Shown here piece by piece: positions 1-64,000 of a DNA stretch of 64,000 nt; the stretch's first letter is position 1, and every line of letters begins with the position of its first letter. The stretch comes from Sphingomonas hengshuiensis (GTDB lineage: Bacteria; Pseudomonadota; Alphaproteobacteria; Sphingomonadales; Sphingomonadaceae). The notes under the pieces are model-generated. The model had not been told where the DNA came from. It did no database searches and worked only from the letters and a program-made list of their open reading frames with translations. The stretch lies in the NCBI RefSeq assembly GCF_000935025.1, contig NZ_CP010836.1, positions 186,001-250,000 of the forward strand. The letters run 5' to 3'. The position numbers were made by a program, and so were the translations under genes.

Positions 1-559
1 CGCCGACAAAGCCGTCGGCGATGCCGTTCCAGCCATTGCCGAAGCGCATCCCCGTCATGCGCAGTTCCGCCGTCGTGCGATCGGTGGGCGCGCGCGTGTT
101 GATGACGATCAGGCCCGATTCGCTGTTGGCGCCATAGAGCGTCGCCTGTGGCCCACGCAGCACTTCGATCGATTCGACCTGGTTCAGCACCGCGTTCGAA
201 AGCTCACGGAACGGGATGCCGTCGATATAGACGGCGGCGCGATTGACGATGAACGGGTTCGATTCGATGCCGCGGATCGAAATGAACGTGCTGCCGAGTT
301 GGCCGCTCTCGTTGAACTGCACGTTCGGTACGACGGCATCCAGCTGGCGAATGTCGCGGATGCGGGCTTCGTCCAGTGTCTCGCGCGTCAACACCGTCAC
401 AGAAGCGGGCGTGTCCTGAAGCCGCGTGTCGCGGCGCGTACCGGTGACCACGATTTCATTCTGGCCGGGCGTCTGCCCAGGATCGCTTGCCGATTGCGCT
501 TGAACGACGGCAGGCGTGGCACAGCCCGCGAGGATGCAGGCGAGACGAACGGACGACAT
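1..559 (-). CDS. TonB-dependent receptor, N-terminal part (runs off the window)
   Basis: Outer-membrane TonB-dependent receptor. About 186 residues are visible: a short export signal with a Cys-containing hydrophobic stretch (ACILAGCATPAVVQAQ), then the TonB-box-like segment NEIVVTGTRR and a plug domain with LRGPQATLYGANSESGLIVI, which matches the usual plug core RGPQ..LYG. The barrel lies beyond the left edge. The ATG at 559 is the only start upstream of the signal peptide. It is transcribed away from an AraC regulator starting 59 bp away, so that regulator may control it. The substrate cannot be read from the plug alone. Confidence 0.9.
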   Translation of the reverse strand, partial: MSSVRLACILAGCATPAVVQAQSASDPGQTPGQNEIVVTGTRRDTRLQDTPASVTVLTRETLDEARIRDIRQLDAVVPNVQFNESGQLGSTFISIRGIESNPFIVNRAAVYIDGIPFRELSNAVLNQVESIEVLRGPQATLYGANSESGLIVINTRAPTDRTTAELRMTGMRFGNGWNGIADGFVG

Positions 560-618
560 GATGGATAAACGCTCCCCGGACTCTTTTCCGGGGCGTGTAA
601 TACTGTATCATCGCGGAC
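560..618. promoter_or_regulatory. Divergent promoter gap with a stem-loop
   Basis: Only 59 bp separate the receptor and the AraC gene, so both promoters must lie here or overlap the coding ends. A 7-bp stem (CCCCGGA at 574-580, TCCGGGG at 587-593, 6-nt loop) lies in the receptor's leader and includes its GGGGAG ribosome-binding-like bases. Whether it acts as operator, translational hairpin or neither is not shown. Confidence 0.35.
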
Positions 619-1500
619 ATGCCGCTCCATTCCGAGACCGACCGCTCCAATCGGGGAAATAGCAGCTTGGTCGACAGCGATCGGGCAAGGATCGCCGGTG
701 GTGCCCAGGATTCGGGCACGGTGCTGTCGTCGCCCGATGGCAGTGCGACGATCCTGCGTCGGCGCTATCCAGCGTTCGAGGGGCCGATCGCCAACGGCCC
801 GCACCTGCGCATCGGCCTGTCCGTCAGCGGCAGCGCGCGGCTGGTGCAGCATGTCGGCGGCGGGCGGCTGGAGGGCAGCTGGCGGCGCGGTGCGATCGTC
901 GTCACGCCGCCGGGCGGCACCGGGGAGGCCAGCAGTTCCCCCGTCGACATGATCGGGCTGGCGCTACTGCCTTCGCATTGGAATGCCGCCGCCGACATGG
1001 ATTGGGACGCGGTATCGCACCGCTTCCACGCCGATCCGCTGCTCGCCTCGGTCCTCACCGCGCTCTGCTACGAAGCCGAGGCGCATGGCGCATCGACCGC
1101 CTTTTTCGAACATGGCGTGTCGCTGATCGTGAAGCGGCTGGCGGATTCGGCGCCGCCGGCGGCGGACGTCCGATCAGCCCGCCCCTTATCTGCCCAGCGG
1201 CTTGCGCGCGTGCGCGCCTATGTCGATGCGCATTTGGGCGACGACCTTTCCGTGACACAGATGGCCGCGATTGCGGGGATGGATCCCAGCGGCTTCACCC
1301 GTGCGCTTCGCGCACGCACCGGCCTTGCGCCCTATCGCTGGCTGACGATGCTGCGAATGGAGCGGGCGGCAGCGCTCCTTGCCGCCGGCGCCAGCGTCAT
1401 GGGGGCGGCAAACGCGGTTGGCTATGCCAATGCCGGCAAGTTCGCGGCCGCGTTTCGCCGGATTACGGGAATGCCGCCCTCCGACTGGCGACCGCGATAG
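619..1500 (+). CDS. AraC family transcriptional regulator
   Basis: Protein of 293 residues. The last ~100 residues form the AraC double helix-turn-helix: RLARVRAYVDAHLGDDLSVT, AAIAGMDPSGFTRALRARTG, then ANAVGYANAGKFAAAFRRITG and PSDWR, matching the family signature. The N-terminal ~180 residues are a variable effector-binding region with no recognisable ligand motif. Divergent from the TonB receptor gene, it is the natural candidate for controlling it. The ATG at 619 follows directly on the shared promoter gap. Confidence 0.9.
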   Translation: MPLHSETDRSNRGNSSLVDSDRARIAGGAQDSGTVLSSPDGSATILRRRYPAFEGPIANGPHLRIGLSVSGSARLVQHVGGGRLEGSWRRGAIVVTPPGGTGEASSSPVDMIGLALLPSHWNAAADMDWDAVSHRFHADPLLASVLTALCYEAEAHGASTAFFEHGVSLIVKRLADSAPPAADVRSARPLSAQRLARVRAYVDAHLGDDLSVTQMAAIAGMDPSGFTRALRARTGLAPYRWLTMLRMERAAALLAAGASVMGAANAVGYANAGKFAAAFRRITGMPPSDWRPR

Positions 1501-1553
1501 CCCGGGCAGCTGTGCAACCCCGCCCCGCGCACGCCAGATCGCCTTTGTTCGCG

Positions 1554-3686
1554 TTACTCCCCGCCCAGACCCCTATTGCGCAGCAGTGCCTCCGGCGTCG
1601 GCATCCGCCCGCGAAACGCGGTGTAGCTCTCCGCCGGATCGCGGGTGTTGCCGCGTTCCAGCACCTCGCGGCGCAGCTTCGCCGCCAGTGCCGGATCATA
1701 GATGTTGCCCGCTTCCTTGAACGCCTGGAACCCGTCGGCGTCCATCACCTCGGCCCAGGTATAGGCGTAATAGCCGGCCGAATAGCCGCCGTCGAAGATG
1801 TGGCTGAAATGGGCAAGGCGGTGGCGCATCCCCACTTCCTCGGGCACGCCGAGCGCTTTCAGCTCCGCTGCTTCCCAGGCGCGCGCATCGAAATTGGCGG
1901 GCAGGCTGGTCAGCGCATGCAGCCGCATGTCGAGGATTGCGGAAGACAGCTGCTGCACCGTCAGATAGCCCTGGTTGAAGGTCCGCGACGTGAGCAGTGC
2001 CTGCAACATCGCTTCCGGCATCGGTTCGCCGGCTGCGTTGCGGGCATAGGTGCGCAGCGTCTCCGGCTCGGTCACCCAATGCTCATAGACCTGGCTCGGG
2101 AATTCGACGAAGTCGCGCGATACCGCCGTGCCGGACAGGCTGGGGTAGCGCACCTTGCTGAGCAAGCCGTGCAGGCCATGGCCGAATTCATGGAACAGCG
2201 TCCGCGCCTCGTCGACCGAGATCTGCGCCGGCTGGCCCGGCGCGGGCGGAACGATATTCTGGTTGTTCACGACGATCGGCAGTTCGCCGAACAGAGTGTT
2301 CTGGTCGCGCAGGCTGTTCATCCACGCGCCCGGCCGCTTGGTTGGCCGCGCGACCCAGTCGGCGTAGAACAGGCCGATCGTGCGCCCGTCCGCCTCGCGC
2401 AATTCCCACACCCGCACGCCCTTGGCATAGACGGGCACGTCCTTCCGTTCGTGCGCGGTGATGCCATAAAGTTTGTTGGTGGTATCGAACAGCGCCGCGA
2501 CCATGTTGTCGAGCAGCAGATACTGCTTCACCGCCCCCTCATCGAGTGCGAAGCGTTGCTTGCGTACCTGCTCGGCATAATAGCGCCAGTCCCAGGGTTC
2601 GACCTTGGCGATGCCGTCCTTGGCGGCATATGCGGCGATGTCGCGCAGCTCTTCCTTGGCCCTGACAAGCGCCGGGCGATAGACGCGCATCAGCAGTTCT
2701 GTCGCGGCGGCCGGGGTCTTGGCCATCTGATCCTGCAGGACGAACGCGGCATGGCTTTCCGCGCCGAGCAGCTTGGCGCGCTCGATGCGGAGCGCGACCA
2801 TCCGGGCGATGATCGCATTGGTATCGTTGGCGTTGCCATTGTCGCCGCGCATCACGAACGCACGCCAGATCTTTTCGCGCGCGGCGCGGTTGGGCGCGGC
2901 GGTAAGGAACGGCTCGGCGGCAGAGCGCGTCGCCGGGAACAGGAAGCTGCCGGCGTGCCCGGCGGCTTCGGCCGCCATCGCGGCGGCGCTGCGCTGATCT
3001 TCAGGCACGCCGGCGACCTCGGCAGCGCCGAGCAACACGCTGCCGGCCTTCTGGTCGGCGAGCAGCTTCTGCCCGAAATCGACGCCCAGCGTCGCAAGCT
3101 CTTCGTTGATCGCGGCGACGCGGGTCCGCTGCGCCGGGTTCAGCGCGGCACCCGCACGGACAAACCGGCTGTGCGTTTCCTGCAGTAACCGCGCCTGCTC
3201 AGGGGAAAGCTGCAAGGTCGCGCGTGCCTTCCACAGCGTATCGACGCGGCCGAACAGCTTCGGATCCAGCAGCGTGTCGTTGCTCAGCCGCGTCAGTTTG
3301 GGCGTGACCCGTTCCTCGACCCCCTGGATGGCGTCGGTGGCATCGGCGGAAGCGACATTGAAGAAGGTGCTCGCAATGCGCCCCAGCGGCCGTCCCGCGC
3401 CTTCCATCGCCTCGATCGTGTTGGCGAAGCTGGGCGCGGCGGGATTGTCGGCGATCCGCCGATAGTCTGTCCGTGCCTCGGCGAGCGCGGCGTCGAATGC
3501 CGGCTCATATTGTTCAGGGCGGATTCGGTCATAGGGCGGAACGCCGTCCGGCGTGGTCCAGCGCGCGAGCAACGGGTTGGCGGTCTGGTCTGGGGCCGCG
3601 CGGGGCGTTTGCGCTGCGGCGGCGTCGGGAAGCGGGGATGCCAGCATGGTGACCAGCACGGTACAGGCAAGCAGGGGTGTTCGCAC
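1554..3686 (-). CDS. M3 family zinc peptidase (peptidyl-dipeptidase Dcp / oligopeptidase A type), exported
   Basis: Zinc metallopeptidase of the thimet-oligopeptidase (M3) family, which trims short peptides. It is 710 residues from a GTG start at 3686, chosen because AGGAAA lies six bases upstream and because a signal peptide (TPLLACTVLVTMLASPLPDAAAAQ) follows at once; longer starts would bury it. The zinc motif HEFGH is at about residues 499-503, preceded by DEARTLF. The signal peptide suggests a periplasmic role, unlike cytoplasmic E. coli OpdA. Dcp and OpdA types are not easily told apart here. Convergent with the AraC gene. Confidence 0.92.
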   Translation of the reverse strand: MRTPLLACTVLVTMLASPLPDAAAAQTPRAAPDQTANPLLARWTTPDGVPPYDRIRPEQYEPAFDAALAEARTDYRRIADNPAAPSFANTIEAMEGAGRPLGRIASTFFNVASADATDAIQGVEERVTPKLTRLSNDTLLDPKLFGRVDTLWKARATLQLSPEQARLLQETHSRFVRAGAALNPAQRTRVAAINEELATLGVDFGQKLLADQKAGSVLLGAAEVAGVPEDQRSAAAMAAEAAGHAGSFLFPATRSAAEPFLTAAPNRAAREKIWRAFVMRGDNGNANDTNAIIARMVALRIERAKLLGAESHAAFVLQDQMAKTPAAATELLMRVYRPALVRAKEELRDIAAYAAKDGIAKVEPWDWRYYAEQVRKQRFALDEGAVKQYLLLDNMVAALFDTTNKLYGITAHERKDVPVYAKGVRVWELREADGRTIGLFYADWVARPTKRPGAWMNSLRDQNTLFGELPIVVNNQNIVPPAPGQPAQISVDEARTLFHEFGHGLHGLLSKVRYPSLSGTAVSRDFVEFPSQVYEHWVTEPETLRTYARNAAGEPMPEAMLQALLTSRTFNQGYLTVQQLSSAILDMRLHALTSLPANFDARAWEAAELKALGVPEEVGMRHRLAHFSHIFDGGYSAGYYAYTWAEVMDADGFQAFKEAGNIYDPALAAKLRREVLERGNTRDPAESYTAFRGRMPTPEALLRNRGLGGE

Positions 3687-3749
3687 GGTGTATTTCCTAT
3701 TCAACGTCTTGGGCGCAGCCGCCGGTGCCAGGACTTGCGGCAAGCGTGG

Positions 3750-4172
3750 CTATTGCAGTGTGGTGGCGCATTCGGCGCAGCGGCCATGGCTCTCGATGAT
3801 GAGCCGGGCAGGCCTGAAACCCAGCCGCTGCGCTTGGGCGGCCAGTTGCGCGGGGAGTTCGGGGCAGGGCAGAAGTTGGATCGCATGGCAGCCATCGCAG
3901 ATCAGGCACATGTCGAACGGCGCGCGCCAGAGCATATAGGCGGCCAGCGTTTCGACGCGGAACACCCGCCCCTGCGCCATCAGCCGCGCCAATACGCGGT
4001 ACACCTGGGTGGGCGCGATCGGATGCCCCTCGGCGGTGCAGCGATGGACGATGTCATAGGCGCTGATCGGCCGGTTGGCGCCTGTAAGCAACGCCACCAC
4101 GCGCGCCTCGGCGACGCCGGGGGCCCTGCGGGGCGCCGCAGCGCCACTCGCTGCATGTGCCGGGGCGCGCAT
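3750..4172 (-). CDS. Fur family metalloregulator, Zur-like
   Basis: A 140-residue Fur-type repressor. The winged helix (ARVVALLTGANRPISAYDIV and PTQVYRVLARLMAQGRV) is followed by metal-binding cysteines: CLICDGC at 89-95 and CAEC at 132-135, the two CxxC pairs that hold structural zinc in Fur/Zur proteins. The ATG at 4172 lies two bases after the merC stop, so the pair is one operon. The Zur-like operator ahead of merC (4623-4636) suggests zinc-responsive autoregulation. Assignment as Zur rather than Fur rests on that box and on the neighbour. Confidence 0.85.
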   Translation of the reverse strand: MRAPAHAASGAAAPRRAPGVAEARVVALLTGANRPISAYDIVHRCTAEGHPIAPTQVYRVLARLMAQGRVFRVETLAAYMLWRAPFDMCLICDGCHAIQLLPCPELPAQLAAQAQRLGFRPARLIIESHGRCAECATTLQ

Positions 4173-4174
4173 CG

Positions 4175-4579
4175 TCACCGCTTCACCGCATGGGGGCCGT
4201 CGCCATGCCGAAGCGCGCGCCAGTTGAGCGCATGGCCAAGCGCCAGCGCCAGGGCGCCGGGCACGGTCAGCGCGGCTTCCATCGCTTCGGTCGGGGCGGC
4301 GAGTGCGCCGAATGCCAGCAGCGCAATCCCTGGAACCACGATCTTCGCCGGCCTGCTCTGGCGATGGCGGCGATAGCCGGCAGCCAGCGCGATCGTGCTG
4401 GCCGGTATCGCAAGCGCAAGCGCCCACAAGTGGAATTGCTCCGGCACCGCCAGATAGGCCGCCAGCACGGGAAGCAGGAGGATCAGCATCGGCAGCACGA
4501 GGCAGTGCACCAGGCAGAGCAGCGAGAGTCCGAGCGCGAGCGCGTCGTACAGATATTGTCGTCGCACTGCCTGCGTCAT
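4175..4579 (-). CDS. MerC-domain membrane protein
   Basis: A 134-residue protein with about four transmembrane helices. The first helix contains LCLVHCLVLPML, the Cys-x-x-His-Cys metal-binding signature of the MerC family. Classical MerC imports mercuric ions, but there are no other mer genes here. Stand-alone MerC-domain genes paired with a Fur-family regulator are common in sphingomonads, where a role in zinc or another metal is more plausible. First gene of the pair; operator 44 bp upstream. Confidence 0.85.
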   Translation of the reverse strand: MTQAVRRQYLYDALALGLSLLCLVHCLVLPMLILLLPVLAAYLAVPEQFHLWALALAIPASTIALAAGYRRHRQSRPAKIVVPGIALLAFGALAAPTEAMEAALTVPGALALALGHALNWRALRHGDGPHAVKR

Positions 4580-4622
4580 GCCTTACTCCATCCAACGCTG
4601 GACACCGAGGTGCCTGCGTGGC

Positions 4623-4636
4623 AATGATATAACATT
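4623..4636. promoter_or_regulatory. Zur-like operator
   Basis: AATGATATAACATT is a near-perfect dyad (one mismatched pair) that fits the alphaproteobacterial Zur-box shape AATGnTATAnCATT. It sits 44 bp upstream of merC and 221 bp upstream of the divergent sod gene, in an AT-rich patch of otherwise GC-rich DNA. Expected ligand: the Fur-family protein encoded at 3750-4172. Confidence 0.6.
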
Positions 4637-4857
4637 ACCATCGCGTCAAGTGGCCTTCCCACCTATTGGCGTCCGACCAAGGAAGAAAGCACGTTGTTCC
4701 AGCTACATCGCTGTCGGGATGCAGCCCGGCCACCCCGGTCTTCCCTCTTCGCGCGGAACGCTCTTTCTTTGAGCGCGCGGTCGACGCCAAATCCGCGTGC
4801 CACGCGTTTCGGTCGTGTGCCGACCCGTCCCACCCCAGCCATAACCAGGAGGAACCC

Positions 4858-5565
4858 ATGAAGCGCATTGTCCTATCGCTTGCGTTTGCGAGCCTTGCCG
4901 CCGCCCCGTCGCTCGCTCTCGCACAGGCGACGCCTGCGCCCGCCGCCTTCACGCTGCCGGCGCTGCCCTATGCCGCCGACGCGCTGGAACCGGCGATCGA
5001 TGCGCAGACGATGACGATCCACCACGACAAGCACCACCAGGCCTATGTCGATGCGCTGAACAAGGCAGTTGCCGCCGATGCTGCGCTGGCTGGCCAGTCG
5101 CTCGAGCAACTTGTCGCCAGGGCGGGCACGCTGCCGGCGGTCGTGCGCAACAATGCCGGCGGGCATTGGAACCACAGCTTCTTCTGGAAGACGATGGCGT
5201 CGCCCGCGCAGGCTGGCGCGCCCTCGCCGGCGCTGGCGACCGCGATTGCCGACAGCTTTGGCTCGCTCGACACGTTCAAGGCCGCGTTCAAGGAGGCGGG
5301 TACCAAGCGCTTCGGCTCGGGCTGGGTCTGGCTGATCGTGGGCGCGGACGGCAAGCTGGCCATTACCTCCACCCCCAACCAGGACAATCCGTTGATGGAC
5401 GTGGCCGAAGCCAAGGGCACGCCGATCCTCGGCAACGACGTGTGGGAGCATGCCTATTATCTGAAGTACCAGAACCGCCGCGGCGATTATCTCGACGGCT
5501 GGTGGCAGGTGGTGAACTGGGCCGAAGTCTCCCGCCGCTACGCGCAAGCAATGGCAAAGCGCTAA
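4858..5565 (+). CDS. Superoxide dismutase, Mn-type residues, exported
   Basis: Fe/Mn superoxide dismutase of 235 residues. The start at 4858 follows a strong AGGAGG (4847-4852) and opens a signal peptide ending LALAQA, so the enzyme acts in the periplasm. Metal ligands are visible in [22 protein letters not shown] and the Asp and His of DVWEHAYYL. The second-sphere glutamine in TPNQDNPLM is in the position typical of manganese enzymes. The 278-bp gap to merC holds the Zur-like box, but a regulatory link to sod is not shown. Confidence 0.92.
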
Positions 5566-5589
5566 GACGATGGCACAGCCGATCTAGAC

Positions 5590-5930
5590 CGCCGCCTATT
5601 CGTGCTCGACTATGCCTATGACGGCATCCCCTCGACCTTCTCGTCCGGCGTGCCCGAGTTCGACTTGGTTATCTATGAGCGGCTTGAAGTGCAGCGCGGG
5701 CCGACCGGCCTGTTCCGTGGATCCGGATCGCCGGGCGGCACGATCAACCTCATCCGCAAGCGTGGACAGGATCAACTCGCAATTTCCGGCGCGCTTTCTG
5801 CCGGCTCCTGGAACAACTATCGCGGCGAGTTCGATATCGGCGGGCCGGTGGATGCAGCCGGGCGTCTGCGCCTGCGTGCGGTGGGCGCACTGCACGATCG
5901 CGACTTCTTCCAGGCCAAGTCGCATACCCG
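5590..5930 (+). pseudogene. Fragment of a TonB-dependent siderophore receptor
   Basis: About 110 codons encode an internal piece of a siderophore receptor plug and first strands: SSGVPEFDLVIYERLEVQRG, then GLFRGSGSPGGTINLIRKR and AGSWNNYRGEFDIGGP, highly typical of FhuE/FoxA-type receptors. There is no signal peptide or TonB box and no barrel. Homology ends near 5925-5930, where it is fused to an unrelated ABC permease piece in another frame. A deletion remnant, not expressed as a working receptor. Confidence 0.85.
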
Positions 5931-6590
5931 GCCGCGGCCAGCATCGCGCCGTTCCTCGACCCATGGTCGATCTTCGACCCGCACATGGCCGGACTGGAAA
6001 GCCCTGCGGTGCTCGCTGCAGGGCGCTTCGATCTCGCCTTTGTCATCGTCCTGCTTCTGCCCCTGCTGCTGATCGCCGCGACCTATGATTTCTGGTCGCG
6101 TGACGTCGAGAATGGCAGCGCCCGGTTCCAACTCGCCCAACCCATTTCGCCCGCCCGGCTGGTCTTGATGCGCGTAGCGGTGCGCGGCGGCGGCTTGCTT
6201 GCCGGCGCAACGCTGATCGCGTGCATGGCGCTCGTGCTGGCAGGCGCGCGCGACCTTGCTGGCCTGACAGGCTTTGCCGCCATCGTGCTTGCCTATGGAC
6301 TGTTCTGGATCGCGCTCACCACGCTCATCAATCTGTTCGTGCGTGCCTCGACCACTGCGGCGCTGGCGGCGGGTACCGCCTGGCTGGTGATCGTCGTGCT
6401 CTTGCCCGGCGCGATCGCAGCCGGGGTGGGCCTCGCGGCGCCCCGCCCGCCGGCGATGTCCTATACCAATGCCGTCCGCGCTGCAGGTCTGGAGGTGCGG
6501 GCCGCGCATGCCAGCGCCGCGCTCGCGGCTGCCAAGGCGCCACCGCGCAACAATTACCCTGCATCGCTGTGGCATAGCCGGGGCGAGATG
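5931..6590 (+). pseudogene. Fragment of an ABC transporter permease (DUF3526-like)
   Basis: From about 5931 a frame reads AASIAPFLDPWSIFDPHMAG followed by four or five hydrophobic helices and TYDFWSRDVENGSARFQLAQ, resembling the permease half of gliding/Nos-type ABC exporters (DUF3526). The N-terminal third and the C-terminus are missing; the frame runs on to 6743 but the last ~50 residues look like noise. No ATPase subunit is nearby. The stretch 6600-6739 holds no recognisable gene. Confidence 0.6.
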
Positions 6591-6739
6591 GCAGGGTCTC
6601 AAGGCCGAGGTGATCCTGCCTGGCGAGGCCGCGGAGACGATGAGATCGTCGGCGTCAGCGGCGTCTTCACCCGGGCAGTTCCGGCAGGGAGACGCAGTCA
6701 TTTGCCCTGCAGGCTCACCACGGCAGAGAAGCGCACGTC

Positions 6740-7552
6740 CTAGCCGATCGCGCGGCGCAGCATCAGATAGGCGATCATCAGCAGATAGATGCCGAAGAGA
6801 GTCTTCAGTGGCCGGGACGGCAGCTTGTGCGCTGCCGCCACGCCGTACGGCGCGGTCACGATCGACATCGCCGCGACTGCCGCAGTCGCGGGCAGGTTTA
6901 CATAACCGAGCGAGCCCCAGGGCAGCCGCTGCTCGTGCAGCCCGATCAGCACGAAGCCCAGCGTCGTCGGCACCGCGATCAGCGTGCCGACGCCCGATGC
7001 TGTCGCGATCGCGCGATGAATGGTGCGCCCGCACAACGTCATCAGCATGATCGCGAGCGTCCCCCCGCCGATGCCCAGCAGCGAGGAAAACGTCCCCAGT
7101 CCGGTTGCGAATCCTATCCGGAGCATGCCGCCGGGCATCGTGTCGCGCACCACCTTGTCGCCCAGCTTGGGGACAAGGAAATTGATCGACATGAGCCCCA
7201 CCCCGATCCCGAAGATCAGCGTCAGAACGCGGCCGTCGATCCGGTCCGCGAGCAGCACGCCCGCGCCACAGCCGAGGACGATCCACGGCGCCCAGCCGCG
7301 CAGCGTATCGAACTCCACGGCGCCGCGCTTCGCATGCGCGCGCAGCGACCGCAGCGAGGTTATGATGATCGTCGCTGCCGAGGTGCCGATCGCGACATGG
7401 GCATAATGATGCGGGTCACCGCCCAGCAGCGGCAGCACCAGCAGCAACGCGGGAACGACGACAAACCCACCGCCGATCCCGAACAGCCCGGCCGCGAACC
7501 CCGCCGCCAGGCCCGCTGCAAGCAAGGCGAACCCGGGAAGGAGCAACGCCAT
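6740..7552 (-). CDS. TauE/SafE family anion exporter
   Basis: Inner-membrane protein of 270 residues with about eight hydrophobic helices. The duplicated glycine motif of the family is present in both halves (AAGLFGIGGGFVVVPALL and FSSLLGIGGGTLAIMLM). The family exports sulfite, sulfoacetate and related organic anions. Its ATG overlaps the stop of the FG-GAP gene by one base (TGATG), so it is translated from the same message as that gene and the MHS transporter upstream. That context suggests export of an oxyanion or sulfonate released from the imported substrate, an inference only. Confidence 0.9.
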   Translation of the reverse strand: MALLLPGFALLAAGLAAGFAAGLFGIGGGFVVVPALLLVLPLLGGDPHHYAHVAIGTSAATIIITSLRSLRAHAKRGAVEFDTLRGWAPWIVLGCGAGVLLADRIDGRVLTLIFGIGVGLMSINFLVPKLGDKVVRDTMPGGMLRIGFATGLGTFSSLLGIGGGTLAIMLMTLCGRTIHRAIATASGVGTLIAVPTTLGFVLIGLHEQRLPWGSLGYVNLPATAAVAAMSIVTAPYGVAAAHKLPSRPLKTLFGIYLLMIAYLMLRRAIG

Positions 7553-9105
7553 CAGCGCACGCCCTCCACCTTCTGACGCACCACCAGTCGGGTGCCGGCA
7601 TAGCGCCGCGGGTCGACGTTGCGGATCGTTTGCGTCCTGCGGCCCTTCGGCGTCAGGAACGTCACCTCCACGGTGACCGGCGCAATTCTGGACAGCCCGA
7701 AATGCACCGGTAGCGCGCTTTGCGTGTTATAGCCGTCGCCGGTGCCGAGCTGCCGCGTCGCAAGGATCTTTCCGGCCGCATCGCGCAGTCGCACCTCGGC
7801 GCCGGCGCGAGTGAAATGCCCCTTGGCGTCGAGCACCAGCACCTGCAGGCTGCGGGCCGCGACGCTTTTCGGCGAGGTGTTATGGAAGACGAAATGGCCG
7901 CCGACCGGGCCATAGCCGTCGGTGATCGACAGATCGAGCGCGCCGTCGCCGTCATAGTCGACCCATTGCACGCCGTGGTCGCCGGCATTGACCGGGCTGG
8001 TGCGCGGCAGGACGTTGACGAAGCGGCGCCCGCCCTTGCCGTCGGGCGCGTTGTGCATCAGCGCATTGGTTGGCACCTGCTGCCCGACCGGGCCCTCATA
8101 GGCCATGATCGACAGGTCGATCCAGCCGTCATTGTCGTAATCGCCCCAGGCGGCACCGACGCCGTGGTTCTCGAAGCCAAGGCCCGCAGCGGCGGAGGCA
8201 TTCTCGAACGTGCCGTCGCCCTTGTTCCGGTACAGCGCGTTGGCGCCGTAATTGGGGACGAACAGGTCGAGATGGCCGTCATTGTCATAGTCGCCCACCG
8301 CGCAGCCGACGCCGCCTTCTTCCTTGGTGCGCGGCGGCCCGGCGACGCCGGCCTGCACCGCCACGTCGGTGAAATGCCCGCCATCGTTGCGCCACAGGGC
8401 ATCTGCCGCACCCGACTGGTTGGCGAGGAACAGGTCGAGGTCACCGTCCTCGTCATAGTCGAACCAGCAGGCGCCCACGGTCGGGCGCGGATCGGTGATG
8501 CCGTCGCTAGCCAGTATCTGGGCGAACTGGCCCTTGGTGTTGGCGAAAAGCTTGTTCGGGCCGATCCGATCGGCGGCGTACACGTCCAGATCGCCGTCAT
8601 TGTCGAAATCGACCCAGCTGGTCTGCCGCGCCGAGCGGCCGGAAAAGCCCAGCCCGATTGCCGCGCCGACTTCCTCGAATGTCTTGCCGGCCAGATTGTG
8701 GAATACCAGAGTCGCGGTCTTGGGATCGGTCGCGCCGCCGAGCAGGTCGAGCCAGCCGTCGCCGTCATAATCGCCCCAGCTCAGGCCGCGCAGCTCATAG
8801 CCCTTGGTAGGCAGCCCCATCGCCGCACCGACGCTGACGAAGGTGCCGCCGTCGTTGCGATAGAGCCGCAGTTCGCCGCTCTTGAGCGATACCGCCAGAT
8901 CGGCATCGCCGTCGCCGTCGAAATCGCCCCACGCATTGGAGAGCGAGCCGGCGACGCCGAACAGCTCGGGCTGGACCGACTGGAACGGCAGCGGCGGCGC
9001 ATCGGCGGCGGGAAGGGGGACGCCGTGCTCGTCCTGCATCGGCGCGGCGGCCAGCAACAGGGCGAAGGGAAGCAGGGGCAACAGGCGAACGCGAGCCATC
9101 GGCAT
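7552..9105 (-). CDS. Exported FG-GAP/VCBS repeat protein with ASPIC/UnbV domain
   Basis: 517 residues from the ATG at 9105, which overlaps the stop of the transporter gene (TAATG); the ATG six bases on, at 9099, has better ribosome-binding spacing and is equally possible. After a signal peptide there are about seven calcium-binding-type repeats such as WGDYDGDGWLDLL and WFDYDEDGDLDLFLA, expected to build a beta-propeller. The C-terminal ~90 residues are an ASPIC/UnbV domain (GYNTQSALPVHFGL, RNVDPRRY). Likely a secreted or surface scaffold; no enzymatic motif is visible. Confidence 0.9.
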   Translation of the reverse strand: MPMARVRLLPLLPFALLLAAAPMQDEHGVPLPAADAPPLPFQSVQPELFGVAGSLSNAWGDFDGDGDADLAVSLKSGELRLYRNDGGTFVSVGAAMGLPTKGYELRGLSWGDYDGDGWLDLLGGATDPKTATLVFHNLAGKTFEEVGAAIGLGFSGRSARQTSWVDFDNDGDLDVYAADRIGPNKLFANTKGQFAQILASDGITDPRPTVGACWFDYDEDGDLDLFLANQSGAADALWRNDGGHFTDVAVQAGVAGPPRTKEEGGVGCAVGDYDNDGHLDLFVPNYGANALYRNKGDGTFENASAAAGLGFENHGVGAAWGDYDNDGWIDLSIMAYEGPVGQQVPTNALMHNAPDGKGGRRFVNVLPRTSPVNAGDHGVQWVDYDGDGALDLSITDGYGPVGGHFVFHNTSPKSVAARSLQVLVLDAKGHFTRAGAEVRLRDAAGKILATRQLGTGDGYNTQSALPVHFGLSRIAPVTVEVTFLTPKGRRTQTIRNVDPRRYAGTRLVVRQKVEGVR

Positions 9106-10454
9106 TACCTTTCGGGATCGGCGCCGTCCGCGGCCATCTGGCCGCCGGCGCGGGTTTCGGGCATCAGGAAATAGGCGATGAGCGACAGGGCGATCAGCGC
9201 CGAGACGTACCAGTAGAAGCCGTTCTCCAGCCCTTCCCGCTTCAGCCACAGCGCAACATATTCGGCGGTGCCGCCGAACAGCGTGTTGGCCAGCGCATAG
9301 GGCAGCGCGACGCCCAGCGCGCGGATATGGGCCGGGAACATCTCCGCCTTCACCACCGCGTTGATCGACGTATAGCCGGTGACGAGCAGCAGTCCCGCCA
9401 GCACCAGCAGGAACGCCTCGAACGACGAGGTGACATGCTCCAGCCGGGTGAAGATCGGCACGGTCAGCAGCGCGCCGCCGATGCCGAACAGGATCAGCAG
9501 CGGCTTGCGCCCGATGCGATCGGAAAGGCCGCCCGCCAGCGGCTGGGCCAGCATGTAGAGGAACAGCGCCGATGCCATGATCGCGGTGGCGGTCTGGCGG
9601 CCGAACCCTGCCGAGTTGACCAGGAATTTCTGCATGTAGGTTGAGTAGGCGTAGAAGGCGAGCGTGCCGCCAGCGGTCATCACGAACACCGTCAGGGCCG
9701 CGCGCGGATGGTGGCGGAACAGCGCCAGCGCCGCCGAGCGCGGACGATCGGCCCGCGCGGCGCTGTTCTGGAAGGCCGCGGTTTCCTGTAGCCTACGCCG
9801 CAGCACATAGACGCCCACCGCCATCACCGCGCCCACCGCAAAGGGAATCCGCCAGCCCCACGCCTCCAGCTGCGCCTCGGTCAGCACGTCCTGGAGCAGT
9901 AACAGCACGCACAGCGCCAGCAGCTGGCCGGCGATCAGCGTGACATATTGGAAGCTGGAGAAAAATCCGCGCAGACCGGGCCGCGCCATTTCGGACAGAT
10001 AGGTGGCGCTGGCGCCATATTCGCCGCCGACCGAAAGCCCCTGCATCAGCCGGGCGAGCAGCAGCAGCAGCGGCGCGGCGTTGCCGATCGTCGCATGGCC
10101 GGGCGTCATCGCGATCAGCGCCGAGCCGCCGCCCATCAGCGCGACCGAGAGCGCGAGGCCGGCCTTGCGCCCGTGGCGATCGGCATAGATGCCCATGATC
10201 CACGCCCCCAGCGGCCGCATCAGGAAGCCGACGGCGAAGATCGCCGCCGCGCTCAGCAGCTGCGCGGTGCTGTCGTCCGACGGGAAGAAGACCGGCGCGA
10301 AATAGAGCGTGAACGCCGAATAGACGTACCAGTCATACCATTCGACGAGATTGCCCAGCGAACCGCCGATGATCGACCTCAGCCGTCGATCCGCCGTGGC
10401 GGCTGCAATCGGTGCGTGGTCTGCCGTTGAACGCTGCTGTGTCGTGAACCCCAT
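9105..10454 (-). CDS. MFS transporter, MHS (metabolite:H+ symporter) subfamily
   Basis: 449 residues and 12 predicted helices. Family marks: GNLVEWYDWYVYSAF in the first helix, RPLGAWIMGIYADRHGRKAG after helix 2 (the MFS signature loop), and GLSVGGEYGASATYLSEMA in helix 4. These belong to the proline/betaine, alpha-ketoglutarate and dicarboxylate group of proton symporters. It follows fecR by 45 bp and is translationally coupled to the FG-GAP gene. Probably imports a product of the amidase/peptidase gene set across the inner membrane; the substrate is not readable. Confidence 0.92.
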   Translation of the reverse strand: MGFTTQQRSTADHAPIAAATADRRLRSIIGGSLGNLVEWYDWYVYSAFTLYFAPVFFPSDDSTAQLLSAAAIFAVGFLMRPLGAWIMGIYADRHGRKAGLALSVALMGGGSALIAMTPGHATIGNAAPLLLLLARLMQGLSVGGEYGASATYLSEMARPGLRGFFSSFQYVTLIAGQLLALCVLLLLQDVLTEAQLEAWGWRIPFAVGAVMAVGVYVLRRRLQETAAFQNSAARADRPRSAALALFRHHPRAALTVFVMTAGGTLAFYAYSTYMQKFLVNSAGFGRQTATAIMASALFLYMLAQPLAGGLSDRIGRKPLLILFGIGGALLTVPIFTRLEHVTSSFEAFLLVLAGLLLVTGYTSINAVVKAEMFPAHIRALGVALPYALANTLFGGTAEYVALWLKREGLENGFYWYVSALIALSLIAYFLMPETRAGGQMAADGADPER

Positions 10455-10499
10455 GTCGCCGGAAACGGACCGCGCGACGCTTTCTGCTACTCGGCGGGG

Positions 10500-11573
10500 C
10501 TATTCCGCCGCCGGCATCAGCAGCAGCGATCCGTCCGCGCCGGGAAGGGTGCGGATTCCGAAGCTCTGCTCCAGCGCATGGGCGAAATCGTCGGAGCGGT
10601 CCGAGCGGAAGGTGCCGCCGATGCGCAGGCCGCTGATCGCCGGATCGCCGATCACGATCGGGCTGATGCGGTAGCGGTTGAACTCCTCCACCGCCTGCGC
10701 GAGCGTATCGCCCTCGAAGCTGAGCCGCCCCTGCTGCCACGCCAGCCGGCGGGCGATGTCGTGGCCGGCGAGCGGGGTCACCGCGATCGCGCCCTGGCGC
10801 ACGGCGGCGGCGTTACCTGCCGTCACGCGACGGCCGGCTGCCTGGTCGTCGCGCACCAGCACCACCCCCTGGGTTACGGTCACTTCGGTCAGGTCGGGGC
10901 GCAGCCGCACCGAAAATGCCGTGCCGACCGCGCGCACCTTGGCGCTATCGGCATCGACGATGAACGGCCGGGCGGAATCGTGGGCGACGTCGAAGCTCGC
11001 TTCGCCGCGAAGCAGCCGTATCGAGCGCTCCTTCTTGCCCAGCGCGACTTCGATCGAGCTGCCGGTGTTCAGCCGCACCACGCTGCCATCCGCGAGCCGG
11101 ACGGTGCGCTTCTCACCGATCTTGGTGCGATAATGGTCCACCGCATGATCGAGCTGGAGCGCCACCGTGCCGCCGATCGCTACTGCCAGCATGCTGGCGG
11201 CGATGGTGCCGGCCAATAGCCGGCGGGTCGGCCGCCATCGCCAGGGCGGCGATCCCGCCTGGTTCAAGGCGCCGGGGGCTCCATCCGAATCTTCCGGGAC
11301 GGCGGCGGGCGGAGTGCCGTCACGCGCGCTCAGCGGGCAGCGCGGGTCGGCGGGTGCAATCTCGCCCAACCGTTCGGACAGCTCCCACGCCGCCTCTACC
11401 TTGGCGAAGGCATAGCCATGTGCCGGGTGCTCCGCGACCCAACCGAGCGCTTCGTCCCACGCCGTGTCAGTATCGGCGGCGCGCGCCTTCAGGAACAGAC
11501 GGGCCGCCTGGGCCTCGATCGCCTGCCGTTCTGCTGCGCTTGTGAAGGGACCACCCAAAACCCGAACCCTCAA
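10500..11573 (-). CDS. FecR-family anti-sigma factor
   Basis: 357 residues: an N-terminal cytoplasmic part (DUF4880-like, EAQAARLFLKARA...AWELSE), one transmembrane helix near 121-142 (LLAGTIAASMLAVAIGGTVA), then the FecR domain (GEKRTVRLADGSVVRLNTGS, RGEASFDVAHD, VRAVGTAFSVR) and a C-terminal STN-like segment. It senses the occupied TonB receptor and releases the sigma factor. The frame opens with TTG at 11573 inside the sigma gene; another TTG at 11558 has GAGGG eight bases upstream and may be the true start. Overlap with the sigma gene is about 90-107 bp. Confidence 0.9.
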   Translation of the reverse strand: MRVRVLGGPFTSAAERQAIEAQAARLFLKARAADTDTAWDEALGWVAEHPAHGYAFAKVEAAWELSERLGEIAPADPRCPLSARDGTPPAAVPEDSDGAPGALNQAGSPPWRWRPTRRLLAGTIAASMLAVAIGGTVALQLDHAVDHYRTKIGEKRTVRLADGSVVRLNTGSSIEVALGKKERSIRLLRGEASFDVAHDSARPFIVDADSAKVRAVGTAFSVRLRPDLTEVTVTQGVVLVRDDQAAGRRVTAGNAAAVRQGAIAVTPLAGHDIARRLAWQQGRLSFEGDTLAQAVEEFNRYRISPIVIGDPAISGLRIGGTFRSDRSDDFAHALEQSFGIRTLPGADGSLLLMPAAE

Positions 11574-12075
11574 ACTCGCCGATCGCCTGCATGATCTTCA
11601 GTGCGGCCCGCGCAAGATGCTTGTCTACAGTGGAAACGGACAGGCCCATCTCCTCTGCTATCGCTACCACCGGCCAATCATAGACGCGCCGTAAAAAGAA
11701 AGCACGCCGACACTGGGGCGGCAACGTATCCAATATGGCCTGCAAGTGGCGCAATTCATCGCGCGCCTCCAGCCGGGCATGCGCGGTATCGTCCACGCCG
11801 ATCAGCTCCAGATCGGCGATAACCTCGAACGATACGATCTTGCTGCGGCGTGCCTCGTCGATCACCAGGTTGCGCGCGATCTGGAACAGATAGGCGCGGC
11901 CCGACTGCGTCCGATCGATGTCCCCATTCGCATAGGCGCGAGTCATCGCCTCTGCCACCATATCGTCGATGTCGTAGCCGTCGGGCAGAACGCGACGGAG
12001 GCGCGCCCGCAACGCCCCCTCATGCGGCAGAATACACCCTTTATACCAGTCCAGCCGTGCCCGAACGGGATCCAT
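11467..12075 (-). CDS. ECF sigma factor, FecI type
   Basis: Sigma-70 family protein of 202 residues. Region 2 is seen in GYDIDDMVAEAMTRAYA and RAYLFQIARNLVIDEARR, region 4 in LDTLPPQCRRAFFLRRVYDW and EEMGLSVSTVDKHLARA. It probably directs RNA polymerase to the divergent TonB receptor operon when FecR is relieved. The ATG at 12075 has a GGGGGGA tract seven bases upstream; an in-frame ATG at 12102 preceded by AGGAGAGG is a credible alternative. The last ~30 residues are an unusual basic tail overlapping fecR. Confidence 0.92.
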   Translation of the reverse strand: MDPVRARLDWYKGCILPHEGALRARLRRVLPDGYDIDDMVAEAMTRAYANGDIDRTQSGRAYLFQIARNLVIDEARRSKIVSFEVIADLELIGVDDTAHARLEARDELRHLQAILDTLPPQCRRAFFLRRVYDWPVVAIAEEMGLSVSTVDKHLARAALKIMQAIGEFEGSGFGWSLHKRSRTAGDRGPGGPSVPEGARRRY

Positions 12076-12250
12076 GCGACGTCCCCCCTTTTTATGGGGC
12101 ATCCTCTCCTGCGGATCGTGGTTGGGGCGATACGAACAGGGAATCGGGGGCGTGTCCAGCCACGATGAAATAAAAATGACGCGCCGATTAGCAGAATGTG
12201 TCGTGCCGTCCGTCTTCCCAGCAGCAAACATCTTCTCTGGGGGGCAATCC

Positions 12251-15028
12251 ATGACATCGACCCTGCTTCGCACCATGATGGCCAGCGCTGCGGCCATCAC
12301 GGCGTTTCCCGCAGCCGCGCAGGCCGAGCGCGAGGTGACCTTCGACATTCGCGCACAGCCGGTGCAATCCGCATTGGCGCGCTTCGCCGAACAGACGGGC
12401 ATGCAGATCCTGTATCCCTATGATCGTGTGGCGGGCCTGCGCACCGCCGGTGTGCAGGGCAAGATGGCACCGCGCGCCGCGCTCGATCGGCTGCTCGCCG
12501 GCACCGGGCTACAGATTAATCGCGCCGGTGGCGGCGTGATCGCGCTCTCGCTTCCCAAGGCGGTCGCGGCCGCGAAGCTGGTGCGTACCGCCAGCCTCAC
12601 GCCGATGGGCGTCCCCGCCGCGCCGCCGGCGAGCGCGAGCCGCGCGGCACAGGACGTCCAGGAAAGCGCCGCGGCGCAGGATAGCCCCGACAAGGAGATC
12701 GTCGTCACCGGCAGTCGCGGATTGCCGCGCACGGTGGCGGACAGCCCCACGCCGATCGACGTCATCGGCGCAAGCGAATTGCAGCGTACCGGGCGGGCGG
12801 GCGTGTTTTCCGCGCTGAACACGCTCGTGCCGTCGTTCAATCTGCCGGCCCGTGCCGGCGGCGGCACGTCGACGGTGATCGCCACCGGCGGCCTGCGGGG
12901 CCTGAATCCCGACCAGACGCTGATCCTCGTCAACGGCAAGCGGCGCCACAAGACCTCGCTGATCAACGCGGTCTCGTCCTATTACAACGGCTCGGTTCCG
13001 GCCGACCTCGACCTGATCCCGACCTCTGCCATCGACCATATCGAGGTGCTGCGCGACGGCGCCGCCGCGCAATATGGCTCGGACGCGATCGCCGGCGTGA
13101 TCAACATCATCCTGAAGAAGGACAAGTCCGGCGGCTTCGGATCGTTCACAGCGGGCCAGAATTTCGATCGCAGCGACGGCGAACTGTTTCAGGCCGACGC
13201 CAATATCGGCTTCGCGCTGGGGCAGGACGGGTTCCTCGACCTCTCGGTCAGCGCCAAGAAGCAGAATGCGTCGAACCGCGCCGAGCCGATTTCATCGTCG
13301 ATCCGGCTCTATCCGCTCGTCAACGGCGCGCTCGATTCGCGCGAGGCGACGATCAACCGGCTGGTGACAACCAACTATGGTGCGATGCCACAGGAATCCA
13401 TCAACACCGGCTTCAATGCCGGCTATGATCTGGGGGGCGTCGAACTCTATTCCTTCGGCACCTACAGCCAGCGGAAATCGGACCTCAATTACACCTATCG
13501 CGCGCCCACCAACGCCAATTCGCTCCCGGCGGTCTTCCCCAACGGCTTCCGCCCGCACGTGATGATCGCCGAAGAAGACTATGAGGTGGCGGTGGGCGCG
13601 CGTGGCGCGCTTTCGGGATGGGACTGGGACTTCAGCCAGACGCTGGGCAAAAACCGTTCGCGCCAGACCGCGGACAATACGCTCAACGCATCGCTTGGAC
13701 CGACGAGCCAGACGCATTTCTATGTCGGCACGTTGATTTCCAAGGAAGCGGTGACCTCGCTGGACCTGACGCGCGGCTATGCCGTGGGCGGCGGCAGCCT
13801 CCAGGTTTCGGGCGGGCTGCAATATCGCGTGGAAAGCTATCAGGTGCTCGCGGGCGAGTGGGCCAGCTATGCAGCAGGGACCTATACGAGCAGCCTGGGC
13901 CGCCCGACGCCCGGCGCATCGGGCGCCGCAGGCTTCACGCCCGATGATGCAGGCTTCCTGAAACGCAACAACATGGCGGCCTATGGCGACATCGTCTGGG
14001 ACCCGAGCACGCGGCTGACCATCGGCGGCGCGCTACGCTTCGAGCATTATGACGACGACAGCGGCGACACGCTGATCGGAAAGCTCAATGCCCGCTATGC
14101 CGTAACGCCCTGGGTGGCGGTGCGGGGCGCGGTCAGCACCGGGTTCCGCGCGCCGGCGCTGGCGCAACAAATCTACGCCTCCACCACCGGCCAGTTCCGC
14201 ACGATCGGCACCACCCTGAACCTGCTCCAGATCAAGACGCTTCCGGTCAATTCGGCCGCAGCGATCGCCTTGGGGGCCGAGCCGCTGAAGCCAGAAAAAT
14301 CGACCAACCTGAGCGCGGGTATCGTGCTGACCCCGTTCGCGCGGTTCACCCTCACCGTCGACGGCTATCAGATCGAGGTGCGAGACCGGATCGCGATCAC
14401 CTCCACGCTGACCGGGACGGCGGTGTCCGCGATCCTGACTGCCAACGGGCTTTCCCCCGATATCAGCGCGCAATATTACACCAATGCCATCGACACCCGG
14501 ACCCGCGGCGTGGACGTAGTCGCGACCTATCAGCACCCGATCGGCAGCGTCGCCAGCATGGCGTGGAACCTCGGCTACAACTATAACCGGACGGTCATCA
14601 CCCATATCAAGGATAACCCGTCCGAACTGGGATCGCTGGGTTCGGGCTATGTGCTTTTCGATCGCCTGTCGCAGAGCAACATGACGGTCAACCTGCCGGA
14701 AACAAAGTTCTTTCTGGGCAACGTCACGACGCTGGCGCCCTTCACCCTGGCGACGCGGCTGGTGCGGTACGGATCGTTCAAATCCTACGGCAACACCATC
14801 GCGAACGACCGCACTTTCGGCGCAAAATGGGTCACCGATGTTGATCTGTCCTGGAAGGCCAGCGACCGGCTTACGGTCTCGGCAGGGGCCAATAACCTGT
14901 TCAACGTCTATCCCGACCGCAACGACACACTGACCAACGTCAACACGGGCGCCGGCTTCTATTCCACAGGCGGAGCCTATGGCTTCACCGGCGGATATTA
15001 TTACGGTCGCGTCGCAATCAAGTTCTGA
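12251..15028 (+). CDS. TonB-dependent receptor with N-terminal STN signalling domain
   Basis: 925 residues. Signal peptide, then an STN domain (~28-100: VTFDIRAQPVQSALARFAEQ, PRAALDRLLAGTGL) that contacts FecR, a TonB box (KEIVVTGSRG), plug (IEVLRDGAAAQYGSDAIAGV) and a beta-barrel ending in YGRVAIKF with the usual terminal Phe. The HIEVLRDGAAAQYGSDA form is typical of the large sphingomonad/xanthomonad receptors for organic nutrients rather than siderophores. ATG at 12251, divergent from the sigma factor. First gene of a run with the amidase, dipeptidase and aminotransferase. Confidence 0.93.
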   Translation: MTSTLLRTMMASAAAITAFPAAAQAEREVTFDIRAQPVQSALARFAEQTGMQILYPYDRVAGLRTAGVQGKMAPRAALDRLLAGTGLQINRAGGGVIALSLPKAVAAAKLVRTASLTPMGVPAAPPASASRAAQDVQESAAAQDSPDKEIVVTGSRGLPRTVADSPTPIDVIGASELQRTGRAGVFSALNTLVPSFNLPARAGGGTSTVIATGGLRGLNPDQTLILVNGKRRHKTSLINAVSSYYNGSVPADLDLIPTSAIDHIEVLRDGAAAQYGSDAIAGVINIILKKDKSGGFGSFTAGQNFDRSDGELFQADANIGFALGQDGFLDLSVSAKKQNASNRAEPISSSIRLYPLVNGALDSREATINRLVTTNYGAMPQESINTGFNAGYDLGGVELYSFGTYSQRKSDLNYTYRAPTNANSLPAVFPNGFRPHVMIAEEDYEVAVGARGALSGWDWDFSQTLGKNRSRQTADNTLNASLGPTSQTHFYVGTLISKEAVTSLDLTRGYAVGGGSLQVSGGLQYRVESYQVLAGEWASYAAGTYTSSLGRPTPGASGAAGFTPDDAGFLKRNNMAAYGDIVWDPSTRLTIGGALRFEHYDDDSGDTLIGKLNARYAVTPWVAVRGAVSTGFRAPALAQQIYASTTGQFRTIGTTLNLLQIKTLPVNSAAAIALGAEPLKPEKSTNLSAGIVLTPFARFTLTVDGYQIEVRDRIAITSTLTGTAVSAILTANGLSPDISAQYYTNAIDTRTRGVDVVATYQHPIGSVASMAWNLGYNYNRTVITHIKDNPSELGSLGSGYVLFDRLSQSNMTVNLPETKFFLGNVTTLAPFTLATRLVRYGSFKSYGNTIANDRTFGAKWVTDVDLSWKASDRLTVSAGANNLFNVYPDRNDTLTNVNTGAGFYSTGGAYGFTGGYYYGRVAIKF

Positions 15029-15037
15029 GGGGCTGAC

Positions 15038-17137
15038 ATGCGTACCAAGATCATTTGCGGATTGCTTCTGGCCGGGGCCGCAGCCGCGCCCGCCGTATCG
15101 CATCAGGCGCGGCCCGCCCCCGGCGGGAAGGGCGAGATTTTGTGGGATAGCTTCGGCGTCCCCCATGTCTATGCGAAGACGGAGTCGGGGGCCTTTTGGG
15201 GCTTCGGCTACGCCCAGGCGCAAAGCCACGGCAACCTGCTGCTCAAGCTGTACGGCGAGGCGCGGGCGAAGTCGGCCGAATATTGGGGAGGCAGCGCCAA
15301 CGAGACGCAGGATCGCTGGCTGATCGCCAATGACGTGCCCGTCCGCGCAGGGCGCTGGTTCCAGCAGCAGACCCCACAGATGCGCGCCGATCTCGACGCC
15401 TTCGCCGCCGGCATCAACGCCTATGCGGCCAAGCATCCTGATGCGATCGATCCGGCGATGCGGCGCGTGCTACCGATCACCGGGCTGGACGTGATGGCAC
15501 ATGCCCACCGGCTGATGAACTATGTCTACATCGCCTCGGACCGGAAGGTGCTGGCCGATCCCGCGACCAACGAGGCCGGCGGATCGAATGCCTGGGCGGT
15601 GGCGCCTTCGCGGTCCGCGAGCGGCAAGGCGATGCTGCTCGCCAACCCGCATCTGCCCTGGGCGCCGAGCATGCTGACCTATTATGAGGCGCATCTGAAC
15701 GCGCCCGGCTACAGCGTGTATGGCGCGACGCAGGTGGGTCTGCCGGTGCTGCGCTTCGCGTTCAACAACGATCTGGGCTTCACCAACACGGTGAACACGA
15801 TGCTCGGCTATTCGAGCTACACGCTCACCCTGGCCGACGGCGGCTATCGCTATGACGGCAAGGTGCTGCCGTTCCGCACCGAGCAGAAAAGCTACAAGGT
15901 CCGCCAGGCCGACGGTTCGCTGAAGACCGTGACCTTCACCCAGCGCTATGCCGTGCAGGGCCCGGTGTTCGACATTCCCGGCGGCACCACCGTCGCGCTG
16001 AAGGTGGCGGGGCTCGATCGCCCGGGCGTGCTCAAGCAATATCTCGACATGGGCAAGGCGCATAATTTCGCGCAGTTCCAGGCGGCGCTGCGCCAGATGC
16101 AGGTGCCGATGTTCAACATCGTCTATGCCGATCGCGCCGGGCATATCCTGTATCTCGACAACGGCATCCTGCCCAAGCACGCAGGCGGCGATCTCGCCAA
16201 ATGGTCTGCGCCGGTGCCGGGCGACACCTCGGCCACGCTGTGGCGCGACGTGCACGGCTATGACGATCTGCCCAAGGTGATCGATCCCGCCAGCGGCTTC
16301 GTCCAGAACGCCAATGATCCGCCCTGGCTCGCCACCTGGCCGCGCGTGCTCGATCCCAAGGCGTTCCCCGCCTATGTCGCGCCGGTCGGCCCGGTCAGCC
16401 AGCGCGCGCAGATGTCGGTCAAGCTGATGACCGCGAGCCCCAAGATCTCGTTCGACGATTTCGTGGCGCGCAAGCTCGAGACGCGGGCGCTGATGGCGGA
16501 CCGGCTGCTGCCGGAGCTGATCGCGGCAGCAAAGGACAGCACCGATCCCGAGATCGTCGAAGCGGTGCGCCTGCTCAGCGGCTGGGATCACCGGTTCGAG
16601 GCGGATGCCCGCGGCGCGCTGCTGTTCGAGACCTGGGCGGCCATGTTCGCGCCGAAGAACTTCACCGACCAGAGCAACTATGCGGTGAAGTGGTCGCTCA
16701 GCGATCCGCTGGAGACGCCGCGCGGCCTGAAGGACCCTGCCGGCGCGGTCGCGATGCTCAAGGCGGCGGTGGCCAGGACGCGCCAGCTCTACGGCGCCGT
16801 CGATCGCCCCTATGGCGAGGTTTCGCGCTTCCACCTGGGCGATGTGAGCCTGCCCGCCAATGGCGGCTTCGGCAACACCGGCGTGTTCCGCACGATCACC
16901 TGGGGCCCGATGAAGAATGGCGAGCGCACGCCGATGCACGGTGAGACCTGGGTCTCGATGATCGAATTCAGCACGCCGATGCGCGCCGTGGGCATGATGA
17001 GCTATGGCAACAGCAGCCAGCCGGGATCGAAGCATAATTCCGACCAGCTGCAATTCCTCAACAGCAAAACCTTCCGTACGCTGTGGATCGACCGGACCGA
17101 GGTCGAACGTCATGTCGAAGAACGGACACCCTTCTGA
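15038..17137 (+). CDS. Penicillin acylase family amidase (Ntn hydrolase), exported
   Basis: 699-residue precursor with signal peptide (MRTKIICGLLLAGAAAAPAV). The self-cleaving Ntn-hydrolase site is seen in EAGGSNAWAV, with Ser183 expected to become the N-terminal nucleophile of the beta subunit; NPHLPW (203-208) follows as usual. Family members remove acyl groups from beta-lactams, acyl-homoserine lactones and N-acyl amino acids; sequence alone does not choose between them. It starts nine bases after the receptor gene and overlaps the dipeptidase start by one base, so one operon. Confidence 0.9.
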   Translation: MRTKIICGLLLAGAAAAPAVSHQARPAPGGKGEILWDSFGVPHVYAKTESGAFWGFGYAQAQSHGNLLLKLYGEARAKSAEYWGGSANETQDRWLIANDVPVRAGRWFQQQTPQMRADLDAFAAGINAYAAKHPDAIDPAMRRVLPITGLDVMAHAHRLMNYVYIASDRKVLADPATNEAGGSNAWAVAPSRSASGKAMLLANPHLPWAPSMLTYYEAHLNAPGYSVYGATQVGLPVLRFAFNNDLGFTNTVNTMLGYSSYTLTLADGGYRYDGKVLPFRTEQKSYKVRQADGSLKTVTFTQRYAVQGPVFDIPGGTTVALKVAGLDRPGVLKQYLDMGKAHNFAQFQAALRQMQVPMFNIVYADRAGHILYLDNGILPKHAGGDLAKWSAPVPGDTSATLWRDVHGYDDLPKVIDPASGFVQNANDPPWLATWPRVLDPKAFPAYVAPVGPVSQRAQMSVKLMTASPKISFDDFVARKLETRALMADRLLPELIAAAKDSTDPEIVEAVRLLSGWDHRFEADARGALLFETWAAMFAPKNFTDQSNYAVKWSLSDPLETPRGLKDPAGAVAMLKAAVARTRQLYGAVDRPYGEVSRFHLGDVSLPANGGFGNTGVFRTITWGPMKNGERTPMHGETWVSMIEFSTPMRAVGMMSYGNSSQPGSKHNSDQLQFLNSKTFRTLWIDRTEVERHVEERTPF

Positions 17138-18369
17138 TGCGCATCTTTTCCACGCTGCCGCTGCTCGCCTTGCTCGCCACGCTTCCCGCCGTCGCCTCGG
17201 CACAGACCGCGCGGAAGGTGCATGACGACGCGATCGTGCTCGACACCCATTTCGACACGCCGGCCAATCTCGGTCGACCGGGCTGGACCATCACCGACCG
17301 GCACGACACCGCCAGGGACGGCGACCAGGTCGACGTGCCGCGGATGATCGAAGGCGGCGTCGATGGCGGCTTCTTCGCCATCTACACCGCGCAGGGGCCC
17401 CGCACGCCCGAGGCGCGGCGGGCGGCGCGCGACGCCGGTTTCGTTCGCGCGGTGCAGATCCGCGAGATGGTGGCGCGCCACCCGAACGTGTTCCAGTTCG
17501 TCACCACGGCGGAGCAGGCCCGCGCCGTTGCCGCTTCGGGCAAGCGCTTCGTCTTCATGAGCATGGAGAATGGCACGCCGGTGGAAGCCGACGTCTCGCT
17601 GCTCTCGACCTTCCATGCGCTGGGGCTGACGATGGCCTCGCCGGTGCACTTCAAGAACAACGACTTGGCCGACAGCGCCACCGACAAACCCGAATGGAAC
17701 GGCCTCAGCCCCGCCGGGCGCGCCTTCGTCGCGGAGGCCAACCGACTGGGCATCCTGCTCGATGCCAGCCACGCCTCGGATCAGGTGCTGGAACAGATGA
17801 TCGCGCTGTCCAAGGCGCCGATCATCCTGTCCCACTCGGGCGTGCGAGCAATCTATAACCATCCGCGCAACGTCAGCGATGCCGATCTGAAGCTGCTTGC
17901 GGCCAAGGGCGGGGTCGTCCAGATCAACGCCTTCAGCGCCTATATGATCGACCAGCCCAAGATCCCCGAGCGCGATGCGGCGATGCAGGCGCTGATGGCC
18001 AAGGCTGGCAATATGCGCGACATGACGCCCGCGCAGCGCAGCGCACTAATGACCGAGCGCAAGGCGATCGACGCCCGCTGGCCGGCACCACGCGCGACCT
18101 TCGCCGATCTGATGAAGCATCTCGAACACGCGATCCAGGTGGCCGGCATCGACCATGTCGGGCTGAGCGGCGATTTCGACGGCGGTGGCGGGATCGAGGG
18201 GTTCGACGGCGTCGCCGATTTCCCGAAGGTCAGCGCGGTGTTGCTCGAGCGCGGCTATTCGGCGGCGGACGTCGCCAAGGTGATGGGCGGCAATGCCCTG
18301 CGCGTGCTCGCCGCGGCCCAGGCAGCCGGCGATCCCGCCGCGCGCGTCACCATTCCACAGACCAATTGA
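17137..18369 (+). CDS. Membrane dipeptidase (M19, renal dipeptidase family), exported
   Basis: 410 residues from the ATG at 17137 that overlaps the amidase stop (TGATG). Signal peptide to about residue 22 (VASAQ). Zinc ligands of the family are visible: His38 and Asp40 in VLDTHFDTP, the glutamate of SMENGTPVE, and histidines in LLDASHAS and ILSHSGV; the late aspartate lies in GLSGDFDGGGG. M19 enzymes cleave dipeptides, including ones with a D-residue, and some beta-lactams. Probably works on products of the amidase in the periplasm. Confidence 0.92.
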   Translation: MRIFSTLPLLALLATLPAVASAQTARKVHDDAIVLDTHFDTPANLGRPGWTITDRHDTARDGDQVDVPRMIEGGVDGGFFAIYTAQGPRTPEARRAARDAGFVRAVQIREMVARHPNVFQFVTTAEQARAVAASGKRFVFMSMENGTPVEADVSLLSTFHALGLTMASPVHFKNNDLADSATDKPEWNGLSPAGRAFVAEANRLGILLDASHASDQVLEQMIALSKAPIILSHSGVRAIYNHPRNVSDADLKLLAAKGGVVQINAFSAYMIDQPKIPERDAAMQALMAKAGNMRDMTPAQRSALMTERKAIDARWPAPRATFADLMKHLEHAIQVAGIDHVGLSGDFDGGGGIEGFDGVADFPKVSAVLLERGYSAADVAKVMGGNALRVLAAAQAAGDPAARVTIPQTN

Positions 18370-18387
18370 ACCAAGGGGGCCGGAACC

Positions 18388-19542
18388 ATGCTCGACAAGG
18401 ATGCACGCAACGATCTGATGGAACGCGGCTATTCGCGGCGGCAGCTGGGCCGCATCGCCGCGCTGGTCGGCGGCGGCGCGGCGCTGGCGCCGTTCGCGCC
18501 CTCGGCCTTTGCGCAGAGCCAGGCCGCGCGCGGCGTGAAGGGTGCCGTGCAGATCGGCGCCAACGAATGCTGGACCGGTCCATTCCCCGCTGCCGTAGCG
18601 GCCGGCGCCAGCATCCTGGCGCAGGGCAATCGCTACGACCCTGATGACCTGCGTGGCAAGCTGATCAAGACGGTCGCCACCGTCGAGCACGTGCCCGAAG
18701 AGCGCGTGATGCCCTGGCCCGGCTCTGGCGACCCGCTGGTGCGCTCGGTCATCACCTTCTGCTCGCCGAGCAAGGGTCTGGTGACCGCCGATCCAACCTT
18801 CGAATCCGCCTGGCGCGCGGCCGCCTGGCTGGAGGCTCCGCTCGCCAAGGTTCCGATGGCCCCCGGCGCAGGTGCCGACGTTCGCAAGATGCTCGCCGCC
18901 AATCCGAATGCGGGCCTTTATTACATCTGCACGCCCAACAACCCCACCGGCACGGTCACCCCGCTCGCCGATATCGAATGGCTGCTCGCCAACAAGCCGG
19001 CGGACTCGGTGGTGCTGGTCGATGAGGCCTATCTGCACTTCTCCGAAGCGCCCAGTGCCGCCCCGCTCGCCGCCACGCGCAGCGACGTGATCGTGATGCG
19101 CACCTTCTCGAAGCTGTTCGGCATGGCGGGTGTCCGCCTCGGCCTCACCTTCGCGCATCCCGACCTGCACAAGCGGATGATGCGCTATGACGGCTTCCAG
19201 GTGACCGGCACGCTGCCGATGCCCGCCGTCGCCTGCGGCACGGCCGCCTATACCATGGCCGACGCCATCCGCGCCCGCCGGGCCGAGATGATCGCGGTGC
19301 GCGAGGCGACCATCGCCCAGCTCACCCGGCGCGGACTGCAGGTGCACCAGAACAGCCAGGCGAACATGATCATGCTCGACTGGAAGACCCGCCCCGCCGT
19401 GGAGGTGCAGAAGGCGCTGCTGGCCCAGAATGTGCAGATCGGGCGCAACTGGCCGATCTGGCCGACCGTCTCGCGCGTGACGATCGGCTCTGCCGACGAT
19501 ATGATGAAGTTCAGCGCAGCGGTAGACAAGGTACTGGCCTGA
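18388..19542 (+). CDS. PLP-dependent aminotransferase (HisC-like, class I/II) with Tat signal
   Basis: 384 residues. The N-terminus carries a twin-arginine signal (YSRRQLG then AALVGGGAALAPFAPSAFAQ), implying export after folding with its cofactor. The catalytic part resembles histidinol-phosphate aminotransferase: YICTPNNPTGTVTP, VVLVDEAYLHFSE and the PLP lysine in RTFSKLFGMAGVRLG. An exported aminotransferase beside an exported amidase and dipeptidase suggests that freed amino acids are deaminated in the periplasm, which is unusual. Last gene of the operon; a strong terminator follows 20 bp later. Confidence 0.88.
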   Translation: MLDKDARNDLMERGYSRRQLGRIAALVGGGAALAPFAPSAFAQSQAARGVKGAVQIGANECWTGPFPAAVAAGASILAQGNRYDPDDLRGKLIKTVATVEHVPEERVMPWPGSGDPLVRSVITFCSPSKGLVTADPTFESAWRAAAWLEAPLAKVPMAPGAGADVRKMLAANPNAGLYYICTPNNPTGTVTPLADIEWLLANKPADSVVLVDEAYLHFSEAPSAAPLAATRSDVIVMRTFSKLFGMAGVRLGLTFAHPDLHKRMMRYDGFQVTGTLPMPAVACGTAAYTMADAIRARRAEMIAVREATIAQLTRRGLQVHQNSQANMIMLDWKTRPAVEVQKALLAQNVQIGRNWPIWPTVSRVTIGSADDMMKFSAAVDKVLA

Positions 19543-19561
19543 ACATCAGTGCCGCCTGGAG

Positions 19562-19587
19562 ATCGTGGGAACGTCCCGCGATTTTTC
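19562..19587 (+). terminator. Rho-independent terminator
   Basis: ATCGTGGGA-ACG-TCCCGCGAT forms a 9-bp stem (one G-T pair) with a 3-nt loop, followed by TTTTTC. It ends the receptor-amidase-dipeptidase-aminotransferase operon. From here to about 19870 no gene is recognised. Confidence 0.85.
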
Positions 19588-19869
19588 TCCCGAGAATTGC
19601 AGGTCTTTGGCGGGCCCGTTGATCGCGCCGCTGAAAGAGACGGGCTTCGAAAGCGGGTGCCGGGCCTAATCTCCGCGTGTACACCGGTCGTTACCTCCTC
19701 GGGCCGCATCCGCAGCACCCGCGATGTGCCTGAGACCAGCCCTCGTTTGTGTTGGTAACTATGACTTTGAGGAGCGTCTGCTCATGGGAAAATCGACCGA
19801 TCAACACAAGACGTTGGATCGGCAGGAAAGTCCCAATATTTGACCTTCCGGCTTGCGTTGGGGGATTAA

Positions 19870-20764
19870 CGTCGTTGTTCTCAACATGTGCGAGCTGCCG
19901 CTCATCGCTCGAAGCGCCGCCAGGAGCGCAAGAATCTGCTTGGAGAGGGGGACCCGATGCGGGCGGCCCCTCTTCATTTTCTCGCCGGGGATGGTCCAGA
20001 CCTTCGCTGATAGGTCGAACTCTCCCCACTCAGCAGCGCGCAGTTCGCCCGGACGCACAAAGACGTGTGGGGCGATCCGAAGCGCCAGGGCAACCGATGG
20101 CTGACCCTCGTAACCATCTATGGCGCGCAAGAGTGCGCCCACCTTGTCGGGTTCGATGATTGCGGCGTGATGCTTGACCTTGGGCGTGATAAGGGCGCCC
20201 TGGAGATCGGCTGTCGGGTCCCGCTGCGCCCGTCCGGTGGCGATTGCGTAGCGAATGACGCTGCTGCAGGTGCTACGAAGGCGTCGTGCCGTCTCGTAGC
20301 GGCCTCGGACCTCTACAGTCCTCAATACGGTGAGCAGCTCGGGCGCGCTGATGTCGCCGATCGGCCGAGGGCCGATCAGCGGGTTGGCGAACCCGATCAG
20401 CCACCGGAGCTTTTCGAGGGTCTTTGCCGCTCGCCCCTCGGCCTCGATCTTCCTCAGCCATTCGTCGGCGACGGTAGCCGGCCGAAATGCTGCCCACCCC
20501 GCGGGTCAGCTTGCCGTAGGAGGAAGGGTTGATGCCCTTCTCGAGCAATTTCCGAGCATTCTCTCGGCGTTCACGCACCTCCTTAAGGGCTACGTCCGGG
20601 TAGACGCCCAGGGCGACGGTGCCGCGTTTGCCGTCATGTCGGTAGTCCCATCGCCAGTACCGACCACCGCCAGGCTGAACGAGGAGGTACATGCCGTGCA
20701 TGTCCTGAGTCTTGAACGCTTTGTCCCGCGGTTTGATTCGACGGACGGCTGCATCGGTGAGCAT
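19870..20764 (-). pseudogene. Decayed P4-type tyrosine integrase
   Basis: The N-terminal piece (from ATG 20764: MLTDAAVRRIKPRDKAFK, then DMHGMYLLVQPGGGRYW and GTVALGVYPDVALKEVRERR) is the DUF4102 domain of P4-like integrases. The continuation (SAPELLTVLRTVEVRG, GRYETARRLRSTCSSVIRYA, RPGELRAAEWGEFDL with the first catalytic Arg) is in another frame; the shift lies near 20480. Homology stops near 19870-19900, before the second catalytic box and the tyrosine, so it is also truncated. Its 5' end faces the tRNA-Phe fragment at 20926, as for an integrase left by an earlier island. Confidence 0.85.
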
Positions 20765-20925
20765 GACGGTCTCCTCAGCTGGCGCAGTGCTGATGCCGTC
20801 AAAATATACTGCCAGGGGCCGCGGGTTCCAATGGATCGACCCGGATTTGGGTGGATCAGATACCGTCAAAACCCACGCAAAACTGCGGATTTTTGAACGT
20901 TCTTGGATCTGTACGGAAAGGCAAA

Positions 20926-20970
20926 TGGTGCCCGGGGACGGATTCGAACCGCCGACACTGCGATTTTCAG
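20926..20970. repeat. Left attachment repeat (tRNA-Phe 3' fragment)
   Basis: 45 bp identical to 41479-41523: CCA, acceptor, T arm, variable loop and part of the anticodon arm of tRNA-Phe. After the identity ends the sequence diverges (CGGCAGCG against TCGCATGC), so this is a bare att site and not a tRNA gene. Confidence 0.92.
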
Positions 20971-21022
20971 CGGCAGCGCTCCATGCGTAACTAATTCAGA
21001 TAAAAACGGAAATACAGTATGC

Positions 21023-21039
21023 GTGCTAGATATGTGCTA
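21023..21039 (+). promoter_or_regulatory. Candidate integrase arm-type sites, left end
   Basis: Two GTGCTA hexamers at 21023 and 21034, exactly 11 bp apart, 53 bp inside the left att repeat. The same pair, orientation and spacing recurs inside the right end (41399 and 41410), which is the arrangement expected of recombinase arm-binding sites. Confidence 0.45.
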
Positions 21040-21308
21040 AAACGCCCTGCGAGCGTCAGCACCTGCATGGTCGCCGCTGCGCAGTGTTGAAGATTTCGTT
21101 GTGAACGTACCTTCATCGAGCATCGCAGGCGTCTAGCTACGTCTCCTCGTGGGCCGGAAGCAGACAGACCCCTTTCTGGAAACGCCCTCGTGATTTCGGT
21201 CGATCGCGTCGGGACATCCCTTGACGAGGGCGGCTGACCTCGCAGGGGCTGTTCAAAATGCGCGGCAGAGGAATTGATCAATACCACTTCTCTGCATATC
21301 TTTGCGCT

Positions 21309-22037
21309 ATGTCGATAAGCGCGCGCTCGATCCCCGTCGGAACCAAGATCACGATCTGGGAGGAGCCGGTCCTCGGGCAGTCGGCGATAACGTTGCTGAG
21401 CCCAAGGATCGCCAGCATTTTTGCTCGGTGGAGCGTACTTGAGAAGCAACTCAATCAACTCTTCACGCTAGTGACCGATGCCGACCCGGTCGCCAGGAGC
21501 GATTTCGATCAACTTAAGGGGTGGGACCGCCGCGTGGATGCAATCGTTATACAGGCGACGCATCGTCTGGAACCAGCGGTGTCCGATCTTGTGAAGGTTG
21601 TGCTGCGGCTTGTGAAATCTCCCGCCGCAAAACGCGACGAACTCGCCCACCGCGTCTGGGCGACAGCGGAGGGTTTCGAGGATGAACTCGCGCTGCTGCC
21701 GCCCGACGACCAGCATAGCTTCGCTGAATCGATCATTGCGGTGAAAATAGCCGGGCGGTGCGACATACCGCTCGACAACGGTCCGCTTTATGACGGTAGT
21801 ACGCTCGTGTCGGCATCAGATCTTGATGCGCTCATCCTCGATCTGAAAAATGCCGGGGAGCGGATGAATAGCCTCATTCGAGGGCACTTCTTCCCACCGT
21901 TCGCCGATCTGACTGGCGGCGGGTTCGCCGACGACCGCCAGCGGCTGGCCGACGACGGCGAAATCTCTGCGCGCATCGTCAATGTTGCGAGAGCCCGTGA
22001 GCAAGCCGAGCGAGCAGCGCGTCGGCAGACCGGTTGA
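21309..22037 (+). CDS. Hypothetical protein
   Basis: 242 residues from the ATG at 21309; an in-frame start at 21258 would add 17 residues, and neither has a clear ribosome-binding site. Largely helical in character, with acidic and basic patches (LDALILDLKNAGERMNSLIR, ARAREQAERAARR at the C-terminus). No signal peptide, membrane helix or known motif. First gene inside the left end of the island. The tidy codon use and length argue that it is real; function unknown. Confidence 0.6.
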   Translation: MSISARSIPVGTKITIWEEPVLGQSAITLLSPRIASIFARWSVLEKQLNQLFTLVTDADPVARSDFDQLKGWDRRVDAIVIQATHRLEPAVSDLVKVVLRLVKSPAAKRDELAHRVWATAEGFEDELALLPPDDQHSFAESIIAVKIAGRCDIPLDNGPLYDGSTLVSASDLDALILDLKNAGERMNSLIRGHFFPPFADLTGGGFADDRQRLADDGEISARIVNVARAREQAERAARRQTG

Positions 22038-22191
22038 AGACTGACCGCTTTCGGGCCGCCGAACGCGGGAAGCAGACACGTCTGAAATCCAGCACCGCTA
22101 TTCGTCAGCTTAGGAGCGCCGACCTTCAAGCGCCACCCCAGATCGGCGCGGCGGGCTTCGAAGCGGTCGCGCGTCCTGCTATAGAAGCGGG

Positions 22192-23322
22192 ATGATCGGA
22201 CGCCCGCTCGATGAGATTTCCCTTGCCGATATCATGGCGCTGACCGCCTATGGCCGAAGCGAAGGGCCGACGCTCGACTTCAAGGAGCGGTTCCCCGGCG
22301 CCGACCACAAGGGCGTGCGCGACTTCCTCGCCGATGTGACCGCCTTCGCCAACACTGAGGGCGGCGACATCATCATCGGCGTGCGTGAGGACAAGAACGG
22401 GGTCGCGGCAGAGGTGGTCGGCATCGAGCGGGAGGGGCTGGACGAACGTTTGCGGCGGATCGACGACCAGCTGCGCAGCTGCGTCGACCCGCGGGTGCCG
22501 CACTTCCGGGTGCGGGAGGTTCCGCTCGAGAATGGCCGCGTCACGCTGGTGATGCGTGTGGCCGCCAGCCTAGCTGCGCCGCACCGCGTCGTCTTCGACA
22601 AAAGCAGCCGCTTCTTCCGCCGCGCAAACCGGGGAAATTACGAGATGAGCACCGCAGAGCTGCGCCAGGCCTTTGCTGCATCGATCGATCTTCCAGCGCG
22701 CATCCGCGATCTCCATCGCAAGGCTGTCGCGGCCAGCGCCGGCACCGATATGCCCTTCCGCATCTACGAAGGCCCCACCGCAGTGGTGACGGTCGCGCCG
22801 GTGTCGGTGCTGCGCGCCGCGCGCGATGTCGATGTCACGCGCGATGTCGCCGTGCTGCCGCCGCGGCACACCAGCAATACGCAAATGATCGTCGCCCTCG
22901 ACGGCGTGATCGCACATTCGCCGGTCGACGCGAAAACCGGCGGCGTGCGAGGCTGGGCGGTGAACCACCGCCTCGGGTATGTCGATCTGGCCTGGAGCAT
23001 CGGTCATTCCGATCACGAGGGCCACAAGCTGGTCTGGCCCAAATACTTCGTGCCGCAGTTAAAGGGGATTGTGCCGTTCGCGATCACAAGGCTCCGAAGC
23101 TATGAGATCGAAGGCCCCTGGATCGCCATGCTGACGCTCACCGGCGTCAAGGACTATCGGATCATCGCCGGCGACGACTGGGTGACCGAGCCTGCGTGGC
23201 AGGACTTGGCTTATCTCGGCGAAATCGTCCACGATGCCATGGCCGCGGAGGCGCTGCTGCCCTTCACCCAGGGGTTCTGGCGGCTGTTCGGTGAGGATCG
23301 CCCGCCGGTCTCGCAGCTATGA
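22192..23322 (+). CDS. AlbA_2 (Schlafen-like) domain protein
   Basis: 376 residues. The N-terminal ~110 residues match the AlbA_2 domain: EGPTLDFKERF, then VRDFLADVTAFANTEGGDII and IGVRED, followed by APHRVVFDKSSRFFRRANRG. This Schlafen-related domain is predicted to bind nucleic acid or nucleotide and is frequent in mobile elements and defence loci. The C-terminal ~200 residues are not recognised. It lies alone on the plus strand of the island, 30 bp ahead of an IS-split gene. Role in regulation or defence is possible but unproven. Confidence 0.8.
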   Translation: MIGRPLDEISLADIMALTAYGRSEGPTLDFKERFPGADHKGVRDFLADVTAFANTEGGDIIIGVREDKNGVAAEVVGIEREGLDERLRRIDDQLRSCVDPRVPHFRVREVPLENGRVTLVMRVAASLAAPHRVVFDKSSRFFRRANRGNYEMSTAELRQAFAASIDLPARIRDLHRKAVAASAGTDMPFRIYEGPTAVVTVAPVSVLRAARDVDVTRDVAVLPPRHTSNTQMIVALDGVIAHSPVDAKTGGVRGWAVNHRLGYVDLAWSIGHSDHEGHKLVWPKYFVPQLKGIVPFAITRLRSYEIEGPWIAMLTLTGVKDYRIIAGDDWVTEPAWQDLAYLGEIVHDAMAAEALLPFTQGFWRLFGEDRPPVSQL

Positions 23323-23560
23323 AGCGATATCGGTGAGATTGGAGCGAGATCGATGGCACAGGTGAGCAAGCTGGACGCGGCCGAGCGGCTGATCGTCAGC
23401 GGGATCAACATGGTCGAGCGCGGAGACGATCCGATCGCGATCCATGTTGTGGCCGCCTCCGCTCTCAACATGCTGCGCGAGCTAATTCAGGAGAAGGGCG
23501 ATGATTATACCGCGTGGGTGCTGCGTGAGGGCCTCCACCTGCTCGCCACCGCGCGTCTCA

Positions 23561-24491
23561 GAGCCTGATTCGAAAGTTTCTTAATCTAGACAATATCTTG
23601 CGGTTCGTCGGATGAGCATGCGGATGGATGCGACGAGCGCCCAGGCGGTGGAGGAAGCGATAGAAGTTTCCCAGTCCTTGGCGAGGCGTCGGCATCGTCC
23701 GAGCCAGGCGAAGGTTCGTTCCACGACCCATCGGCGAGGCAGGAGTTGGAAGCCTTTGGCAGCGTCGGAACGCTTGATGATCTCGACGGTCCACCGGCCC
23801 ATGTCAGCGAGTGCGTCGCGGAGCTTGTCTCCGGCATAGCCACCATCGGCGAACAGGTGCCGCAGCCACGGGAAGCGATGCCGTATCGCCGCCAGGACAT
23901 CGACGGCGCCGTCGCGATCCTGGATGTCGGCAGCATGGACGAGAACGAAGATCAGAAATCCGCAGGTGTCGGTGACGATATGCCGCTTGCGGCCTTTCAC
24001 CTTCTTGCCCGCATCATAGCCCGAAATTCCGCCGCTTTCGGTGGTCTTGACCGACTGGCTGTCGATCACGCCGGCCGATGGCGAGGCTTCGCGCCCTTCG
24101 ATCTCGCGCAGGTTCATCACCAGCAGCGTGTTGATCGCATCGAACAATCCGGCATCGCGCCATGCGTAGAAATAGCGCCGAACCGTCGAGGCCGGGGGGA
24201 AGCATTTCGGCAGTAGTCGCCACGCGCATCCGGCAGAGGCAAGATACAGCAGCGCGTTCAAAACCTCGCGCATGTCCGTCGTCCGACGTCGCCCGCCCGT
24301 CTTGGCCGGCGGGATGAACGGCGCCGCCAAAGCCCATTCGCGGTCCGTCATATCGCTTGGATACCGCAACCCCTCCCGGCTATGCTCCCGCCGGGCGATA
24401 CCAGACCATGCCATGTTTCACTCCACCTCGTCGCAAGGGCGCCGTGAATCACAACATGCTGGTATCGCTCAACAACTTTCGGATCGGGCTC
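23561..24491 (-). mobile_element. Insertion sequence, IS5 family (IS1031-like group), 931 bp
   Basis: Ends are imperfect inverted repeats: GAGCCTGATTCGAAAGTT at the left, and GAGCCCGATCCGAAAGTT read inward from the right (two mismatches in 18). Flanked by a 3-bp TCA duplication (23558-23560 and 24492-24494), the TNA target typical of the IS1031 group. One transposase gene fills the element. Intact ends and frame suggest a recent, possibly still active insertion. Confidence 0.92.
23581..24414 (-). CDS. IS5-family DDE transposase
   Basis: 277 residues, full length. The N-terminal PSDMTDREWALAAPFIPPAK and ALLYLASAGCAWRLLP segments and the catalytic triad are visible: Asp in GVIDSQSVKT, Asp in HLFADGGYAG, Glu in RWVVERTFAWLGRCRRL. 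A single frame without programmed frameshift, as in the IS1031/IS427-type single-gene members. No stop or shift interrupts it. Confidence 0.95.
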   Translation of the reverse strand: MAWSGIARREHSREGLRYPSDMTDREWALAAPFIPPAKTGGRRRTTDMREVLNALLYLASAGCAWRLLPKCFPPASTVRRYFYAWRDAGLFDAINTLLVMNLREIEGREASPSAGVIDSQSVKTTESGGISGYDAGKKVKGRKRHIVTDTCGFLIFVLVHAADIQDRDGAVDVLAAIRHRFPWLRHLFADGGYAGDKLRDALADMGRWTVEIIKRSDAAKGFQLLPRRWVVERTFAWLGRCRRLAKDWETSIASSTAWALVASIRMLIRRTARYCLD

Positions 24492-25055
24492 TCAACGGCA
24501 TGCCGATCAACTTGCCGACCACGCCGGAAATCGACGCGCTGATTGACGATGTCGCGCGGGGGATCGAGAACGGAGTCATCAAGGAGCCGACCGACCTCAA
24601 GGTCACGCTCGATACGGAGGAGCGGCGTCGGTTGGTCGCCTATATCATCCGCCCGTTCAACTTCCTGAAGCATGCGCAGCGCGATCCCCTCGCGACGCTC
24701 GACGAAGTAGATATCGACCAGGAGGGCGCGATCATCCATGCCTTGACCGCCTATTCGGTACTCAGGCCTGGACAGGCATTGCCTGAGCAAGTCGCATCGT
24801 TCCTCGCGAAGCACGACCTGCTCTAGCTGCCGCTCCCTACCGACAGGGCGAATGGCAGCGTTTGGGATCATCTGCGGGCCGGCAGGATGGCAACTATTGG
24901 GGCGCAAAGCGGACATCGCTCGCAGCGCCGTCTTACTTGAGTATGCCGCGCCAAGACACCTGAGGAAGACGTAGAGCCTGTCGCCTTGTGGTTGACGGCC
25001 CTCTCAAAAGACACATCGTGGCCTTGGTCTCGAACCAACCAAGACGGAGGCCAAC

Positions 25056-25595
25056 ATGATTGTGGGGTACGCGCGCGTCAGCAGCGCGGGGCAGAACCTG
25101 GATGTACAAGAGGCGGTGCTCGCCGAGGCCGGATGCGAAAAAACGTTCAGCGAAAAACAAAGCGGGACAACTGTGACGGGCAGGGCGGCGCTCGCGGCGG
25201 CGCTGGACTTCGTAAGGGCGGGGGACACCCTTCTGGTTTGCAGGCTTGATAGGCTGGCTCGCAGCGTGGCCGACCTTCACCGGATCATTGAACGCCTCAA
25301 CGATAAGGACGTGGGCTTCCGGGTGGTTCAGCAGGCGGGCATCGATACGACGAGCAGCACCGGCAAGCTCACCATGGCGATCCTGGGCGCGGTCGCGGAG
25401 TTCGAGACCGAGATCAGAAAGGAGCGCCAGCGCGACGGCATCGCGAAGGCAAAGGCCGCCGGGGTTTACAAGGGCCGCCGAGCAACCATTTCTGCAGACC
25501 GAGTGCGCGAGCTTCACACGGGTGGCATGCGGCCCGTCGATATTGCCCGCGAGCTCGGGATAGGCCGCGCAAGCGTCTACCGGTTGCTTGGATAG
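25056..25595 (+). CDS. Serine recombinase (resolvase/invertase family)
   Basis: 179 residues. The catalytic domain starts MIVGYARVSSAGQNLDVQ with the nucleophile at Ser9, continues LDRLARSVADLH and AVAEFETEIRKERQRDGI, and ends in a Hin-type helix-turn-helix (MRPVDIARELGIGRASVYRL). The length is that of TnpR/Pin-type enzymes. ACGGAGG lies six bases upstream of the ATG. It could resolve multimers or invert a segment of the island; a matching cross-over site was not identified in the 229 bp upstream. Confidence 0.92.
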   Translation: MIVGYARVSSAGQNLDVQEAVLAEAGCEKTFSEKQSGTTVTGRAALAAALDFVRAGDTLLVCRLDRLARSVADLHRIIERLNDKDVGFRVVQQAGIDTTSSTGKLTMAILGAVAEFETEIRKERQRDGIAKAKAAGVYKGRRATISADRVRELHTGGMRPVDIARELGIGRASVYRLLG

Positions 25596-25604
25596 TGAGG
25601 CCGA

Positions 25605-26099
25605 TTACGATTGGCCGCTTTCAGCGGCCTCCCGCATCGCCCGCTTGGCCGCCATAGTGGCGAGCCGCGCCGCGGTGCGATCGGCAATCTGCTGTGGGGT
25701 CTGTTTCCTTCCGCGCTTGCTGTCACCGATGGCTATCTTGGCGGCCGGCGAGTGCTGCGACCCACGCCTAAACCCGAAGAGATGCTTGCTCTCCTTTGCT
25801 GGTCGGATTTTCGCGTTCCGGACGGTCATGACGCCTCCCCGCACGAGGTCCGTTGGCGCGACCCAGCTGCACACCGGGCGCAGATACCGGTGGCTCATAT
25901 AGGCACGGATTGCCGCAGGTCCCTTGGCCAAATTATCGGTTATTGCGGCGAGTTGGTAGCGGGGCCAAAGGCTCAAAAACTCATCGAATGTCATCGCTAC
26001 GGTGATGTCGTTTCGTTGTCGCTGGTAGCGGATCGCCGCGCAGTACTCCTCCCACAGGAGTTCTTGTACGGGTTCGGGAATGGGGCTGCGGTCTATCAT
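25605..26099 (-). CDS. Hypothetical protein
   Basis: 164 residues from the ATG at 26099 with AAAGGA ten bases upstream. The N-terminal half is mixed (LLWEEYCAAIRYQRQRNDIT, EFLSLWPRYQLAAIT); the C-terminal half is strongly basic (RPAKESKHLFGFRRG, KRGRKQTPQQIADRTAARLA), suggesting nucleic-acid binding. Convergent with the serine recombinase. A notable palindromic leader (26104-26154) overlaps its ribosome-binding site. Family not recognised. Confidence 0.65.
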   Translation of the reverse strand: MIDRSPIPEPVQELLWEEYCAAIRYQRQRNDITVAMTFDEFLSLWPRYQLAAITDNLAKGPAAIRAYMSHRYLRPVCSWVAPTDLVRGGVMTVRNAKIRPAKESKHLFGFRRGSQHSPAAKIAIGDSKRGRKQTPQQIADRTAARLATMAAKRAMREAAESGQS

Positions 26100-26103
26100 T
26101 GGC

Positions 26104-26154
26104 GTCGTGTCCTTTCATGCGAGCCTGGAAGGGACACGACCACCTTCCAGGCTC
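26104..26154 (-). promoter_or_regulatory. Putative H-type pseudoknot leader over a ribosome-binding site
   Basis: Stem 1: GAGCCTGGAAGG (26121-26132) with CCTTCCAGGCTC (26143-26154), 12 bp perfect with a 10-nt loop. The loop bases GACACGAC (26133-26140) are perfectly complementary to GTCGTGTC (26104-26111), just upstream of the ATG at 26099 and overlapping the AAAGGA ribosome-binding bases on the minus strand. Folding both would hide the ribosome-binding site. Not known to me as a named RNA family. Confidence 0.45.
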
Positions 26155-26655
26155 TTTGGGCTCGCGCCCAAGCTGCTCAATGCCACGTCGTATCCAGCAC
26201 TCGATCTACTTATGCCGGCCCACATTCGGCATCTTCGCATTGTACAAAGACCAATTGCATGGTGTCATTATTCACGTGACAGTTTTATAAGAGCCATAGT
26301 ATTCAGTAGGTCGTCGAGCGACTGGTACCTCGGCATTTTATAAGAGCCATATCTTCGATAGAAGATATGACCCCCACAAGCTGACGAAGCACCAAACGTT
26401 CAACGAGTAGTCCTTCGCGGTTTCACGCGAACTCCGCGCGTCGCTTCGCTCGGCGCTCGTTCGGCGAAACCACTCGGACATGGCGTTTCACGCCGCTCCA
26501 GTGGATTTAGCTTCGCTGCTATTCGTCCTGCGGACGGCCTGGTCGCTTCGCTCCTGATTTTCCACCTTCGGCGGAAAATGGCATGACGGCGTAGCCGAGA
26601 AAGAAGCGCCGTCCTGCCCCTCAGGGCGTCACACAAGGGCGGAACGGGGCAAGCA
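26155..26655. other. Gene-free stretch with repeats and palindromes
   Basis: No convincing gene in 500 bp. The left part is AT-richer and holds two copies of TTTTATAAGAGCCATA (26283-26298 and 26336-26351) and a perfect 9-bp stem-loop, CATATCTTC-GATA-GAAGATATG (26348-26369), next to the second copy. The right part is GC-rich with a 12-bp direct repeat GTCGCTTCGCTC (26440, 26542) and short palindromes around ATTTTCC/GGAAAAT. The make-up recalls a plasmid origin or transfer region, but no Rep or relaxase gene is seen. Confidence 0.5.
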
Positions 26656-26997
26656 CTACTTTGGCTCAGCTTCTTTTCCTTCCGCTGCTTCTCGGGCAGC
26701 GCGATCGAGGCGCTCGAAAAGCGTTTCATTGGAGTGCTGGATGTGAGCAAGGCGCCGTTGCGTGGCCCTTGTTACCGCTTCGTCGATCATGCCATACAGC
26801 TCGTCCCGATAGCAGGGCAGCGGTTCGCGAGTTGCAAAAAAGGCCATTGCGGCGTTGAAAATTGCCACGCGGGTCGCTTCCCGAACACCGTCCTCATATC
26901 CTGCGGATCGCTGGCCCTGCATCAGCCTGTGGATGTGCCGCTCTTGCTCGCGTGCAGCGGGGTCGAAGCGAGCCTTTCTGAGACTTTTATGCCTCAT
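26656..26997 (-). CDS. Hypothetical protein
   Basis: 113 residues from the ATG at 26997, which overlaps the upstream gene's stop (ATGA), so the two are co-translated. Charged and helical throughout (FDPAAREQERHIHRLMQGQR, ERLDRAAREAAEGKEAEPK at the end). No signal or membrane segment. Its C-terminus resembles a short coiled coil. Function unknown; typical of small genes in plasmid-derived islands. Confidence 0.6.
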   Translation of the reverse strand: MRHKSLRKARFDPAAREQERHIHRLMQGQRSAGYEDGVREATRVAIFNAAMAFFATREPLPCYRDELYGMIDEAVTRATQRRLAHIQHSNETLFERLDRAAREAAEGKEAEPK

Positions 26998-27533
26998 GGC
27001 TCTTCTCCAAGAGCGGCAGCAAGGACCACGCTGACACCATATGCGACCGGCAACTCGGCGTGGGGCATGACAACGGCGGGCGGGGCTATTTCTGCCATTT
27101 CCGGCGGCCAACCGCCTTGTTCGCTCCCCTGCTCCGCCCAAATTTTTACGTCACGGGGCAGTTGATCATAATACGCCCACATGCGGGCTTTGCTATTCGC
27201 GAGCTCGTCTTCTGCCTGCTGGATCCGAGTGACCAGCGCGTGGGCTTTTGGACGAAGCTTTTCGATCTTAGCGGGCGCCGCCCTGTAGCTATTCTTCGTT
27301 GCGCGCAACTTGGCCCGGTAGGTTTGCACGGCCGGCGGCGGCTGACCGTAATCCGCAGCTAGCTCGTCATATTGCTCATAGAAGGAATTGCCGCGCACGA
27401 TCGCGCGAGCAACTACAGCCTCGGCTAACTCGGCCGGAAGCACCGCTTCGACTTCGTCTTCGGTGATCGCCTCATTTGCACGAGCACGGTTGAGCAGCGC
27501 CGCAAAAGCGGCGCGTTCTGCATCACTGTACAT
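26994..27533 (-). CDS. Hypothetical protein
   Basis: 179 residues, ATG at 27533. Helical central part rich in Lys/Arg and Glu (TYRAKLRATKNSYRAAPAKI, HALVTRIQQAEDELANSKAR), suggesting a coiled coil, and a Pro/Ala-rich C-terminus. It overlaps the next gene by four bases and lies 48 bp after the 330-residue hypothetical gene, so the three probably form one transcript. No known family recognised. Confidence 0.6.
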   Translation of the reverse strand: MYSDAERAAFAALLNRARANEAITEDEVEAVLPAELAEAVVARAIVRGNSFYEQYDELAADYGQPPPAVQTYRAKLRATKNSYRAAPAKIEKLRPKAHALVTRIQQAEDELANSKARMWAYYDQLPRDVKIWAEQGSEQGGWPPEMAEIAPPAVVMPHAELPVAYGVSVVLAAALGEEP

Positions 27534-27581
27534 TGTTGAACTCCCATAGGGCGGGGAGGGCTCGCGCCCTCCCCCGCACGC

Positions 27582-28574
27582 TCACGCCGCTGCGCCGACC
27601 TGGCTCTCATCACTCGAAGTGATGGCATCCCCGGCAACTTGTACCTCGCGTGGAAACGAGAAGTCACCATCACGTTCGAACACGGTCAGCCTGCGGCTGA
27701 GCTGCCTCTCCGCCTCGCGAGCACCGATGTAATCGCCCTGGGCAGCAAGCGCGGCTAGCAGGCTTTCGATGTCATCGGGGCCATGCTTGTCCAAATTGGC
27801 CACGGCAAGCTTCATCGCGGCTTCCGAACGCCACTCGCGAAACTGCTGTACCATTGGCTTAGCGATGGTCGACCATGCGCGCGCGCTATCCGACTGATTG
27901 ACGCCGCGAACCTGCCATTCGCCGGTCTTGGCATCGTACTGGGCAACTAGGCCAAGCATCTGCCGGTCCCGAGGATCCGTAGCCAAGGTGCCGCAAAAGG
28001 TGGCCAGTGGCGCTTGGGTCCTAGCGAGCCAAGCGATAGCCGCACGGCTCTCCTCTTCGTCCCATGCAGCGGACGGATCACCGTTCTGCTGCCTATCCAG
28101 GGCTTCGAGGGCACTCAAGAACCGCAAGGTCTTGTCCTTGCCGCCGGCCGCTACGACGAGCGAGAACCCCGCGACGTTGGTCGCGAAATCCCCTGCCTTC
28201 CAGCCAAGCGTTTGAGCAGCGCGGAAGGCCTTTCCGTATTTCCACGCGCTTCGGGCCGCTTCAAGCTTCCCCCTCTTGCTCTTCTTTCCGAACATCAACC
28301 GAACGGGGGCGCTGTGGGGGTTTTCGAGAACACCGGGCGCATTGGTCCCGTAATGCGCGCAGAGCTGCCCAAGCACTGCCATATCAGACGTAAGCCTCAG
28401 GCTGACCGAATAGGCCTCCCCGAGCATTTCGAACAAGCGTTCACGGGTAGCAATCTCAAATTGCTCCTTATGGCCGTCCTTACCCGAATGCGCTGAGTTG
28501 TACGCAGAGAGCGTATTATGGAAGTCGGAAATCAGCTTGACGCCAGCGTTCAAGTGTAAAGATTTGTTTTTCAT
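27582..28574 (-). CDS. Hypothetical protein
   Basis: 330 residues from the ATG at 28574, preceded by GGAG at a spacing of seven. The frame extends upstream but that part overlaps a tRNA-like sequence and has no start signal. Mixed alpha/beta protein with no motif I can name (KLISDFHNTLSAYNSAHSGK; FSLVVAAGGKDKTLRFLSAL; acidic C-terminus SSDESQVGAAA). Could be a DNA-associated protein of the plasmid type. Probably the first gene of a three-gene unit. Confidence 0.65.
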   Translation of the reverse strand: MKNKSLHLNAGVKLISDFHNTLSAYNSAHSGKDGHKEQFEIATRERLFEMLGEAYSVSLRLTSDMAVLGQLCAHYGTNAPGVLENPHSAPVRLMFGKKSKRGKLEAARSAWKYGKAFRAAQTLGWKAGDFATNVAGFSLVVAAGGKDKTLRFLSALEALDRQQNGDPSAAWDEEESRAAIAWLARTQAPLATFCGTLATDPRDRQMLGLVAQYDAKTGEWQVRGVNQSDSARAWSTIAKPMVQQFREWRSEAAMKLAVANLDKHGPDDIESLLAALAAQGDYIGAREAERQLSRRLTVFERDGDFSFPREVQVAGDAITSSDESQVGAAA

Positions 28575-28630
28575 GGCATTTCTCCGTGCAGATTGGCTCT
28601 GCAGGGCCCGTCCGAGTACATTCACTCGGT

Positions 28631-28704
28631 TGGAGGCGCTTGATGGACTCGAACCATCCCATTCGCGGGCAGCGGATTCCCACGAACTAACAACCAGCAG
28701 CGCC
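28631..28704 (-). ncRNA. tRNA-like sequence (possibly degenerate tRNA)
   Basis: Read on the minus strand, 74 nt begin GGCGCTG and end AAGCGCC-T-CCA, giving six acceptor pairs and an encoded CCA. A perfect T arm is present (GATGG-TTCGAGT-CCATC) with a 5-nt variable region, and a 6-bp CGTGGG/CCCGCG stem where the anticodon arm should be, but with a 9-nt loop. The D arm is not formed. Either a decayed tRNA, an element-borne tRNA-like structure in the leader of the downstream gene, or chance resemblance. Confidence 0.35.
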
Positions 28705-29101
28705 AGGCGAACGCGGTTGTTCGCCAAACTAGATTTCCAAATCAACAATGTGAAAGAGCGCGGGTTGCCCCGGAGCGGCCCAAATACCAGAGTTTTCTGC
28801 ACGGTCAAGCGGAAGGATGGTAGTGATGAAGATAGTGACGACCATTCGTCACTGTAAGTGAGGTGCTTCGTAGGGACCGTTAGGCTTGAGAAAGAAGTCG
28901 CTTGGCAAATAAGCGATAGAATTAATAAGCAGTTCCAAGAAACTGATCACGTTAGTCAAAATTTGTGCCGTACGATACGCGTTTATTGATCGTATTCTCT
29001 GGTTCTGAAGGAATAATTATTTCTTGAAGTCGACGTGATCTTCGGTCGTACTTCTGGAAAAAGGCAATATCGCATCGGCATCAACCACGAAGGAGATGCC
29101 G
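28705..29101. other. Gene-free, AT-richer intergenic stretch
   Basis: About 400 bp without a supported gene, between divergent transcription units. From 28880 to 29060 it is clearly richer in A and T than the surroundings, consistent with promoters. AAGGAG directly ahead of 29096 serves as the ribosome-binding site of the next gene. No repeats or strong hairpins noted. Confidence 0.5.
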
Positions 29102-29557
29102 ATGACTATCCTCAAGACCCTTACCCTCGCCGCTGCTAGCCCCGCGCGTGCGACCACGCCGGAACAGCGTCTGCGCGTGCGGCTGCTCGATCACCTCGCC
29201 GACCAGCGGGCACTGGCGGCGGCAGAGATCGCCGGTACGCCGTTCAACCCCACGCGGAAAGTCACGCGCACCGATGACGCGGGCAACAAAGTCCGAGTGG
29301 ACGCCCCGCGTCAGGTCCGAAAGGGGTGGTTTACCGATGCGACTGGCAAGCTGTTTTTCCAGGTCCGCTACGCTGGCAAGCCCTTGGACCTCGCCAAGGG
29401 CATGAACGCCGTGGCGGTCGCGGATACGGGGGCGCTGCCCGAAATGATCGGCACGATCATCGATGCCGTGAACGCGGGCGAACTCGATCCGCAGCTCACG
29501 GCGGCGAGCGCCGAGCGGAAGGCGAACTTCAAGCCTCGCGCCAAGAAGGCCGGCTGA
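29102..29557 (+). CDS. DUF6641 family protein
   Basis: 151 residues. The pattern MTILKTLTLAAASP, then RRLLDHLADQ-like helix, a KVTRTDDAGNK strand pair, KGWFTDATGKLFFQVRYAGK and an acidic helix before a Lys-rich tail matches what I recall of DUF6641, a family of unknown function common on plasmids and islands of alphaproteobacteria. The second ATG (29102) is chosen because AAGGAG lies six bases before it; the ATG at 29096 touches that motif. Coupled to the next gene by TGATG. Confidence 0.7.
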   Translation: MTILKTLTLAAASPARATTPEQRLRVRLLDHLADQRALAAAEIAGTPFNPTRKVTRTDDAGNKVRVDAPRQVRKGWFTDATGKLFFQVRYAGKPLDLAKGMNAVAVADTGALPEMIGTIIDAVNAGELDPQLTAASAERKANFKPRAKKAG

Positions 29558-29898
29558 TGCCCAAGGATTTGAGGCGGGCAGCGACAATTGCCCGCCTCAC
29601 TGAGGAGTTTCGCTTCACCGGTAGGGGCGGCGAGATGTACATGACCGCAGGCGTGGCGGCTCTACCGTTGGCAACGCAGCGGCTCATCATGGATACGGTG
29701 CAACTTCCGGGAGAATTCGGCCCCGACAACAATCCATATTTCGAGGGTGATTTCCAGGCCATGACCGTTCATGGGCACCGCGTTTTCTGGAAGATCGACT
29801 ACTATCCGCCCGACGACGATCCATCCCGCGATCCCGATCCGGCCGATCCCGCAGCCGTGAAGCGCGTCCTTACGATCATGCTCGCCGAGGAATATTGA
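29557..29898 (+). CDS. DUF3768 family protein
   Basis: 113 residues; its ATG overlaps the preceding stop by one base. Family marks: GGEMYMTAGVAALPLATQRL, FGPDNNPYFEGDFQAMTVHG, HRVFWKIDYYPPDDD and the end RVLTIMLAEEY. DUF3768 proteins are small, of unknown function, and almost always found on plasmids and integrative elements. Middle gene of a three-gene coupled unit. The link to the DUF6641 partner supports a plasmid origin for this part of the island. Confidence 0.8.
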   Translation: MPKDLRRAATIARLTEEFRFTGRGGEMYMTAGVAALPLATQRLIMDTVQLPGEFGPDNNPYFEGDFQAMTVHGHRVFWKIDYYPPDDDPSRDPDPADPAAVKRVLTIMLAEEY

Positions 29899-30077
29899 TG
29901 CGCCGCTACAACGTCCGCGACATCACCGATCGGCATTACCGCGCGCTCCGTGTCCTGCTCGCAACGCAACAGGCCGAGGCCCACATCGTAGTACGCAGCA
30001 AGCGGCCCTGGCCGTCGCGCATACCGCTGTCACCTCATGAGAATGTCGGCGATGTGGAGGGGGACGCGATCAACTAG
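29898..30077 (+). CDS. Small hypothetical protein
   Basis: 59 residues, MRRYNVRDITDRHYRALRVL onward, basic, with its ATG overlapping the DUF3768 stop by one base. That coupling is the main reason to call it a gene. The 3' end overlaps the convergent XRE gene by eight bases. No family recognised. Confidence 0.5.
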   Translation: MRRYNVRDITDRHYRALRVLLATQQAEAHIVVRSKRPWPSRIPLSPHENVGDVEGDAIN

Positions 30078-30312
30078 CTGGCGTGGCAGCAGGCGATTCT
30101 TCCAACAGCGCTCCCGGTTTTACGCCAAGTGCGACTGCAATTTTCTCGACAATATCCAGCGTAGGATTGCGCTTTCCGCTCTCTATTTCACTGAGGTAGC
30201 TGCGCTTCACATCTGCTTCGAACGCCAATTGCTCTTGGGTCCAGCCCTTCTCGCGCCGAGCCGATCGCACGTTTCGTCCAAATACTTCCGACAGCACCAT
30301 AATGGTGACCAT
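30070..30312 (-). CDS. XRE-type helix-turn-helix regulator
   Basis: 80 residues from the ATG at 30312 (another ATG at 30300 is possible; neither has a clear ribosome-binding site). Classic Cro/CI fold: FGRNVRSARREKGWTQEQLA, then FEADVKRSYLSEIESGKRNP and TLDIVEKIAVALGVKPGALL. A short Pro/Ala tail follows. Divergent from the lipoprotein gene; the paired inverted repeat in between (30340-30384) is the probable operator. Confidence 0.9.
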   Translation of the reverse strand: MVTIMVLSEVFGRNVRSARREKGWTQEQLAFEADVKRSYLSEIESGKRNPTLDIVEKIAVALGVKPGALLEESPAATPAS

Positions 30313-30339
30313 GAAGGCTGCCGCCGCACGCTCTATCCC

Positions 30340-30384
30340 CAATAGGGGACATTCCGCTTTACGCCGAGAGCGTTGATGCTAGTG
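30340..30384. promoter_or_regulatory. Perfect 12-bp inverted repeat, candidate XRE operator
   Basis: CAATAGGGGACA (30340-30351) and TGTCCCCTATTG (30373-30384) are perfect inverse copies separated by 21 bp. They lie between the divergent XRE and lipoprotein genes, 28 and 47 bp from the respective starts, where a repressor would block both promoters. Confidence 0.6.
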
Positions 30385-30431
30385 TCCCCTATTGTAGACA
30401 CATGCATAGTGCGTTGTTCAGGGGAGATAGA

Positions 30432-31043
30432 ATGCGGCAATTTGCAACGGTGGTGGCGGGCGTCTCCTTGGTCTTGGCTGTCGGTGGGTGTGGCGGCCAA
30501 TCCGTAAACGGCCAGGAGTTTGCGCTAGCGATTCCACAAGCGATGACAGAGTGCGTGGTTGCGATCGGAGTGCGAGAAAACTGGGCCAATCGCGTCGAAC
30601 GAAATATCGATGCTGGAACCCAATCCACGCCGTCATACGCGGTGTCGATAGCCGGATACGAGTTTGTCGCAAAGAAGTGCCGGAGAACGTTCGCCGACCT
30701 GGCGAAATTAAAACTGCCAAGTATCAGAAGCGGTGAACTGCGGGTCGAAATGGAGCGGGCGCTAGGCCAATGTAAGCAGGCCGCATTGGATGCTGCCGAC
30801 GCCGGCACGCGCAGCGCCCGGTTCGCCGATCAGACGGTCGGAGATCCACTCGCGACGCGCGAATTCTTAGACGCGGGGCGGCGCTTGCGATCAGTTTCTG
30901 CCGATCGCATTCGGCCGTGCATGCAGATAATGGGTGAGCTATCGCGAGCGGCGGGACTGCAAACTCCGACCGCCGAAGCGTTGACCAAGTTCTATATGGA
31001 GAGGCAGCGCGCGCTGACCGCAGAATTCGAGCGCGAACTGTAG
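30432..31043 (+). CDS. Putative lipoprotein
   Basis: 203 residues from the ATG at 30432, with GGGGAGA six bases upstream; an earlier in-frame start at 30402 lacks this and would bury the signal. The N-terminus MRQFATVVAGVSLVLAVGGC is a lipoprotein signal with the acylated Cys expected at residue 20. The mature part has several cysteines (MTECVVAI, KKCRRTF, LGQCKQA, RPCMQIM) and is mainly helical. No family recognised. Divergent from the XRE regulator. The 266 bp after it hold nothing I can identify. Confidence 0.7.
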   Translation: MRQFATVVAGVSLVLAVGGCGGQSVNGQEFALAIPQAMTECVVAIGVRENWANRVERNIDAGTQSTPSYAVSIAGYEFVAKKCRRTFADLAKLKLPSIRSGELRVEMERALGQCKQAALDAADAGTRSARFADQTVGDPLATREFLDAGRRLRSVSADRIRPCMQIMGELSRAAGLQTPTAEALTKFYMERQRALTAEFEREL

Positions 31044-31309
31044 GGAGAAACTACATGGATACCTTGGAGCGCTAACGAACCGCCGGGGTCCGCGCGTTCC
31101 TGACCACCCAAGACCGCTTGGCGCCCTTTTCGGCCATTCGAGCATTGCGGTCTGATCCCGAAAGCTGACGTGGAGCGGGCAGTCGCCTAGCACGGATGCC
31201 GGTTCAACTGCGACCGGCGCCCTGCGGTTTCACTGTCGAGCCTCCACAATGCGCTTGTCTCCGTCTCTAACGTAAGCGAGGTCTGAAGGCCGCCTTGCGG
31301 GCGGGGTCA

Positions 31310-32590
31310 TCAACGGGCTGATAGCCGCTCTTTGAGCGGGGCGGTGATGTCAGACGAGATCGGGTCATCTAGTGCTGACACCGGACCTGCGGCGGTCTCC
31401 GCGTCTGTCTTAACGATGATCATATCGGTAACGACGTGGTCCACCTCCACGTCCGGCTTGTTCACCACCTCCCACTCTCCTCGGATCCACATCGAGTAGA
31501 GTTCGAAGGGGTCGTTAGGATTCTGCGCGGGGTCGGCATAGGTGGCCGTCTCGACGTAGGGGATGCCGACCTTGAGGCGCTTTCCCGATATCTGGCCGTA
31601 TAGGTGATCGTAGCAGGCCAGCAGCACCGCGATCGACAGCAGCTTGGAAGAAAGCGGGGACACGAAAGCCTTGCATCCGCCGAGAACGTTGAGCGCCAGG
31701 CGATAGCGGTCCATCGCCTCGAACACCTGCTTGTAAGCCTCGAACGGGTTGTATTCACAGGCGAGCAAGATATTGCGGGGTTCGACTTGGAAGGTGTCGA
31801 ACAGCAGCTCACGATGTTCGTAGATGATCTCGTCTCCGCGGCGCGGAGAGCGGGATGGGAATGGCACGACGGGACAGATCTCGTCGGGCGTGACCTTCTG
31901 GTGAATCTTGTCGAGGCGGTCGCGCTGGTTCTCGCCGAGCACGGGAAACCAGACGTTGGGCAGATCCTTCGTGGTAAGAGCGGTGAGCTCACCGGAGAAG
32001 CCGCGTACGAACGAGACCTGATCGCGCAGCGACCCCTGACCGGCGCCGAGGTCGGCGGTGACGCTCTCGGCCGTGGTCACGTGCAGGTTCACGCACTTGT
32101 TGCCCTCGGGCGGGTGGTCGAGCCAGTATAGCAGTACAGCGACGCTGGTCATGGCGACCATGCGCGGCATCGCGCTGATGTCGACCACCACATCGTCATA
32201 GGCCATGGCGTCGCCCGCGGCGAGGATCTGCTCGTAGGTGGTGCGCGAGGCTATCGGATCCTCAAACGCACCGCCGAGGTCGATCAACACTTCCTTAACG
32301 CGATCTGCCGGGAACAGCTTGCCGAGACCCTCGACGTTGTCGTCCGTCCGCTGCCGCCGCAGCGCGCTGTCGTCCTGTCCATTGTGGAAGGCGAGCAGCC
32401 AAACGTCGACGTCGGCTCCAAGGGCGTGCAGGCGCCGTGCGGTCTCCAACGCCCTCACGTCGAAACCCTTCCCGACGACCAGCAGCAGGCGACGCTGGCG
32501 TTGGGCGAGATGGCGCTTCCAGAAGACGTCGAAATCCAGGTCGCTCGCCAGCGAGTAGGGATCCCAGCGCATCACTGCTTGGTCAGACAA
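31310..32590 (-). CDS. Unknown protein, third member of the PRTase-ATPase unit
   Basis: 426 residues from TTG at 32590, supported by GAGGAG at a spacing of seven and by an 8-bp overlap with the ATPase gene; an ATG at 32572 is the fallback. The N-terminus has a Rossmann-like beginning (QRRLLLVVGKGFDVRALETA, ~33-50), an LLAFHNGQDD loop and a YDDVVVDISAMPRMVAMTSV strand-turn (~131-150). The C-terminal half (ILLACEYNPFEAYKQVFEAM) is not recognised. Co-translation with the ATPase and PRTase implies one complex or pathway. Confidence 0.75.
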   Translation of the reverse strand: MSDQAVMRWDPYSLASDLDFDVFWKRHLAQRQRRLLLVVGKGFDVRALETARRLHALGADVDVWLLAFHNGQDDSALRRQRTDDNVEGLGKLFPADRVKEVLIDLGGAFEDPIASRTTYEQILAAGDAMAYDDVVVDISAMPRMVAMTSVAVLLYWLDHPPEGNKCVNLHVTTAESVTADLGAGQGSLRDQVSFVRGFSGELTALTTKDLPNVWFPVLGENQRDRLDKIHQKVTPDEICPVVPFPSRSPRRGDEIIYEHRELLFDTFQVEPRNILLACEYNPFEAYKQVFEAMDRYRLALNVLGGCKAFVSPLSSKLLSIAVLLACYDHLYGQISGKRLKVGIPYVETATYADPAQNPNDPFELYSMWIRGEWEVVNKPDVEVDHVVTDMIIVKTDAETAAGPVSALDDPISSDITAPLKERLSAR

Positions 32591-34481
32591 AGGTCGGCTC
32601 CTCTTCCTTGCCGCCGTATGCCTGCCAGGCCATCAGGTCTTTGATCTTTTTCTCCCGCCAGCCGCCGTATCCGAGCGGCAGGCCGAACTGCACGCAGAGC
32701 AACCGGTTCAGGTAGAAGACGACGAACTTCTTGTTTTTGTTGCTGTGGTCTAGCCGCGGGACGAGCAGGTTGTGCGCGACCAGCGAGGTGAGCACGTCGC
32801 GCAGGCCGCGAAGATGCTTGATCTGGTCGTCGGGTGTGTCGATCAGTGCCTCGCGGTCCTGCATCGTAATGCCGATGCCGGTCACGCCCGGCATGTAGGG
32901 CGCCGTCTCCCGGAAGGTCTGCGCGCGGCAGAACGTCCCAATCCCCTCGAGGAGCGTCTTGGCGTCTCGTCCGAGCGGAAGCCGGCGGGTCAGGTCGTCC
33001 CATCGGGCCTTGGCGACGCCCGTAATGATGCTGTGCTGCCGGTCGGCGTTCAGAGGCATGGGGTTGTCCCGGACGAACTGGATCTTGGCGGAGATCTCTT
33101 CGAACAGCTCGCCGGCCACAGCGAGATACTGCTCCACGTTGTAGGACGACACATCCGCGATCGTGTCGCGGCCGAAGTAGATTGGCGCACCGATCTCGGT
33201 GCGCACGAAGTGCTCGGCGGCCCGCGCGGCGCCGCTGCTTCCGCGCTTGTCGAGCTCGTCAGTCGACAGGGACACGAAGTCGAACGCCTGCTGCTGGTTC
33301 CGCATGTCTCGCGCGATTAGGATCTCGGCCATCCGCCATTGGACGGCCTTCTCCACCGCGCTGCCTTTCTTCGCGCGCGCGGCGTCGAGCCAGAGGTCAT
33401 AGCGTGGCGACGAGCCCTTCGCCGCAACGATCCGCGTCTCGATGGCGGCACACGCTTCCTCGAACTTCGGCGCCCATACCGTAAGGTCGTCGCCGTCCGA
33501 GATCAGGGTGAACAGGTCCCGATCTCCGAAGTTGTCGGCCTTCGCGGCGCGCAGCTGGGCGATATTCTCGACGAAGCGGGAATAGGCCACCCCGCGCTTG
33601 TCGCTCCACTGCCGCTCGAGCTGAATCACCCCGCTATAGTCGCGGTTCTCGAGCGCCCCTTCGGAAAGCAAATCCTTGTGCGTGAGGGTTTCCAGCCGCT
33701 CGGCGATCCAGACGCCGCACTTGGCACGGGCCGCCGTTACAAAGTCGAGAAGCGATCGCCGCTGACCGGCGGAGAGGGTCTGGAGCTCGTCGAAGAGCAG
33801 CACGCGTCTGACGACCACGTCTCCGAACGGTTCGGTGATGCGGGAGTTGGCGAACCACTTCAGGCCATCGAGCCGGGCGTGTCCTCCGTGGACCGGCCGC
33901 GGCTCTCCGAGGACGTCCATGCGGCCGTAGAAGTCCGTCTCGATCTGCGACGCCCAAGCGAAGAGCTCATCGCCGGTCGCGGACGCCGGAATAGTGCTTC
34001 CGGACTCCGGCTCCCACTCGAACCTGATATGGCGGAGATCACGGGGGAACGGTCGACCCAGCCTCTCAAGCACGGCGCGCAGCGTCGCGATCACGATGCG
34101 CGAGTTGACGAGCTCGCGGAAGAGGGAGTTGCCGCGGTCGAACGCGGCCAGTTCGCGAAACTCGCTCGTGAACTCCACCATGGTGCCCAGAAGTTCTGCC
34201 CCATCCGGACCGATGGCGCCGACCGAGCGCAGCGCCTCCTGCGTCGCCTTGACCGCCGAACTGCCACTGGCCAGCGAATTGGCGAGGCCGAGCGGTCGCG
34301 GGGTCATCAGACGCAGAAACGTGGTCTTCCCGCCACCCGGCGCGCTGCGGAGGAAGGAGACGCTGCCCCATGGATCGTTGATGTTGTGGACGAGATCGAT
34401 CGCGCCGGCGCCGAAGAGCCGCACGAACTCCTCGTCCGACGTCGCCTTCTGCGACGCGCTGATACGAAAGGGGTTTCTCAC
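32583..34481 (-). CDS. ORC/CDC6-like P-loop ATPase
   Basis: 632 residues from the GTG at 34481, which overlaps the PRTase stop in a GTGA junction and places NPFRIS at the N-terminus as in relatives. Walker A: SAPGGGKTT (46-54). Walker B: VLLFDELQTL (227-236). The C-terminal half looks helical with a winged-helix-like end (RGLRDVLTSLVAHNLLVPRL). From memory, ORC/CDC6-like ATPases of this type accompany phosphoribosyltransferase-like proteins in predicted bacterial conflict systems. Likely the sensor or switch of the unit. Confidence 0.8.
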   Translation of the reverse strand: MRNPFRISASQKATSDEEFVRLFGAGAIDLVHNINDPWGSVSFLRSAPGGGKTTFLRLMTPRPLGLANSLASGSSAVKATQEALRSVGAIGPDGAELLGTMVEFTSEFRELAAFDRGNSLFRELVNSRIVIATLRAVLERLGRPFPRDLRHIRFEWEPESGSTIPASATGDELFAWASQIETDFYGRMDVLGEPRPVHGGHARLDGLKWFANSRITEPFGDVVVRRVLLFDELQTLSAGQRRSLLDFVTAARAKCGVWIAERLETLTHKDLLSEGALENRDYSGVIQLERQWSDKRGVAYSRFVENIAQLRAAKADNFGDRDLFTLISDGDDLTVWAPKFEEACAAIETRIVAAKGSSPRYDLWLDAARAKKGSAVEKAVQWRMAEILIARDMRNQQQAFDFVSLSTDELDKRGSSGAARAAEHFVRTEIGAPIYFGRDTIADVSSYNVEQYLAVAGELFEEISAKIQFVRDNPMPLNADRQHSIITGVAKARWDDLTRRLPLGRDAKTLLEGIGTFCRAQTFRETAPYMPGVTGIGITMQDREALIDTPDDQIKHLRGLRDVLTSLVAHNLLVPRLDHSNKNKKFVVFYLNRLLCVQFGLPLGYGGWREKKIKDLMAWQAYGGKEEEPTFV

Positions 34482-35602
34482 GGCTGCTGCAGCTTCCGAT
34501 GTCGGCTGACCCGGGGAAAGAGACCGCGCACGGTCTGCACGTCCTCGGCCCATAGGATATAGACCGAGTTGTTCGGCGTGTTGTGGTTGAGCACGATTGG
34601 AAGACGGCCGTTCGCGTAGCCGTAGCGCTTGGTGCTGCCGCCGACCGCTCCGTGCTTGTCGTCCGCCTCCGGGTCGAAATAGCGGTCATCTGCCATCAGG
34701 TCGAAAAAGGCCGCGTCACGAGACTCGTCGAGCGGAACGAGCGAGCCGAGCTTGCAGACGACTTCGAATTCGACCGTGCCCTTGGTGAAGGGCAGGGAGG
34801 GAAGCAGTTTGCCGATATGCTCGATTGCCTGCTCACTCGCGATGTATGCGACGATGATCACCTTCACGCTTTGGATCACGCTGGCGCCTAGGCGTTCATC
34901 GTCCTTTTCGAGATCCTCGATGATCTTGGGGATCTTGCCCTTCCACTTGCCGGCCTCTTCGTCGTAGCGGATCGCGCTGGTGCCGCTGGCGGTGAAGTCG
35001 TCGAGGAGCACCACGGTTTCGAACAGCGCGTCGTCGCCATCGGGCTCGGCGCCCGACATCTCCGTAAGGTCCTTCTTGAGGTTGTCGACCATGTCGGAGC
35101 TCTTGACCTCGGACACGTCGTAGGCGTGGAACACCTGCTCGTTCGAGATCGACGGGTTGGCGCGGCGGAACCAGTCGGTACGGGCCCCGTCGCTCATCCC
35201 GAGGTAGAGCGTGCGGCGGTGCAGCTTGCGATACTCGGCCGTCTCCATGATCGCCTTGATCCGATCGACCGCGACGCCGCTTCGTGCGCTCGCGGTCTCG
35301 ATCAGCCTGGGTCGGACGATCGTCGGAAAGGTCAGCTCGACCAGATGGTTCATCTCACCCGCGCTGAAAAAGATGAGGCGGTTGCAGACGAAGTCGTAGG
35401 CGGTGCGGCGCTGGCTTCCAACGTCGAACTGGGCGAGCCAGAGCGCGAGGCTCTCGATAAACCGCCTGCCGGGAGAGAACTGCTGATACTCGTCGTATTT
35501 GTAGCTCGAGAACGTCTCGAGCCGCGCCCGCTCACGCGCCTTCTCCTCGTCCGTCCAGTCCATGATCCTGGTCAGGAGAGCCTCGGCCAACTCCTTCTTC
35601 AC
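34478..35602 (-). CDS. Phosphoribosyltransferase-like protein (PRTase-CE type)
   Basis: 374 residues from GTG at 35602 with GGGAG at a spacing of seven. The PRPP-binding signature of type I phosphoribosyltransferases is visible as VVLLDDFTASGTS (197-209). The rest differs from housekeeping enzymes: a helical N-terminus (~1-100) and a long C-terminal part after ~250. This is the arrangement I associate with the PRTase-CE family of predicted conflict systems. It may make or break an N-glycosidic ribose-phosphate bond on a nucleotide signal or target. Followed without a gap by the ATPase gene. Confidence 0.78.
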   Translation of the reverse strand: MKKELAEALLTRIMDWTDEEKARERARLETFSSYKYDEYQQFSPGRRFIESLALWLAQFDVGSQRRTAYDFVCNRLIFFSAGEMNHLVELTFPTIVRPRLIETASARSGVAVDRIKAIMETAEYRKLHRRTLYLGMSDGARTDWFRRANPSISNEQVFHAYDVSEVKSSDMVDNLKKDLTEMSGAEPDGDDALFETVVLLDDFTASGTSAIRYDEEAGKWKGKIPKIIEDLEKDDERLGASVIQSVKVIIVAYIASEQAIEHIGKLLPSLPFTKGTVEFEVVCKLGSLVPLDESRDAAFFDLMADDRYFDPEADDKHGAVGGSTKRYGYANGRLPIVLNHNTPNNSVYILWAEDVQTVRGLFPRVSRHRKLQQP

Positions 35603-35698
35603 GCAGTCGCTCCCGGTGCTTGCCGCTGTCGTCCAGCGCGACCGGCCCCTCTCTGCGCTAGCAATACACGGCAGCCCGGCGATTGCATCAGGATTCGG

Positions 35699-36112
35699 TT
35701 AGATTGCGGGGTTGCCTACAGGTGAAGCATCCGAACTGGCTTCTTTCCCTCGTTTGCCCGACGTCACCTTGGCCACGGCATCAATGACCGCGACCAGCCG
35801 TTCGGCTCCCTGCGGGGTCTGATCCCAGGCGCGTCGGACCGACGCTTCCAGCTTCGCCCAGGCCGCACGCTTCCTGACTTCCTTGGGGGCGGCATCGTCG
35901 TCGTCTTCACCATGCGGATTGATCCCCAGTGCGTTGCAAATTCGCAAGACGTTGCCGCTGACAGTGCGAAACTGGCCGTCGAGGATGCGCGACGTCTGGC
36001 CCGGATCCACGCTCGCGATCGCAGCCAATTCGGCGTTGGAGAGCGAGGTCTTCGCACGCCGCCGCCGGATCAGTCCGACCAACTTTTCTCTTTCCTCCCG
36101 ACTCGGCTTCAT
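35699..36112 (-). CDS. Helix-turn-helix (XRE-like) regulator
   Basis: 137 residues from the ATG at 36112; the ATG at 36124 lies inside the operator and is less likely. The helix-turn-helix is in LSNAELAAIASVDPGQTSRI with FRTVSGNVLRICNALGINP. An acidic linker (GEDDDDAAP) and a second helical part follow. It stands 96 bp upstream of the PRTase gene in the same direction and is divergent from the NADAR gene, with a palindromic operator over the shared promoter. Probable repressor of both arms. Confidence 0.82.
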   Translation of the reverse strand: MKPSREEREKLVGLIRRRRAKTSLSNAELAAIASVDPGQTSRILDGQFRTVSGNVLRICNALGINPHGEDDDDAAPKEVRKRAAWAKLEASVRRAWDQTPQGAERLVAVIDAVAKVTSGKRGKEASSDASPVGNPAI

Positions 36113-36145
36113 GCATATTAGCATGCATATTCGGTGCTAATATGC
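36113..36145. promoter_or_regulatory. Palindromic operator between regulator and NADAR gene
   Basis: GCATATTAGCA (36113-36123) and TGCTAATATGC (36135-36145) are perfect inverse repeats 11 bp apart, with a further GCATAT half-site in between. The element directly abuts the regulator start (36112) and ends 15 bp before the NADAR start, so binding should shut both genes. Confidence 0.7.
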
Positions 36146-36160
36146 AATAGGAGTTAGTCG

Positions 36161-36649
36161 ATGGCCGAGGACGAGATCCGCTTTTACCGGGCGAGCGAGA
36201 AGCCCTACGGCGCCTTTAGCAACCTCTATCGTCGTGCGGTCGAGTTTGAGGGCGAGACTTTCGCCACCAGCGAACACGCCTATCAGGCGGGCAAGGCAAG
36301 GAAGCCGGAGGTTCGAGACTGGGTTCTCTCGGCGCCGTCGCCGGCGCTGGTCGCAATGGCCGCCCATGGCCTCTACTACTGGGACATCGCACCCGGGTGG
36401 TCGCGCACGAAGTTCGACCGGATGCGCGGCGTTCTTCGCGCCAAGTTCACCCAGCACGAGGATCTGAAAGAGATGCTGCTCGCGACCGGTGACGCGCGTC
36501 TCGTCGAGAGCGCGACGGTGGACAACGAGGTCAATCGGCTCTGGGGCGAAGTGAACGGCGAGGGGCGCAACATGCTCGGACAGCTCCTCATGGAGCTTCG
36601 CGCGAGCCTCCGCGAGGAGGCGTCCAGCCCTACGCGCAGGGCGGCCTGA
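36161..36649 (+). CDS. NADAR-domain protein (YbiA/DUF1768 family)
   Basis: 162 residues; AGGAG at a spacing of seven ahead of the ATG. NADAR motifs in order: YGAFSNLY (16-23), TSEHAYQAGKA (36-46), MRGVLRAKF (88-96) and VDNEVNRLWGEVNGEGRNML (120-139), including the Glu and Trp-Gly residues of the active site. NADAR proteins hydrolyse N-glycosidic bonds of ADP-ribose-linked or riboflavin-pathway compounds, and some act as antitoxins that reverse guanine ADP-ribosylation. Here it stands alone on the plus strand amid the PRTase, kinase and HAD genes. Confidence 0.9.
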   Translation: MAEDEIRFYRASEKPYGAFSNLYRRAVEFEGETFATSEHAYQAGKARKPEVRDWVLSAPSPALVAMAAHGLYYWDIAPGWSRTKFDRMRGVLRAKFTQHEDLKEMLLATGDARLVESATVDNEVNRLWGEVNGEGRNMLGQLLMELRASLREEASSPTRRAA

Positions 36650-36658
36650 CGCCGGGGC

Positions 36659-37597
36659 TCAGAACGCGGCCAGTATCGTCCTGGCGTGCTGTGGGCCGCG
36701 CTCGCGGAAGAGTCCGCGGGCTCCGATGTACGCGCAGTTCGCCGCGGCCAGGCGCTGACCCGACTTGACCCCGGAAAGGACGATCGGGAGCGACAGGCCT
36801 TCGGAGCCCCGTACGCCCGCCTGTATGATCGCGTCGATTAGGCCGAGCGTGACCATGTCGCCCGCGCCGCAGGTGTCTTTCACCACGCCCGCATCGATCG
36901 CCTCGCACCGGTATGCAGCCCCGTCGTGCCGCACCTCTAGGCCGAATCGACCGGCGGTGACGATGCTGAAGGCCTCGGGCCGCAGCCGTTCGGCCACGTC
37001 GGGATCGAGCCGGTCCGCCGAATACTTAAAGATATGCGCGGCGGAGAGCGCTCGTTCGAACAGGTCCGGGTCCGAAATCGACGAGGGTTCGAAGTGGACG
37101 ATCGCGCCTCCGTCGGCTGCCGCCTCCATCGCGTCGCAGATCGCCGCCGAGACTCTGTCCGCGTAGAAAACGGCGCACGAAGACACCGCGGGTCGCGCCG
37201 GCTCCAGTTCACGCAGCGTGATCGGTTCGAAGCCGCCGAACCTTTCGAACGAGTGCGGGCAGACGAAGGAGAAGCTGTGGTCGCTTGACGCCAGATCCAG
37301 CATCTCGACGATCACCGGCGTCCTGATCTCCTCGTCGAGCCAGACTAGCTTGGTGTCCGCTCCGGCGAGGCGGAGATCTCGCTCGAGCCGCTCGCCGACC
37401 CGATCGGTTCCCAGTCGCAGCAGCGGGATCACGGAGCGGCCCAGCATCGCGAGCGAGATCAGCACGTTACCGCACGATCCGCCGAGCTCCTCGAAGAGTG
37501 GCTCCTGCTCGTCGACGTGGATGCGGTCCAGCGCGACCAGTCCGGTGCCGACCACCTGGCCGTAGGATGCGGACATGGAATGCATCTGAAAGTTCAT
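36659..37597 (-). CDS. PfkB family carbohydrate/nucleoside kinase
   Basis: 312 residues from the ATG at 37597, overlapping the SIS-HAD stop (ATGA). PfkB signatures: ELGGSCGNVLISLAMLG (38-54) and KDTCGAGDMV (240-249) with the catalytic Asp and anion-hole glycines. Ribokinase, adenosine kinase and sugar kinase members share these, so the sugar or nucleoside substrate is open. Tight coupling to the SIS-HAD gene points to successive steps on one sugar phosphate. Convergent with the NADAR gene, nine bases away. Confidence 0.88.
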   Translation of the reverse strand: MNFQMHSMSASYGQVVGTGLVALDRIHVDEQEPLFEELGGSCGNVLISLAMLGRSVIPLLRLGTDRVGERLERDLRLAGADTKLVWLDEEIRTPVIVEMLDLASSDHSFSFVCPHSFERFGGFEPITLRELEPARPAVSSCAVFYADRVSAAICDAMEAAADGGAIVHFEPSSISDPDLFERALSAAHIFKYSADRLDPDVAERLRPEAFSIVTAGRFGLEVRHDGAAYRCEAIDAGVVKDTCGAGDMVTLGLIDAIIQAGVRGSEGLSLPIVLSGVKSGQRLAAANCAYIGARGLFRERGPQHARTILAAF

Positions 37598-39504
37598 GCG
37601 GGACTCGCGCTGAGGAAATCGAGGTCGAGGCGAGCATGCCCGCTTTCGGTGCGGAGCGCGCGCAGAATCCGCAGCAGCGCAACCGGCCCCGACGAGGCGC
37701 GTCCGAACAGCGACCAGCTGCCCCCGAGATGGCCGCACACTCCGTCGACGCTGACGCTCGGCGAGCGCCTCAGTAACTCGGTATCGTTTCCGCCTGGCTC
37801 GCCGCTGTCGCCGATTGCTAGAACGTGGTGATCGGAGCCCATTCGCCGGTGCATCTCGTCGGTCACCGCAGTCTTGCTGGTGGCCGATGGGAGAAGGTCG
37901 AAGCTGTGGTGCGAGCTCAGTGCCTTGATGCGACCGTCTGCGACTGCGGCGAAACCGGCCACGCGGGAGGCGAAGGCTGCCGGATCCGTGAGCTCGTCGT
38001 GCCGTATCGTGATCTGGACCTCGCCCCGCTTGAGCCTGGTTCCCGGGGCAAGCAGCGACTGCCCCTCGATCCAGTCGGCGAGAGCGACGAGATTGGCGTC
38101 GGCTTCGGGGCGGTCGTTCTCGATGTCCGCGTCCAGCGTTCGCACATGGCCGCCGTTGTAGTAGCCGACCGCGACAGTCGAATGTAGCCTCTCGGGCAGA
38201 GCCTTTCGCAGCGCGTCGCCGGCAGACCCGCCTCGCCCCGTCGCGAAACCTATCGAGATACCGGCGTCGGCGAGGCGGACCAGTTCGGAAATGATTTCCG
38301 GCGCGGGCGGATCCAGTCGGGCTTCGGTGGTAACCACCGTTCCGTCGTAGTCAAGCAAGATGCCGCCGATGCAGGCATTGGACAGCCCTTTCAGCCACGC
38401 CTTCCGGGCCTCCGGCGCGTCGCCGACCGGGCAGGTCGGGTCGTCATAATGGTGCACGGCTTGGAGCTTGTGGCGCACTGCGGGGTCGAGCGCGCTGGCA
38501 AGTTCCGCGAGGCCGGTGTCGCCGTAGATGGCTCCCGCGAACTCGCCCCGTCCTGGTCGGCCGGGATCGATTCCGGCCGCGTCGCCAAGGGCTCGGACCA
38601 CGTCCAGGCCGTCCGCGATCGAGACCGCCGTTCCAAAGCGGCCTGCGTGGCCGAGGTCGATCTCGACCGCGCGGATAGTGTCTGGCAGGGCGCTGCGGAT
38701 GCCGGCCCAAATGTCGCGGGACGTCGCCGCCGTCACCGAAATCACCAGCATGCTGTCCGGATGCCGGGCGGCCCAGACGTGTCGACCGTGAGCAAAGTTC
38801 CTGAAGTCGGCGCGCTGGACCGGCGCGATTGCGGTCTCCCACAGGGAGGTCTCGATCAGCGTTGCGATCGTGCGGCACTGAGGATCGTGCAGGACGACAA
38901 CGGTGTCGCCAGGTCTGAGGTCGATGCTGCGGGGCGCAGCTGCGACGCGCTCGACCTCGCCTGCCAGGCGGCCGACCGTCTCGGTCGAGCCGGATTGGCT
39001 CGAGACCATGTCGGCCGCGGCCAGCATGCAGGTCGCCATAGCGACGAGCGAATGGGTGGCGAGGAAGCCGTCCTTGCGTTCGGCCACGGGCGCGACGAGC
39101 ACCCGGCAGCGATCTTCCCGCGCCGCCGCGACGGCCGCCGCGCCATCCCGGTTGACGGTCAAAATCGTCACGCCTGATGCCGCCGAGGCCAGTGCTGCGG
39201 TCAGCGCCGCGACGGCGTCGGGATTGTCGGCACCGGCGCTAAATATCCACACGTCGCAACCGGACATGTCGTCCCCGGCCACCACGAACTCCATCGGGGT
39301 CTGCACGGTCGTCGGTCCGTGGCCGAATGTCGTCCGGCAACGGGCGAAGAACTCCGCCATGATCGCCGATCCCCCGGATCCGATCGCGATGGCGGGCCGG
39401 CCCGCATTCGCGCGCAGCGCGTCCGCGAGCGCGCCGAGCGGCCCGTCGGCAGCTAGGCGCACGGTCTCGACGAGTGTCGAGAGCTTGTCGGCGAAGACTG
39501 TCAT
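37594..39504 (-). CDS. SIS domain - HAD phosphatase fusion
   Basis: 636 residues; AGGAAA six bases before the ATG at 39504. The N-terminal half is a sugar-isomerase (SIS) double domain: AIGSGGSAIMAEFF (40-53), VWIFSAGADNPD (85-96), then VVVLHDPQCRTIATLIETSL. The C-terminal half (~378-620) is a Cof/sucrose-phosphatase-like HAD: GGILLDYDGTVV (380-391, Asp385 and Asp387), ATGRGG, Lys544 and the metal site GDSGEPGGND (565-574). SIS binds or isomerises phosphosugars and HAD removes phosphate; joining them in one chain is unusual. First gene of a pair with the kinase. Confidence 0.88.
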   Translation of the reverse strand: MTVFADKLSTLVETVRLAADGPLGALADALRANAGRPAIAIGSGGSAIMAEFFARCRTTFGHGPTTVQTPMEFVVAGDDMSGCDVWIFSAGADNPDAVAALTAALASAASGVTILTVNRDGAAAVAAAREDRCRVLVAPVAERKDGFLATHSLVAMATCMLAAADMVSSQSGSTETVGRLAGEVERVAAAPRSIDLRPGDTVVVLHDPQCRTIATLIETSLWETAIAPVQRADFRNFAHGRHVWAARHPDSMLVISVTAATSRDIWAGIRSALPDTIRAVEIDLGHAGRFGTAVSIADGLDVVRALGDAAGIDPGRPGRGEFAGAIYGDTGLAELASALDPAVRHKLQAVHHYDDPTCPVGDAPEARKAWLKGLSNACIGGILLDYDGTVVTTEARLDPPAPEIISELVRLADAGISIGFATGRGGSAGDALRKALPERLHSTVAVGYYNGGHVRTLDADIENDRPEADANLVALADWIEGQSLLAPGTRLKRGEVQITIRHDELTDPAAFASRVAGFAAVADGRIKALSSHHSFDLLPSATSKTAVTDEMHRRMGSDHHVLAIGDSGEPGGNDTELLRRSPSVSVDGVCGHLGGSWSLFGRASSGPVALLRILRALRTESGHARLDLDFLSASPA

Positions 39505-40002
39505 CGGCGCTTTCCTATCAGCAATTCACGAACGTTCGACCCGCTGTTCGATCCATCAGTGAAAACTTTTGCCGACCCTACCGGCGAACCGGGCGACTCA
39601 CTGCGTAATGTTCTCTATATGTTCTCTGAGATTATGTCGACGGAATGTGCGGCGGCCCGCCAAGACGGAGCTCGGCGAGCTTAGCGGCGTCCTAATCCCA
39701 AGCTGCTGTCCGCACTTTCAGGGCTATATCGAACCGATCAGTCGGCTCATGAACAGATGGCCGGTTGCGGTAAGCGTTCACGCTAGCGTGAACGGCCAGA
39801 ATTGGCTCTTAGCGGCTTTGGCAATCTCCTGAACGAGCGTCCGCTTTGTGTATCGGGCCTTCCGAAGGACGTCTGCCTACAAGCGGCCCAAGAGCGGTCG
39901 ATTACGCCAAGCCCTCCGGCACTCTAAAAGGATGAGAAATGCCATTGCTGATGCAAGTTTGCCTTCGGTGAATTTCTGCCCTGTATGAACCCTTGCAGGG
40001 TA
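39505..40002. other. Gene-free stretch with a 20-bp perfect palindrome
   Basis: About 500 bp between the SIS-HAD gene and the integrase. An 87-codon frame at 39569-39832 has no family features or start signal and is not called. CGTTCACGCTAGCGTGAACG (39775-39794) is a perfect 20-bp palindrome. A tandem ATGTTCTCT pair lies at 39608-39630, near the expected promoter of the SIS-HAD gene. Confidence 0.5.
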
Positions 40003-41259
40003 TCAGCGCCACTGCGGACGCAACTGATCTTTTAACTGCTCGACCGACACCTGTCCGTAGAACTTATCGATCATATCCGGGGACGTGCCGCAGTTTCGCG
40101 CGAGGGCAAAAACATCGACCCCAGCGATGAGCTGCTGACTGATGTAGAAGTGCCGGAAACTGTAACTGTCACGTTTCATGCCGCGGTGGTCTGTCTTCAG
40201 CTCGGCCGCTTCAAGCAGCGACGTAAGGCTATTGTTGATGGATGTAAGCCGGTTGCCGTTTGCGGCGGCAAACACTGGATCTTTATCCGCAGGCTCGGCG
40301 CCGTGATGGCCGGCTTTCCACAGATCCCAGAGCCTGTCGAATTCGTGCAACGTGCCTTCAAGCGGAATAAACTCGCGAGCCTTACCCTTGCCGCGCGCAC
40401 GTATGCGGATGTCCCTATCGCGCGCTGGCTTGGTTCTGCCTTCGCGGTAATGCAGGATGTCACCCCAGTTAAGATTGCGGATCTCGGTCGGCCTCATGCC
40501 GGACGCGGCGGCGATGGTGATATATGCGTAGAGAATTTGCCGATCACGCTTCACCTCGCTGTTGATCGATTTTTCCCAAATGCGATTCTGGGCCAGCTTC
40601 AGCAGCTTTTGCATCTCGGAGATCGAGAAGCTGGGTCGCGGGGATGGTGGAACACGTGGCGTATCCACATCAGGAATTTGCGCTTGGTTGAGATATCCCC
40701 ACTTCGCGCCCTGTCGAAATAGCTGCCGTAGGACGACCGCTTCGCCGCGCTGGGTGCTTAGGCTGGACGCGCCGCGAAGATCGGTCGCAGGCCGACGCAG
40801 CCGCTTACCGCCGCGCTCATATTCGATGTGCGTTTGATCGGCGCCAGGACCCGTTGTCCAATAGCTCTTTCGCCACTCCTGGTATCGCGCGACATCGTGA
40901 TCGGTGATCGCCTCGATGGCTTTCTTGCCGAAGTAGGGAATAAAGTAACGACGGATCAGTGACGCATGCCGGCGATCAACACCGGCGCGACGTTCCCCTC
41001 GCTCAACCTCGCGCTCCAACTGCTTGATAAACTCTTCGGCAACGCGTTCGAAAGAACGTTGCACGGGGCGGAGGCCGTTTTCGGAGCGGTAGGTTGCATC
41101 GCGCCAAATCTTGTCTGCTTTTCGTCGCGCGTCCGCTTCATCCGACGTGCCCAGCGAATTTCTGATCTGTCCTGCGCCGCGGATGCTGAAGCGCACCCAC
41201 CAGATCGAGCTGCCCTTGCGTTGGAAAATCTTAAACTGCTCTGCCCGCGCATCTGACAT
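40003..41259 (-). CDS. Tyrosine recombinase (island integrase)
   Basis: 418 residues. An N-terminal arm- and core-binding part (FERVAEEFIKQLEREVERGE, VARYQEWRKSYW) is followed by the catalytic domain with Arg256 in GMRPTEIRNLNW, the second box YSFRHF (366-371, Tyr in place of the usual His before the second Arg), and nucleophile Tyr401 in DKFYGQ. Complete and undamaged. It sits 220 bp from tRNA-Phe inside the att repeat, so it is the enzyme that integrates and excises this island. Confidence 0.93.
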   Translation of the reverse strand: MSDARAEQFKIFQRKGSSIWWVRFSIRGAGQIRNSLGTSDEADARRKADKIWRDATYRSENGLRPVQRSFERVAEEFIKQLEREVERGERRAGVDRRHASLIRRYFIPYFGKKAIEAITDHDVARYQEWRKSYWTTGPGADQTHIEYERGGKRLRRPATDLRGASSLSTQRGEAVVLRQLFRQGAKWGYLNQAQIPDVDTPRVPPSPRPSFSISEMQKLLKLAQNRIWEKSINSEVKRDRQILYAYITIAAASGMRPTEIRNLNWGDILHYREGRTKPARDRDIRIRARGKGKAREFIPLEGTLHEFDRLWDLWKAGHHGAEPADKDPVFAAANGNRLTSINNSLTSLLEAAELKTDHRGMKRDSYSFRHFYISQQLIAGVDVFALARNCGTSPDMIDKFYGQVSVEQLKDQLRPQWR

Positions 41260-41398
41260 GCGTCTTGCCCCTTGCGATCATAGCGCACGGCGGTACGCGG
41301 AGTGCCCTGCCTGTGCTTGAAATGTGCGAGATTGCACCTCTTTGCGCTGGGTCCCGAATCCTAGGTCCTTGAGATCCTTGGGATGCGCAAATTGGGCT

Positions 41399-41415
41399 GT
41401 GCTAGCACTGTGCTA
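41399..41415 (+). promoter_or_regulatory. Candidate integrase arm-type sites, right end
   Basis: Two GTGCTA motifs at 41399 and 41410, 11 bp apart and in the same orientation as the pair at the left end. They lie 64 bp inside the right att repeat, between it and the integrase start. Confidence 0.45.
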
Positions 41416-41478
41416 GCCTACTTCCGCTCAAAGGGTAGGGCAACCCAATGCTAAGTTGCTGATTTTGCTGTAAAGTTG

Positions 41479-41523
41479 TGGTGCCCGGGGACGGATTCGA
41501 ACCGCCGACACTGCGATTTTCAG
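41479..41523. repeat. Right attachment repeat, inside tRNA-Phe
   Basis: The 45 bp identical to 20926-20970. They form the 3' part of the intact tRNA gene, so integration leaves the tRNA functional. Confidence 0.92.
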
Positions 41524-41554
41524 TCGCATGCTCTACCAACTGAGCTACCCGGGC
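41479..41554 (-). tRNA. tRNA-Phe (GAA)
   Basis: 76 nt on the minus strand with encoded CCA. The acceptor GCCCGGG pairs with CCCGGGC; the D arm has GCTCAGTTGGTAGAGC; the anticodon stem GCGAC/GTCGC-type arm encloses the loop CTGAAAA with anticodon GAA; the T arm contains GGTTCGAATCC. It follows yacG by 53 bp and marks the right border of the island. Confidence 0.97.
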
Positions 41555-41607
41555 ATCGTCCGGCGGGCCGGAGCGAAAGAGGACCGACCGAAGCCGGAAG
41601 CGGGCTC

Positions 41608-41793
41608 TTAGTCGCGGCTTTCGTTCCTGTCCAGCCCGCTAAGTGCATCGGGATCTACCGGATCGCCGGGAACGCGATAGCCTTCGCCGAGCCAGTTGAG
41701 CAGATCGCGATCCTTGCAGCCGCGGCTGCAAAAGGGTTTGAACTCGGGGGTGGGGGCCTGCCCGCAGATCGGGCAGCCTTCGCGCTTGGCCAA
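41608..41793 (-). CDS. yacG: DNA gyrase inhibitor YacG
   Basis: 61 residues. The zinc-binding cysteines lie at 7, 10, 22 and 26 (GCPICG ... PFCSRGCKDRD), the YacG pattern, followed by LLNWLGEGYRVPG and an acidic tail. Binds gyrase and blocks DNA binding in E. coli. Three bases after the RNase gene, hence the last gene of the infA-maf-rng-yacG group. Confidence 0.92.
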   Translation of the reverse strand: MAKREGCPICGQAPTPEFKPFCSRGCKDRDLLNWLGEGYRVPGDPVDPDALSGLDRNESRD

Positions 41794-41796
41794 TGT

Positions 41797-42741
41797 CTAC
41801 TCCTTTGCCGAGACGAACTGCGTCGTCCCGCCGCTGCGCCGCGCCAGTTCCGTGGTCCAGCCGGGTTGCTGGGCGAGGCGGCGGGCGATTCGCTGGGTTG
41901 TCATATGGGTGGCCGGGGGCGGCGGGGGAAGGCGTTCGATGCGGCGCAGCTCGGCGCGGGTCTCGGCGCCGATCGGGTCGGCGCGCAGCAGCTCGGGCAG
42001 CGAGGGGCGGGTGCGGCGGCGGACGATCTGGAGGAAGCCGAAACCGTTGACCGTCGTCCGCTCGAACGGCTGGGGCAGTGCGGCGTCGATCGCCTCGGCC
42101 ACCGCCGCGCGCGCGGCCCTGTTCGCCAGTGTGGGGAAATCGACGCCGATCGAGCCGGTGATCCCATGCCGTTCGATCGCGCGGGCGACAGCGTGCGCGG
42201 CGGCGACCGCCAGCGGCTCCAGCGGGCCACCGCCATCGACGTCGAACAGTGTCATGGCGGGGGTTGGCGACAGCCGGAGCGCGCCGCCGGGGAAGGCGAT
42301 TTCGCCAGTGACGGCTTCGTCGAGCACTTCGGACCAGCCCGCCTGTTCGAGCAAATCGGGCTCGTGCGCGCGGCAGACGCGCACCGGCACGTCGGACGCA
42401 GTGATTCGCTCCAGCAGCGTGAGGCCGGGCATCGGTAACGCGTCGCTGGGCACCGCCTTGGGCAATTTGGGGCGACCCGGCTCAGGGATCGCCTCGCGCA
42501 CGATTCGCACCCGCAGCGGCCCGCCCTGGGTCACGCCGGGGGGAAGCGGATCGCACAGCGCCTCGCCGCCACCGTCCAGCGTCACCTTGCCCGTCGACCG
42601 ATCGGCCAGCCGCGCGTTCAGGATCGCGCCGACGCGCGCGCCGGTGCCCTCCAGTTCGATCCGCGCCTTCCAGATCGTCCCGCGCGAGACCAGGGCGGCG
42701 CGGTTCTCGCCGATCCCGGCCTCGTACAGCCACTCAGCCAA
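41797..42741 (-). CDS. Ribonuclease E/G family protein
   Basis: 314 residues from TTG at 42741 (LAEWLYEAGIGENRAALV), overlapping the maf stop by eight bases; the longer frame upstream is maf sequence in another frame. Short relative of RNase E/G: the S1-like start, ARLADRSTGKVTLDGG, and the catalytic core with LFDVDGGG holding the metal-binding Asp pair, then GSIGVDFPTL. It lacks the long scaffold of RNase E. Such ~300-residue forms in the infA-maf group are typical of sphingomonads. Confidence 0.88.
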   Translation of the reverse strand: MAEWLYEAGIGENRAALVSRGTIWKARIELEGTGARVGAILNARLADRSTGKVTLDGGGEALCDPLPPGVTQGGPLRVRIVREAIPEPGRPKLPKAVPSDALPMPGLTLLERITASDVPVRVCRAHEPDLLEQAGWSEVLDEAVTGEIAFPGGALRLSPTPAMTLFDVDGGGPLEPLAVAAAHAVARAIERHGITGSIGVDFPTLANRAARAAVAEAIDAALPQPFERTTVNGFGFLQIVRRRTRPSLPELLRADPIGAETRAELRRIERLPPPPPATHMTTQRIARRLAQQPGWTTELARRSGGTTQFVSAKE

Positions 42742-43303
42742 GCGGATAGCCCGCCGATTCGAGCAGCGCGCGGGCTTCGAACACCGGCAGCCCGACGACG
42801 CCCGAATGGCTGCCCGACAGGAAGCGGACGAACGCCTCGGCCCGGCCCTGGATGGCATAGCCCCCCGCCTTGCCCATCCCCTCGCCGCTGGCGACATAGG
42901 AATCGACCTCGGCGGGGGTCAGGCGCTTGAACGCGACGACGGTGTCGCTGATCCGGGTGCGCGCCTTGCCGTCCAGCCCGATCAGGCAGATCGCCGACAG
43001 GCAATGGTGGCGGCGGCCCGAGAGCAGGGCCAGCATCCGGCGCAGATCGGCCTCATCGGCGGGCTTGCCCAGGATGCGGCGACCGACTGCGATCGTGGTG
43101 TCGCCGGCCAGCACGATCTCATCCGCGGCACGCGCCACCGCATGCGCCTTGCCCCGCGCGACGCGCAGGACATAGTCGCGCGGCAGTTCGGCACTGCGCG
43201 GGTCTTCGTCGATATCGGGGGCGGCGATGCGCGCGGGCTCGGCACCGATGCGCCGGAGCAGATCGAGCCGTCGCGGCGACGTGGAGGCGAGGACGAGCTT
43301 CAT
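42734..43303 (-). CDS. maf: Maf family nucleotide pyrophosphatase
   Basis: 189 residues from the ATG at 43303 (MKLVLASTSPRRLDLLRRIG). Family motifs: the S-x-S-P-R-R start, VLAGDTTIAVGRRILGKP with the catalytic Asp, and GEGMGKAGGYAIQGRAEAFV. Maf proteins hydrolyse non-canonical or modified NTPs. Followed by the RNase gene in an 8-bp overlap and preceded by infA at 25 bp. Confidence 0.93.
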   Translation of the reverse strand: MKLVLASTSPRRLDLLRRIGAEPARIAAPDIDEDPRSAELPRDYVLRVARGKAHAVARAADEIVLAGDTTIAVGRRILGKPADEADLRRMLALLSGRRHHCLSAICLIGLDGKARTRISDTVVAFKRLTPAEVDSYVASGEGMGKAGGYAIQGRAEAFVRFLSGSHSGVVGLPVFEARALLESAGYPLG

Positions 43304-43328
43304 GCGCGCCCGCGCCGTGCGCGCGAAA

Positions 43329-43574
43329 TCAGGATGGGCCTGGCCCACCGCGACCGGGCATGAAGCGATAGGTGATCCGACCCTTGGTCAGATCATAGGG
43401 CGTCAGCTCGACGAGCACTTCGTCGCCCACCAGCACGCGGATGCGATTCTTGCGCATCTTGCCTGCGGTGTGCCCCAGTATCTCATGGTTGTTTTCGAGC
43501 TTCACGCGGAACATCGCGTTGGGCAGCAGCTCAACGACTTGTCCGCGCATTTCAAGCAGTTCTTCTTTGGCCAA
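43329..43574 (-). CDS. infA: Translation initiation factor IF-1
   Basis: 81 residues, slightly longer than E. coli IF-1 through a GRGGPGPS tail. OB-fold sequence: [20 protein letters not shown], then [20 protein letters not shown] and [14 protein letters not shown]. It starts with TTG ([11 protein letters not shown]), supported by GAGAGG about seven bases upstream and by the conserved N-terminus. Confidence 0.96.
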
Positions 43575-43699
43575 AAATATGCCTCTCGGGTGAGCGCCAG
43601 CAAAATTTGGCGGAGCCTTTACTCTGCCGGGGGGGAAAAGGGAAGGTGGGCGGTGCGGGGGACGTGTCGTCGGGGTGCGAAAGAAGAAGGTAGAGGTTC

Positions 43700-43727
43700 G
43701 CGCAGAGGCGCGGAGGCGCAGAGGGGG
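43700..43727 (+). repeat. Dispersed repeat, copy 1
   Basis: 28 bp (CGCGCAGAGGCGCGGAGGCG then CAGAGGGG) whose exact inverse is at 44373-44400; similarity runs about eight bases further out with one mismatch. The two copies bracket the lipoprotein gene. The sequence type is a repetitive palindromic element common in sphingomonads as far as I recall. Confidence 0.8.
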
Positions 43728-43814
43728 TTCTGGCGAAACGGGCGTGGGGGCATGAAGCGGACGGGCGTTGACGCCCGAATAGCGGTGGTTGGAAACTGGT
43801 GCTAGATTGGGACG

Positions 43815-44318
43815 ATGAAGGCGTTTCCGTCCTTACTGGCTGTGGCTTGTGCAATGCCGCTTGTTGGCTGTTCGGTCGACATCGATGCAGAAAATGCTGT
43901 TGCCCGCGGGGCTTCCTTGACGGAAATTGAGAATGATGGCGAAGCCTCAGCAGTCCGGCCCGATGGTGCAGGGACGTGGGTGCTGATCACGGCCCAGATC
44001 AAAAAAGAGGATGTCGAAAGCGTCTCTCGCTGGGAAGTGTATCCCCATGTTTACATTGTCGAATGTGTTACAGGCAGGGATGTAAATGTAGGGAGCGAGC
44101 CAAAGATTGGGGGAGAGGACTTCGCAAACAGCAACGCTGTTAAAGCGCAGTTGGATGCGCAACCAGACAAGCTACATTATCAGATGCGAAGTCTCATCTT
44201 TGCCCGCAAAGGGGACTTTCAAACGCCGCAGTGTTTGCAGTTTCGAGGTGGCAGCATGCTCGGGCAGAAGATCATCGAGAAACAATTTCCCATCCGTATC
44301 GTCGGTCCGCTTCCCTAG
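43815..44318 (+). CDS. Putative lipoprotein
   Basis: 167 residues. Signal [19 protein letters not shown] has the lipobox LVGC with Cys19 as the acylated residue. The mature part has two further cysteines ([15 protein letters not shown]) and beta-strand character ([19 protein letters not shown]). No family recognised. Its codon use is less GC-biased than the neighbours', and inverted repeats stand on both sides (43700-43727 and 44373-44400), which could mark an acquired gene. Confidence 0.7.
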
Positions 44319-44372
44319 GGCCAACTCACACCGGACCCGGCCTCTCCGCCGTCCCCCGCAGAGGTGCGCGCG

Positions 44373-44400
44373 CCCCTCTGCGCCTCCGCGCCTCTGCGCG
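44373..44400 (-). repeat. Dispersed repeat, copy 2 (inverted)
   Basis: Exact inverse of 43700-43727, 54 bp after the lipoprotein stop. Together the two could pair across the gene or serve as recombination sites. Confidence 0.8.
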
Positions 44401-44525
44401 AGCCTCTCTCTTCTGTTTGACCATCCCCCGTCTCCAGAATCGCCCGCTTGCCATCCCCCCACCCCCTCACTTACACTCGTGTTAATTGGACGGCCCATCC
44501 AGGGCTGCCACGACAGGAGCAGAGG

Positions 44526-45677
44526 ATGGCGGAGGCCTATATCGTCGCGGCGGTGCGTACCGCCGGCGGGCGTCGCAACGGGCGGTTGATGGGGTGGCAT
44601 CCTGTCGATCTGGCGGGGGCGGTGCTGTCCGAAGTCGCGGCGCGCAGCGGGATCGATCCGGCGGCGATCGACGATGTCATCATGGGATGCGTGGGGCAGG
44701 CGGGCGAGCAGGCGCTGCATGTCGGGCGCAACGCGGTGCTGGCCTCGACTTTGCCCGACAGCGTGCCCGCCGTGTCGATCGACCGGCAATGCGGTTCCTC
44801 GCAACAGGCGATCCAGTTCGCGGCGCAGGCGGTGATGTCGGGCACGCAGGACGTGGTGATCGCAGCAGGCGTCGAGCATATGAGCCGGGTGCCGATGGGC
44901 ACATCCGTCGCGGGCGCGCGACCGTTCAGCGAGCGGGTGCTCGCGCGGTACGGCGTGAAGGGGTTCAGCCAGTTCACTGGTGCCGAGATGATCGCGCGCA
45001 AATATGGCCAGGATCGCGCGATGGTCGACGGCTATGCGCTGGAGAGCCACCGCCGCGCCGCCGCCGCGGTTGAGCGCGGCGATTTTGCCGACGAGATATT
45101 GGTGCTCGACGTCGATACGCCCGACGGGGCCGTGCGCCACGCTGTCGACGAGGGTATCCGTTTCGACGCCAGCCTGGAGGGGCTGGGCGCGCTCAAGACG
45201 CTGGCCGAGGGCGGGGTGGTGACGGCGGGCAATGCCAGCCAGATTTGCGACGGCGCGTCGGCGGTGATGGTGGTCTCCGAAGCCGCGCTGAAGGCGCATG
45301 GCCTCACGCCGCTCGCCCGGATCGTGAACCTGACGGTGAGCGCGGGCGATCCGGTGATCATGCTGGAGGAGCCGCTGTTCGCGACCGACAAGGCGCTCAA
45401 GCGCGCTGGCATGTCGATCGGCGATATCGACCTGTACGAAGTCAACGAGGCGTTCGCGCCGGTACCGCTCGCGTGGCTACACCATGTCGGCGGCGATCCT
45501 GCGCGGCTGAACGTCAATGGCGGGGCGATCGCGCTGGGGCATCCGCTGGGTGCGAGCGGGACCAAGCTGATGACGACATTGGTCCACGCGCTGCGCAAGC
45601 GCGGGCTTCGCTATGGGTTGCAGACGATGTGCGAAGGCGGCGGCATTGCCAACGTCACCATCGTCGAAGCGCTTTGA
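44526..45677 (+). CDS. Acetyl-CoA acyltransferase (thiolase)
   Basis: 383 residues from the ATG at 44526 behind AGGAGCAGAGG. Thiolase signatures: nucleophile Cys89 in DRQCGSSQQA, VNEAFAPVPLAWL, the NGGAIALGHPLGASGTKL motif with the active-site His, and the second Cys in TMCEGGGIANV. Degradative thiolases cleave 3-ketoacyl-CoA. It opens a three-gene operon with an SDR and an acyl-CoA dehydrogenase, so a beta-oxidation-type pathway for a fatty or branched acyl-CoA. Confidence 0.95.
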   Translation: MAEAYIVAAVRTAGGRRNGRLMGWHPVDLAGAVLSEVAARSGIDPAAIDDVIMGCVGQAGEQALHVGRNAVLASTLPDSVPAVSIDRQCGSSQQAIQFAAQAVMSGTQDVVIAAGVEHMSRVPMGTSVAGARPFSERVLARYGVKGFSQFTGAEMIARKYGQDRAMVDGYALESHRRAAAAVERGDFADEILVLDVDTPDGAVRHAVDEGIRFDASLEGLGALKTLAEGGVVTAGNASQICDGASAVMVVSEAALKAHGLTPLARIVNLTVSAGDPVIMLEEPLFATDKALKRAGMSIGDIDLYEVNEAFAPVPLAWLHHVGGDPARLNVNGGAIALGHPLGASGTKLMTTLVHALRKRGLRYGLQTMCEGGGIANVTIVEAL

Positions 45678-45690
45678 GGGGGATTTGGCC

Positions 45691-46470
45691 ATGGATTTCA
45701 ACGGTATCGCCGCAGTCGTCACCGGCGGCGCATCGGGGCTGGGCGCGGCGACGGCGCGCGCGCTGGCGGCGGCGGGGGCGAAGGTCGCGCTGTTCGACAT
45801 GAACGCCGAGAAGGGCGAGGCGCTGGCCGCCGAGATCGGGGGCGTGTTCTGCAAGGTTGATGTGCGATCGGACGAAGAGGTCGATGCGGGCTTTGCCAAG
45901 GCGCGGGCGGCGCATGGGCAGGAGCGGGTGCTGGTCAATTGCGCGGGGGTCGGCAACGCCTTCAAGACCGTCAGCCGCGACAAGACGAGCGGCGAGATCC
46001 GCCAGTTTCCCGCCGCGTCGTTCGACTGGGTGATCCAGGTCAATCTGGTCGGCACCTTCCGTTGCATCGTCAAATCGGCGGCGGGGATGCTGACGCTTGA
46101 GCCCGGAGAGGGCGGCGAGCGCGGCGCGATCGTCAACACCGCCAGCGTCGCGGCGGAGGACGGGCAGATCGGGCAGGCGGCCTATGCGGCGTCGAAGGGC
46201 GGGATCGTCGGCATGACACTGCCCATCGCGCGCGACCTGTCGAGCGAGGGTATCCGGGTGAACACCATCCTGCCGGGGATTTTCGACACCCCGCTGATGA
46301 ACGCAGCACCACCGCAGGTGAAGGACGCGCTGGCGGCATCGGTGCCCTTCCCCAAAAGGCTGGGCAAGCCTGAGGACTATGCCAGCCTCGCGCTGGAGAT
46401 GCTGCGCAATCCCTATTTCAACGGCGAGGACGTCCGGCTGGACGGTGCGATCCGCATGGGGCTGCGGTGA
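45691..46470 (+). CDS. SDR family dehydrogenase, 3-hydroxyacyl-CoA type
   Basis: 259 residues. The Rossmann motif is TGGASGLGAATARAL (TGxxxGxG), followed by NCAGVG, the active-site Ser in NTASVAAEDG and YAASKGG with Tyr-x-x-x-Lys. It resembles the HSD17B10/type 2 3-hydroxyacyl-CoA dehydrogenases, fitting its place between thiolase and acyl-CoA dehydrogenase. Start 13 bp after the thiolase; its end overlaps the next gene by four bases. Confidence 0.92.
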   Translation: MDFNGIAAVVTGGASGLGAATARALAAAGAKVALFDMNAEKGEALAAEIGGVFCKVDVRSDEEVDAGFAKARAAHGQERVLVNCAGVGNAFKTVSRDKTSGEIRQFPAASFDWVIQVNLVGTFRCIVKSAAGMLTLEPGEGGERGAIVNTASVAAEDGQIGQAAYAASKGGIVGMTLPIARDLSSEGIRVNTILPGIFDTPLMNAAPPQVKDALAASVPFPKRLGKPEDYASLALEMLRNPYFNGEDVRLDGAIRMGLR

Positions 46471-47612
46471 GCGGCGGCTGGCGGGACGATCCCGAACTGG
46501 TCGCGCTGGGCGATCACGCCGCGCGCTTCTTCGAGCGCGAAGCGCCGCCGGAGCGGATCGCGGGCTGGCGCGAGGCGGGGCAGGTCGAGCGCGCCTTTTG
46601 GCGGCAGGCGGGCGAGGCGGGGCTGCTCGGCGCGTCGATCCCGGTCGAATATGGTGGCGCGGGCGGCGATTTCCGGCACGACGTGGTGCTGGTCGAGGCA
46701 GTGGGGCAGTGCGGCGTCGAGGGATTCGCGCTGTCGCTGCACAATGTCATCATCCTCCCCTATGTCCTCGCGCACGGGACCGAGGAGCAAAAGGCGCGCT
46801 GGTTGCCGAAACTCTGCTCTGGCGAGAGCGTGGCCGCGATCGCGATGAGCGAGCCGGGCGCCGGATCGGATCTGCAATCGATCCGCACCACCGCGATCCG
46901 CGACGGCAACGGATACCGGATCAACGGCGCGAAGACCTTCATCTCGAACGGCCAGATCGCCGATTTCGTGATCGTCGTCGCCAAGACCGATCCCGCGCAG
47001 GGCGCCAAGGGCGTGTCGCTGTTGGTCGTCGAGACGGGGGAAGCCGAGGGCTTCCGCCGGGGCAAGGCGCTCGACAAGGTCGGGCTGGATGCGCAGGACA
47101 CGTCGGAGCTGTTCTTCGACGATGTCTGGGTCCCCGCCGACAATCTGCTCGGCACCAGCGAAGGGCAGGGTTTCCGGCAATTAATGGCCGAGCTGCCCCG
47201 CGAGCGGCTGGTGATCGCAGTGGGCAGCGTGGTGACGATGCACAAGGCGCTCGACGTGACGACCGAGTATGTCAAGCAACGCCAGGCGTTCGGTCAGCGT
47301 GTGTTCGATTTCCAGAACACTCAGTTCAAGCTCGCCGAGTGCAAGGCGAAGACGGAGGTGGCGCGCGTCTATGTCGAGGATTGCATCGCGCGCCAGATCG
47401 CGGGCACGCTCGACCTGACCAGCGCCGCCATCGCCAAATATTGGGTGACCGACGCCGAATGGCAGGTGGTCGACGAGTGCCTCCAGCTCCATGGTGGCTA
47501 TGGCTATATCAACGATTACCCCATCGCGCGGATGTGGCGGAATGCGCGGGTGCAGCGGATTTATGGCGGGTCGAACGAGATCATGAAGATGCTGATCGCC
47601 CGAAGCCTATAG
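46467..47612 (+). CDS. Acyl-CoA dehydrogenase
   Basis: 381 residues from GTG at 46467 in a GTGA overlap with the SDR. Signatures: AIAMSEPGAGSDLQSIRTTA (flavin and substrate contact), RINGAKTFISNG, and the C-terminal QLHGGYGYINDYPIARMWRN with the FAD-binding glycines and RIYGGSNEIMK. The Glu of IYGGSNEIM is the likely catalytic base. First dehydrogenation step of acyl-CoA oxidation. Convergent overlap of six bases with ybaK. Confidence 0.95.
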   Translation: MSGGWRDDPELVALGDHAARFFEREAPPERIAGWREAGQVERAFWRQAGEAGLLGASIPVEYGGAGGDFRHDVVLVEAVGQCGVEGFALSLHNVIILPYVLAHGTEEQKARWLPKLCSGESVAAIAMSEPGAGSDLQSIRTTAIRDGNGYRINGAKTFISNGQIADFVIVVAKTDPAQGAKGVSLLVVETGEAEGFRRGKALDKVGLDAQDTSELFFDDVWVPADNLLGTSEGQGFRQLMAELPRERLVIAVGSVVTMHKALDVTTEYVKQRQAFGQRVFDFQNTQFKLAECKAKTEVARVYVEDCIARQIAGTLDLTSAAIAKYWVTDAEWQVVDECLQLHGGYGYINDYPIARMWRNARVQRIYGGSNEIMKMLIARSL

Positions 47613-48086
47613 CGCCGGCTCCTCCGGCAACCGGCACACATCCACCCAGTGGGCCGACACCAGCACCGCCAGCCGTTCGGGCGCGATTTCGACCGAGCTG
47701 GTCAGCGATCCCGCCGCCGGGAAGACGCTGGTGAAGGCGCGGAGCGAGACGTCGCAATAGACCGGCAACGGCGTCGCGAGGCCGAACGGGCACACGCCGC
47801 CCACCGGATGCCCGGTCAGCGTCAGCGCCTCTTCCGCCGCCACCATGCGGGGGCGCCCGCCGAACGCCGCCTTGGACTTGGCGTTGTCGATCCGCGCATC
47901 GCCGCGCGCGACGACCAGCAGCACTTGCTCGTCGACGCGCAGCGCCAGTGTCTTGGCGATCCGCGCGGGGGCGACGCCCAGCGCGGCGGCGGCCTCCGCG
48001 ACGGTGGCGGTGCTCGCGCCCTGATCGATTATGGTCAGGTCGGGGGCATGGTCCGCCAGCCATGCGCGAACGGTTTCGATCGTCAT
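47607..48086 (-). CDS. YbaK/EbsC family aminoacyl-tRNA deacylase
   Basis: 159 residues. YbaK-domain features: TATVAEAAAALGVAPARIAK, KTLALRVDEQVLLVVARGDA, the Lys of NAKSKAAFGGRPRMV, and HPVGGVCPFGL. These proteins hydrolyse wrongly charged aminoacyl-tRNAs in trans. Start at 48086 next to a tidy gap from the alcohol dehydrogenase stop. Confidence 0.92.
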   Translation of the reverse strand: MTIETVRAWLADHAPDLTIIDQGASTATVAEAAAALGVAPARIAKTLALRVDEQVLLVVARGDARIDNAKSKAAFGGRPRMVAAEEALTLTGHPVGGVCPFGLATPLPVYCDVSLRAFTSVFPAAGSLTSSVEIAPERLAVLVSAHWVDVCRLPEEPAL

Positions 48087-48135
48087 GCCAAAGCGTCTAC
48101 AGGCGGTGGCGCCGGGGTTGAAGCCCCCAAGCGGG

Positions 48136-49164
48136 CTATGCCGCCATGTCGAGCACCACGCGCCCCTCGATTCCGCCGGCGCGCATCTTGTCGAAGACGG
48201 CGTTGATATTCTCCAGCCTATCGGTGCTGACCGTCGCCGCGACCTTGCCCGCCGCTGCGAAATCGAGCGACTCCTGCAAGTCCAGCCGCGTGCCGACGAT
48301 CGATCCGCGCACGGTCAGGCCGTTCAGCACCGTATCGAAGATCGGCAGCGGGAAATCGCCCGGCGGCAACCCGTTGAGTGCCAGCGTGCCGCCCCGGCGC
48401 AGCATCCCCAGTCCTTGCGAAAACGCCTTGGGCGATACCGCCGTCACCAGCACGCCGTGCGCGCCGCCGATTTCCTTGCGCACCACCGCCGCCGGATCAG
48501 CGTGGAGTGCATTCACGGTCAGCGCCGCGCCCAGCCGGGTCGCGAGCGCCAGCTTGGCGTCATCAATGTCCACTGCCACCACGTTCAGCCCCATCGCGAC
48601 GGCATATTGCACCGCCATGTGGCCCAGCCCGCCGATGCCCGAAATCGCCACCCAGTCGCCGGGCTTGGTGTCGGTCACCTTCAGCCCCTTGTACACGGTC
48701 ACCCCTGCGCACAGGATCGGGGCGATTTCGACGAAGCCGATCTTGTCGGGCAGCAGGCCGACATAATTGGCGTCGGCGAGGACGTAATCGGCATAGCCGC
48801 CATTGACCGAATAGCCGGTGTTCTGCTGGCTCTCGCACAGCGTCTCCCACCCGCCCAGACAATGGGTGCAATGGCCGCATGCGCTGTACAGCCAGGGCAC
48901 GCCCACCCGGTCGCCCTCGCGCACATGCGTCACGCCCGCGCCGACGGCGGCGACATGGCCCACGCCTTCATGGCCGGGGATGAAGGGCGGGTTGGGCTTG
49001 ACCGGCCAGTCGCCCTCGGCGGCGTGGAGATCGGTGTGGCACACGCCGCTGGCGGCGACGCGCACCAGTATCTCGCCGGGGCCGGGGCGCGGCACCGCGA
49101 CTTCCTCGATCACCAGCGGCGCACCAAAGGCGCGGACAACAGCGGCTCTCATCGTGGTCTGCAC
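48136..49164 (-). CDS. adhP: Zinc-dependent alcohol dehydrogenase
   Basis: 342 residues. Catalytic zinc ligands Cys42 and His of [10 protein letters not shown] and PGHEGVGHV; structural zinc cysteines in [21 protein letters not shown]-binding [15 protein letters not shown]. The length and these motifs fit the AdhP group oxidising ethanol and other primary alcohols. Monocistronic as far as spacing shows. Confidence 0.93.
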
Positions 49165-49250
49165 GGCTTTTCTCCCGATTGTTCGGGGAGGCCATGCCTC
49201 GCGCGTAGGGCACGTCCCATTGGGACAGTCCCGTATCGGCGCCGCAATGA

Positions 49251-49718
49251 TCAGCCGGGGATCGCCGTCACCTCGACCAGCTCGATCGCGTCGGCACGCC
49301 CGTTGAACGCCACGCTCTCGCCTGCTTCGGCGCCCAGCAGCGCATGGGCGAGCGGGGCGGAGAAGGCGAGGCGGTCCGCCGCCGGATCGGCCTCGTCATG
49401 CCCGACAATGTCGATCGTGCGCAGCTTGCCTGCCAGCCGGATGCGGACGCGCGAGCCGATGCCGGCCACGCCCTCCTCGGGCGGCGGGGCAAGCTGGGCG
49501 GTGGTGCGCCGGGTGTTCCAATAGCGGCGTTCGCGCTGGAGCACCTCGCGCGGCTCTTCGGCGGGCTCGGCGGCGATTGCGGCTTCCAGCGCAGCCACCT
49601 TCGCCTCGATCGCGGCGAGTCCCCGTGCGGTGACCAGGTTTGGACCCGAGGGCAGCGGAATCTCGAACTTGGGCTCCTTATGCTCCTCGTCGCTCTCGCG
49701 GCGGAACGCGACGCTCAT
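49251..49718 (-). CDS. GreA/GreB family protein
   Basis: 155 residues from the ATG at 49718, which overlaps the aldo/keto reductase stop by four bases. The C-terminal FKBP-like domain of Gre factors is clear ([40 protein letters not shown]). The N-terminal coiled-coil part is short and alanine-rich ([20 protein letters not shown]). It may act on RNA polymerase as a Gre-like or Rnk-like factor. Confidence 0.85.
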
Positions 49719-50776
49719 CCCTTGGGTGTCGTTTCGAGCGTCGAGGAGACCTTCCACAGGTCGATCGCGCCTTCGGTGGCGTGGCGATCGATTGCGGCAA
49801 GCTCCTCGGGCGAGAAGTCGAGATTGTTCACGGCATCGAGCGAATCGTCGAGCTGCGCCACCGTGCGCGCCCCGACCAGCGCCGAGGTGACACGCGGATC
49901 GCGCAGCACCCAGGCGATTGCCATCTGCGCCAGCGTCTGCCCGCGCGCCTCCGCAATCGCATTCAGCGCGCGGATGCGGGCGAGATTGTCCTCCGACAAG
50001 AGCTGCTGCCCCAGCGATCCGCCCTTGGCGGCACGGGCATCGGCAGGAACGCCGTTCAGATATTTCGAGGTCAGCATCCCCTGGGCCAGCGGCGAAAAGG
50101 CGATGCAGCCGGTGCCGAGCTCGCCCAGCGTATCGAGCAGCGACTCCTCGATCCAGCGATTGAGCATCGAATAGCTCGGCTGGTGGATCAGCAACGGCAC
50201 CTTGTGCTCGGCCAGGATCGCCGCCGCCTTGCGCGTCAGCTCGGGCGAATAGCTCGAGATGCCGACATACAGCGCCTTGCCCTGCTGGTGCAGCGTGGCG
50301 AGCGCGCCCATCGTCTCCTCCAGCGGAGTCTTGGGATCGACGCGGTGCGAATAGAAGATGTCGACATAGTCGAGGCCCATCCGCTTCAGGCTCTGGTCGC
50401 ACGACGCGATCAGATATTTGCGGCTGCCGCCGACATCGCCGTACGGGCCGGGCCACATGTCCCACCCGGCCTTGGTCGAGATCACCAGCTCGTCGCGGTG
50501 CGCGGCGAAATCCGTCGCCATCACGCGCCCGAAATTCTCCTCGGCTGAGCCATAGGGCGGGCCGTAATTGTTCGCGAGGTCGAAATGGGTGACGCCACGG
50601 TCGAACGCCCGGCGCAGCATCGCCCGCGCGGTTTCGAACACGTCGGTCCCGCCGAAATTCTGCCACAGCCCCAGCGAGATCGCCGGCAGGTCGAGCCCGC
50701 TGCGACCGGTGCGGCGATAGGGCATCCGACCGTCATAGCGTGCGGGATCGGCGGTGTAGGGCTGGGGGAAGGCCAT
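49715..50776 (-). CDS. Aldo/keto reductase, glyceraldehyde-3-phosphate reductase type
   Basis: 353 residues from the ATG at 50776; upstream codons run through the palindromic spacer and are excluded. Sequence resembles YghZ-type reductases: MPYRRTGRSGLDLPAISLGL, THFDLANNYGPPYGSAEENFG with the active-site Asp and Tyr, and CDQSLKRMGLDYVDIFYSHR. NADPH-dependent reduction of methylglyoxal or glyceraldehyde 3-phosphate is the usual activity. Confidence 0.92.
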   Translation of the reverse strand: MAFPQPYTADPARYDGRMPYRRTGRSGLDLPAISLGLWQNFGGTDVFETARAMLRRAFDRGVTHFDLANNYGPPYGSAEENFGRVMATDFAAHRDELVISTKAGWDMWPGPYGDVGGSRKYLIASCDQSLKRMGLDYVDIFYSHRVDPKTPLEETMGALATLHQQGKALYVGISSYSPELTRKAAAILAEHKVPLLIHQPSYSMLNRWIEESLLDTLGELGTGCIAFSPLAQGMLTSKYLNGVPADARAAKGGSLGQQLLSEDNLARIRALNAIAEARGQTLAQMAIAWVLRDPRVTSALVGARTVAQLDDSLDAVNNLDFSPEELAAIDRHATEGAIDLWKVSSTLETTPKG

Positions 50777-50869
50777 GGAATTCCTCTTCGGGCAACGGAT
50801 TTGCATCCGTCCTATCGCAGTCCGCGCCAACGCGCGACTGGCGCAAAGGGATGCTTCAGATTCCGTTTG

Positions 50870-51000
50870 GAAATGCGCCGTGGCGCATTTCGCGGTGCCA
50901 GCCCGCTCCCCCGCCCGGCCACCCGACGACAATATTCTAGGGGTGGCCGGGCGGGGGAGCGGGCCGGCACCGCCTTGAAATTCGCTCTTTCGCGAATTTC
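50870..51000. repeat. Three stem-loops in series (REP-like)
   Basis: (1) GAAATGCGCC-GT-GGCGCATTTC, 50870-50891. (2) A long hairpin with 33-nt arms, 50892-50924 and 50941-50973, one mismatch, 16-nt loop. (3) GAAATTCGC with GCGAATTTC, 50977-50985 and 50992-51000. The block follows the end of the suf operon (sufA stop at 51011) and may stop or stabilise its transcript, or be a mobile palindromic repeat. Confidence 0.85.
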
Positions 51001-51010
51001 CAAACAACTT

Positions 51011-51367
51011 TCAGACGGTAAAGCTCTCGCCGCAACCGCACGCGCCCTTGGCATTGGGGTTCTGGAAGGTGAAGCCGGCGGTGAAATCGTCCTCGACCCA
51101 GTCCATCGTGGAGCCGACAAGGTACAGCACCGAGGCGCCGTCGACGAAGAATAGCCCGCCGGGGGTCTCGATCCGCTCGTCGAACGGCTTGGCCTCGGTC
51201 ACATAGTCGACCGAATAGGCGAGCCCCGAACAGCCGCGTCGCGGCGTCGACAGCTTGACGCCCAGCGTCCCCTCAGGCGCCCTGGCCATCAGTTCGGCGA
51301 TGCGCGCCTCCGCACGCTGCGTCAGCGTCAGCGCGGCGGGGCGGGTGCGGGTCTTCACGTCGGTCAT
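51011..51367 (-). CDS. sufA: A-type Fe-S carrier (SufA/IscA/HesB family)
   Basis: 118 residues with the three A-type cysteines at 46, 110 and 112 (RRGCSGLAY and KGACGCGESF). Receives and hands on Fe-S clusters. Last gene of the suf operon; between it and sufT lies a 145-bp gap holding an inverted GC-rich repeat. Confidence 0.93.
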   Translation of the reverse strand: MTDVKTRTRPAALTLTQRAEARIAELMARAPEGTLGVKLSTPRRGCSGLAYSVDYVTEAKPFDERIETPGGLFFVDGASVLYLVGSTMDWVEDDFTAGFTFQNPNAKGACGCGESFTV

Positions 51368-51394
51368 GTCTTGCCTCTTGTCCGACCCTTCCGG

Positions 51395-51500
51395 TCTGCG
51401 CTCCCCTTCCGCAGAGCGGGAGGGGCAGGGGGAGGGCCTGTACTAGATAGGAACGAATCGTCCCTCCCCTAACCCCTCCGCCACGCGGAAGGGGAAAGAA
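51395..51500. repeat. GC-rich inverted repeat (REP-like) between sufT and sufA
   Basis: TCCCCTTCCGC...GCGGGAGGGGCAGGGGGAGG at 51401-51436 faces CCCCTAACCCCTCCGCCACG then CGGAAGGGGAA at 51466-51498. The same sequence type recurs in the first codons of sufS (53197-53240) and in other suf spacers. Confidence 0.7.
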
Positions 51501-51512
51501 GGAGGGCGCGCG

Positions 51513-51998
51513 TCACAACATCCCCAGTTCCAGCTTGGCGTCGTCGCTCATCTTTTGCGGGTCCCAGGGCGGGTCCCATACCAGATTGACGTCGGCGGTC
51601 GCGATGCCGGGCACCGAACTCACGCGCAGCTCGACCTCGCCGGGCATCGATTCGGCGACCGGGCAATGCGGCGTGGTGAGTGTCATCATCACGGCGGCAT
51701 GGCCCTCATTGGTCACGTCGACGCCGTAGATCAGCCCGAGGTCATAGATGTTGACCGGGATTTCGGGGTCGTAGATTTCCTTGAGCGCGGCGATCACCGC
51801 CTCATACAGCGCGCCGCCGGGCTGCCCGTCCGGGTGCGGCTCGGGCTTTTGCGAGAGGAAGCCGGCGAGATAGTCGCGCTTGCGCTCGAAGCTCGCCTGC
51901 ACGCCCTCCGGCTCGGCGATCGCGTCGTCGACGCGCGCCTTGGGCGGGGGTTCGACGGCGTCGACCTGCTCGACTGCGATCCTGCGTTCCTCGTTCAT
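51513..51998 (-). CDS. sufT: SUF system protein SufT (DUF59/MIP18 family)
   Basis: 161 residues. The DUF59 core is EIYDPEIPVNIYDLGLIYGV, with the reactive Cys in TLTTPHCPVAESMPGEVELR and the end VWDPPWDPQKMSDDAKLELG. Helps Fe-S maturation. The N-terminal ~60 residues are a variable linker. Overlaps the sufS stop by four bases. Confidence 0.93.
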   Translation of the reverse strand: MNEERRIAVEQVDAVEPPPKARVDDAIAEPEGVQASFERKRDYLAGFLSQKPEPHPDGQPGGALYEAVIAALKEIYDPEIPVNIYDLGLIYGVDVTNEGHAAVMMTLTTPHCPVAESMPGEVELRVSSVPGIATADVNLVWDPPWDPQKMSDDAKLELGML

Positions 51999-53254
51999 CC
52001 GAAGATCCTCGTCACTCGTTGTATTCCCTCGACCAGCGCGGCGATGTCGTCCGCGCCGTTGTACACGCCGAAGCTGGCCCGCGCGGTTGCGGGCACCTCC
52101 AGCAATTCCATCAGCGGCTGCGCGCAGTGATGGCCTGCGCGGATCGCGACATTGCCCTCGTCGAGGATCGTCGCGACGTCGTGCGGGTGGACGCCTTCCA
52201 CTGCGAAGCTCACGATCCCGGCGCTGTCGTCGGGTCCGAACAGGCGCACGCTGTTGATCTGCGACAGCGCGGCGCGGGCGCTGCGGACCAGTGCGGCCTC
52301 ATGCGCCTCGATCCGGTCGAGTCCCAGTCCGGCGACATAGTCGATCGCGGCGTGGAGCCCGAGCACGCCGACGATGTGCGGCGTCCCCGCCTCGAACCGG
52401 CCGGGGGGCGGGGCGTAGCTTATCTTCTCGAAGCTTACGCGATCGATCATCGAACCGCCCCCCTGCCAGGGGGGCATTGCGTCGAGCAGGTCGTAGCGGC
52501 CCCACAGCACCCCGATGCCGGTCGGGCCATAGAGCTTATGCCCTGAAAACACGTAGAAATCACAGCCGATCGCGGCGACATCCACCGGCAGCCGCGCCAC
52601 CGCCTGGCAGCCGTCGATGAGAATTTTGGCGCCCACGGCATGCGCCAGTTCGGTCGCGCGGCGGGCGTCGAGCACCGATCCCAGCACGTTGGAGACATGC
52701 GCCAGCGCGACCAGCTTGTGCGCGGGAGTCAGCATCGCCGCCATCGCGTCGAGGTCGATGCGGTGGTCGGCGGTCAGCGGCACCACGTCGATCGCCGCGC
52801 CCACGCGCTCGGCGGCCATATACCAGGGCACGATGTTCGAATGATGCTCGAGCGCGGAGAGCAGGATGCGGTCGCCCGGCTTGAGCTGGGTCGCGGCCCA
52901 GCTTTGCGCGACGAGGTTGATCCCCTCGGTCGCGCCGCGCACGAACACCACTTCCTCGGGCTTGCCGCCGATGAACGCCGCCACGCGGGCGCGCGCCGCC
53001 TCGAACGCCAGCGTCATGTCCGCCGAGCGCTGGTACACGCCGCGATGGACGGTGGCATAGGTCTCGCCATAGCCGCGCGTGATCGCGTCGATCACCGGGC
53101 GCGGCTTTTGCGAGGTCGCGGCGGTATCGAGATACGCCCAGCCCGCCGGGATTGCGGGGAAATCGGCGAGCACGTCGAGGGGGGCGGTACTCACTTTCTC
53201 CCCTTCCGCTTGCGGGAGGGGTCGGGGGAGGGCCTGGGAGAGATCGACGTTCAT
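51995..53254 (-). CDS. sufS: Cysteine desulfurase SufS
   Basis: 419 residues. PLP lysine in FVFSGHKLYGPTGIGVLWG, persulfide cysteine in AIRAGHHCAQPLMELL, and LSALEHHSNIVPWY. Supplies sulfur to SufBCD. The ATG at 53254 overlaps the sufD stop (ATGA). Residues ~5-21 (LSQALPRPLPQAEGEK) are encoded by a GC-rich repeat that has been absorbed into the reading frame; the conserved enzyme begins at about LDVLADFPAI. Confidence 0.95.
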   Translation of the reverse strand: MNVDLSQALPRPLPQAEGEKVSTAPLDVLADFPAIPAGWAYLDTAATSQKPRPVIDAITRGYGETYATVHRGVYQRSADMTLAFEAARARVAAFIGGKPEEVVFVRGATEGINLVAQSWAATQLKPGDRILLSALEHHSNIVPWYMAAERVGAAIDVVPLTADHRIDLDAMAAMLTPAHKLVALAHVSNVLGSVLDARRATELAHAVGAKILIDGCQAVARLPVDVAAIGCDFYVFSGHKLYGPTGIGVLWGRYDLLDAMPPWQGGGSMIDRVSFEKISYAPPPGRFEAGTPHIVGVLGLHAAIDYVAGLGLDRIEAHEAALVRSARAALSQINSVRLFGPDDSAGIVSFAVEGVHPHDVATILDEGNVAIRAGHHCAQPLMELLEVPATARASFGVYNGADDIAALVEGIQRVTRIFG

Positions 53255-54396
53255 AGGTCGCCCTCACCCTTCCCACTCGGCTGCGCCGAGCGGGCCCCTT
53301 CCCTCTCCCGCTGGGAGAGGGAGGCTTCCAACCAGCGGTCGGCATCGGCTTCGAATGCCGCGCGCACCGTTTCGTCGCCGATCCGGGCCACCGCGTCGGC
53401 GACGAAGGCGCGGGTCAGCAGTGCCTTGGCGCGGGCTTCGTCGATGCCGCGGCTCTGAAGGTAGAACAGCGCCATGCGGTCCAGCTCGCCGACCGTGGCG
53501 CCGTGCGCGCACTTCACGTCGTCGGCGAAGATTTCCAGCTCGGGCTTGAGGTTAACCGTCGCGCCGCGATCCAGCAGGAGACCGCGCAGCGACTGTTCGC
53601 CATCGGTCTGTTGCGCAGCACGCGCCACTTCGACGCGGGCGGCGAGGCTGGCCGCCGAACGGTCCGCCGCGACCGCGCGCCAGAGCTGGCGCGAGCTGCC
53701 CTCGACGGCCTCATGCCGCACGGTGACCGCCGCTTCCTGGCGCTGGCTGGCGCGGGTCAGCAGCGCGCCGCCCATTTCGGCGAACGCGCCCTTGCCGGTC
53801 AGCGTCAGCGTGCCGTCGATGCGGCTGCCCATCCCGCCCGCGCCGAGGAAGATCGAGACGAGGCTCGCCGCCGCGCCGATTTCGGCCTCGTCGCGGATCG
53901 ACACGAAGCCGTCGGCCTGCACCAGCCGCACCGAGCGCATCAGCCGCGCGCCGGTATCGAGCGAAATCTGCGTCAGCCGGTTGGCCCAGCCATGGCCGGC
54001 AAAAGTCTCGACGATGCTTGCCACCGCATCGGCATCGAGCGCGATCCGCGCGGGGACATGGCTCTCGCCGCCCGAGCCGAGATGGACGACCTGGATCGTG
54101 CCCACTGCATGCTCGGCGCCGACGCGCAGCACCCAGCCCTCGCCGACGGCGAGGCGCCCCAGCGGATGCTCGGTCGCGGCGATCTGCGGCGCGACCTGCA
54201 CCGGGCCGGGGCGGCTATGCGCAGGCTCGAACACGCCGTCGACGAAGCACAGCCGCGGGCCTTCGATGTCGAGGAACAGGGTGGCGGGATCGATGCCCGT
54301 TGTTGCGGGTGCGCTCTCGGCGGCGGTGCGCAGCGCGCCCATGTCCGCCCAGCGCCAGGCCTCCTGCTTGGGCGAGGGGAGGTCGAGCACGGTCAT
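53251..54396 (-). CDS. sufD: Fe-S assembly scaffold subunit SufD
   Basis: 381 residues, SufB-related beta-helix protein: DLPSPKQEAWRWADMGALRT at the N-terminus, then SLASVSIFLGAG-type strands and the C-terminal DVKCAHGATVGELDRMALFY, LQSRGIDEARAKALLTRAFV motifs. The last ~20 residues (SQREREGARSAQPSGKGEGD) come from a GC-rich repeat at 53255-53330. Follows sufC after a 175-bp gap filled by a palindromic element. Confidence 0.94.
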   Translation of the reverse strand: MTVLDLPSPKQEAWRWADMGALRTAAESAPATTGIDPATLFLDIEGPRLCFVDGVFEPAHSRPGPVQVAPQIAATEHPLGRLAVGEGWVLRVGAEHAVGTIQVVHLGSGGESHVPARIALDADAVASIVETFAGHGWANRLTQISLDTGARLMRSVRLVQADGFVSIRDEAEIGAAASLVSIFLGAGGMGSRIDGTLTLTGKGAFAEMGGALLTRASQRQEAAVTVRHEAVEGSSRQLWRAVAADRSAASLAARVEVARAAQQTDGEQSLRGLLLDRGATVNLKPELEIFADDVKCAHGATVGELDRMALFYLQSRGIDEARAKALLTRAFVADAVARIGDETVRAAFEADADRWLEASLSQREREGARSAQPSGKGEGDL

Positions 54397-54397
54397 G

Positions 54398-54535
54398 CGA
54401 TCCTCCCCGGCACGGGGAGGGGGACCATGCGCAGCATGGTGGAGGGGGCGTGCCCCAAACCGATTCGCCTGTGGCGGGCCCCCTCCACCAAGCCGCTACG
54501 CGCCTTGGTCCCCCTCCCCGTGCCGGGGAGGATCG
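54398..54535. repeat. Palindromic repeat element between sufC and sufD
   Basis: 30-bp perfect inverted ends (54398-54427 and 54506-54535, starting CGATCCTCCCCGGCACGGGG) enclose 78 bp with a nested TGGTGGAGGGGGC/GCCCCCTCCACCA pair. This is a typical sphingomonad intergenic palindromic repeat as far as I know. It splits an otherwise tightly packed operon and could form a large hairpin in the mRNA. Confidence 0.88.
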
Positions 54536-54571
54536 GAAACGGCGACGATTCGAGGATTGATCCGGCGCCGC

Positions 54572-55314
<743 letters not shown>

Positions 55315-55318
<4 letters not shown>

Positions 55319-55641
55319 TCCGGTTCTTTCCTTGCCGGGCCGGTCGTGCCGCCCCGCGCATAAGCGAGCATGCGATCCTGTACGCATGCAGAGACCGCGG
55401 CCTGTTCGCGGGGCCGCTGGTTGAAACATTGCACCGTGGTGGTGCACGCGGTTCGGTCGAACGCGCTGTCGCCGCTGGTCCGATCGATCGCGCACGCCGT
55501 CGCCCGGCCCTTGCGATTGGTCTTCAGGCTCACTTTCAGCGCCAGCAACCGGCCCGAAACGACGATTTCCTCGCCCGGCGGCGCTTCCGGCGGTGCGTCC
55601 TGGGGCACGGCGAGAAGGGCCAGCAGCGTCGCGGCGATCAT
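55315..55641 (-). CDS. Small exported Cys-containing protein
   Basis: 108 residues with a short signal (MIAATLLALLAVPQDAPPEA), then GEEIVVSGRLLALKVSLKTN and four cysteines (TACAID, RTACTTTVQCF, SACVQDR). ATG overlaps the preceding stop and its stop overlaps sufC, so it is part of the suf message. It resembles the 161-residue protein upstream in having EEIVV after the signal and a similar Cys pattern. Family unknown to me. Confidence 0.75.
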
Positions 55642-56072
55642 AGCGGCACGACCAGCAAATTGACCGATGTGAGCGGACCTGGCGCATTGTAGACGTCGAC
55701 GCGACCGCCATCGGGAAGCTGCCAGATGACCTTATATTGTTTGGGGCTGACGATCGCGTTCGACACGTCGCTCTCCACCGCGTCGAACACGCGCTGCATC
55801 CGCTTCCACCAGCCCGCGCTCACCACCCGGTCACCCACCTTGACGCGCCCGGCATCATGATCGCTTTCGACATAGGCGCGGCAATCGGTCACCGCCGTCC
55901 GGATCGCTGCGTCGCGCGCGGCGTCCTCCTCGGGCGCGATGCCGACGCGGCGGACGATGCAGCGCGCATGGCGCGTGGCGAGCCCGATCTGGGCCACGTT
56001 CGACACCTGCACGCCGCCGCTGACGTTCAGGTCCTGCACGACCATGGCGGCAATGAACAATGCGATACTCAT
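55638..56072 (-). CDS. Hypothetical exported protein
   Basis: 144 residues. Hydrophobic start MSIALFIAAMVVQDLNVSGG, two cysteines (HARCIVRR, TDCRAYVE), and a C-terminal strand-rich part (KVIWQLPDGGRVDVYNAPGP). Overlaps the following gene by four bases. Not recognised; its place between sufB and sufC is fixed by the overlaps. Confidence 0.65.
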   Translation of the reverse strand: MSIALFIAAMVVQDLNVSGGVQVSNVAQIGLATRHARCIVRRVGIAPEEDAARDAAIRTAVTDCRAYVESDHDAGRVKVGDRVVSAGWWKRMQRVFDAVESDVSNAIVSPKQYKVIWQLPDGGRVDVYNAPGPLTSVNLLVVPL

Positions 56073-56106
56073 CGGGTTTCCTTGTTCCCTTTGGGAATGT
56101 GGTGAG

Positions 56107-56592
56107 TCATTCGGGCTTACCCCCGCCGAAGGTGACGACGGGCCCGTTGCTCGGCGCCTTGGGAAGCGGGGGAAGCTTGACGCGCTGACGCTCGGTCTCG
56201 CGGCTTTCCTCGCCGGGCTGGAGCGGGCCGGCCTGGCCCGGGGCCAGCGGCTGCGGGCGCACGAGGCTTGGCAGTTCGAACACCACGGCCTTGGCAGCGG
56301 GAGGGGGGGCGGCCACGATCGGATCGATCACCGCGAACTGGACGCAATCCTCGACCACATCCTGCGTCTTGGCATAGCAGACCGGCGTCGACTGGCAGGC
56401 CTTGGTGTCGCGCCGCTGGCTGCCGCTCGAGACCATCACCCGGCAATTGTGGAGGCGCCCGTCGGCGCTCTTGTCGAACAGCATCGTCGTGGTGCCATAG
56501 GTGGCGCGCACGACGATCTCCTCCTCGGCGGGCGCCGCGGCGGCGGACGGATCGGGCACGTCCTGGGCAAGGAGGAGCAGCGCGAGGATCAC
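56107..56592 (-). CDS. Small exported Cys-containing protein, Pro-rich tail
   Basis: 161 residues from GTG at 56592. Signal MILALLLLAQDVPDPSAAAA, then EEEIVVRATYGTTTMLFDKS and four cysteines (HNCRVMV, KACQSTPVCYAK, VEDCVQF). The C-terminal third is Pro-rich (QPLAPGQAGPLQPGEESRET). Likely a relative of the 108-residue protein two genes downstream. Function unknown; candidate periplasmic partner. Confidence 0.7.
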   Translation of the reverse strand: MILALLLLAQDVPDPSAAAAPAEEEIVVRATYGTTTMLFDKSADGRLHNCRVMVSSGSQRRDTKACQSTPVCYAKTQDVVEDCVQFAVIDPIVAAPPPAAKAVVFELPSLVRPQPLAPGQAGPLQPGEESRETERQRVKLPPLPKAPSNGPVVTFGGGKPE

Positions 56593-56603
56593 CGTTCAAC
56601 TCG

Positions 56604-56812
56604 TCAGATTACTGCGCATTGTAAGGTGATAGGACTTACCGGGTCCGGAAAATCACCTTTTGAAGTCGGATAATGTTCGACCAGCAAGACTCGGAGTTTG
56701 ATTTCCCCGGCTTCCGTCTGAACGAAAATTATCTCATCAGTTCGTGGAACGCTTGCAAATTCAAAATGGTCCGACACTGTGCCGCATTCGGTATCAACAA
56801 ATATCTGCACCA

Positions 56813-56813
<1 letters not shown>
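56604..56813 (-). CDS. Small hypothetical protein
   Basis: 69 residues, ATG at 56813 overlapping the sufB stop (TGATG). Strand-rich (MVQIFVDTECGTVSDHFEFA, TDEIIFVQTEAGEIKLRVLL). The DNA is clearly less GC-rich than the flanking suf genes, suggesting later acquisition. Real but unrecognised, or a fortuitous frame after sufB. Confidence 0.5.
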
Positions 56814-58275
<1,462 letters not shown>

Positions 58276-58279
<4 letters not shown>

Positions 58280-58686
58280 GCATTCCCACTCAGGGTGGCG
58301 AGGGAAACCCCCGCGAGCGCGCCCTTCACGGCGCCATTGACTGCGTTCCAATGCGGGCGGACCCGGCACGATCCCTCGACCGCGCAATCATGCCGGCCGC
58401 CGTCGACGCAGGCGGTGAGCGCGATCGGCCCTTCGATCGCCTCGACGATATCGGCGATGGTGATCGCGGCGGGCGGGCGGGCGAGGCGGAAACCCCCGCC
58501 GGTGCCGCGCGCGCTCTCGATCAGCCCCGCGGCGGAGAGCCGGCTGACCAGCTTCTGCACCGTCGGCAGCGGCAGCCCGGTTTCTTCGGACAGCAGCGTG
58601 GCGTTGAGCCGGCACGACGCGCCGCAATGGCGCGCCGCTGCGGTCATCATCACCACGGCATAGTCAGTCAGGCTGGAAAGTCGCAT
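58276..58686 (-). CDS. Rrf2 family Fe-S regulator of the suf operon
   Basis: 136 residues from the ATG at 58686 ([20 protein letters not shown]); the upstream extension covers the operator. The winged helix is [20 protein letters not shown] with [14 protein letters not shown]. Three cysteines that can hold an Fe-S cluster lie in [16 protein letters not shown] and SCRVRPHW. It senses cluster supply and controls the operon it heads. Confidence 0.93.
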
Positions 58687-58693
58687 CGCACCC

Positions 58694-58716
58694 AATCGGA
58701 CGGTTTCAGTCCGATT
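58694..58716. promoter_or_regulatory. Inverted repeat, candidate Rrf2 operator
   Basis: AATCGGAC (58694-58701) and GTCCGATT (58709-58716) are perfect 8-bp arms 7 bp apart, starting eight bases upstream of the rrf2 ATG. The position suits autorepression of the whole suf operon. Confidence 0.55.
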
Positions 58717-58726
58717 GCATGTGGGG

Positions 58727-59662
58727 TCACTTTGGCCGGCGGTCAACCAGTTCTTCGGGAATTACGTCGGGCAGGAAGTGGAATGTCTCGTTATCGAGCG
58801 TCGCCGCGAGCACCGGATCGATCCGTTCGCGCAGCGTGCGCGGAGTGTGGCCGGTGAAGTGCTTGATCTCGTTGATCATGTGCGACTGGTCGGCGAAAGG
58901 GCCGATCACGTCGGACAGCGGCGCGCCCTGATATAGCCGCATCGCCGCGCGAATCGCGCGGAACTTGCGCTTCAGGTGCATCGGCGCGCTGCCGAAATAT
59001 TCGCGGCACAGCCGCTGGACCTGGCGCTCGCCCAGCCCGCTGGTGGCGCGGATCGAGTCGTAGAGCTGGTCGAGCGTGCCGTCCTCGATCACCGTCCATT
59101 CGCGGACCGCGCGCAGGAAGGGGAGGTGCGCATGGGGCACCGGCTTCACTTCGTGGCGGCGCATCTTGAGCAGCGGCTCGACCGCGGCGACCATCTCCTC
59201 GAGCGTCGCCATCTTGCGCAACCGGCCCAGCAACAGCGCGGCCTGTTCGCAGAACAGCTTCTCGCCGTCGATGATATGGTCGGTCACCTTGTGCGCCGGG
59301 ATGCCGATCAGCGTCTTCCACCCGATCGCGCGCAGCGAAACGCCGAAGCAATGGAACGGCCCGTCGACGCGATAGGTGGCCGCAGCGGTGCCCGGCCCGT
59401 TGATCATCACCGGGCGCGTGCGTTCGACGCGGCCATCGGGGAAGGTCATCTCACCCTCGCCGCGCAGCACGAACCGCAACTGGCCCAGATCGACTCGCTC
59501 GATCCCTTCCACCAGCGCGGCCTCGTAGCGATACAGATAGTAGGACTCGACCAGCGGCATCATGCTGCCGGTAGCCTTGCGGAACTCGATCGTCGGTATC
59601 ACCGGCGCATAGATTCGCGCGCGTGCGGACCTGTCGGTCCTGATTGTGCCTGCGTAAGACAT
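58727..59662 (-). CDS. AraC family transcriptional regulator
   Basis: 311 residues from the ATG at 59662, with AGGG five bases upstream; ATGs at 59695 and 59737 are alternatives but lie near the terminator. C-terminal helix-turn-helix: SGLGERQVQRLCREYFGSAP, then RAAMRLYQG and GPFADQSHMINEIKHFTGHT. The N-terminal sensor part contains LVESYYLYRYEAALVEGIER and no clear ligand motif. It stands 41 bp upstream of rrf2 in the same direction, but the operator between suggests separate control. Confidence 0.88.
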   Translation of the reverse strand: MSYAGTIRTDRSARARIYAPVIPTIEFRKATGSMMPLVESYYLYRYEAALVEGIERVDLGQLRFVLRGEGEMTFPDGRVERTRPVMINGPGTAAATYRVDGPFHCFGVSLRAIGWKTLIGIPAHKVTDHIIDGEKLFCEQAALLLGRLRKMATLEEMVAAVEPLLKMRRHEVKPVPHAHLPFLRAVREWTVIEDGTLDQLYDSIRATSGLGERQVQRLCREYFGSAPMHLKRKFRAIRAAMRLYQGAPLSDVIGPFADQSHMINEIKHFTGHTPRTLRERIDPVLAATLDNETFHFLPDVIPEELVDRRPK

Positions 59663-59741
59663 TGTGACCCTGAGCCCCCTGATTCTCAGATTCATTTTCG
59701 TGGGGGGCAGTCTATACCATGCAAATAATTTGTACAAAAAA

Positions 59742-59769
59742 TGACCCGACCGGTTGCCCGGTCGGGTCA
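59742..59769 (-). terminator. Strong Rho-independent terminator, minus strand
   Basis: TGACCCGACCGG (59742-59753) pairs with CCGGTCGGGTCA (59758-59769), 12 bp perfect with a 4-nt loop. On the minus strand it is followed by TTTTTTGT; on the plus strand there is no T run. No minus-strand gene lies upstream of it, only pyrD on the plus strand, so it may end a small RNA or read-through transcript. Confidence 0.8.
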
Positions 59770-59906
59770 GGAAAAAGGGCTCCCCCCGTTAAAGTGGAAC
59801 CCCTCGGGTCGCATTTCCTCTCTACGCCGCTCGGCGGCTGACGTATTGGATGAATTCGACATTTTTGACTTTCCGCCGCGATATCGCGGGTTCAAAAGCA
59901 GGCATC

Positions 59907-60899
59907 ATGGCATATCCGTTCCGAACCGCTTTGTTCACGCTCGACGCGGAAAAGGCGCATGGCGCCGCGATCGCACTTCTCCGCGGCTGGGGGGCGTTGG
60001 GCGCGCCGTTCGCGGTTGACTCCATTCCGGATGCGTCGAGCGTCACGATCGCGGGAATCAGCTTCCCCAACCCCGTCGGGCTCGCCGCAGGACTCGACAA
60101 GGATGCCGAGGCAATAGTCGGACTATTCGGGCTGGGTTTCGGCGCAGTCGAAGTCGGCACGCTGACGCCGCGGCCCCAGCCGGGCAATCCCCGACCGCGG
60201 CTGTTCCGCCTGGCCGAGGACGAGGCGGTGATCAACCGCATGGGGTTCAACAACCATGGCATCGACGCCGCGATCGCGCGGATCGCCGCGCTGCGCCGCC
60301 GGCCCGGAATCCTGGGCATCAATGTCGGGGCGAACAAGGATTCGACCGATCGCGTCGCCGACTATGCGCTGGGCGTGGCCAAGGCCGCGCCGCATGCCGA
60401 TTATATCACGATCAACGTCAGCTCGCCGAACACCCCCGGGCTGCGCGATCTCCAGTCGCGCCCTGCGCTCGACGAGCTGCTCGCCGCCTGCGACGCCGCG
60501 CGCGCGCATGTGCCGCTGTTCCTGAAGCTGGCGCCCGACCTCGATCGGGCCGGGCTGGAGGGCGCGATCCGCGCCGCGACCGATAACCGAGTCGATGCGC
60601 TGATCGTGTCGAACACCACGCTCTCGCGCCCCGATACGCTGCGCTCGTCGCAGCGCGGCGAAGCGGGCGGGCTGTCGGGCGCGCCGCTGCGCGCGCTGGC
60701 CCGCGCCAAGCTTGCCGAGGCAGTGGAGATCACCGGCGGGGCGCTGCCGCTGATCTCGGCGGGCGGGATCGACAGCGCCGACGAAGCGCGCCGCCGCCTC
60801 GATGCGGGGGCGCGGCTGGTCCAGATCTACAGCGCGCTGGTCTATAAGGGGCCGGGGCTGGTGCGGCAGATCGTGCGCGGGCTGGCGGAGCGGGGTTAG
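59907..60899 (+). CDS. pyrD: Dihydroorotate dehydrogenase (quinone), class 2
   Basis: 330 residues from the ATG at 59907 (MAYPFRTALFTLDAEKAHGA), the usual class 2 start; the ATG at 59850 would add an atypical extension. FMN-binding and catalytic motifs: NPVGLAAGLDKDAEA, INRMGFNNHG, ITINVSSPNTPGLRDLQ with the catalytic Ser, VSNTTLSRPDTL and ISAGGIDSADEARRRLDAGA. Fourth step of pyrimidine synthesis at the inner membrane. A 14-bp palindrome (CCGCGATATCGCGG, 59876-59889) precedes it. Confidence 0.96.
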   Translation: MAYPFRTALFTLDAEKAHGAAIALLRGWGALGAPFAVDSIPDASSVTIAGISFPNPVGLAAGLDKDAEAIVGLFGLGFGAVEVGTLTPRPQPGNPRPRLFRLAEDEAVINRMGFNNHGIDAAIARIAALRRRPGILGINVGANKDSTDRVADYALGVAKAAPHADYITINVSSPNTPGLRDLQSRPALDELLAACDAARAHVPLFLKLAPDLDRAGLEGAIRAATDNRVDALIVSNTTLSRPDTLRSSQRGEAGGLSGAPLRALARAKLAEAVEITGGALPLISAGGIDSADEARRRLDAGARLVQIYSALVYKGPGLVRQIVRGLAERG

Positions 60900-61366
60900 C
60901 CCCGCGCGATCCGCTGTGCCACGGCCTCCAACTGGCGGGCAGCCGTCAGCCATCCCGCTTCGAATCCCATGACCGCGTGCTGGTCCCTGAGGTCCTCGGA
61001 CCAATGCCGGGCGCTGGCGCGATAGCGGGTCCGCTCTCCGTCCGGCTCCAACTCCCATACGCCGACGAGGAACGGCTCTTGCGGGACCCATCCGACCGCG
61101 AACGCGTCGGTCCAAACGACCCGCCGCGCCGGAATCGCCTCCAGGATCACGCCTTCCAGTCGGTTCTTCTCCTCGCCATCCGGCCCGCGCAGGATCATCG
61201 CGCTCCTGCCACCGGGGCGTACGTCATGCTCGATCAACTCGGTCGTCCACGGTTTCGGGCACCACCATTCCGCTAGGTGATCGGTCCATGCCCTCCACAC
61301 GGCATCGACGGGCGCGTCGATCAGCGTCTCGATCGACAGCTCCAACGCGGGATCGGTGTCTGGCAT
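60896..61366 (-). CDS. SRPBCC (AHSA1-like) domain protein
   Basis: 156 residues from the ATG at 61366. START-like fold: SIETLIDAPVDAVWRAWTDH, LAEWWCPKPWTTELIEHDVR, VLGVWELEPDGERTRYRASA-type strands and DQHAVMGFEAGWLTAARQLE. Such proteins bind small hydrophobic ligands or aid stress responses. Convergent 4-bp overlap with pyrD. Heads the downstream end of a minus-strand run of small detoxification-type genes. Confidence 0.88.
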   Translation of the reverse strand: MPDTDPALELSIETLIDAPVDAVWRAWTDHLAEWWCPKPWTTELIEHDVRPGGRSAMILRGPDGEEKNRLEGVILEAIPARRVVWTDAFAVGWVPQEPFLVGVWELEPDGERTRYRASARHWSEDLRDQHAVMGFEAGWLTAARQLEAVAQRIARG

Positions 61367-61377
61367 CCTGTGGTTCC

Positions 61378-62025
61378 TCAATCCCGGTCCGGGGCGCCCG
61401 GCGGGAAATAGCTGCGATAGGGTCGGGCTTCGTCGACCACGCGCGCGATCGTCGGGCGCGCGAGCAGCCGGGCGCGATAGGCGCGCAGCCGGGGATGGGT
61501 CTCGGCGATCAGGTGGACCCAATCGGCGTAGAACAGCGCGGGCGCGGCGGCGCAATCGGCGAGCGAGAACCCGCCGCTGGCCCATTCGCGCCCGTCCAGC
61601 CAGGTTTCCAGCCAGCCATAGGCCTTGTCGAGCATCGCCTTCGCCTGATCGACTTCGATCGGGTCGCGCCGCTCGGGCGGCCGTAGTGCGTTGTTCACCA
61701 CGCGCTGCATCTGCGCCATGACGTGGTTGTCGAAGATGCGGTCGAGCATCCGCACCTCCAGCGCGGCATCGCCCTCCGGGATCAACGGCACGGGCCCCGG
61801 ATGATGGCGCTGGAGATGCTCGATGATGATGCTCGATTCCATCACCGGCACGCCATCATCGACCAGCAGCGGGAATTTGGCGAGCGGCCAGAGCCGCGCG
61901 AGTTCGGCCCCGTTCTCGGGCACCTCCAGCGAGCGATAGTCGAACGGCGTGGCGTTCTCGTAGAGCGGAATCAGCACCTTCCAGCAATAGGACGAGAAGG
62001 GGTGGGCGAAGAGTGCGAGCGCCAT
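61378..62025 (-). CDS. Glutathione S-transferase family protein
   Basis: 215 residues. Thioredoxin-like N-terminal domain (LFAHPFSSYCWKVLIPLYEN with an S-x-x-C active-site-like motif, KFPLLVDDGVPVMESSIIIE) and an all-helical C-terminal domain (FSLADCAAAPALFYADWVHL). Conjugates or reduces electrophiles with glutathione; substrate unknown. Its ATG overlaps the VOC gene stop by one base. Confidence 0.92.
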   Translation of the reverse strand: MALALFAHPFSSYCWKVLIPLYENATPFDYRSLEVPENGAELARLWPLAKFPLLVDDGVPVMESSIIIEHLQRHHPGPVPLIPEGDAALEVRMLDRIFDNHVMAQMQRVVNNALRPPERRDPIEVDQAKAMLDKAYGWLETWLDGREWASGGFSLADCAAAPALFYADWVHLIAETHPRLRAYRARLLARPTIARVVDEARPYRSYFPPGAPDRD

Positions 62026-62798
62026 CAGCCCCGCGACCCCACTACGCCGAAATGCAAGCCCTGCGGATCGAGCGCATAGATCACCCAGTCGCCGCCCGGA
62101 ACCTCGATCGGGCCATGGGCCAGGCTGCCGCCGCGTTCCTCGATCCGCGCCTTGGCCTCTTCGATCGGGCCGACGCGGAAGAAGTAATTCCAGCGCGGGC
62201 GCTCTCCCGGTGGGGCGGGCATCACCGCGCCGATCACGCCGCCGTCATGGCTGAGGAAGCTGTATTCGCCCATCGGCCCCATCGGCATCGCGCCGTCCTT
62301 CTGCCAGCCGAACTGGTCGGCGTAGAAGGCGAGCGCTGCTTTGTCGTCGGCGGCGTAGAGTTCGTTCCATTCGCCATGGCCCGGCGCCATGCGCTTGAAC
62401 GACGTGCTCGGCTCCGGGCTGGCGCCCTTCATCACATAGAATCGCGCGCCGCCCGGATCGGCGACCATCGCCAGCCGCCCGACGCCGTCGAGCGTGGTCG
62501 GCGGCATGTCCACCGCGCCGCCGCTTTCCGCGACTTTCGCCGCGGCCGCATCGACATCGTCTACTCCGATATAGCCGTACCAGCCGGGGGCGGGGCCGCC
62601 CTCCGGCGCGCGCATCATCCCGGCCACGCCCTCGCCATCGGGAGCGCTGAAGATGCGATAATCGTCGGGGCCGGCGACGGTCGCGCCGCCATAGCTGCCG
62701 ACGCTCCAGCCGACGACATGCCCGTAAAAGGCCGATGCGGCGTCGGGGTCCGAGGTCATCAACTCGTACCAGATCGGGGTGCCGTGGGGATTGGTCAT
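62025..62798 (-). CDS. VOC family protein (two glyoxalase-like modules)
   Basis: 257 residues made of two related halves: GTPIWYELMTSDPDAASAFY with FYVMKGASPEP, and HGEWNELYAADDKAALAFYA with LDPQGLHFGVVG. This is the two-domain VOC type of putative hydroxylases/glyoxalases in actinobacteria and sphingomonads. Metal-binding residues are not certain. Coupled to the GST gene. Confidence 0.9.
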   Translation of the reverse strand: MTNPHGTPIWYELMTSDPDAASAFYGHVVGWSVGSYGGATVAGPDDYRIFSAPDGEGVAGMMRAPEGGPAPGWYGYIGVDDVDAAAAKVAESGGAVDMPPTTLDGVGRLAMVADPGGARFYVMKGASPEPSTSFKRMAPGHGEWNELYAADDKAALAFYADQFGWQKDGAMPMGPMGEYSFLSHDGGVIGAVMPAPPGERPRWNYFFRVGPIEEAKARIEERGGSLAHGPIEVPGGDWVIYALDPQGLHFGVVGSRG

Positions 62799-62810
62799 CG
62801 CGCTGTTCCT

Positions 62811-63167
62811 TCAGGCTCCAGTGTCGAGAACGACTTCGAATTCACCGTAGATCATCCGCTTCGGATCGAACGGCATGTCCTCGCCCGGTGCCATGCTGGG
62901 ATCGGCCATCACCTTTTCCCACCCCGCGTCGCGCGTCGCCTTGTCGGGCCAGACGATCCACGAGAAGACGATGGTGTCGCCTTCGTCGGCGGCGACGGCG
63001 CGATAGAAATCGGTCTGCTTGCCATGCGGCACGTCGGTGCCGAAGGTCTCGACGACCTGGAGCGCGCCATGTTCCTGGAAAACGGGGGCCGATTTGGCCG
63101 CGAGTTCGATATAGGCGTCGCGCTTGCCCGCGGGCACCGGCGCCACGAATCCGTCGATATAGGGCAT
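62811..63167 (-). CDS. DUF1428 family protein
   Basis: 118 residues: MPYIDGFVAPVPAGKRDAYI, FGTDVPHGKQTDFYRAVAAD, FSWIVWPDKATRDAGWEKVM and FDPKRMIYGEFEVVLD, all DUF1428 marks (ferredoxin-like fold, related to dimeric alpha-beta barrel enzymes). Function unknown. The ATG at 63167 is preceded by seven AG repeats and then AAGGAGG, so the ribosome-binding distance depends on repeat number. Confidence 0.9.
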   Translation of the reverse strand: MPYIDGFVAPVPAGKRDAYIELAAKSAPVFQEHGALQVVETFGTDVPHGKQTDFYRAVAADEGDTIVFSWIVWPDKATRDAGWEKVMADPSMAPGEDMPFDPKRMIYGEFEVVLDTGA

Positions 63168-63201
63168 CTCTCTCTCTCTCTCCTCCTTAGGTTGCGCCGC
63201 C

Positions 63202-63873
63202 TCAGGCCGTCTCGACTGGGCGCGCGTCGAATTCGGCCAGTTGTGCCGCGATCGCCGCGACAAAGCCCGGACGGGCGAGGCAGCGCTGCTGATAGGCCGC
63301 CAGCCGGGGGTGTTCGGCGAGCAATTCGGTATGGTCGAGCGCGCGCAGCGCCGATGCCATCAACAGGTCGCCCGCAGTGAAGCCGCCCTCCAGATAGTCG
63401 CGATCGCCGAGTGCGGTTTCGAGCTGCCCCAGCCGCGTGCGAATCGCCTCGACCAGGCTGGGCCGCCGCAGATCGGCCCAGGGCTCGCCCCGCGCGAACA
63501 GATCGACGGTGGTCAGTTCCATCAGCATCGGCTCGACGCTGTTGAGCGCGGCGACCATCCAGCACTGCGCCCGTGCGCGCTGCGCGGGGTCGAGCGGCAA
63601 CAGCGCTTCGGACGCCTCGGCGATGTGGAGGACGATCGCGCCCGATTCGAACATGCGCACGGTGTCGTCGCGATACGCCGGCACCTGACCGAACGGCTGG
63701 TCGGCGAAATGGCTGGCGGGCCGCTGCGCCGCGCTGATCGGCCGCGTGCGATAGGCAATGCCCGCTTCTTCGAGCGCCCAGCGGACGCGAAAGTCCCGGA
63801 CATAGCCGCGTGCGAAATCGGGTACCCAGTCGAAGGTCACGATCTCGACCGGGCTGTTGGGATCTGTCGGCAT
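63202..63873 (-). CDS. Glutathione S-transferase family protein
   Basis: 223 residues. N-terminal thioredoxin fold (FDWVPDFARGYVRDFRVRWA, PFGQVPAYRDDTVRMFESGA) and C-terminal helices (DYLEGGFTAGDLLMASALRA). Not closely similar to the GST at 61378-62025, so a separate subfamily. Part of the same minus-strand run. Confidence 0.92.
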   Translation of the reverse strand: MPTDPNSPVEIVTFDWVPDFARGYVRDFRVRWALEEAGIAYRTRPISAAQRPASHFADQPFGQVPAYRDDTVRMFESGAIVLHIAEASEALLPLDPAQRARAQCWMVAALNSVEPMLMELTTVDLFARGEPWADLRRPSLVEAIRTRLGQLETALGDRDYLEGGFTAGDLLMASALRALDHTELLAEHPRLAAYQQRCLARPGFVAAIAAQLAEFDARPVETA

Positions 63874-63900
63874 GCAACTCTCCTCTTGGTTGTGCGCCCC

Positions 63901-64000
63901 TCAGGCCGCGACCGCCGCCTCCAGCGCGGCAATGTCGATCTTCTGCATCGTCATCATCGATTGCATCGCGCGCCGGGCGCGGTCGGCGTCGGGGCTTCCG
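63901..64000 (-). CDS. VOC/PhnB-like protein, C-terminal end only
   Basis: About 32 codons are visible: GSPDADRARRAMQSMMTMQK and IDIAALEAAVAA before the stop. The A-x-R-A-M-x-x-M-x-x-M-x-K-I-D-I-A-x-L-E-A-A end is characteristic of PhnB-like glyoxalase-superfamily proteins of sphingomonads. The rest lies beyond the window. Confidence 0.75.
   Translation of the reverse strand, partial: GSPDADRARRAMQSMMTMQKIDIAALEAAVAA

Follow-up and report, generated by a model that had tools for sequence, protein, structure and literature searches.

A mobile seven-gene CARF-phosphoribosyltransferase cassette in Sphingomonas hengshuiensis, probably an anti-virus system of inferred chemistry

The stretch of DNA analysed here (the window) comprises 64,000 nt of Sphingomonas hengshuiensis, positions 186,001-250,000 of the forward strand of NZ_CP010836.1, and carries a gene cassette at 31310-39504. 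A previous reading based on the letters of the window alone had described seven genes standing together on a tRNA-Phe island, and all seven were found on the strands it had given, together with the elements of the island:

20926..20975, plus strand: left attachment-site repeat, a copy of the tRNA-Phe 3' end (50-nt direct repeat)
31310..32590, minus strand: tandem CARF sensor without effector domain, core gene (CARF6 profile and predicted fold)
32583..34481, minus strand: ORC/CDC6-like AAA+ ATPase, core gene (PF24389, E 2.1e-17)
34478..35602, minus strand: PRTase-CE phosphoribosyltransferase (PRTase), likely effector, core gene (PF24390, E 3.3e-19)
35699..36124, minus strand: Cro/C1-type HTH regulator, accessory (HTH_31, E 1.1e-4, below cut-off)
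36161..36649, plus strand: NADAR N-glycosidase, YbiA-like, accessory, divergent from the HTH gene (PF08719, E 1.3e-26)
36659..37597, minus strand: PfkB sugar kinase, core gene (PF00294, E 3.2e-11)
37594..39504, minus strand: SIS-HAD, core gene, fusion of a phosphosugar isomerase/deglycase-like domain and a HAD-IIB phosphatase (HAD PF08282, E 2.1e-5)
40003..41259, minus strand: tyrosine integrase of the island (PF00589, E 8.1e-6, 26.2 bits against a cut-off of 27.1)
41479..41554, minus strand: tRNA-Phe (gaa), the insertion site (ARAGORN and Rfam)
41479-41528: right attachment repeat, part of the tRNA-Phe

The island itself is borne out by the tRNA-Phe, the integrase, the attachment repeats and an empty site. 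The repeats at 20926-20975 and 41479-41528 share 96% identity over 50 nt in a direct-repeat comparison, including an exact 22-mer common to the left repeat and the tRNA-Phe (0.01 such matches expected by chance), and in the relative G764 the left flank of the window (19891-20970) joins the tRNA directly. The integrase gave XerC/XerD-type NCBIfam matches below cut-off, and a tblastn search near the syntenic tRNA of six relatives returned no match to it. Over the whole window, Rfam at gathering thresholds reported tRNA only. The overlapping junctions previously noticed inside each arm of the cassette were all confirmed: the PRTase stop overlaps the ATPase start in the GTGA at 34481-34478, the SIS-HAD stop overlaps the PfkB start in the ATGA at 37597-37594, and the CARF gene starts with a TTG at 32590 that falls within an 8-nt overlap with the end of the ATPase gene, stop included. 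Because of these stop/start overlaps, 34481 and 37597 are probably the true starts of the ATPase and PfkB genes, rather than those of the longest reading frames.

A Pfam scan of eight proteins, the seven of the cassette plus the integrase, placed the PRTase (70.2 bits with PF24390, cut-off 27) and the ATPase above the curated cut-offs of the PRTase-CE and ORC-CDC6-like families. The PRPP motif attributed to the PRTase holds an intact PRPP loop, with D201, D202, S206 and G207 invariant in 22 sequences. This protein also matches the PADLOC profile PRTase_III-A (E 9e-13); its own profile found a single weak match among PDB sequences (E 0.036), and a Foldseek search with its model gave no structure at E 0.001 or better. 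In the ATPase, the Walker A lysine and the Walker B aspartate are kept in 37/37 aligned sequences. Its Cas12b-like hits (PADLOC, E 1.7e-4; NCBIfam, 13.3 bits against 150) were taken as chance matches. For the NADAR protein, family membership is clear (94.2 bits with PF08719, cut-off 35.1; ybiA structure 2b3w, E 3.2e-22), and an alignment of 24 NADARs keeps 27 positions invariant, the NADARs of other cassettes being 67-93% identical to that of the window. The best PDB matches of PfkB are fructokinases, and its GxGD residues are invariant in 20 sequences. SIS-HAD gave PDB matches of both SIS and HAD kind and a TIGR01484 match below cut-off; its SIS half is without a Pfam match and resembles, by profile, SIS phosphosugar isomerases in the PDB. 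The SIS and HAD motif residues are invariant over 22 aligned sequences.

The remaining member, previously left as an unknown protein, is a tandem CARF protein of the CARF6 family. It matches PADLOC PDLC01910 over residues 7-374 (E 2.5e-110), and its predicted structure shows a CARF-type Rossmann fold, whose top fold matches are mostly proteins linked to cyclic oligoadenylates; a profile search of PDB sequences gave no match up to E 1. The PADLOC entry carries no description, and the family is reportedly treated in Makarova 2020. In the window, this tandem CARF stands alone as a protein and shares its operon with the ATPase and the PRTase. A role as type III CRISPR accessory was rejected, since of 20 carrier genomes, several of which are MAGs, 19 gave no match to the Cas10 palm domain (PF22335) and one had it; the window genome belongs to the 19. 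In a control, PF22335 exceeded its cut-off in 5 of 14 genomes, one of them E. coli, which suggests a profile that errs towards false positives more than towards missed cases. The SMODS cyclase PF18144, the one cyclase family searched as a mark of CBASS, had no match in the window genome and was present in 5 of 20 carriers.

The PRTase, the ATPase, the CARF and SIS-HAD genes each occur in 38/38 kept distinct loci, followed by PfkB (36/38), NADAR (20/38) and HTH (15/38), with no HTH where NADAR is absent. All seven genes stand together in a minority of these loci (15/38), whereas a five-gene core is complete in 36/38 and NADAR and HTH are optional. Gene order is shuffled among loci from distant taxa, including Paenarthrobacter and Clostridia records. 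The tally left out three loci in which a contig end cuts the cassette (L005, L009, L026), a lone shortened CARF despite available flanks (L011), a HAD cousin (L041), a CARF fragment (L042), two loci with a CARF identical to that of L015 and L016 (L029, L067) and two pieces of the genome G025 (L068, L069); a locus with broken genes (L040) and another with one PRTase split in two (L031) were kept. Degenerate CARF pieces without the rest of the cassette are thus found at L011 and L042.

Other surveys pointed the same way. A scan of genome contigs gave at least 24 loci, and among 72,556 plasmids 17 had a CARF match, 18 a SIS-HAD match and 16 both; in three CARF-matching plasmids (H11, H12, H14) the CARF and SIS-HAD matches are some 3 kb apart. 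Among 385 genomes of the class, the same three, the window genome included, matched both CARF (E 1e-15) and SIS-HAD (E 1e-20) for the part of the first-look candidates that was scored, and in G025 the two matches fall on separate short contigs. Starting from the PRTase, SIS-HAD was present at 6/6 places having ORC and CARF; at the remaining places, SIS-HAD or PfkB appeared in 0/23, within flanks mostly of 7-8 kb (shorter at L057, L074, L077 and L086). The PF24390 search can miss members, as it gave no match in G025 at E 1e-8. A pattern scan of viral_contigs for the CARF returned 50 pattern stretches and no relative. All in all, the surveys seeded with CARF, SIS-HAD and PRTase failed to break the proposed link between the NADAR/PfkB/SIS-HAD arm and the PRTase arm; a chance neighbourhood was rejected on this co-conservation, which strongly supports one linked, conflict-type system.

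The cassette falls into two blocks, in agreement with the two arms of the sequence-only reading: PRTase-ATPase-CARF (block 1) and SIS-HAD-PfkB-NADAR (block 2) co-evolve internally, with distance correlations of 0.97-0.98 within block 1 and 0.84-0.93 within block 2 against 0.59-0.80 across, and shared descent could account for part of the latter. Block 1 keeps the same order in every complete locus, and in two cases (L028, L031) it occurs twice beside a single block 2.

The gene content, the conserved active-site motifs, the predicted CARF fold, the order of block 1, the co-occurrence of the blocks, their mobility and the lack of Cas10 and SMODS matches in the window genome come from direct computation. 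On them we base a model in which the cassette is a horizontally moving two-block conflict system, most likely anti-phage, where CARF and ATPase gate the PRTase and block 2 processes or reverses its product, a reading to which we assign a probability of about 0.55. Block 1 would work as a sensor-switch-effector unit: the CARF would bind a nucleotide-type ligand and the ATPase would act as the switch, releasing a PRTase that would attack nucleotides or nucleobases through PRPP chemistry. Block 2 (SIS-HAD and PfkB, with NADAR and with or without HTH in about half of the loci) would then act on the phosphosugar or ribosylated product, either undoing it to guard the uninfected host or driving it to completion. 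We infer the effector role of the PRTase, the switch role of the ATPase, the CARF ligand and the direction of block 2; equally, the earlier idea that one arm makes a ribosylated product and the other removes it may hold. NADAR cannot be an obligatory antitoxin, since it is absent from 18 of the 38 loci. Among the observations counted against the model were the lack of PfkB at two kept loci, the degenerate CARF pieces, SMODS and Cas10 matches confined to 5 and 1 of the 20 carrier genomes and the viral_contigs scan without a relative; in its favour were counted, among others, the anti-phage DS32 pair, made of a same-family PRTase and a NADAR, and phage protection by DprA-PRTase.

A more specific and rather doubtful version may be drawn. 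Fructosamine kinases and deglycases clear Amadori-form adducts. By analogy, the CARF-gated PRTase might phosphoribosylate an exocyclic amine of guanine-type bases, either in nucleotides or within nucleic acid, NADAR might erase the fresh N-ribosyl adduct, and SIS, PfkB and HAD might clear the Amadori-rearranged ones. Read in this speculative way, the cassette would correspond to DarT-NADAR with PRPP as the basis of its chemistry, and would carry its own repair line.

Several known systems share parts with the cassette. The closest, DS32, is an NCBIfam anti-phage pair of a phosphoribosyltransferase-like protein (NF053875) and a NADAR (NF053876), where a PRTase of the same Pfam family adjoins a NADAR. 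Two of the loci recovered here (L057, L058) exceed both DS32 cut-offs, but CARF, ORC ATPase, SIS-HAD and PfkB were not found nearby (within a flank shorter than 7-8 kb for L057). Conversely, the window PRTase had no NCBIfam match at E up to 1, its NADAR scored 65.8 bits against the NF053876 cut-off of 240, and DS32 NADARs are about 30% identical to that of the cassette. DS32 presumably originates from DefensePredictor (PMC13092281), which, in the part of the paper covered, names PRTase and NADAR domains and not DS32. In the DarT1-NADAR toxin-antitoxin system, according to the part covered of PMC11125620, a NADAR erases a ribosyl adduct on guanine; the cassette shares the NADAR family, for which such an eraser role may hold here too, and a PRPP-type transferase stands in place of an ADP-ribosyltransferase, for which the eight scanned proteins gave no Pfam match. 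In sources covered in part, type III retrons are also described as using PRTases for effectors, and the PRTases found beside DprA are considered probable effectors; DprA with a PRTase protects against T7 and lambda (PMC9122126, covered in part). The window PRTase, with its PRTase_III-A match, resembles these probable effectors; however, reverse transcriptase and DprA had no Pfam match among the seven proteins and the integrase, and instead of the reverse transcriptase and ncRNA of type III retrons, tRNA was the only Rfam hit in the window. Finally, the Ter module, a defence-linked locus, also combines PRTases with HAD phosphoesterases, a source of nucleoside-type signals in the part covered of PMC7824862; no Ter protein matched in the Pfam scan of the eight proteins, and the cassette has CARF and ORC ATPase instead.

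This Ter precedent (PMC7824862, covered in part) invites another reading, unlikely in our opinion and still worth weighing, where PRTase, SIS-HAD and PfkB build a nucleoside-like messenger sensed by the tandem CARF, NADAR is the off-switch, and the true effector is the ATPase-CARF pair or lies elsewhere. CARF proteins sense nucleotides, the fold matches above point to cyclic oligoadenylates, the window genome lacks Cas10 and SMODS matches, and a SIS-HAD present in every kept locus would fit a messenger maker. However, the CARF and the PRTase evolve in step (r 0.98), unlike the CARF and block 2 (r 0.63-0.73), one block 2 can serve two PRT-ORC-CARF units, and PRTases appear elsewhere on the effector side. 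A slightly less probable possibility is nucleotide depletion, in which an activated PRTase either uses up PRPP or splits nucleotides at their glycosidic bond; ribose-phosphate would then be cleared by block 2 and NADAR, so that the pool could not be restored. The PRTase-CE name, reportedly given in Nicastro 2023 for predicted nucleotide-degrading effectors, and the conserved active sites of SIS-HAD, PRTase and PfkB agree with it, but a NADAR divergent from the HTH gene is left unexplained as part of killing.

The likeness of SIS-HAD and PfkB to ordinary sugar enzymes, and a NADAR above the cut-off of the NCBIfam riboflavin-pathway N-glycosidase TIGR02464 (84.9 bits against 73.7), were also counted against our model, and would suit ordinary sugar or nucleotide metabolism travelling on islands, as would the HAD cousin adjoining sugar ABC-transport genes. 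That cousin, however, has neither of the SIS motifs compared, matches to the cassette occur in just the three class genomes mentioned (for the candidates scored), and a tandem CARF with an ORC ATPase, the carriage on island and plasmids and the naming of PRTase-NADAR as an anti-phage pair speak otherwise; we rejected this very improbable explanation for a cassette that is rare, mobile and linked to CARF and ATPase. The partly separate block histories would agree with two modules that work independently and only happen to adjoin each other on the island, but the blocks are co-located in all the kept loci, Paenarthrobacter and Clostridia records included, which leaves that idea with almost no credit. 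It is difficult to maintain for SIS-HAD and PfkB in particular, whereas for NADAR and HTH it may still apply.

We therefore keep the two-block conflict model, in which the seven-gene mobile cassette probably serves against viruses by the putative chemistry outlined above. In the open literature searched, no paper among the matches listed was recognised as describing the cassette, nor was a phage or toxicity assay of it found among them; its gene content may have been published already. PRTases recur as effectors in retrons, as DprA partners and in DS32, and the mode of action of the retron PRTase was called unknown in 2022 (PMC9122126, in the part covered). Here, the operon partners of such a PRTase are fixed, a CARF sensor and an ATPase, and next to them stand block 2 enzymes that look fit for handling phosphosugars. 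This company reduces the likely chemistry to the transfer or release of ribose-phosphate, and provides substrates that can be tested. We know of no earlier conflict system with phosphoribosylation as writer and deglycation as eraser, and the cassette, if it truly works in this way, would be the first. Moreover, for a CARF family without Cas10, the cassette provides an actual biological context and a way towards the ligand of that family.

The families brought together in the cassette at 31310-39504 are in part familiar, since PRTase-CE, ORC-CDC6-like and CARF6 are already named families and DS32 is an already named pair; we recognised nothing in the open-access literature that describes the cassette as a whole. 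All its genes but NADAR lie on the minus strand, as listed here together with the neighbouring insertion site:

37594-39504, minus: SIS-HAD protein (HAD, Pfam)
36659-37597, minus: PfkB kinase (Pfam)
36161-36649, plus: NADAR (Pfam)
35699-36124, minus: HTH regulator (Pfam scores below cut-offs)
34478-35602, minus: PRTase (Pfam PRTase-CE)
32583-34481, minus: ORC/CDC6-like ATPase (Pfam ORC-CDC6-like)
31310-32590, minus: CARF protein
40003-41259: tyrosine integrase, adjoining tRNA-Phe
41479-41554: tRNA-Phe

Pfam thus confirmed the PRTase, ORC-type ATPase, NADAR, PfkB and HAD calls of the sequence-only reading, and the overlapping junctions that it saw in both arms are real (GTGA, ATGA, and a TTG start overlapping the ATPase stop by 8 nt). 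The NADAR also passes the cut-off of TIGR02464, the NCBIfam family of a riboflavin-pathway N-glycosidase. Among aligned cassette homologues, SIS-HAD, PRTase and PfkB show no variation at their active-site residues, and Walker A and B are retained in 37/37 ATPases.

The 38 distinct loci kept were picked through CARF, SIS-HAD or PRTase, so that the occurrence of these genes in 38/38 is partly selection and the seeded comparisons are the fair tests. A CARF-seeded scan of genome contigs gave at least 24 loci; the 20 with their neighbourhood in range all contain PRTase, ATPase, CARF, SIS-HAD and PfkB, with NADAR and HTH in 8/20, and of the other four, three run off the end of a contig and the last consists of a truncated CARF without partners. 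A PRTase-seeded survey of 385 class and 398 phylum genomes gave 29 distinct places (the two of S. hengshuiensis belong to both sets). SIS-HAD accompanies all six that hold ATPase and CARF (PfkB 5/6, NADAR 4/6), whereas neither SIS-HAD nor PfkB was found within the stretch read at the remaining 23 (Fisher p 2e-6), which bears out the co-conservation of these two genes with the PRTase-ATPase arm. In the 385 class genomes, CARF and SIS-HAD both match the same three, S. hengshuiensis among them; in genome G025 they lie on separate short contigs. Among 72,556 plasmid records, CARF matches 17, SIS-HAD 18 and both 16 (hypergeometric 9e-62, relatedness of plasmids ignored), and neighbourhoods were examined in 14 of the 17 and in the two SIS-HAD-only records.

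As to whether homologous neighbourhoods keep all seven genes, the five-gene core without NADAR and HTH is present in 36/38 kept loci and the full set in 15/38, with PfkB in 36, NADAR in 20 and HTH in 15. Every kept locus has PfkB, NADAR or both; the only two without PfkB (L035, L084) carry a NADAR co-directional with SIS-HAD. On a Rhizobium sp. CC-CFT758 plasmid (L040) the cassette has decayed: its PRTase, CARF and SIS-HAD genes are fragmented.

Two blocks can be distinguished. For pairwise distances, correlations are 0.97-0.98 within the PRTase-ATPase-CARF set, 0.84-0.93 within the set of SIS-HAD, PfkB and NADAR, and 0.59-0.80 between the two sets; each pair was compared over 17 to 37 loci, and the observed value was reached in 0/2000 permutations (ATPase-NADAR, 1/2000). 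The PRTase-ATPase-CARF order is fixed in all complete loci, with the positions of the second block varying around it, and in L028 and L031 a single second block is common to two such units (in L031 one unit is incomplete, as it reaches the edge of the locus); the two CARFs of L028 are 65% and 25% identical to that of the window.

Record titles place carriers in many genera of Alphaproteobacteria, Paraburkholderia, Paenarthrobacter, Desulfosporosinus, Clostridia, Oscillospiraceae and Lachnospiraceae, besides MAGs titled 'Deltaproteobacteria' and 'Bacteroidetes', titles that may be wrong; the surveyed loci with NADAR are from Pseudomonadota only. CARF proteins identical over the aligned part in Mameliella (L015) and a Sulfitobacter plasmid (L029) are a sign of recent transfer. 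In S. hengshuiensis, the tRNA-Phe end is duplicated at 20926-20975 (50 nt, 96%), and the repeats delimit 20,553 bp. Twelve same-genus relatives match the tRNA or its right flank; in the six whose left side was examined, no integrase or cassette genes were found at the syntenic tRNA (tblastn, E 1e-5, ~12 kb each). One relative, G764, has an empty insertion site, where the left flank of the window joins the tRNA directly. An integrase-like fragment (20273-20869, likeness judged by eye) immediately left of the att repeat, together with the adjoining flank kept in G764, suggests an earlier, decayed island at the same tRNA-Phe. Other cargo of the present island includes a Schlafen/AlbA_2-domain protein (22192-23322; PF04326, E 1.8e-14); an IS4/5-type transposase (23581-24414) and a serine resolvase (25056-25595) are also located within it.

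The link to defence comes through DS32, whose two NCBIfam families are titled 'phosphoribosyltransferase-like anti-phage protein' and 'NADAR family anti-phage protein'. The PRTase-CE search revealed four loci (L057, L058, L070, L071) where NADAR adjoins PRTase, as in the cassette, without other cassette genes found; the two tested, L057 and L058, score above both DS32 cut-offs. Their four NADARs are 29-33% identical to the window NADAR, against 67-93% for cassette NADARs, so the PRTase-CE and NADAR pairing recurs with two distant NADAR groups. At L057 (7896-11047) the NADAR following PRTase-CE shares its reading frame with a type I specificity subunit, and further type I restriction-modification genes, judged by eye, lie nearby. 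A second PRTase-CE of S. hengshuiensis (L061:6099-8807, ~4.54 Mb on G000:C1) is the C-terminal part of an HD-domain protein of 902 aa, and no cassette genes were found near it. In other systems, DprA-PRTase gives protection against T7 and lambda (PMC9122126), and type III retrons typically have PRTases as effectors (PMC12548924).

In the first block, CARF would be the sensor, the ATPase the switch and the PRTase the effector. Cas10 palm2 was not found in 19/20 carrier genomes nor SMODS in 15/20, S. hengshuiensis included in both cases; type III CRISPR is therefore an unlikely source of the CARF signal, and in S. hengshuiensis an SMODS cyclase is not the source either. NADAR as a strict antitoxin does not fit well, since it is absent from 18/38 kept loci, unless the second block does the same job there. 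ADP-ribose on guanosine is described as a NADAR substrate, the ribosyl group being removed from a guanine-type amine (PMC11125620), and riboflavin intermediates as further substrates (PMC9503650). The PRTase might form guanine-type ribosyl bonds from PRPP, or cleave them. SIS enzymes of this kind are isomerases or deglycases of sugar phosphates; phosphate is added or removed by PfkB and HAD proteins. Altogether, these family chemistries support a putative ribose-phosphate substrate common to the cassette enzymes, with a direction and target that we infer.
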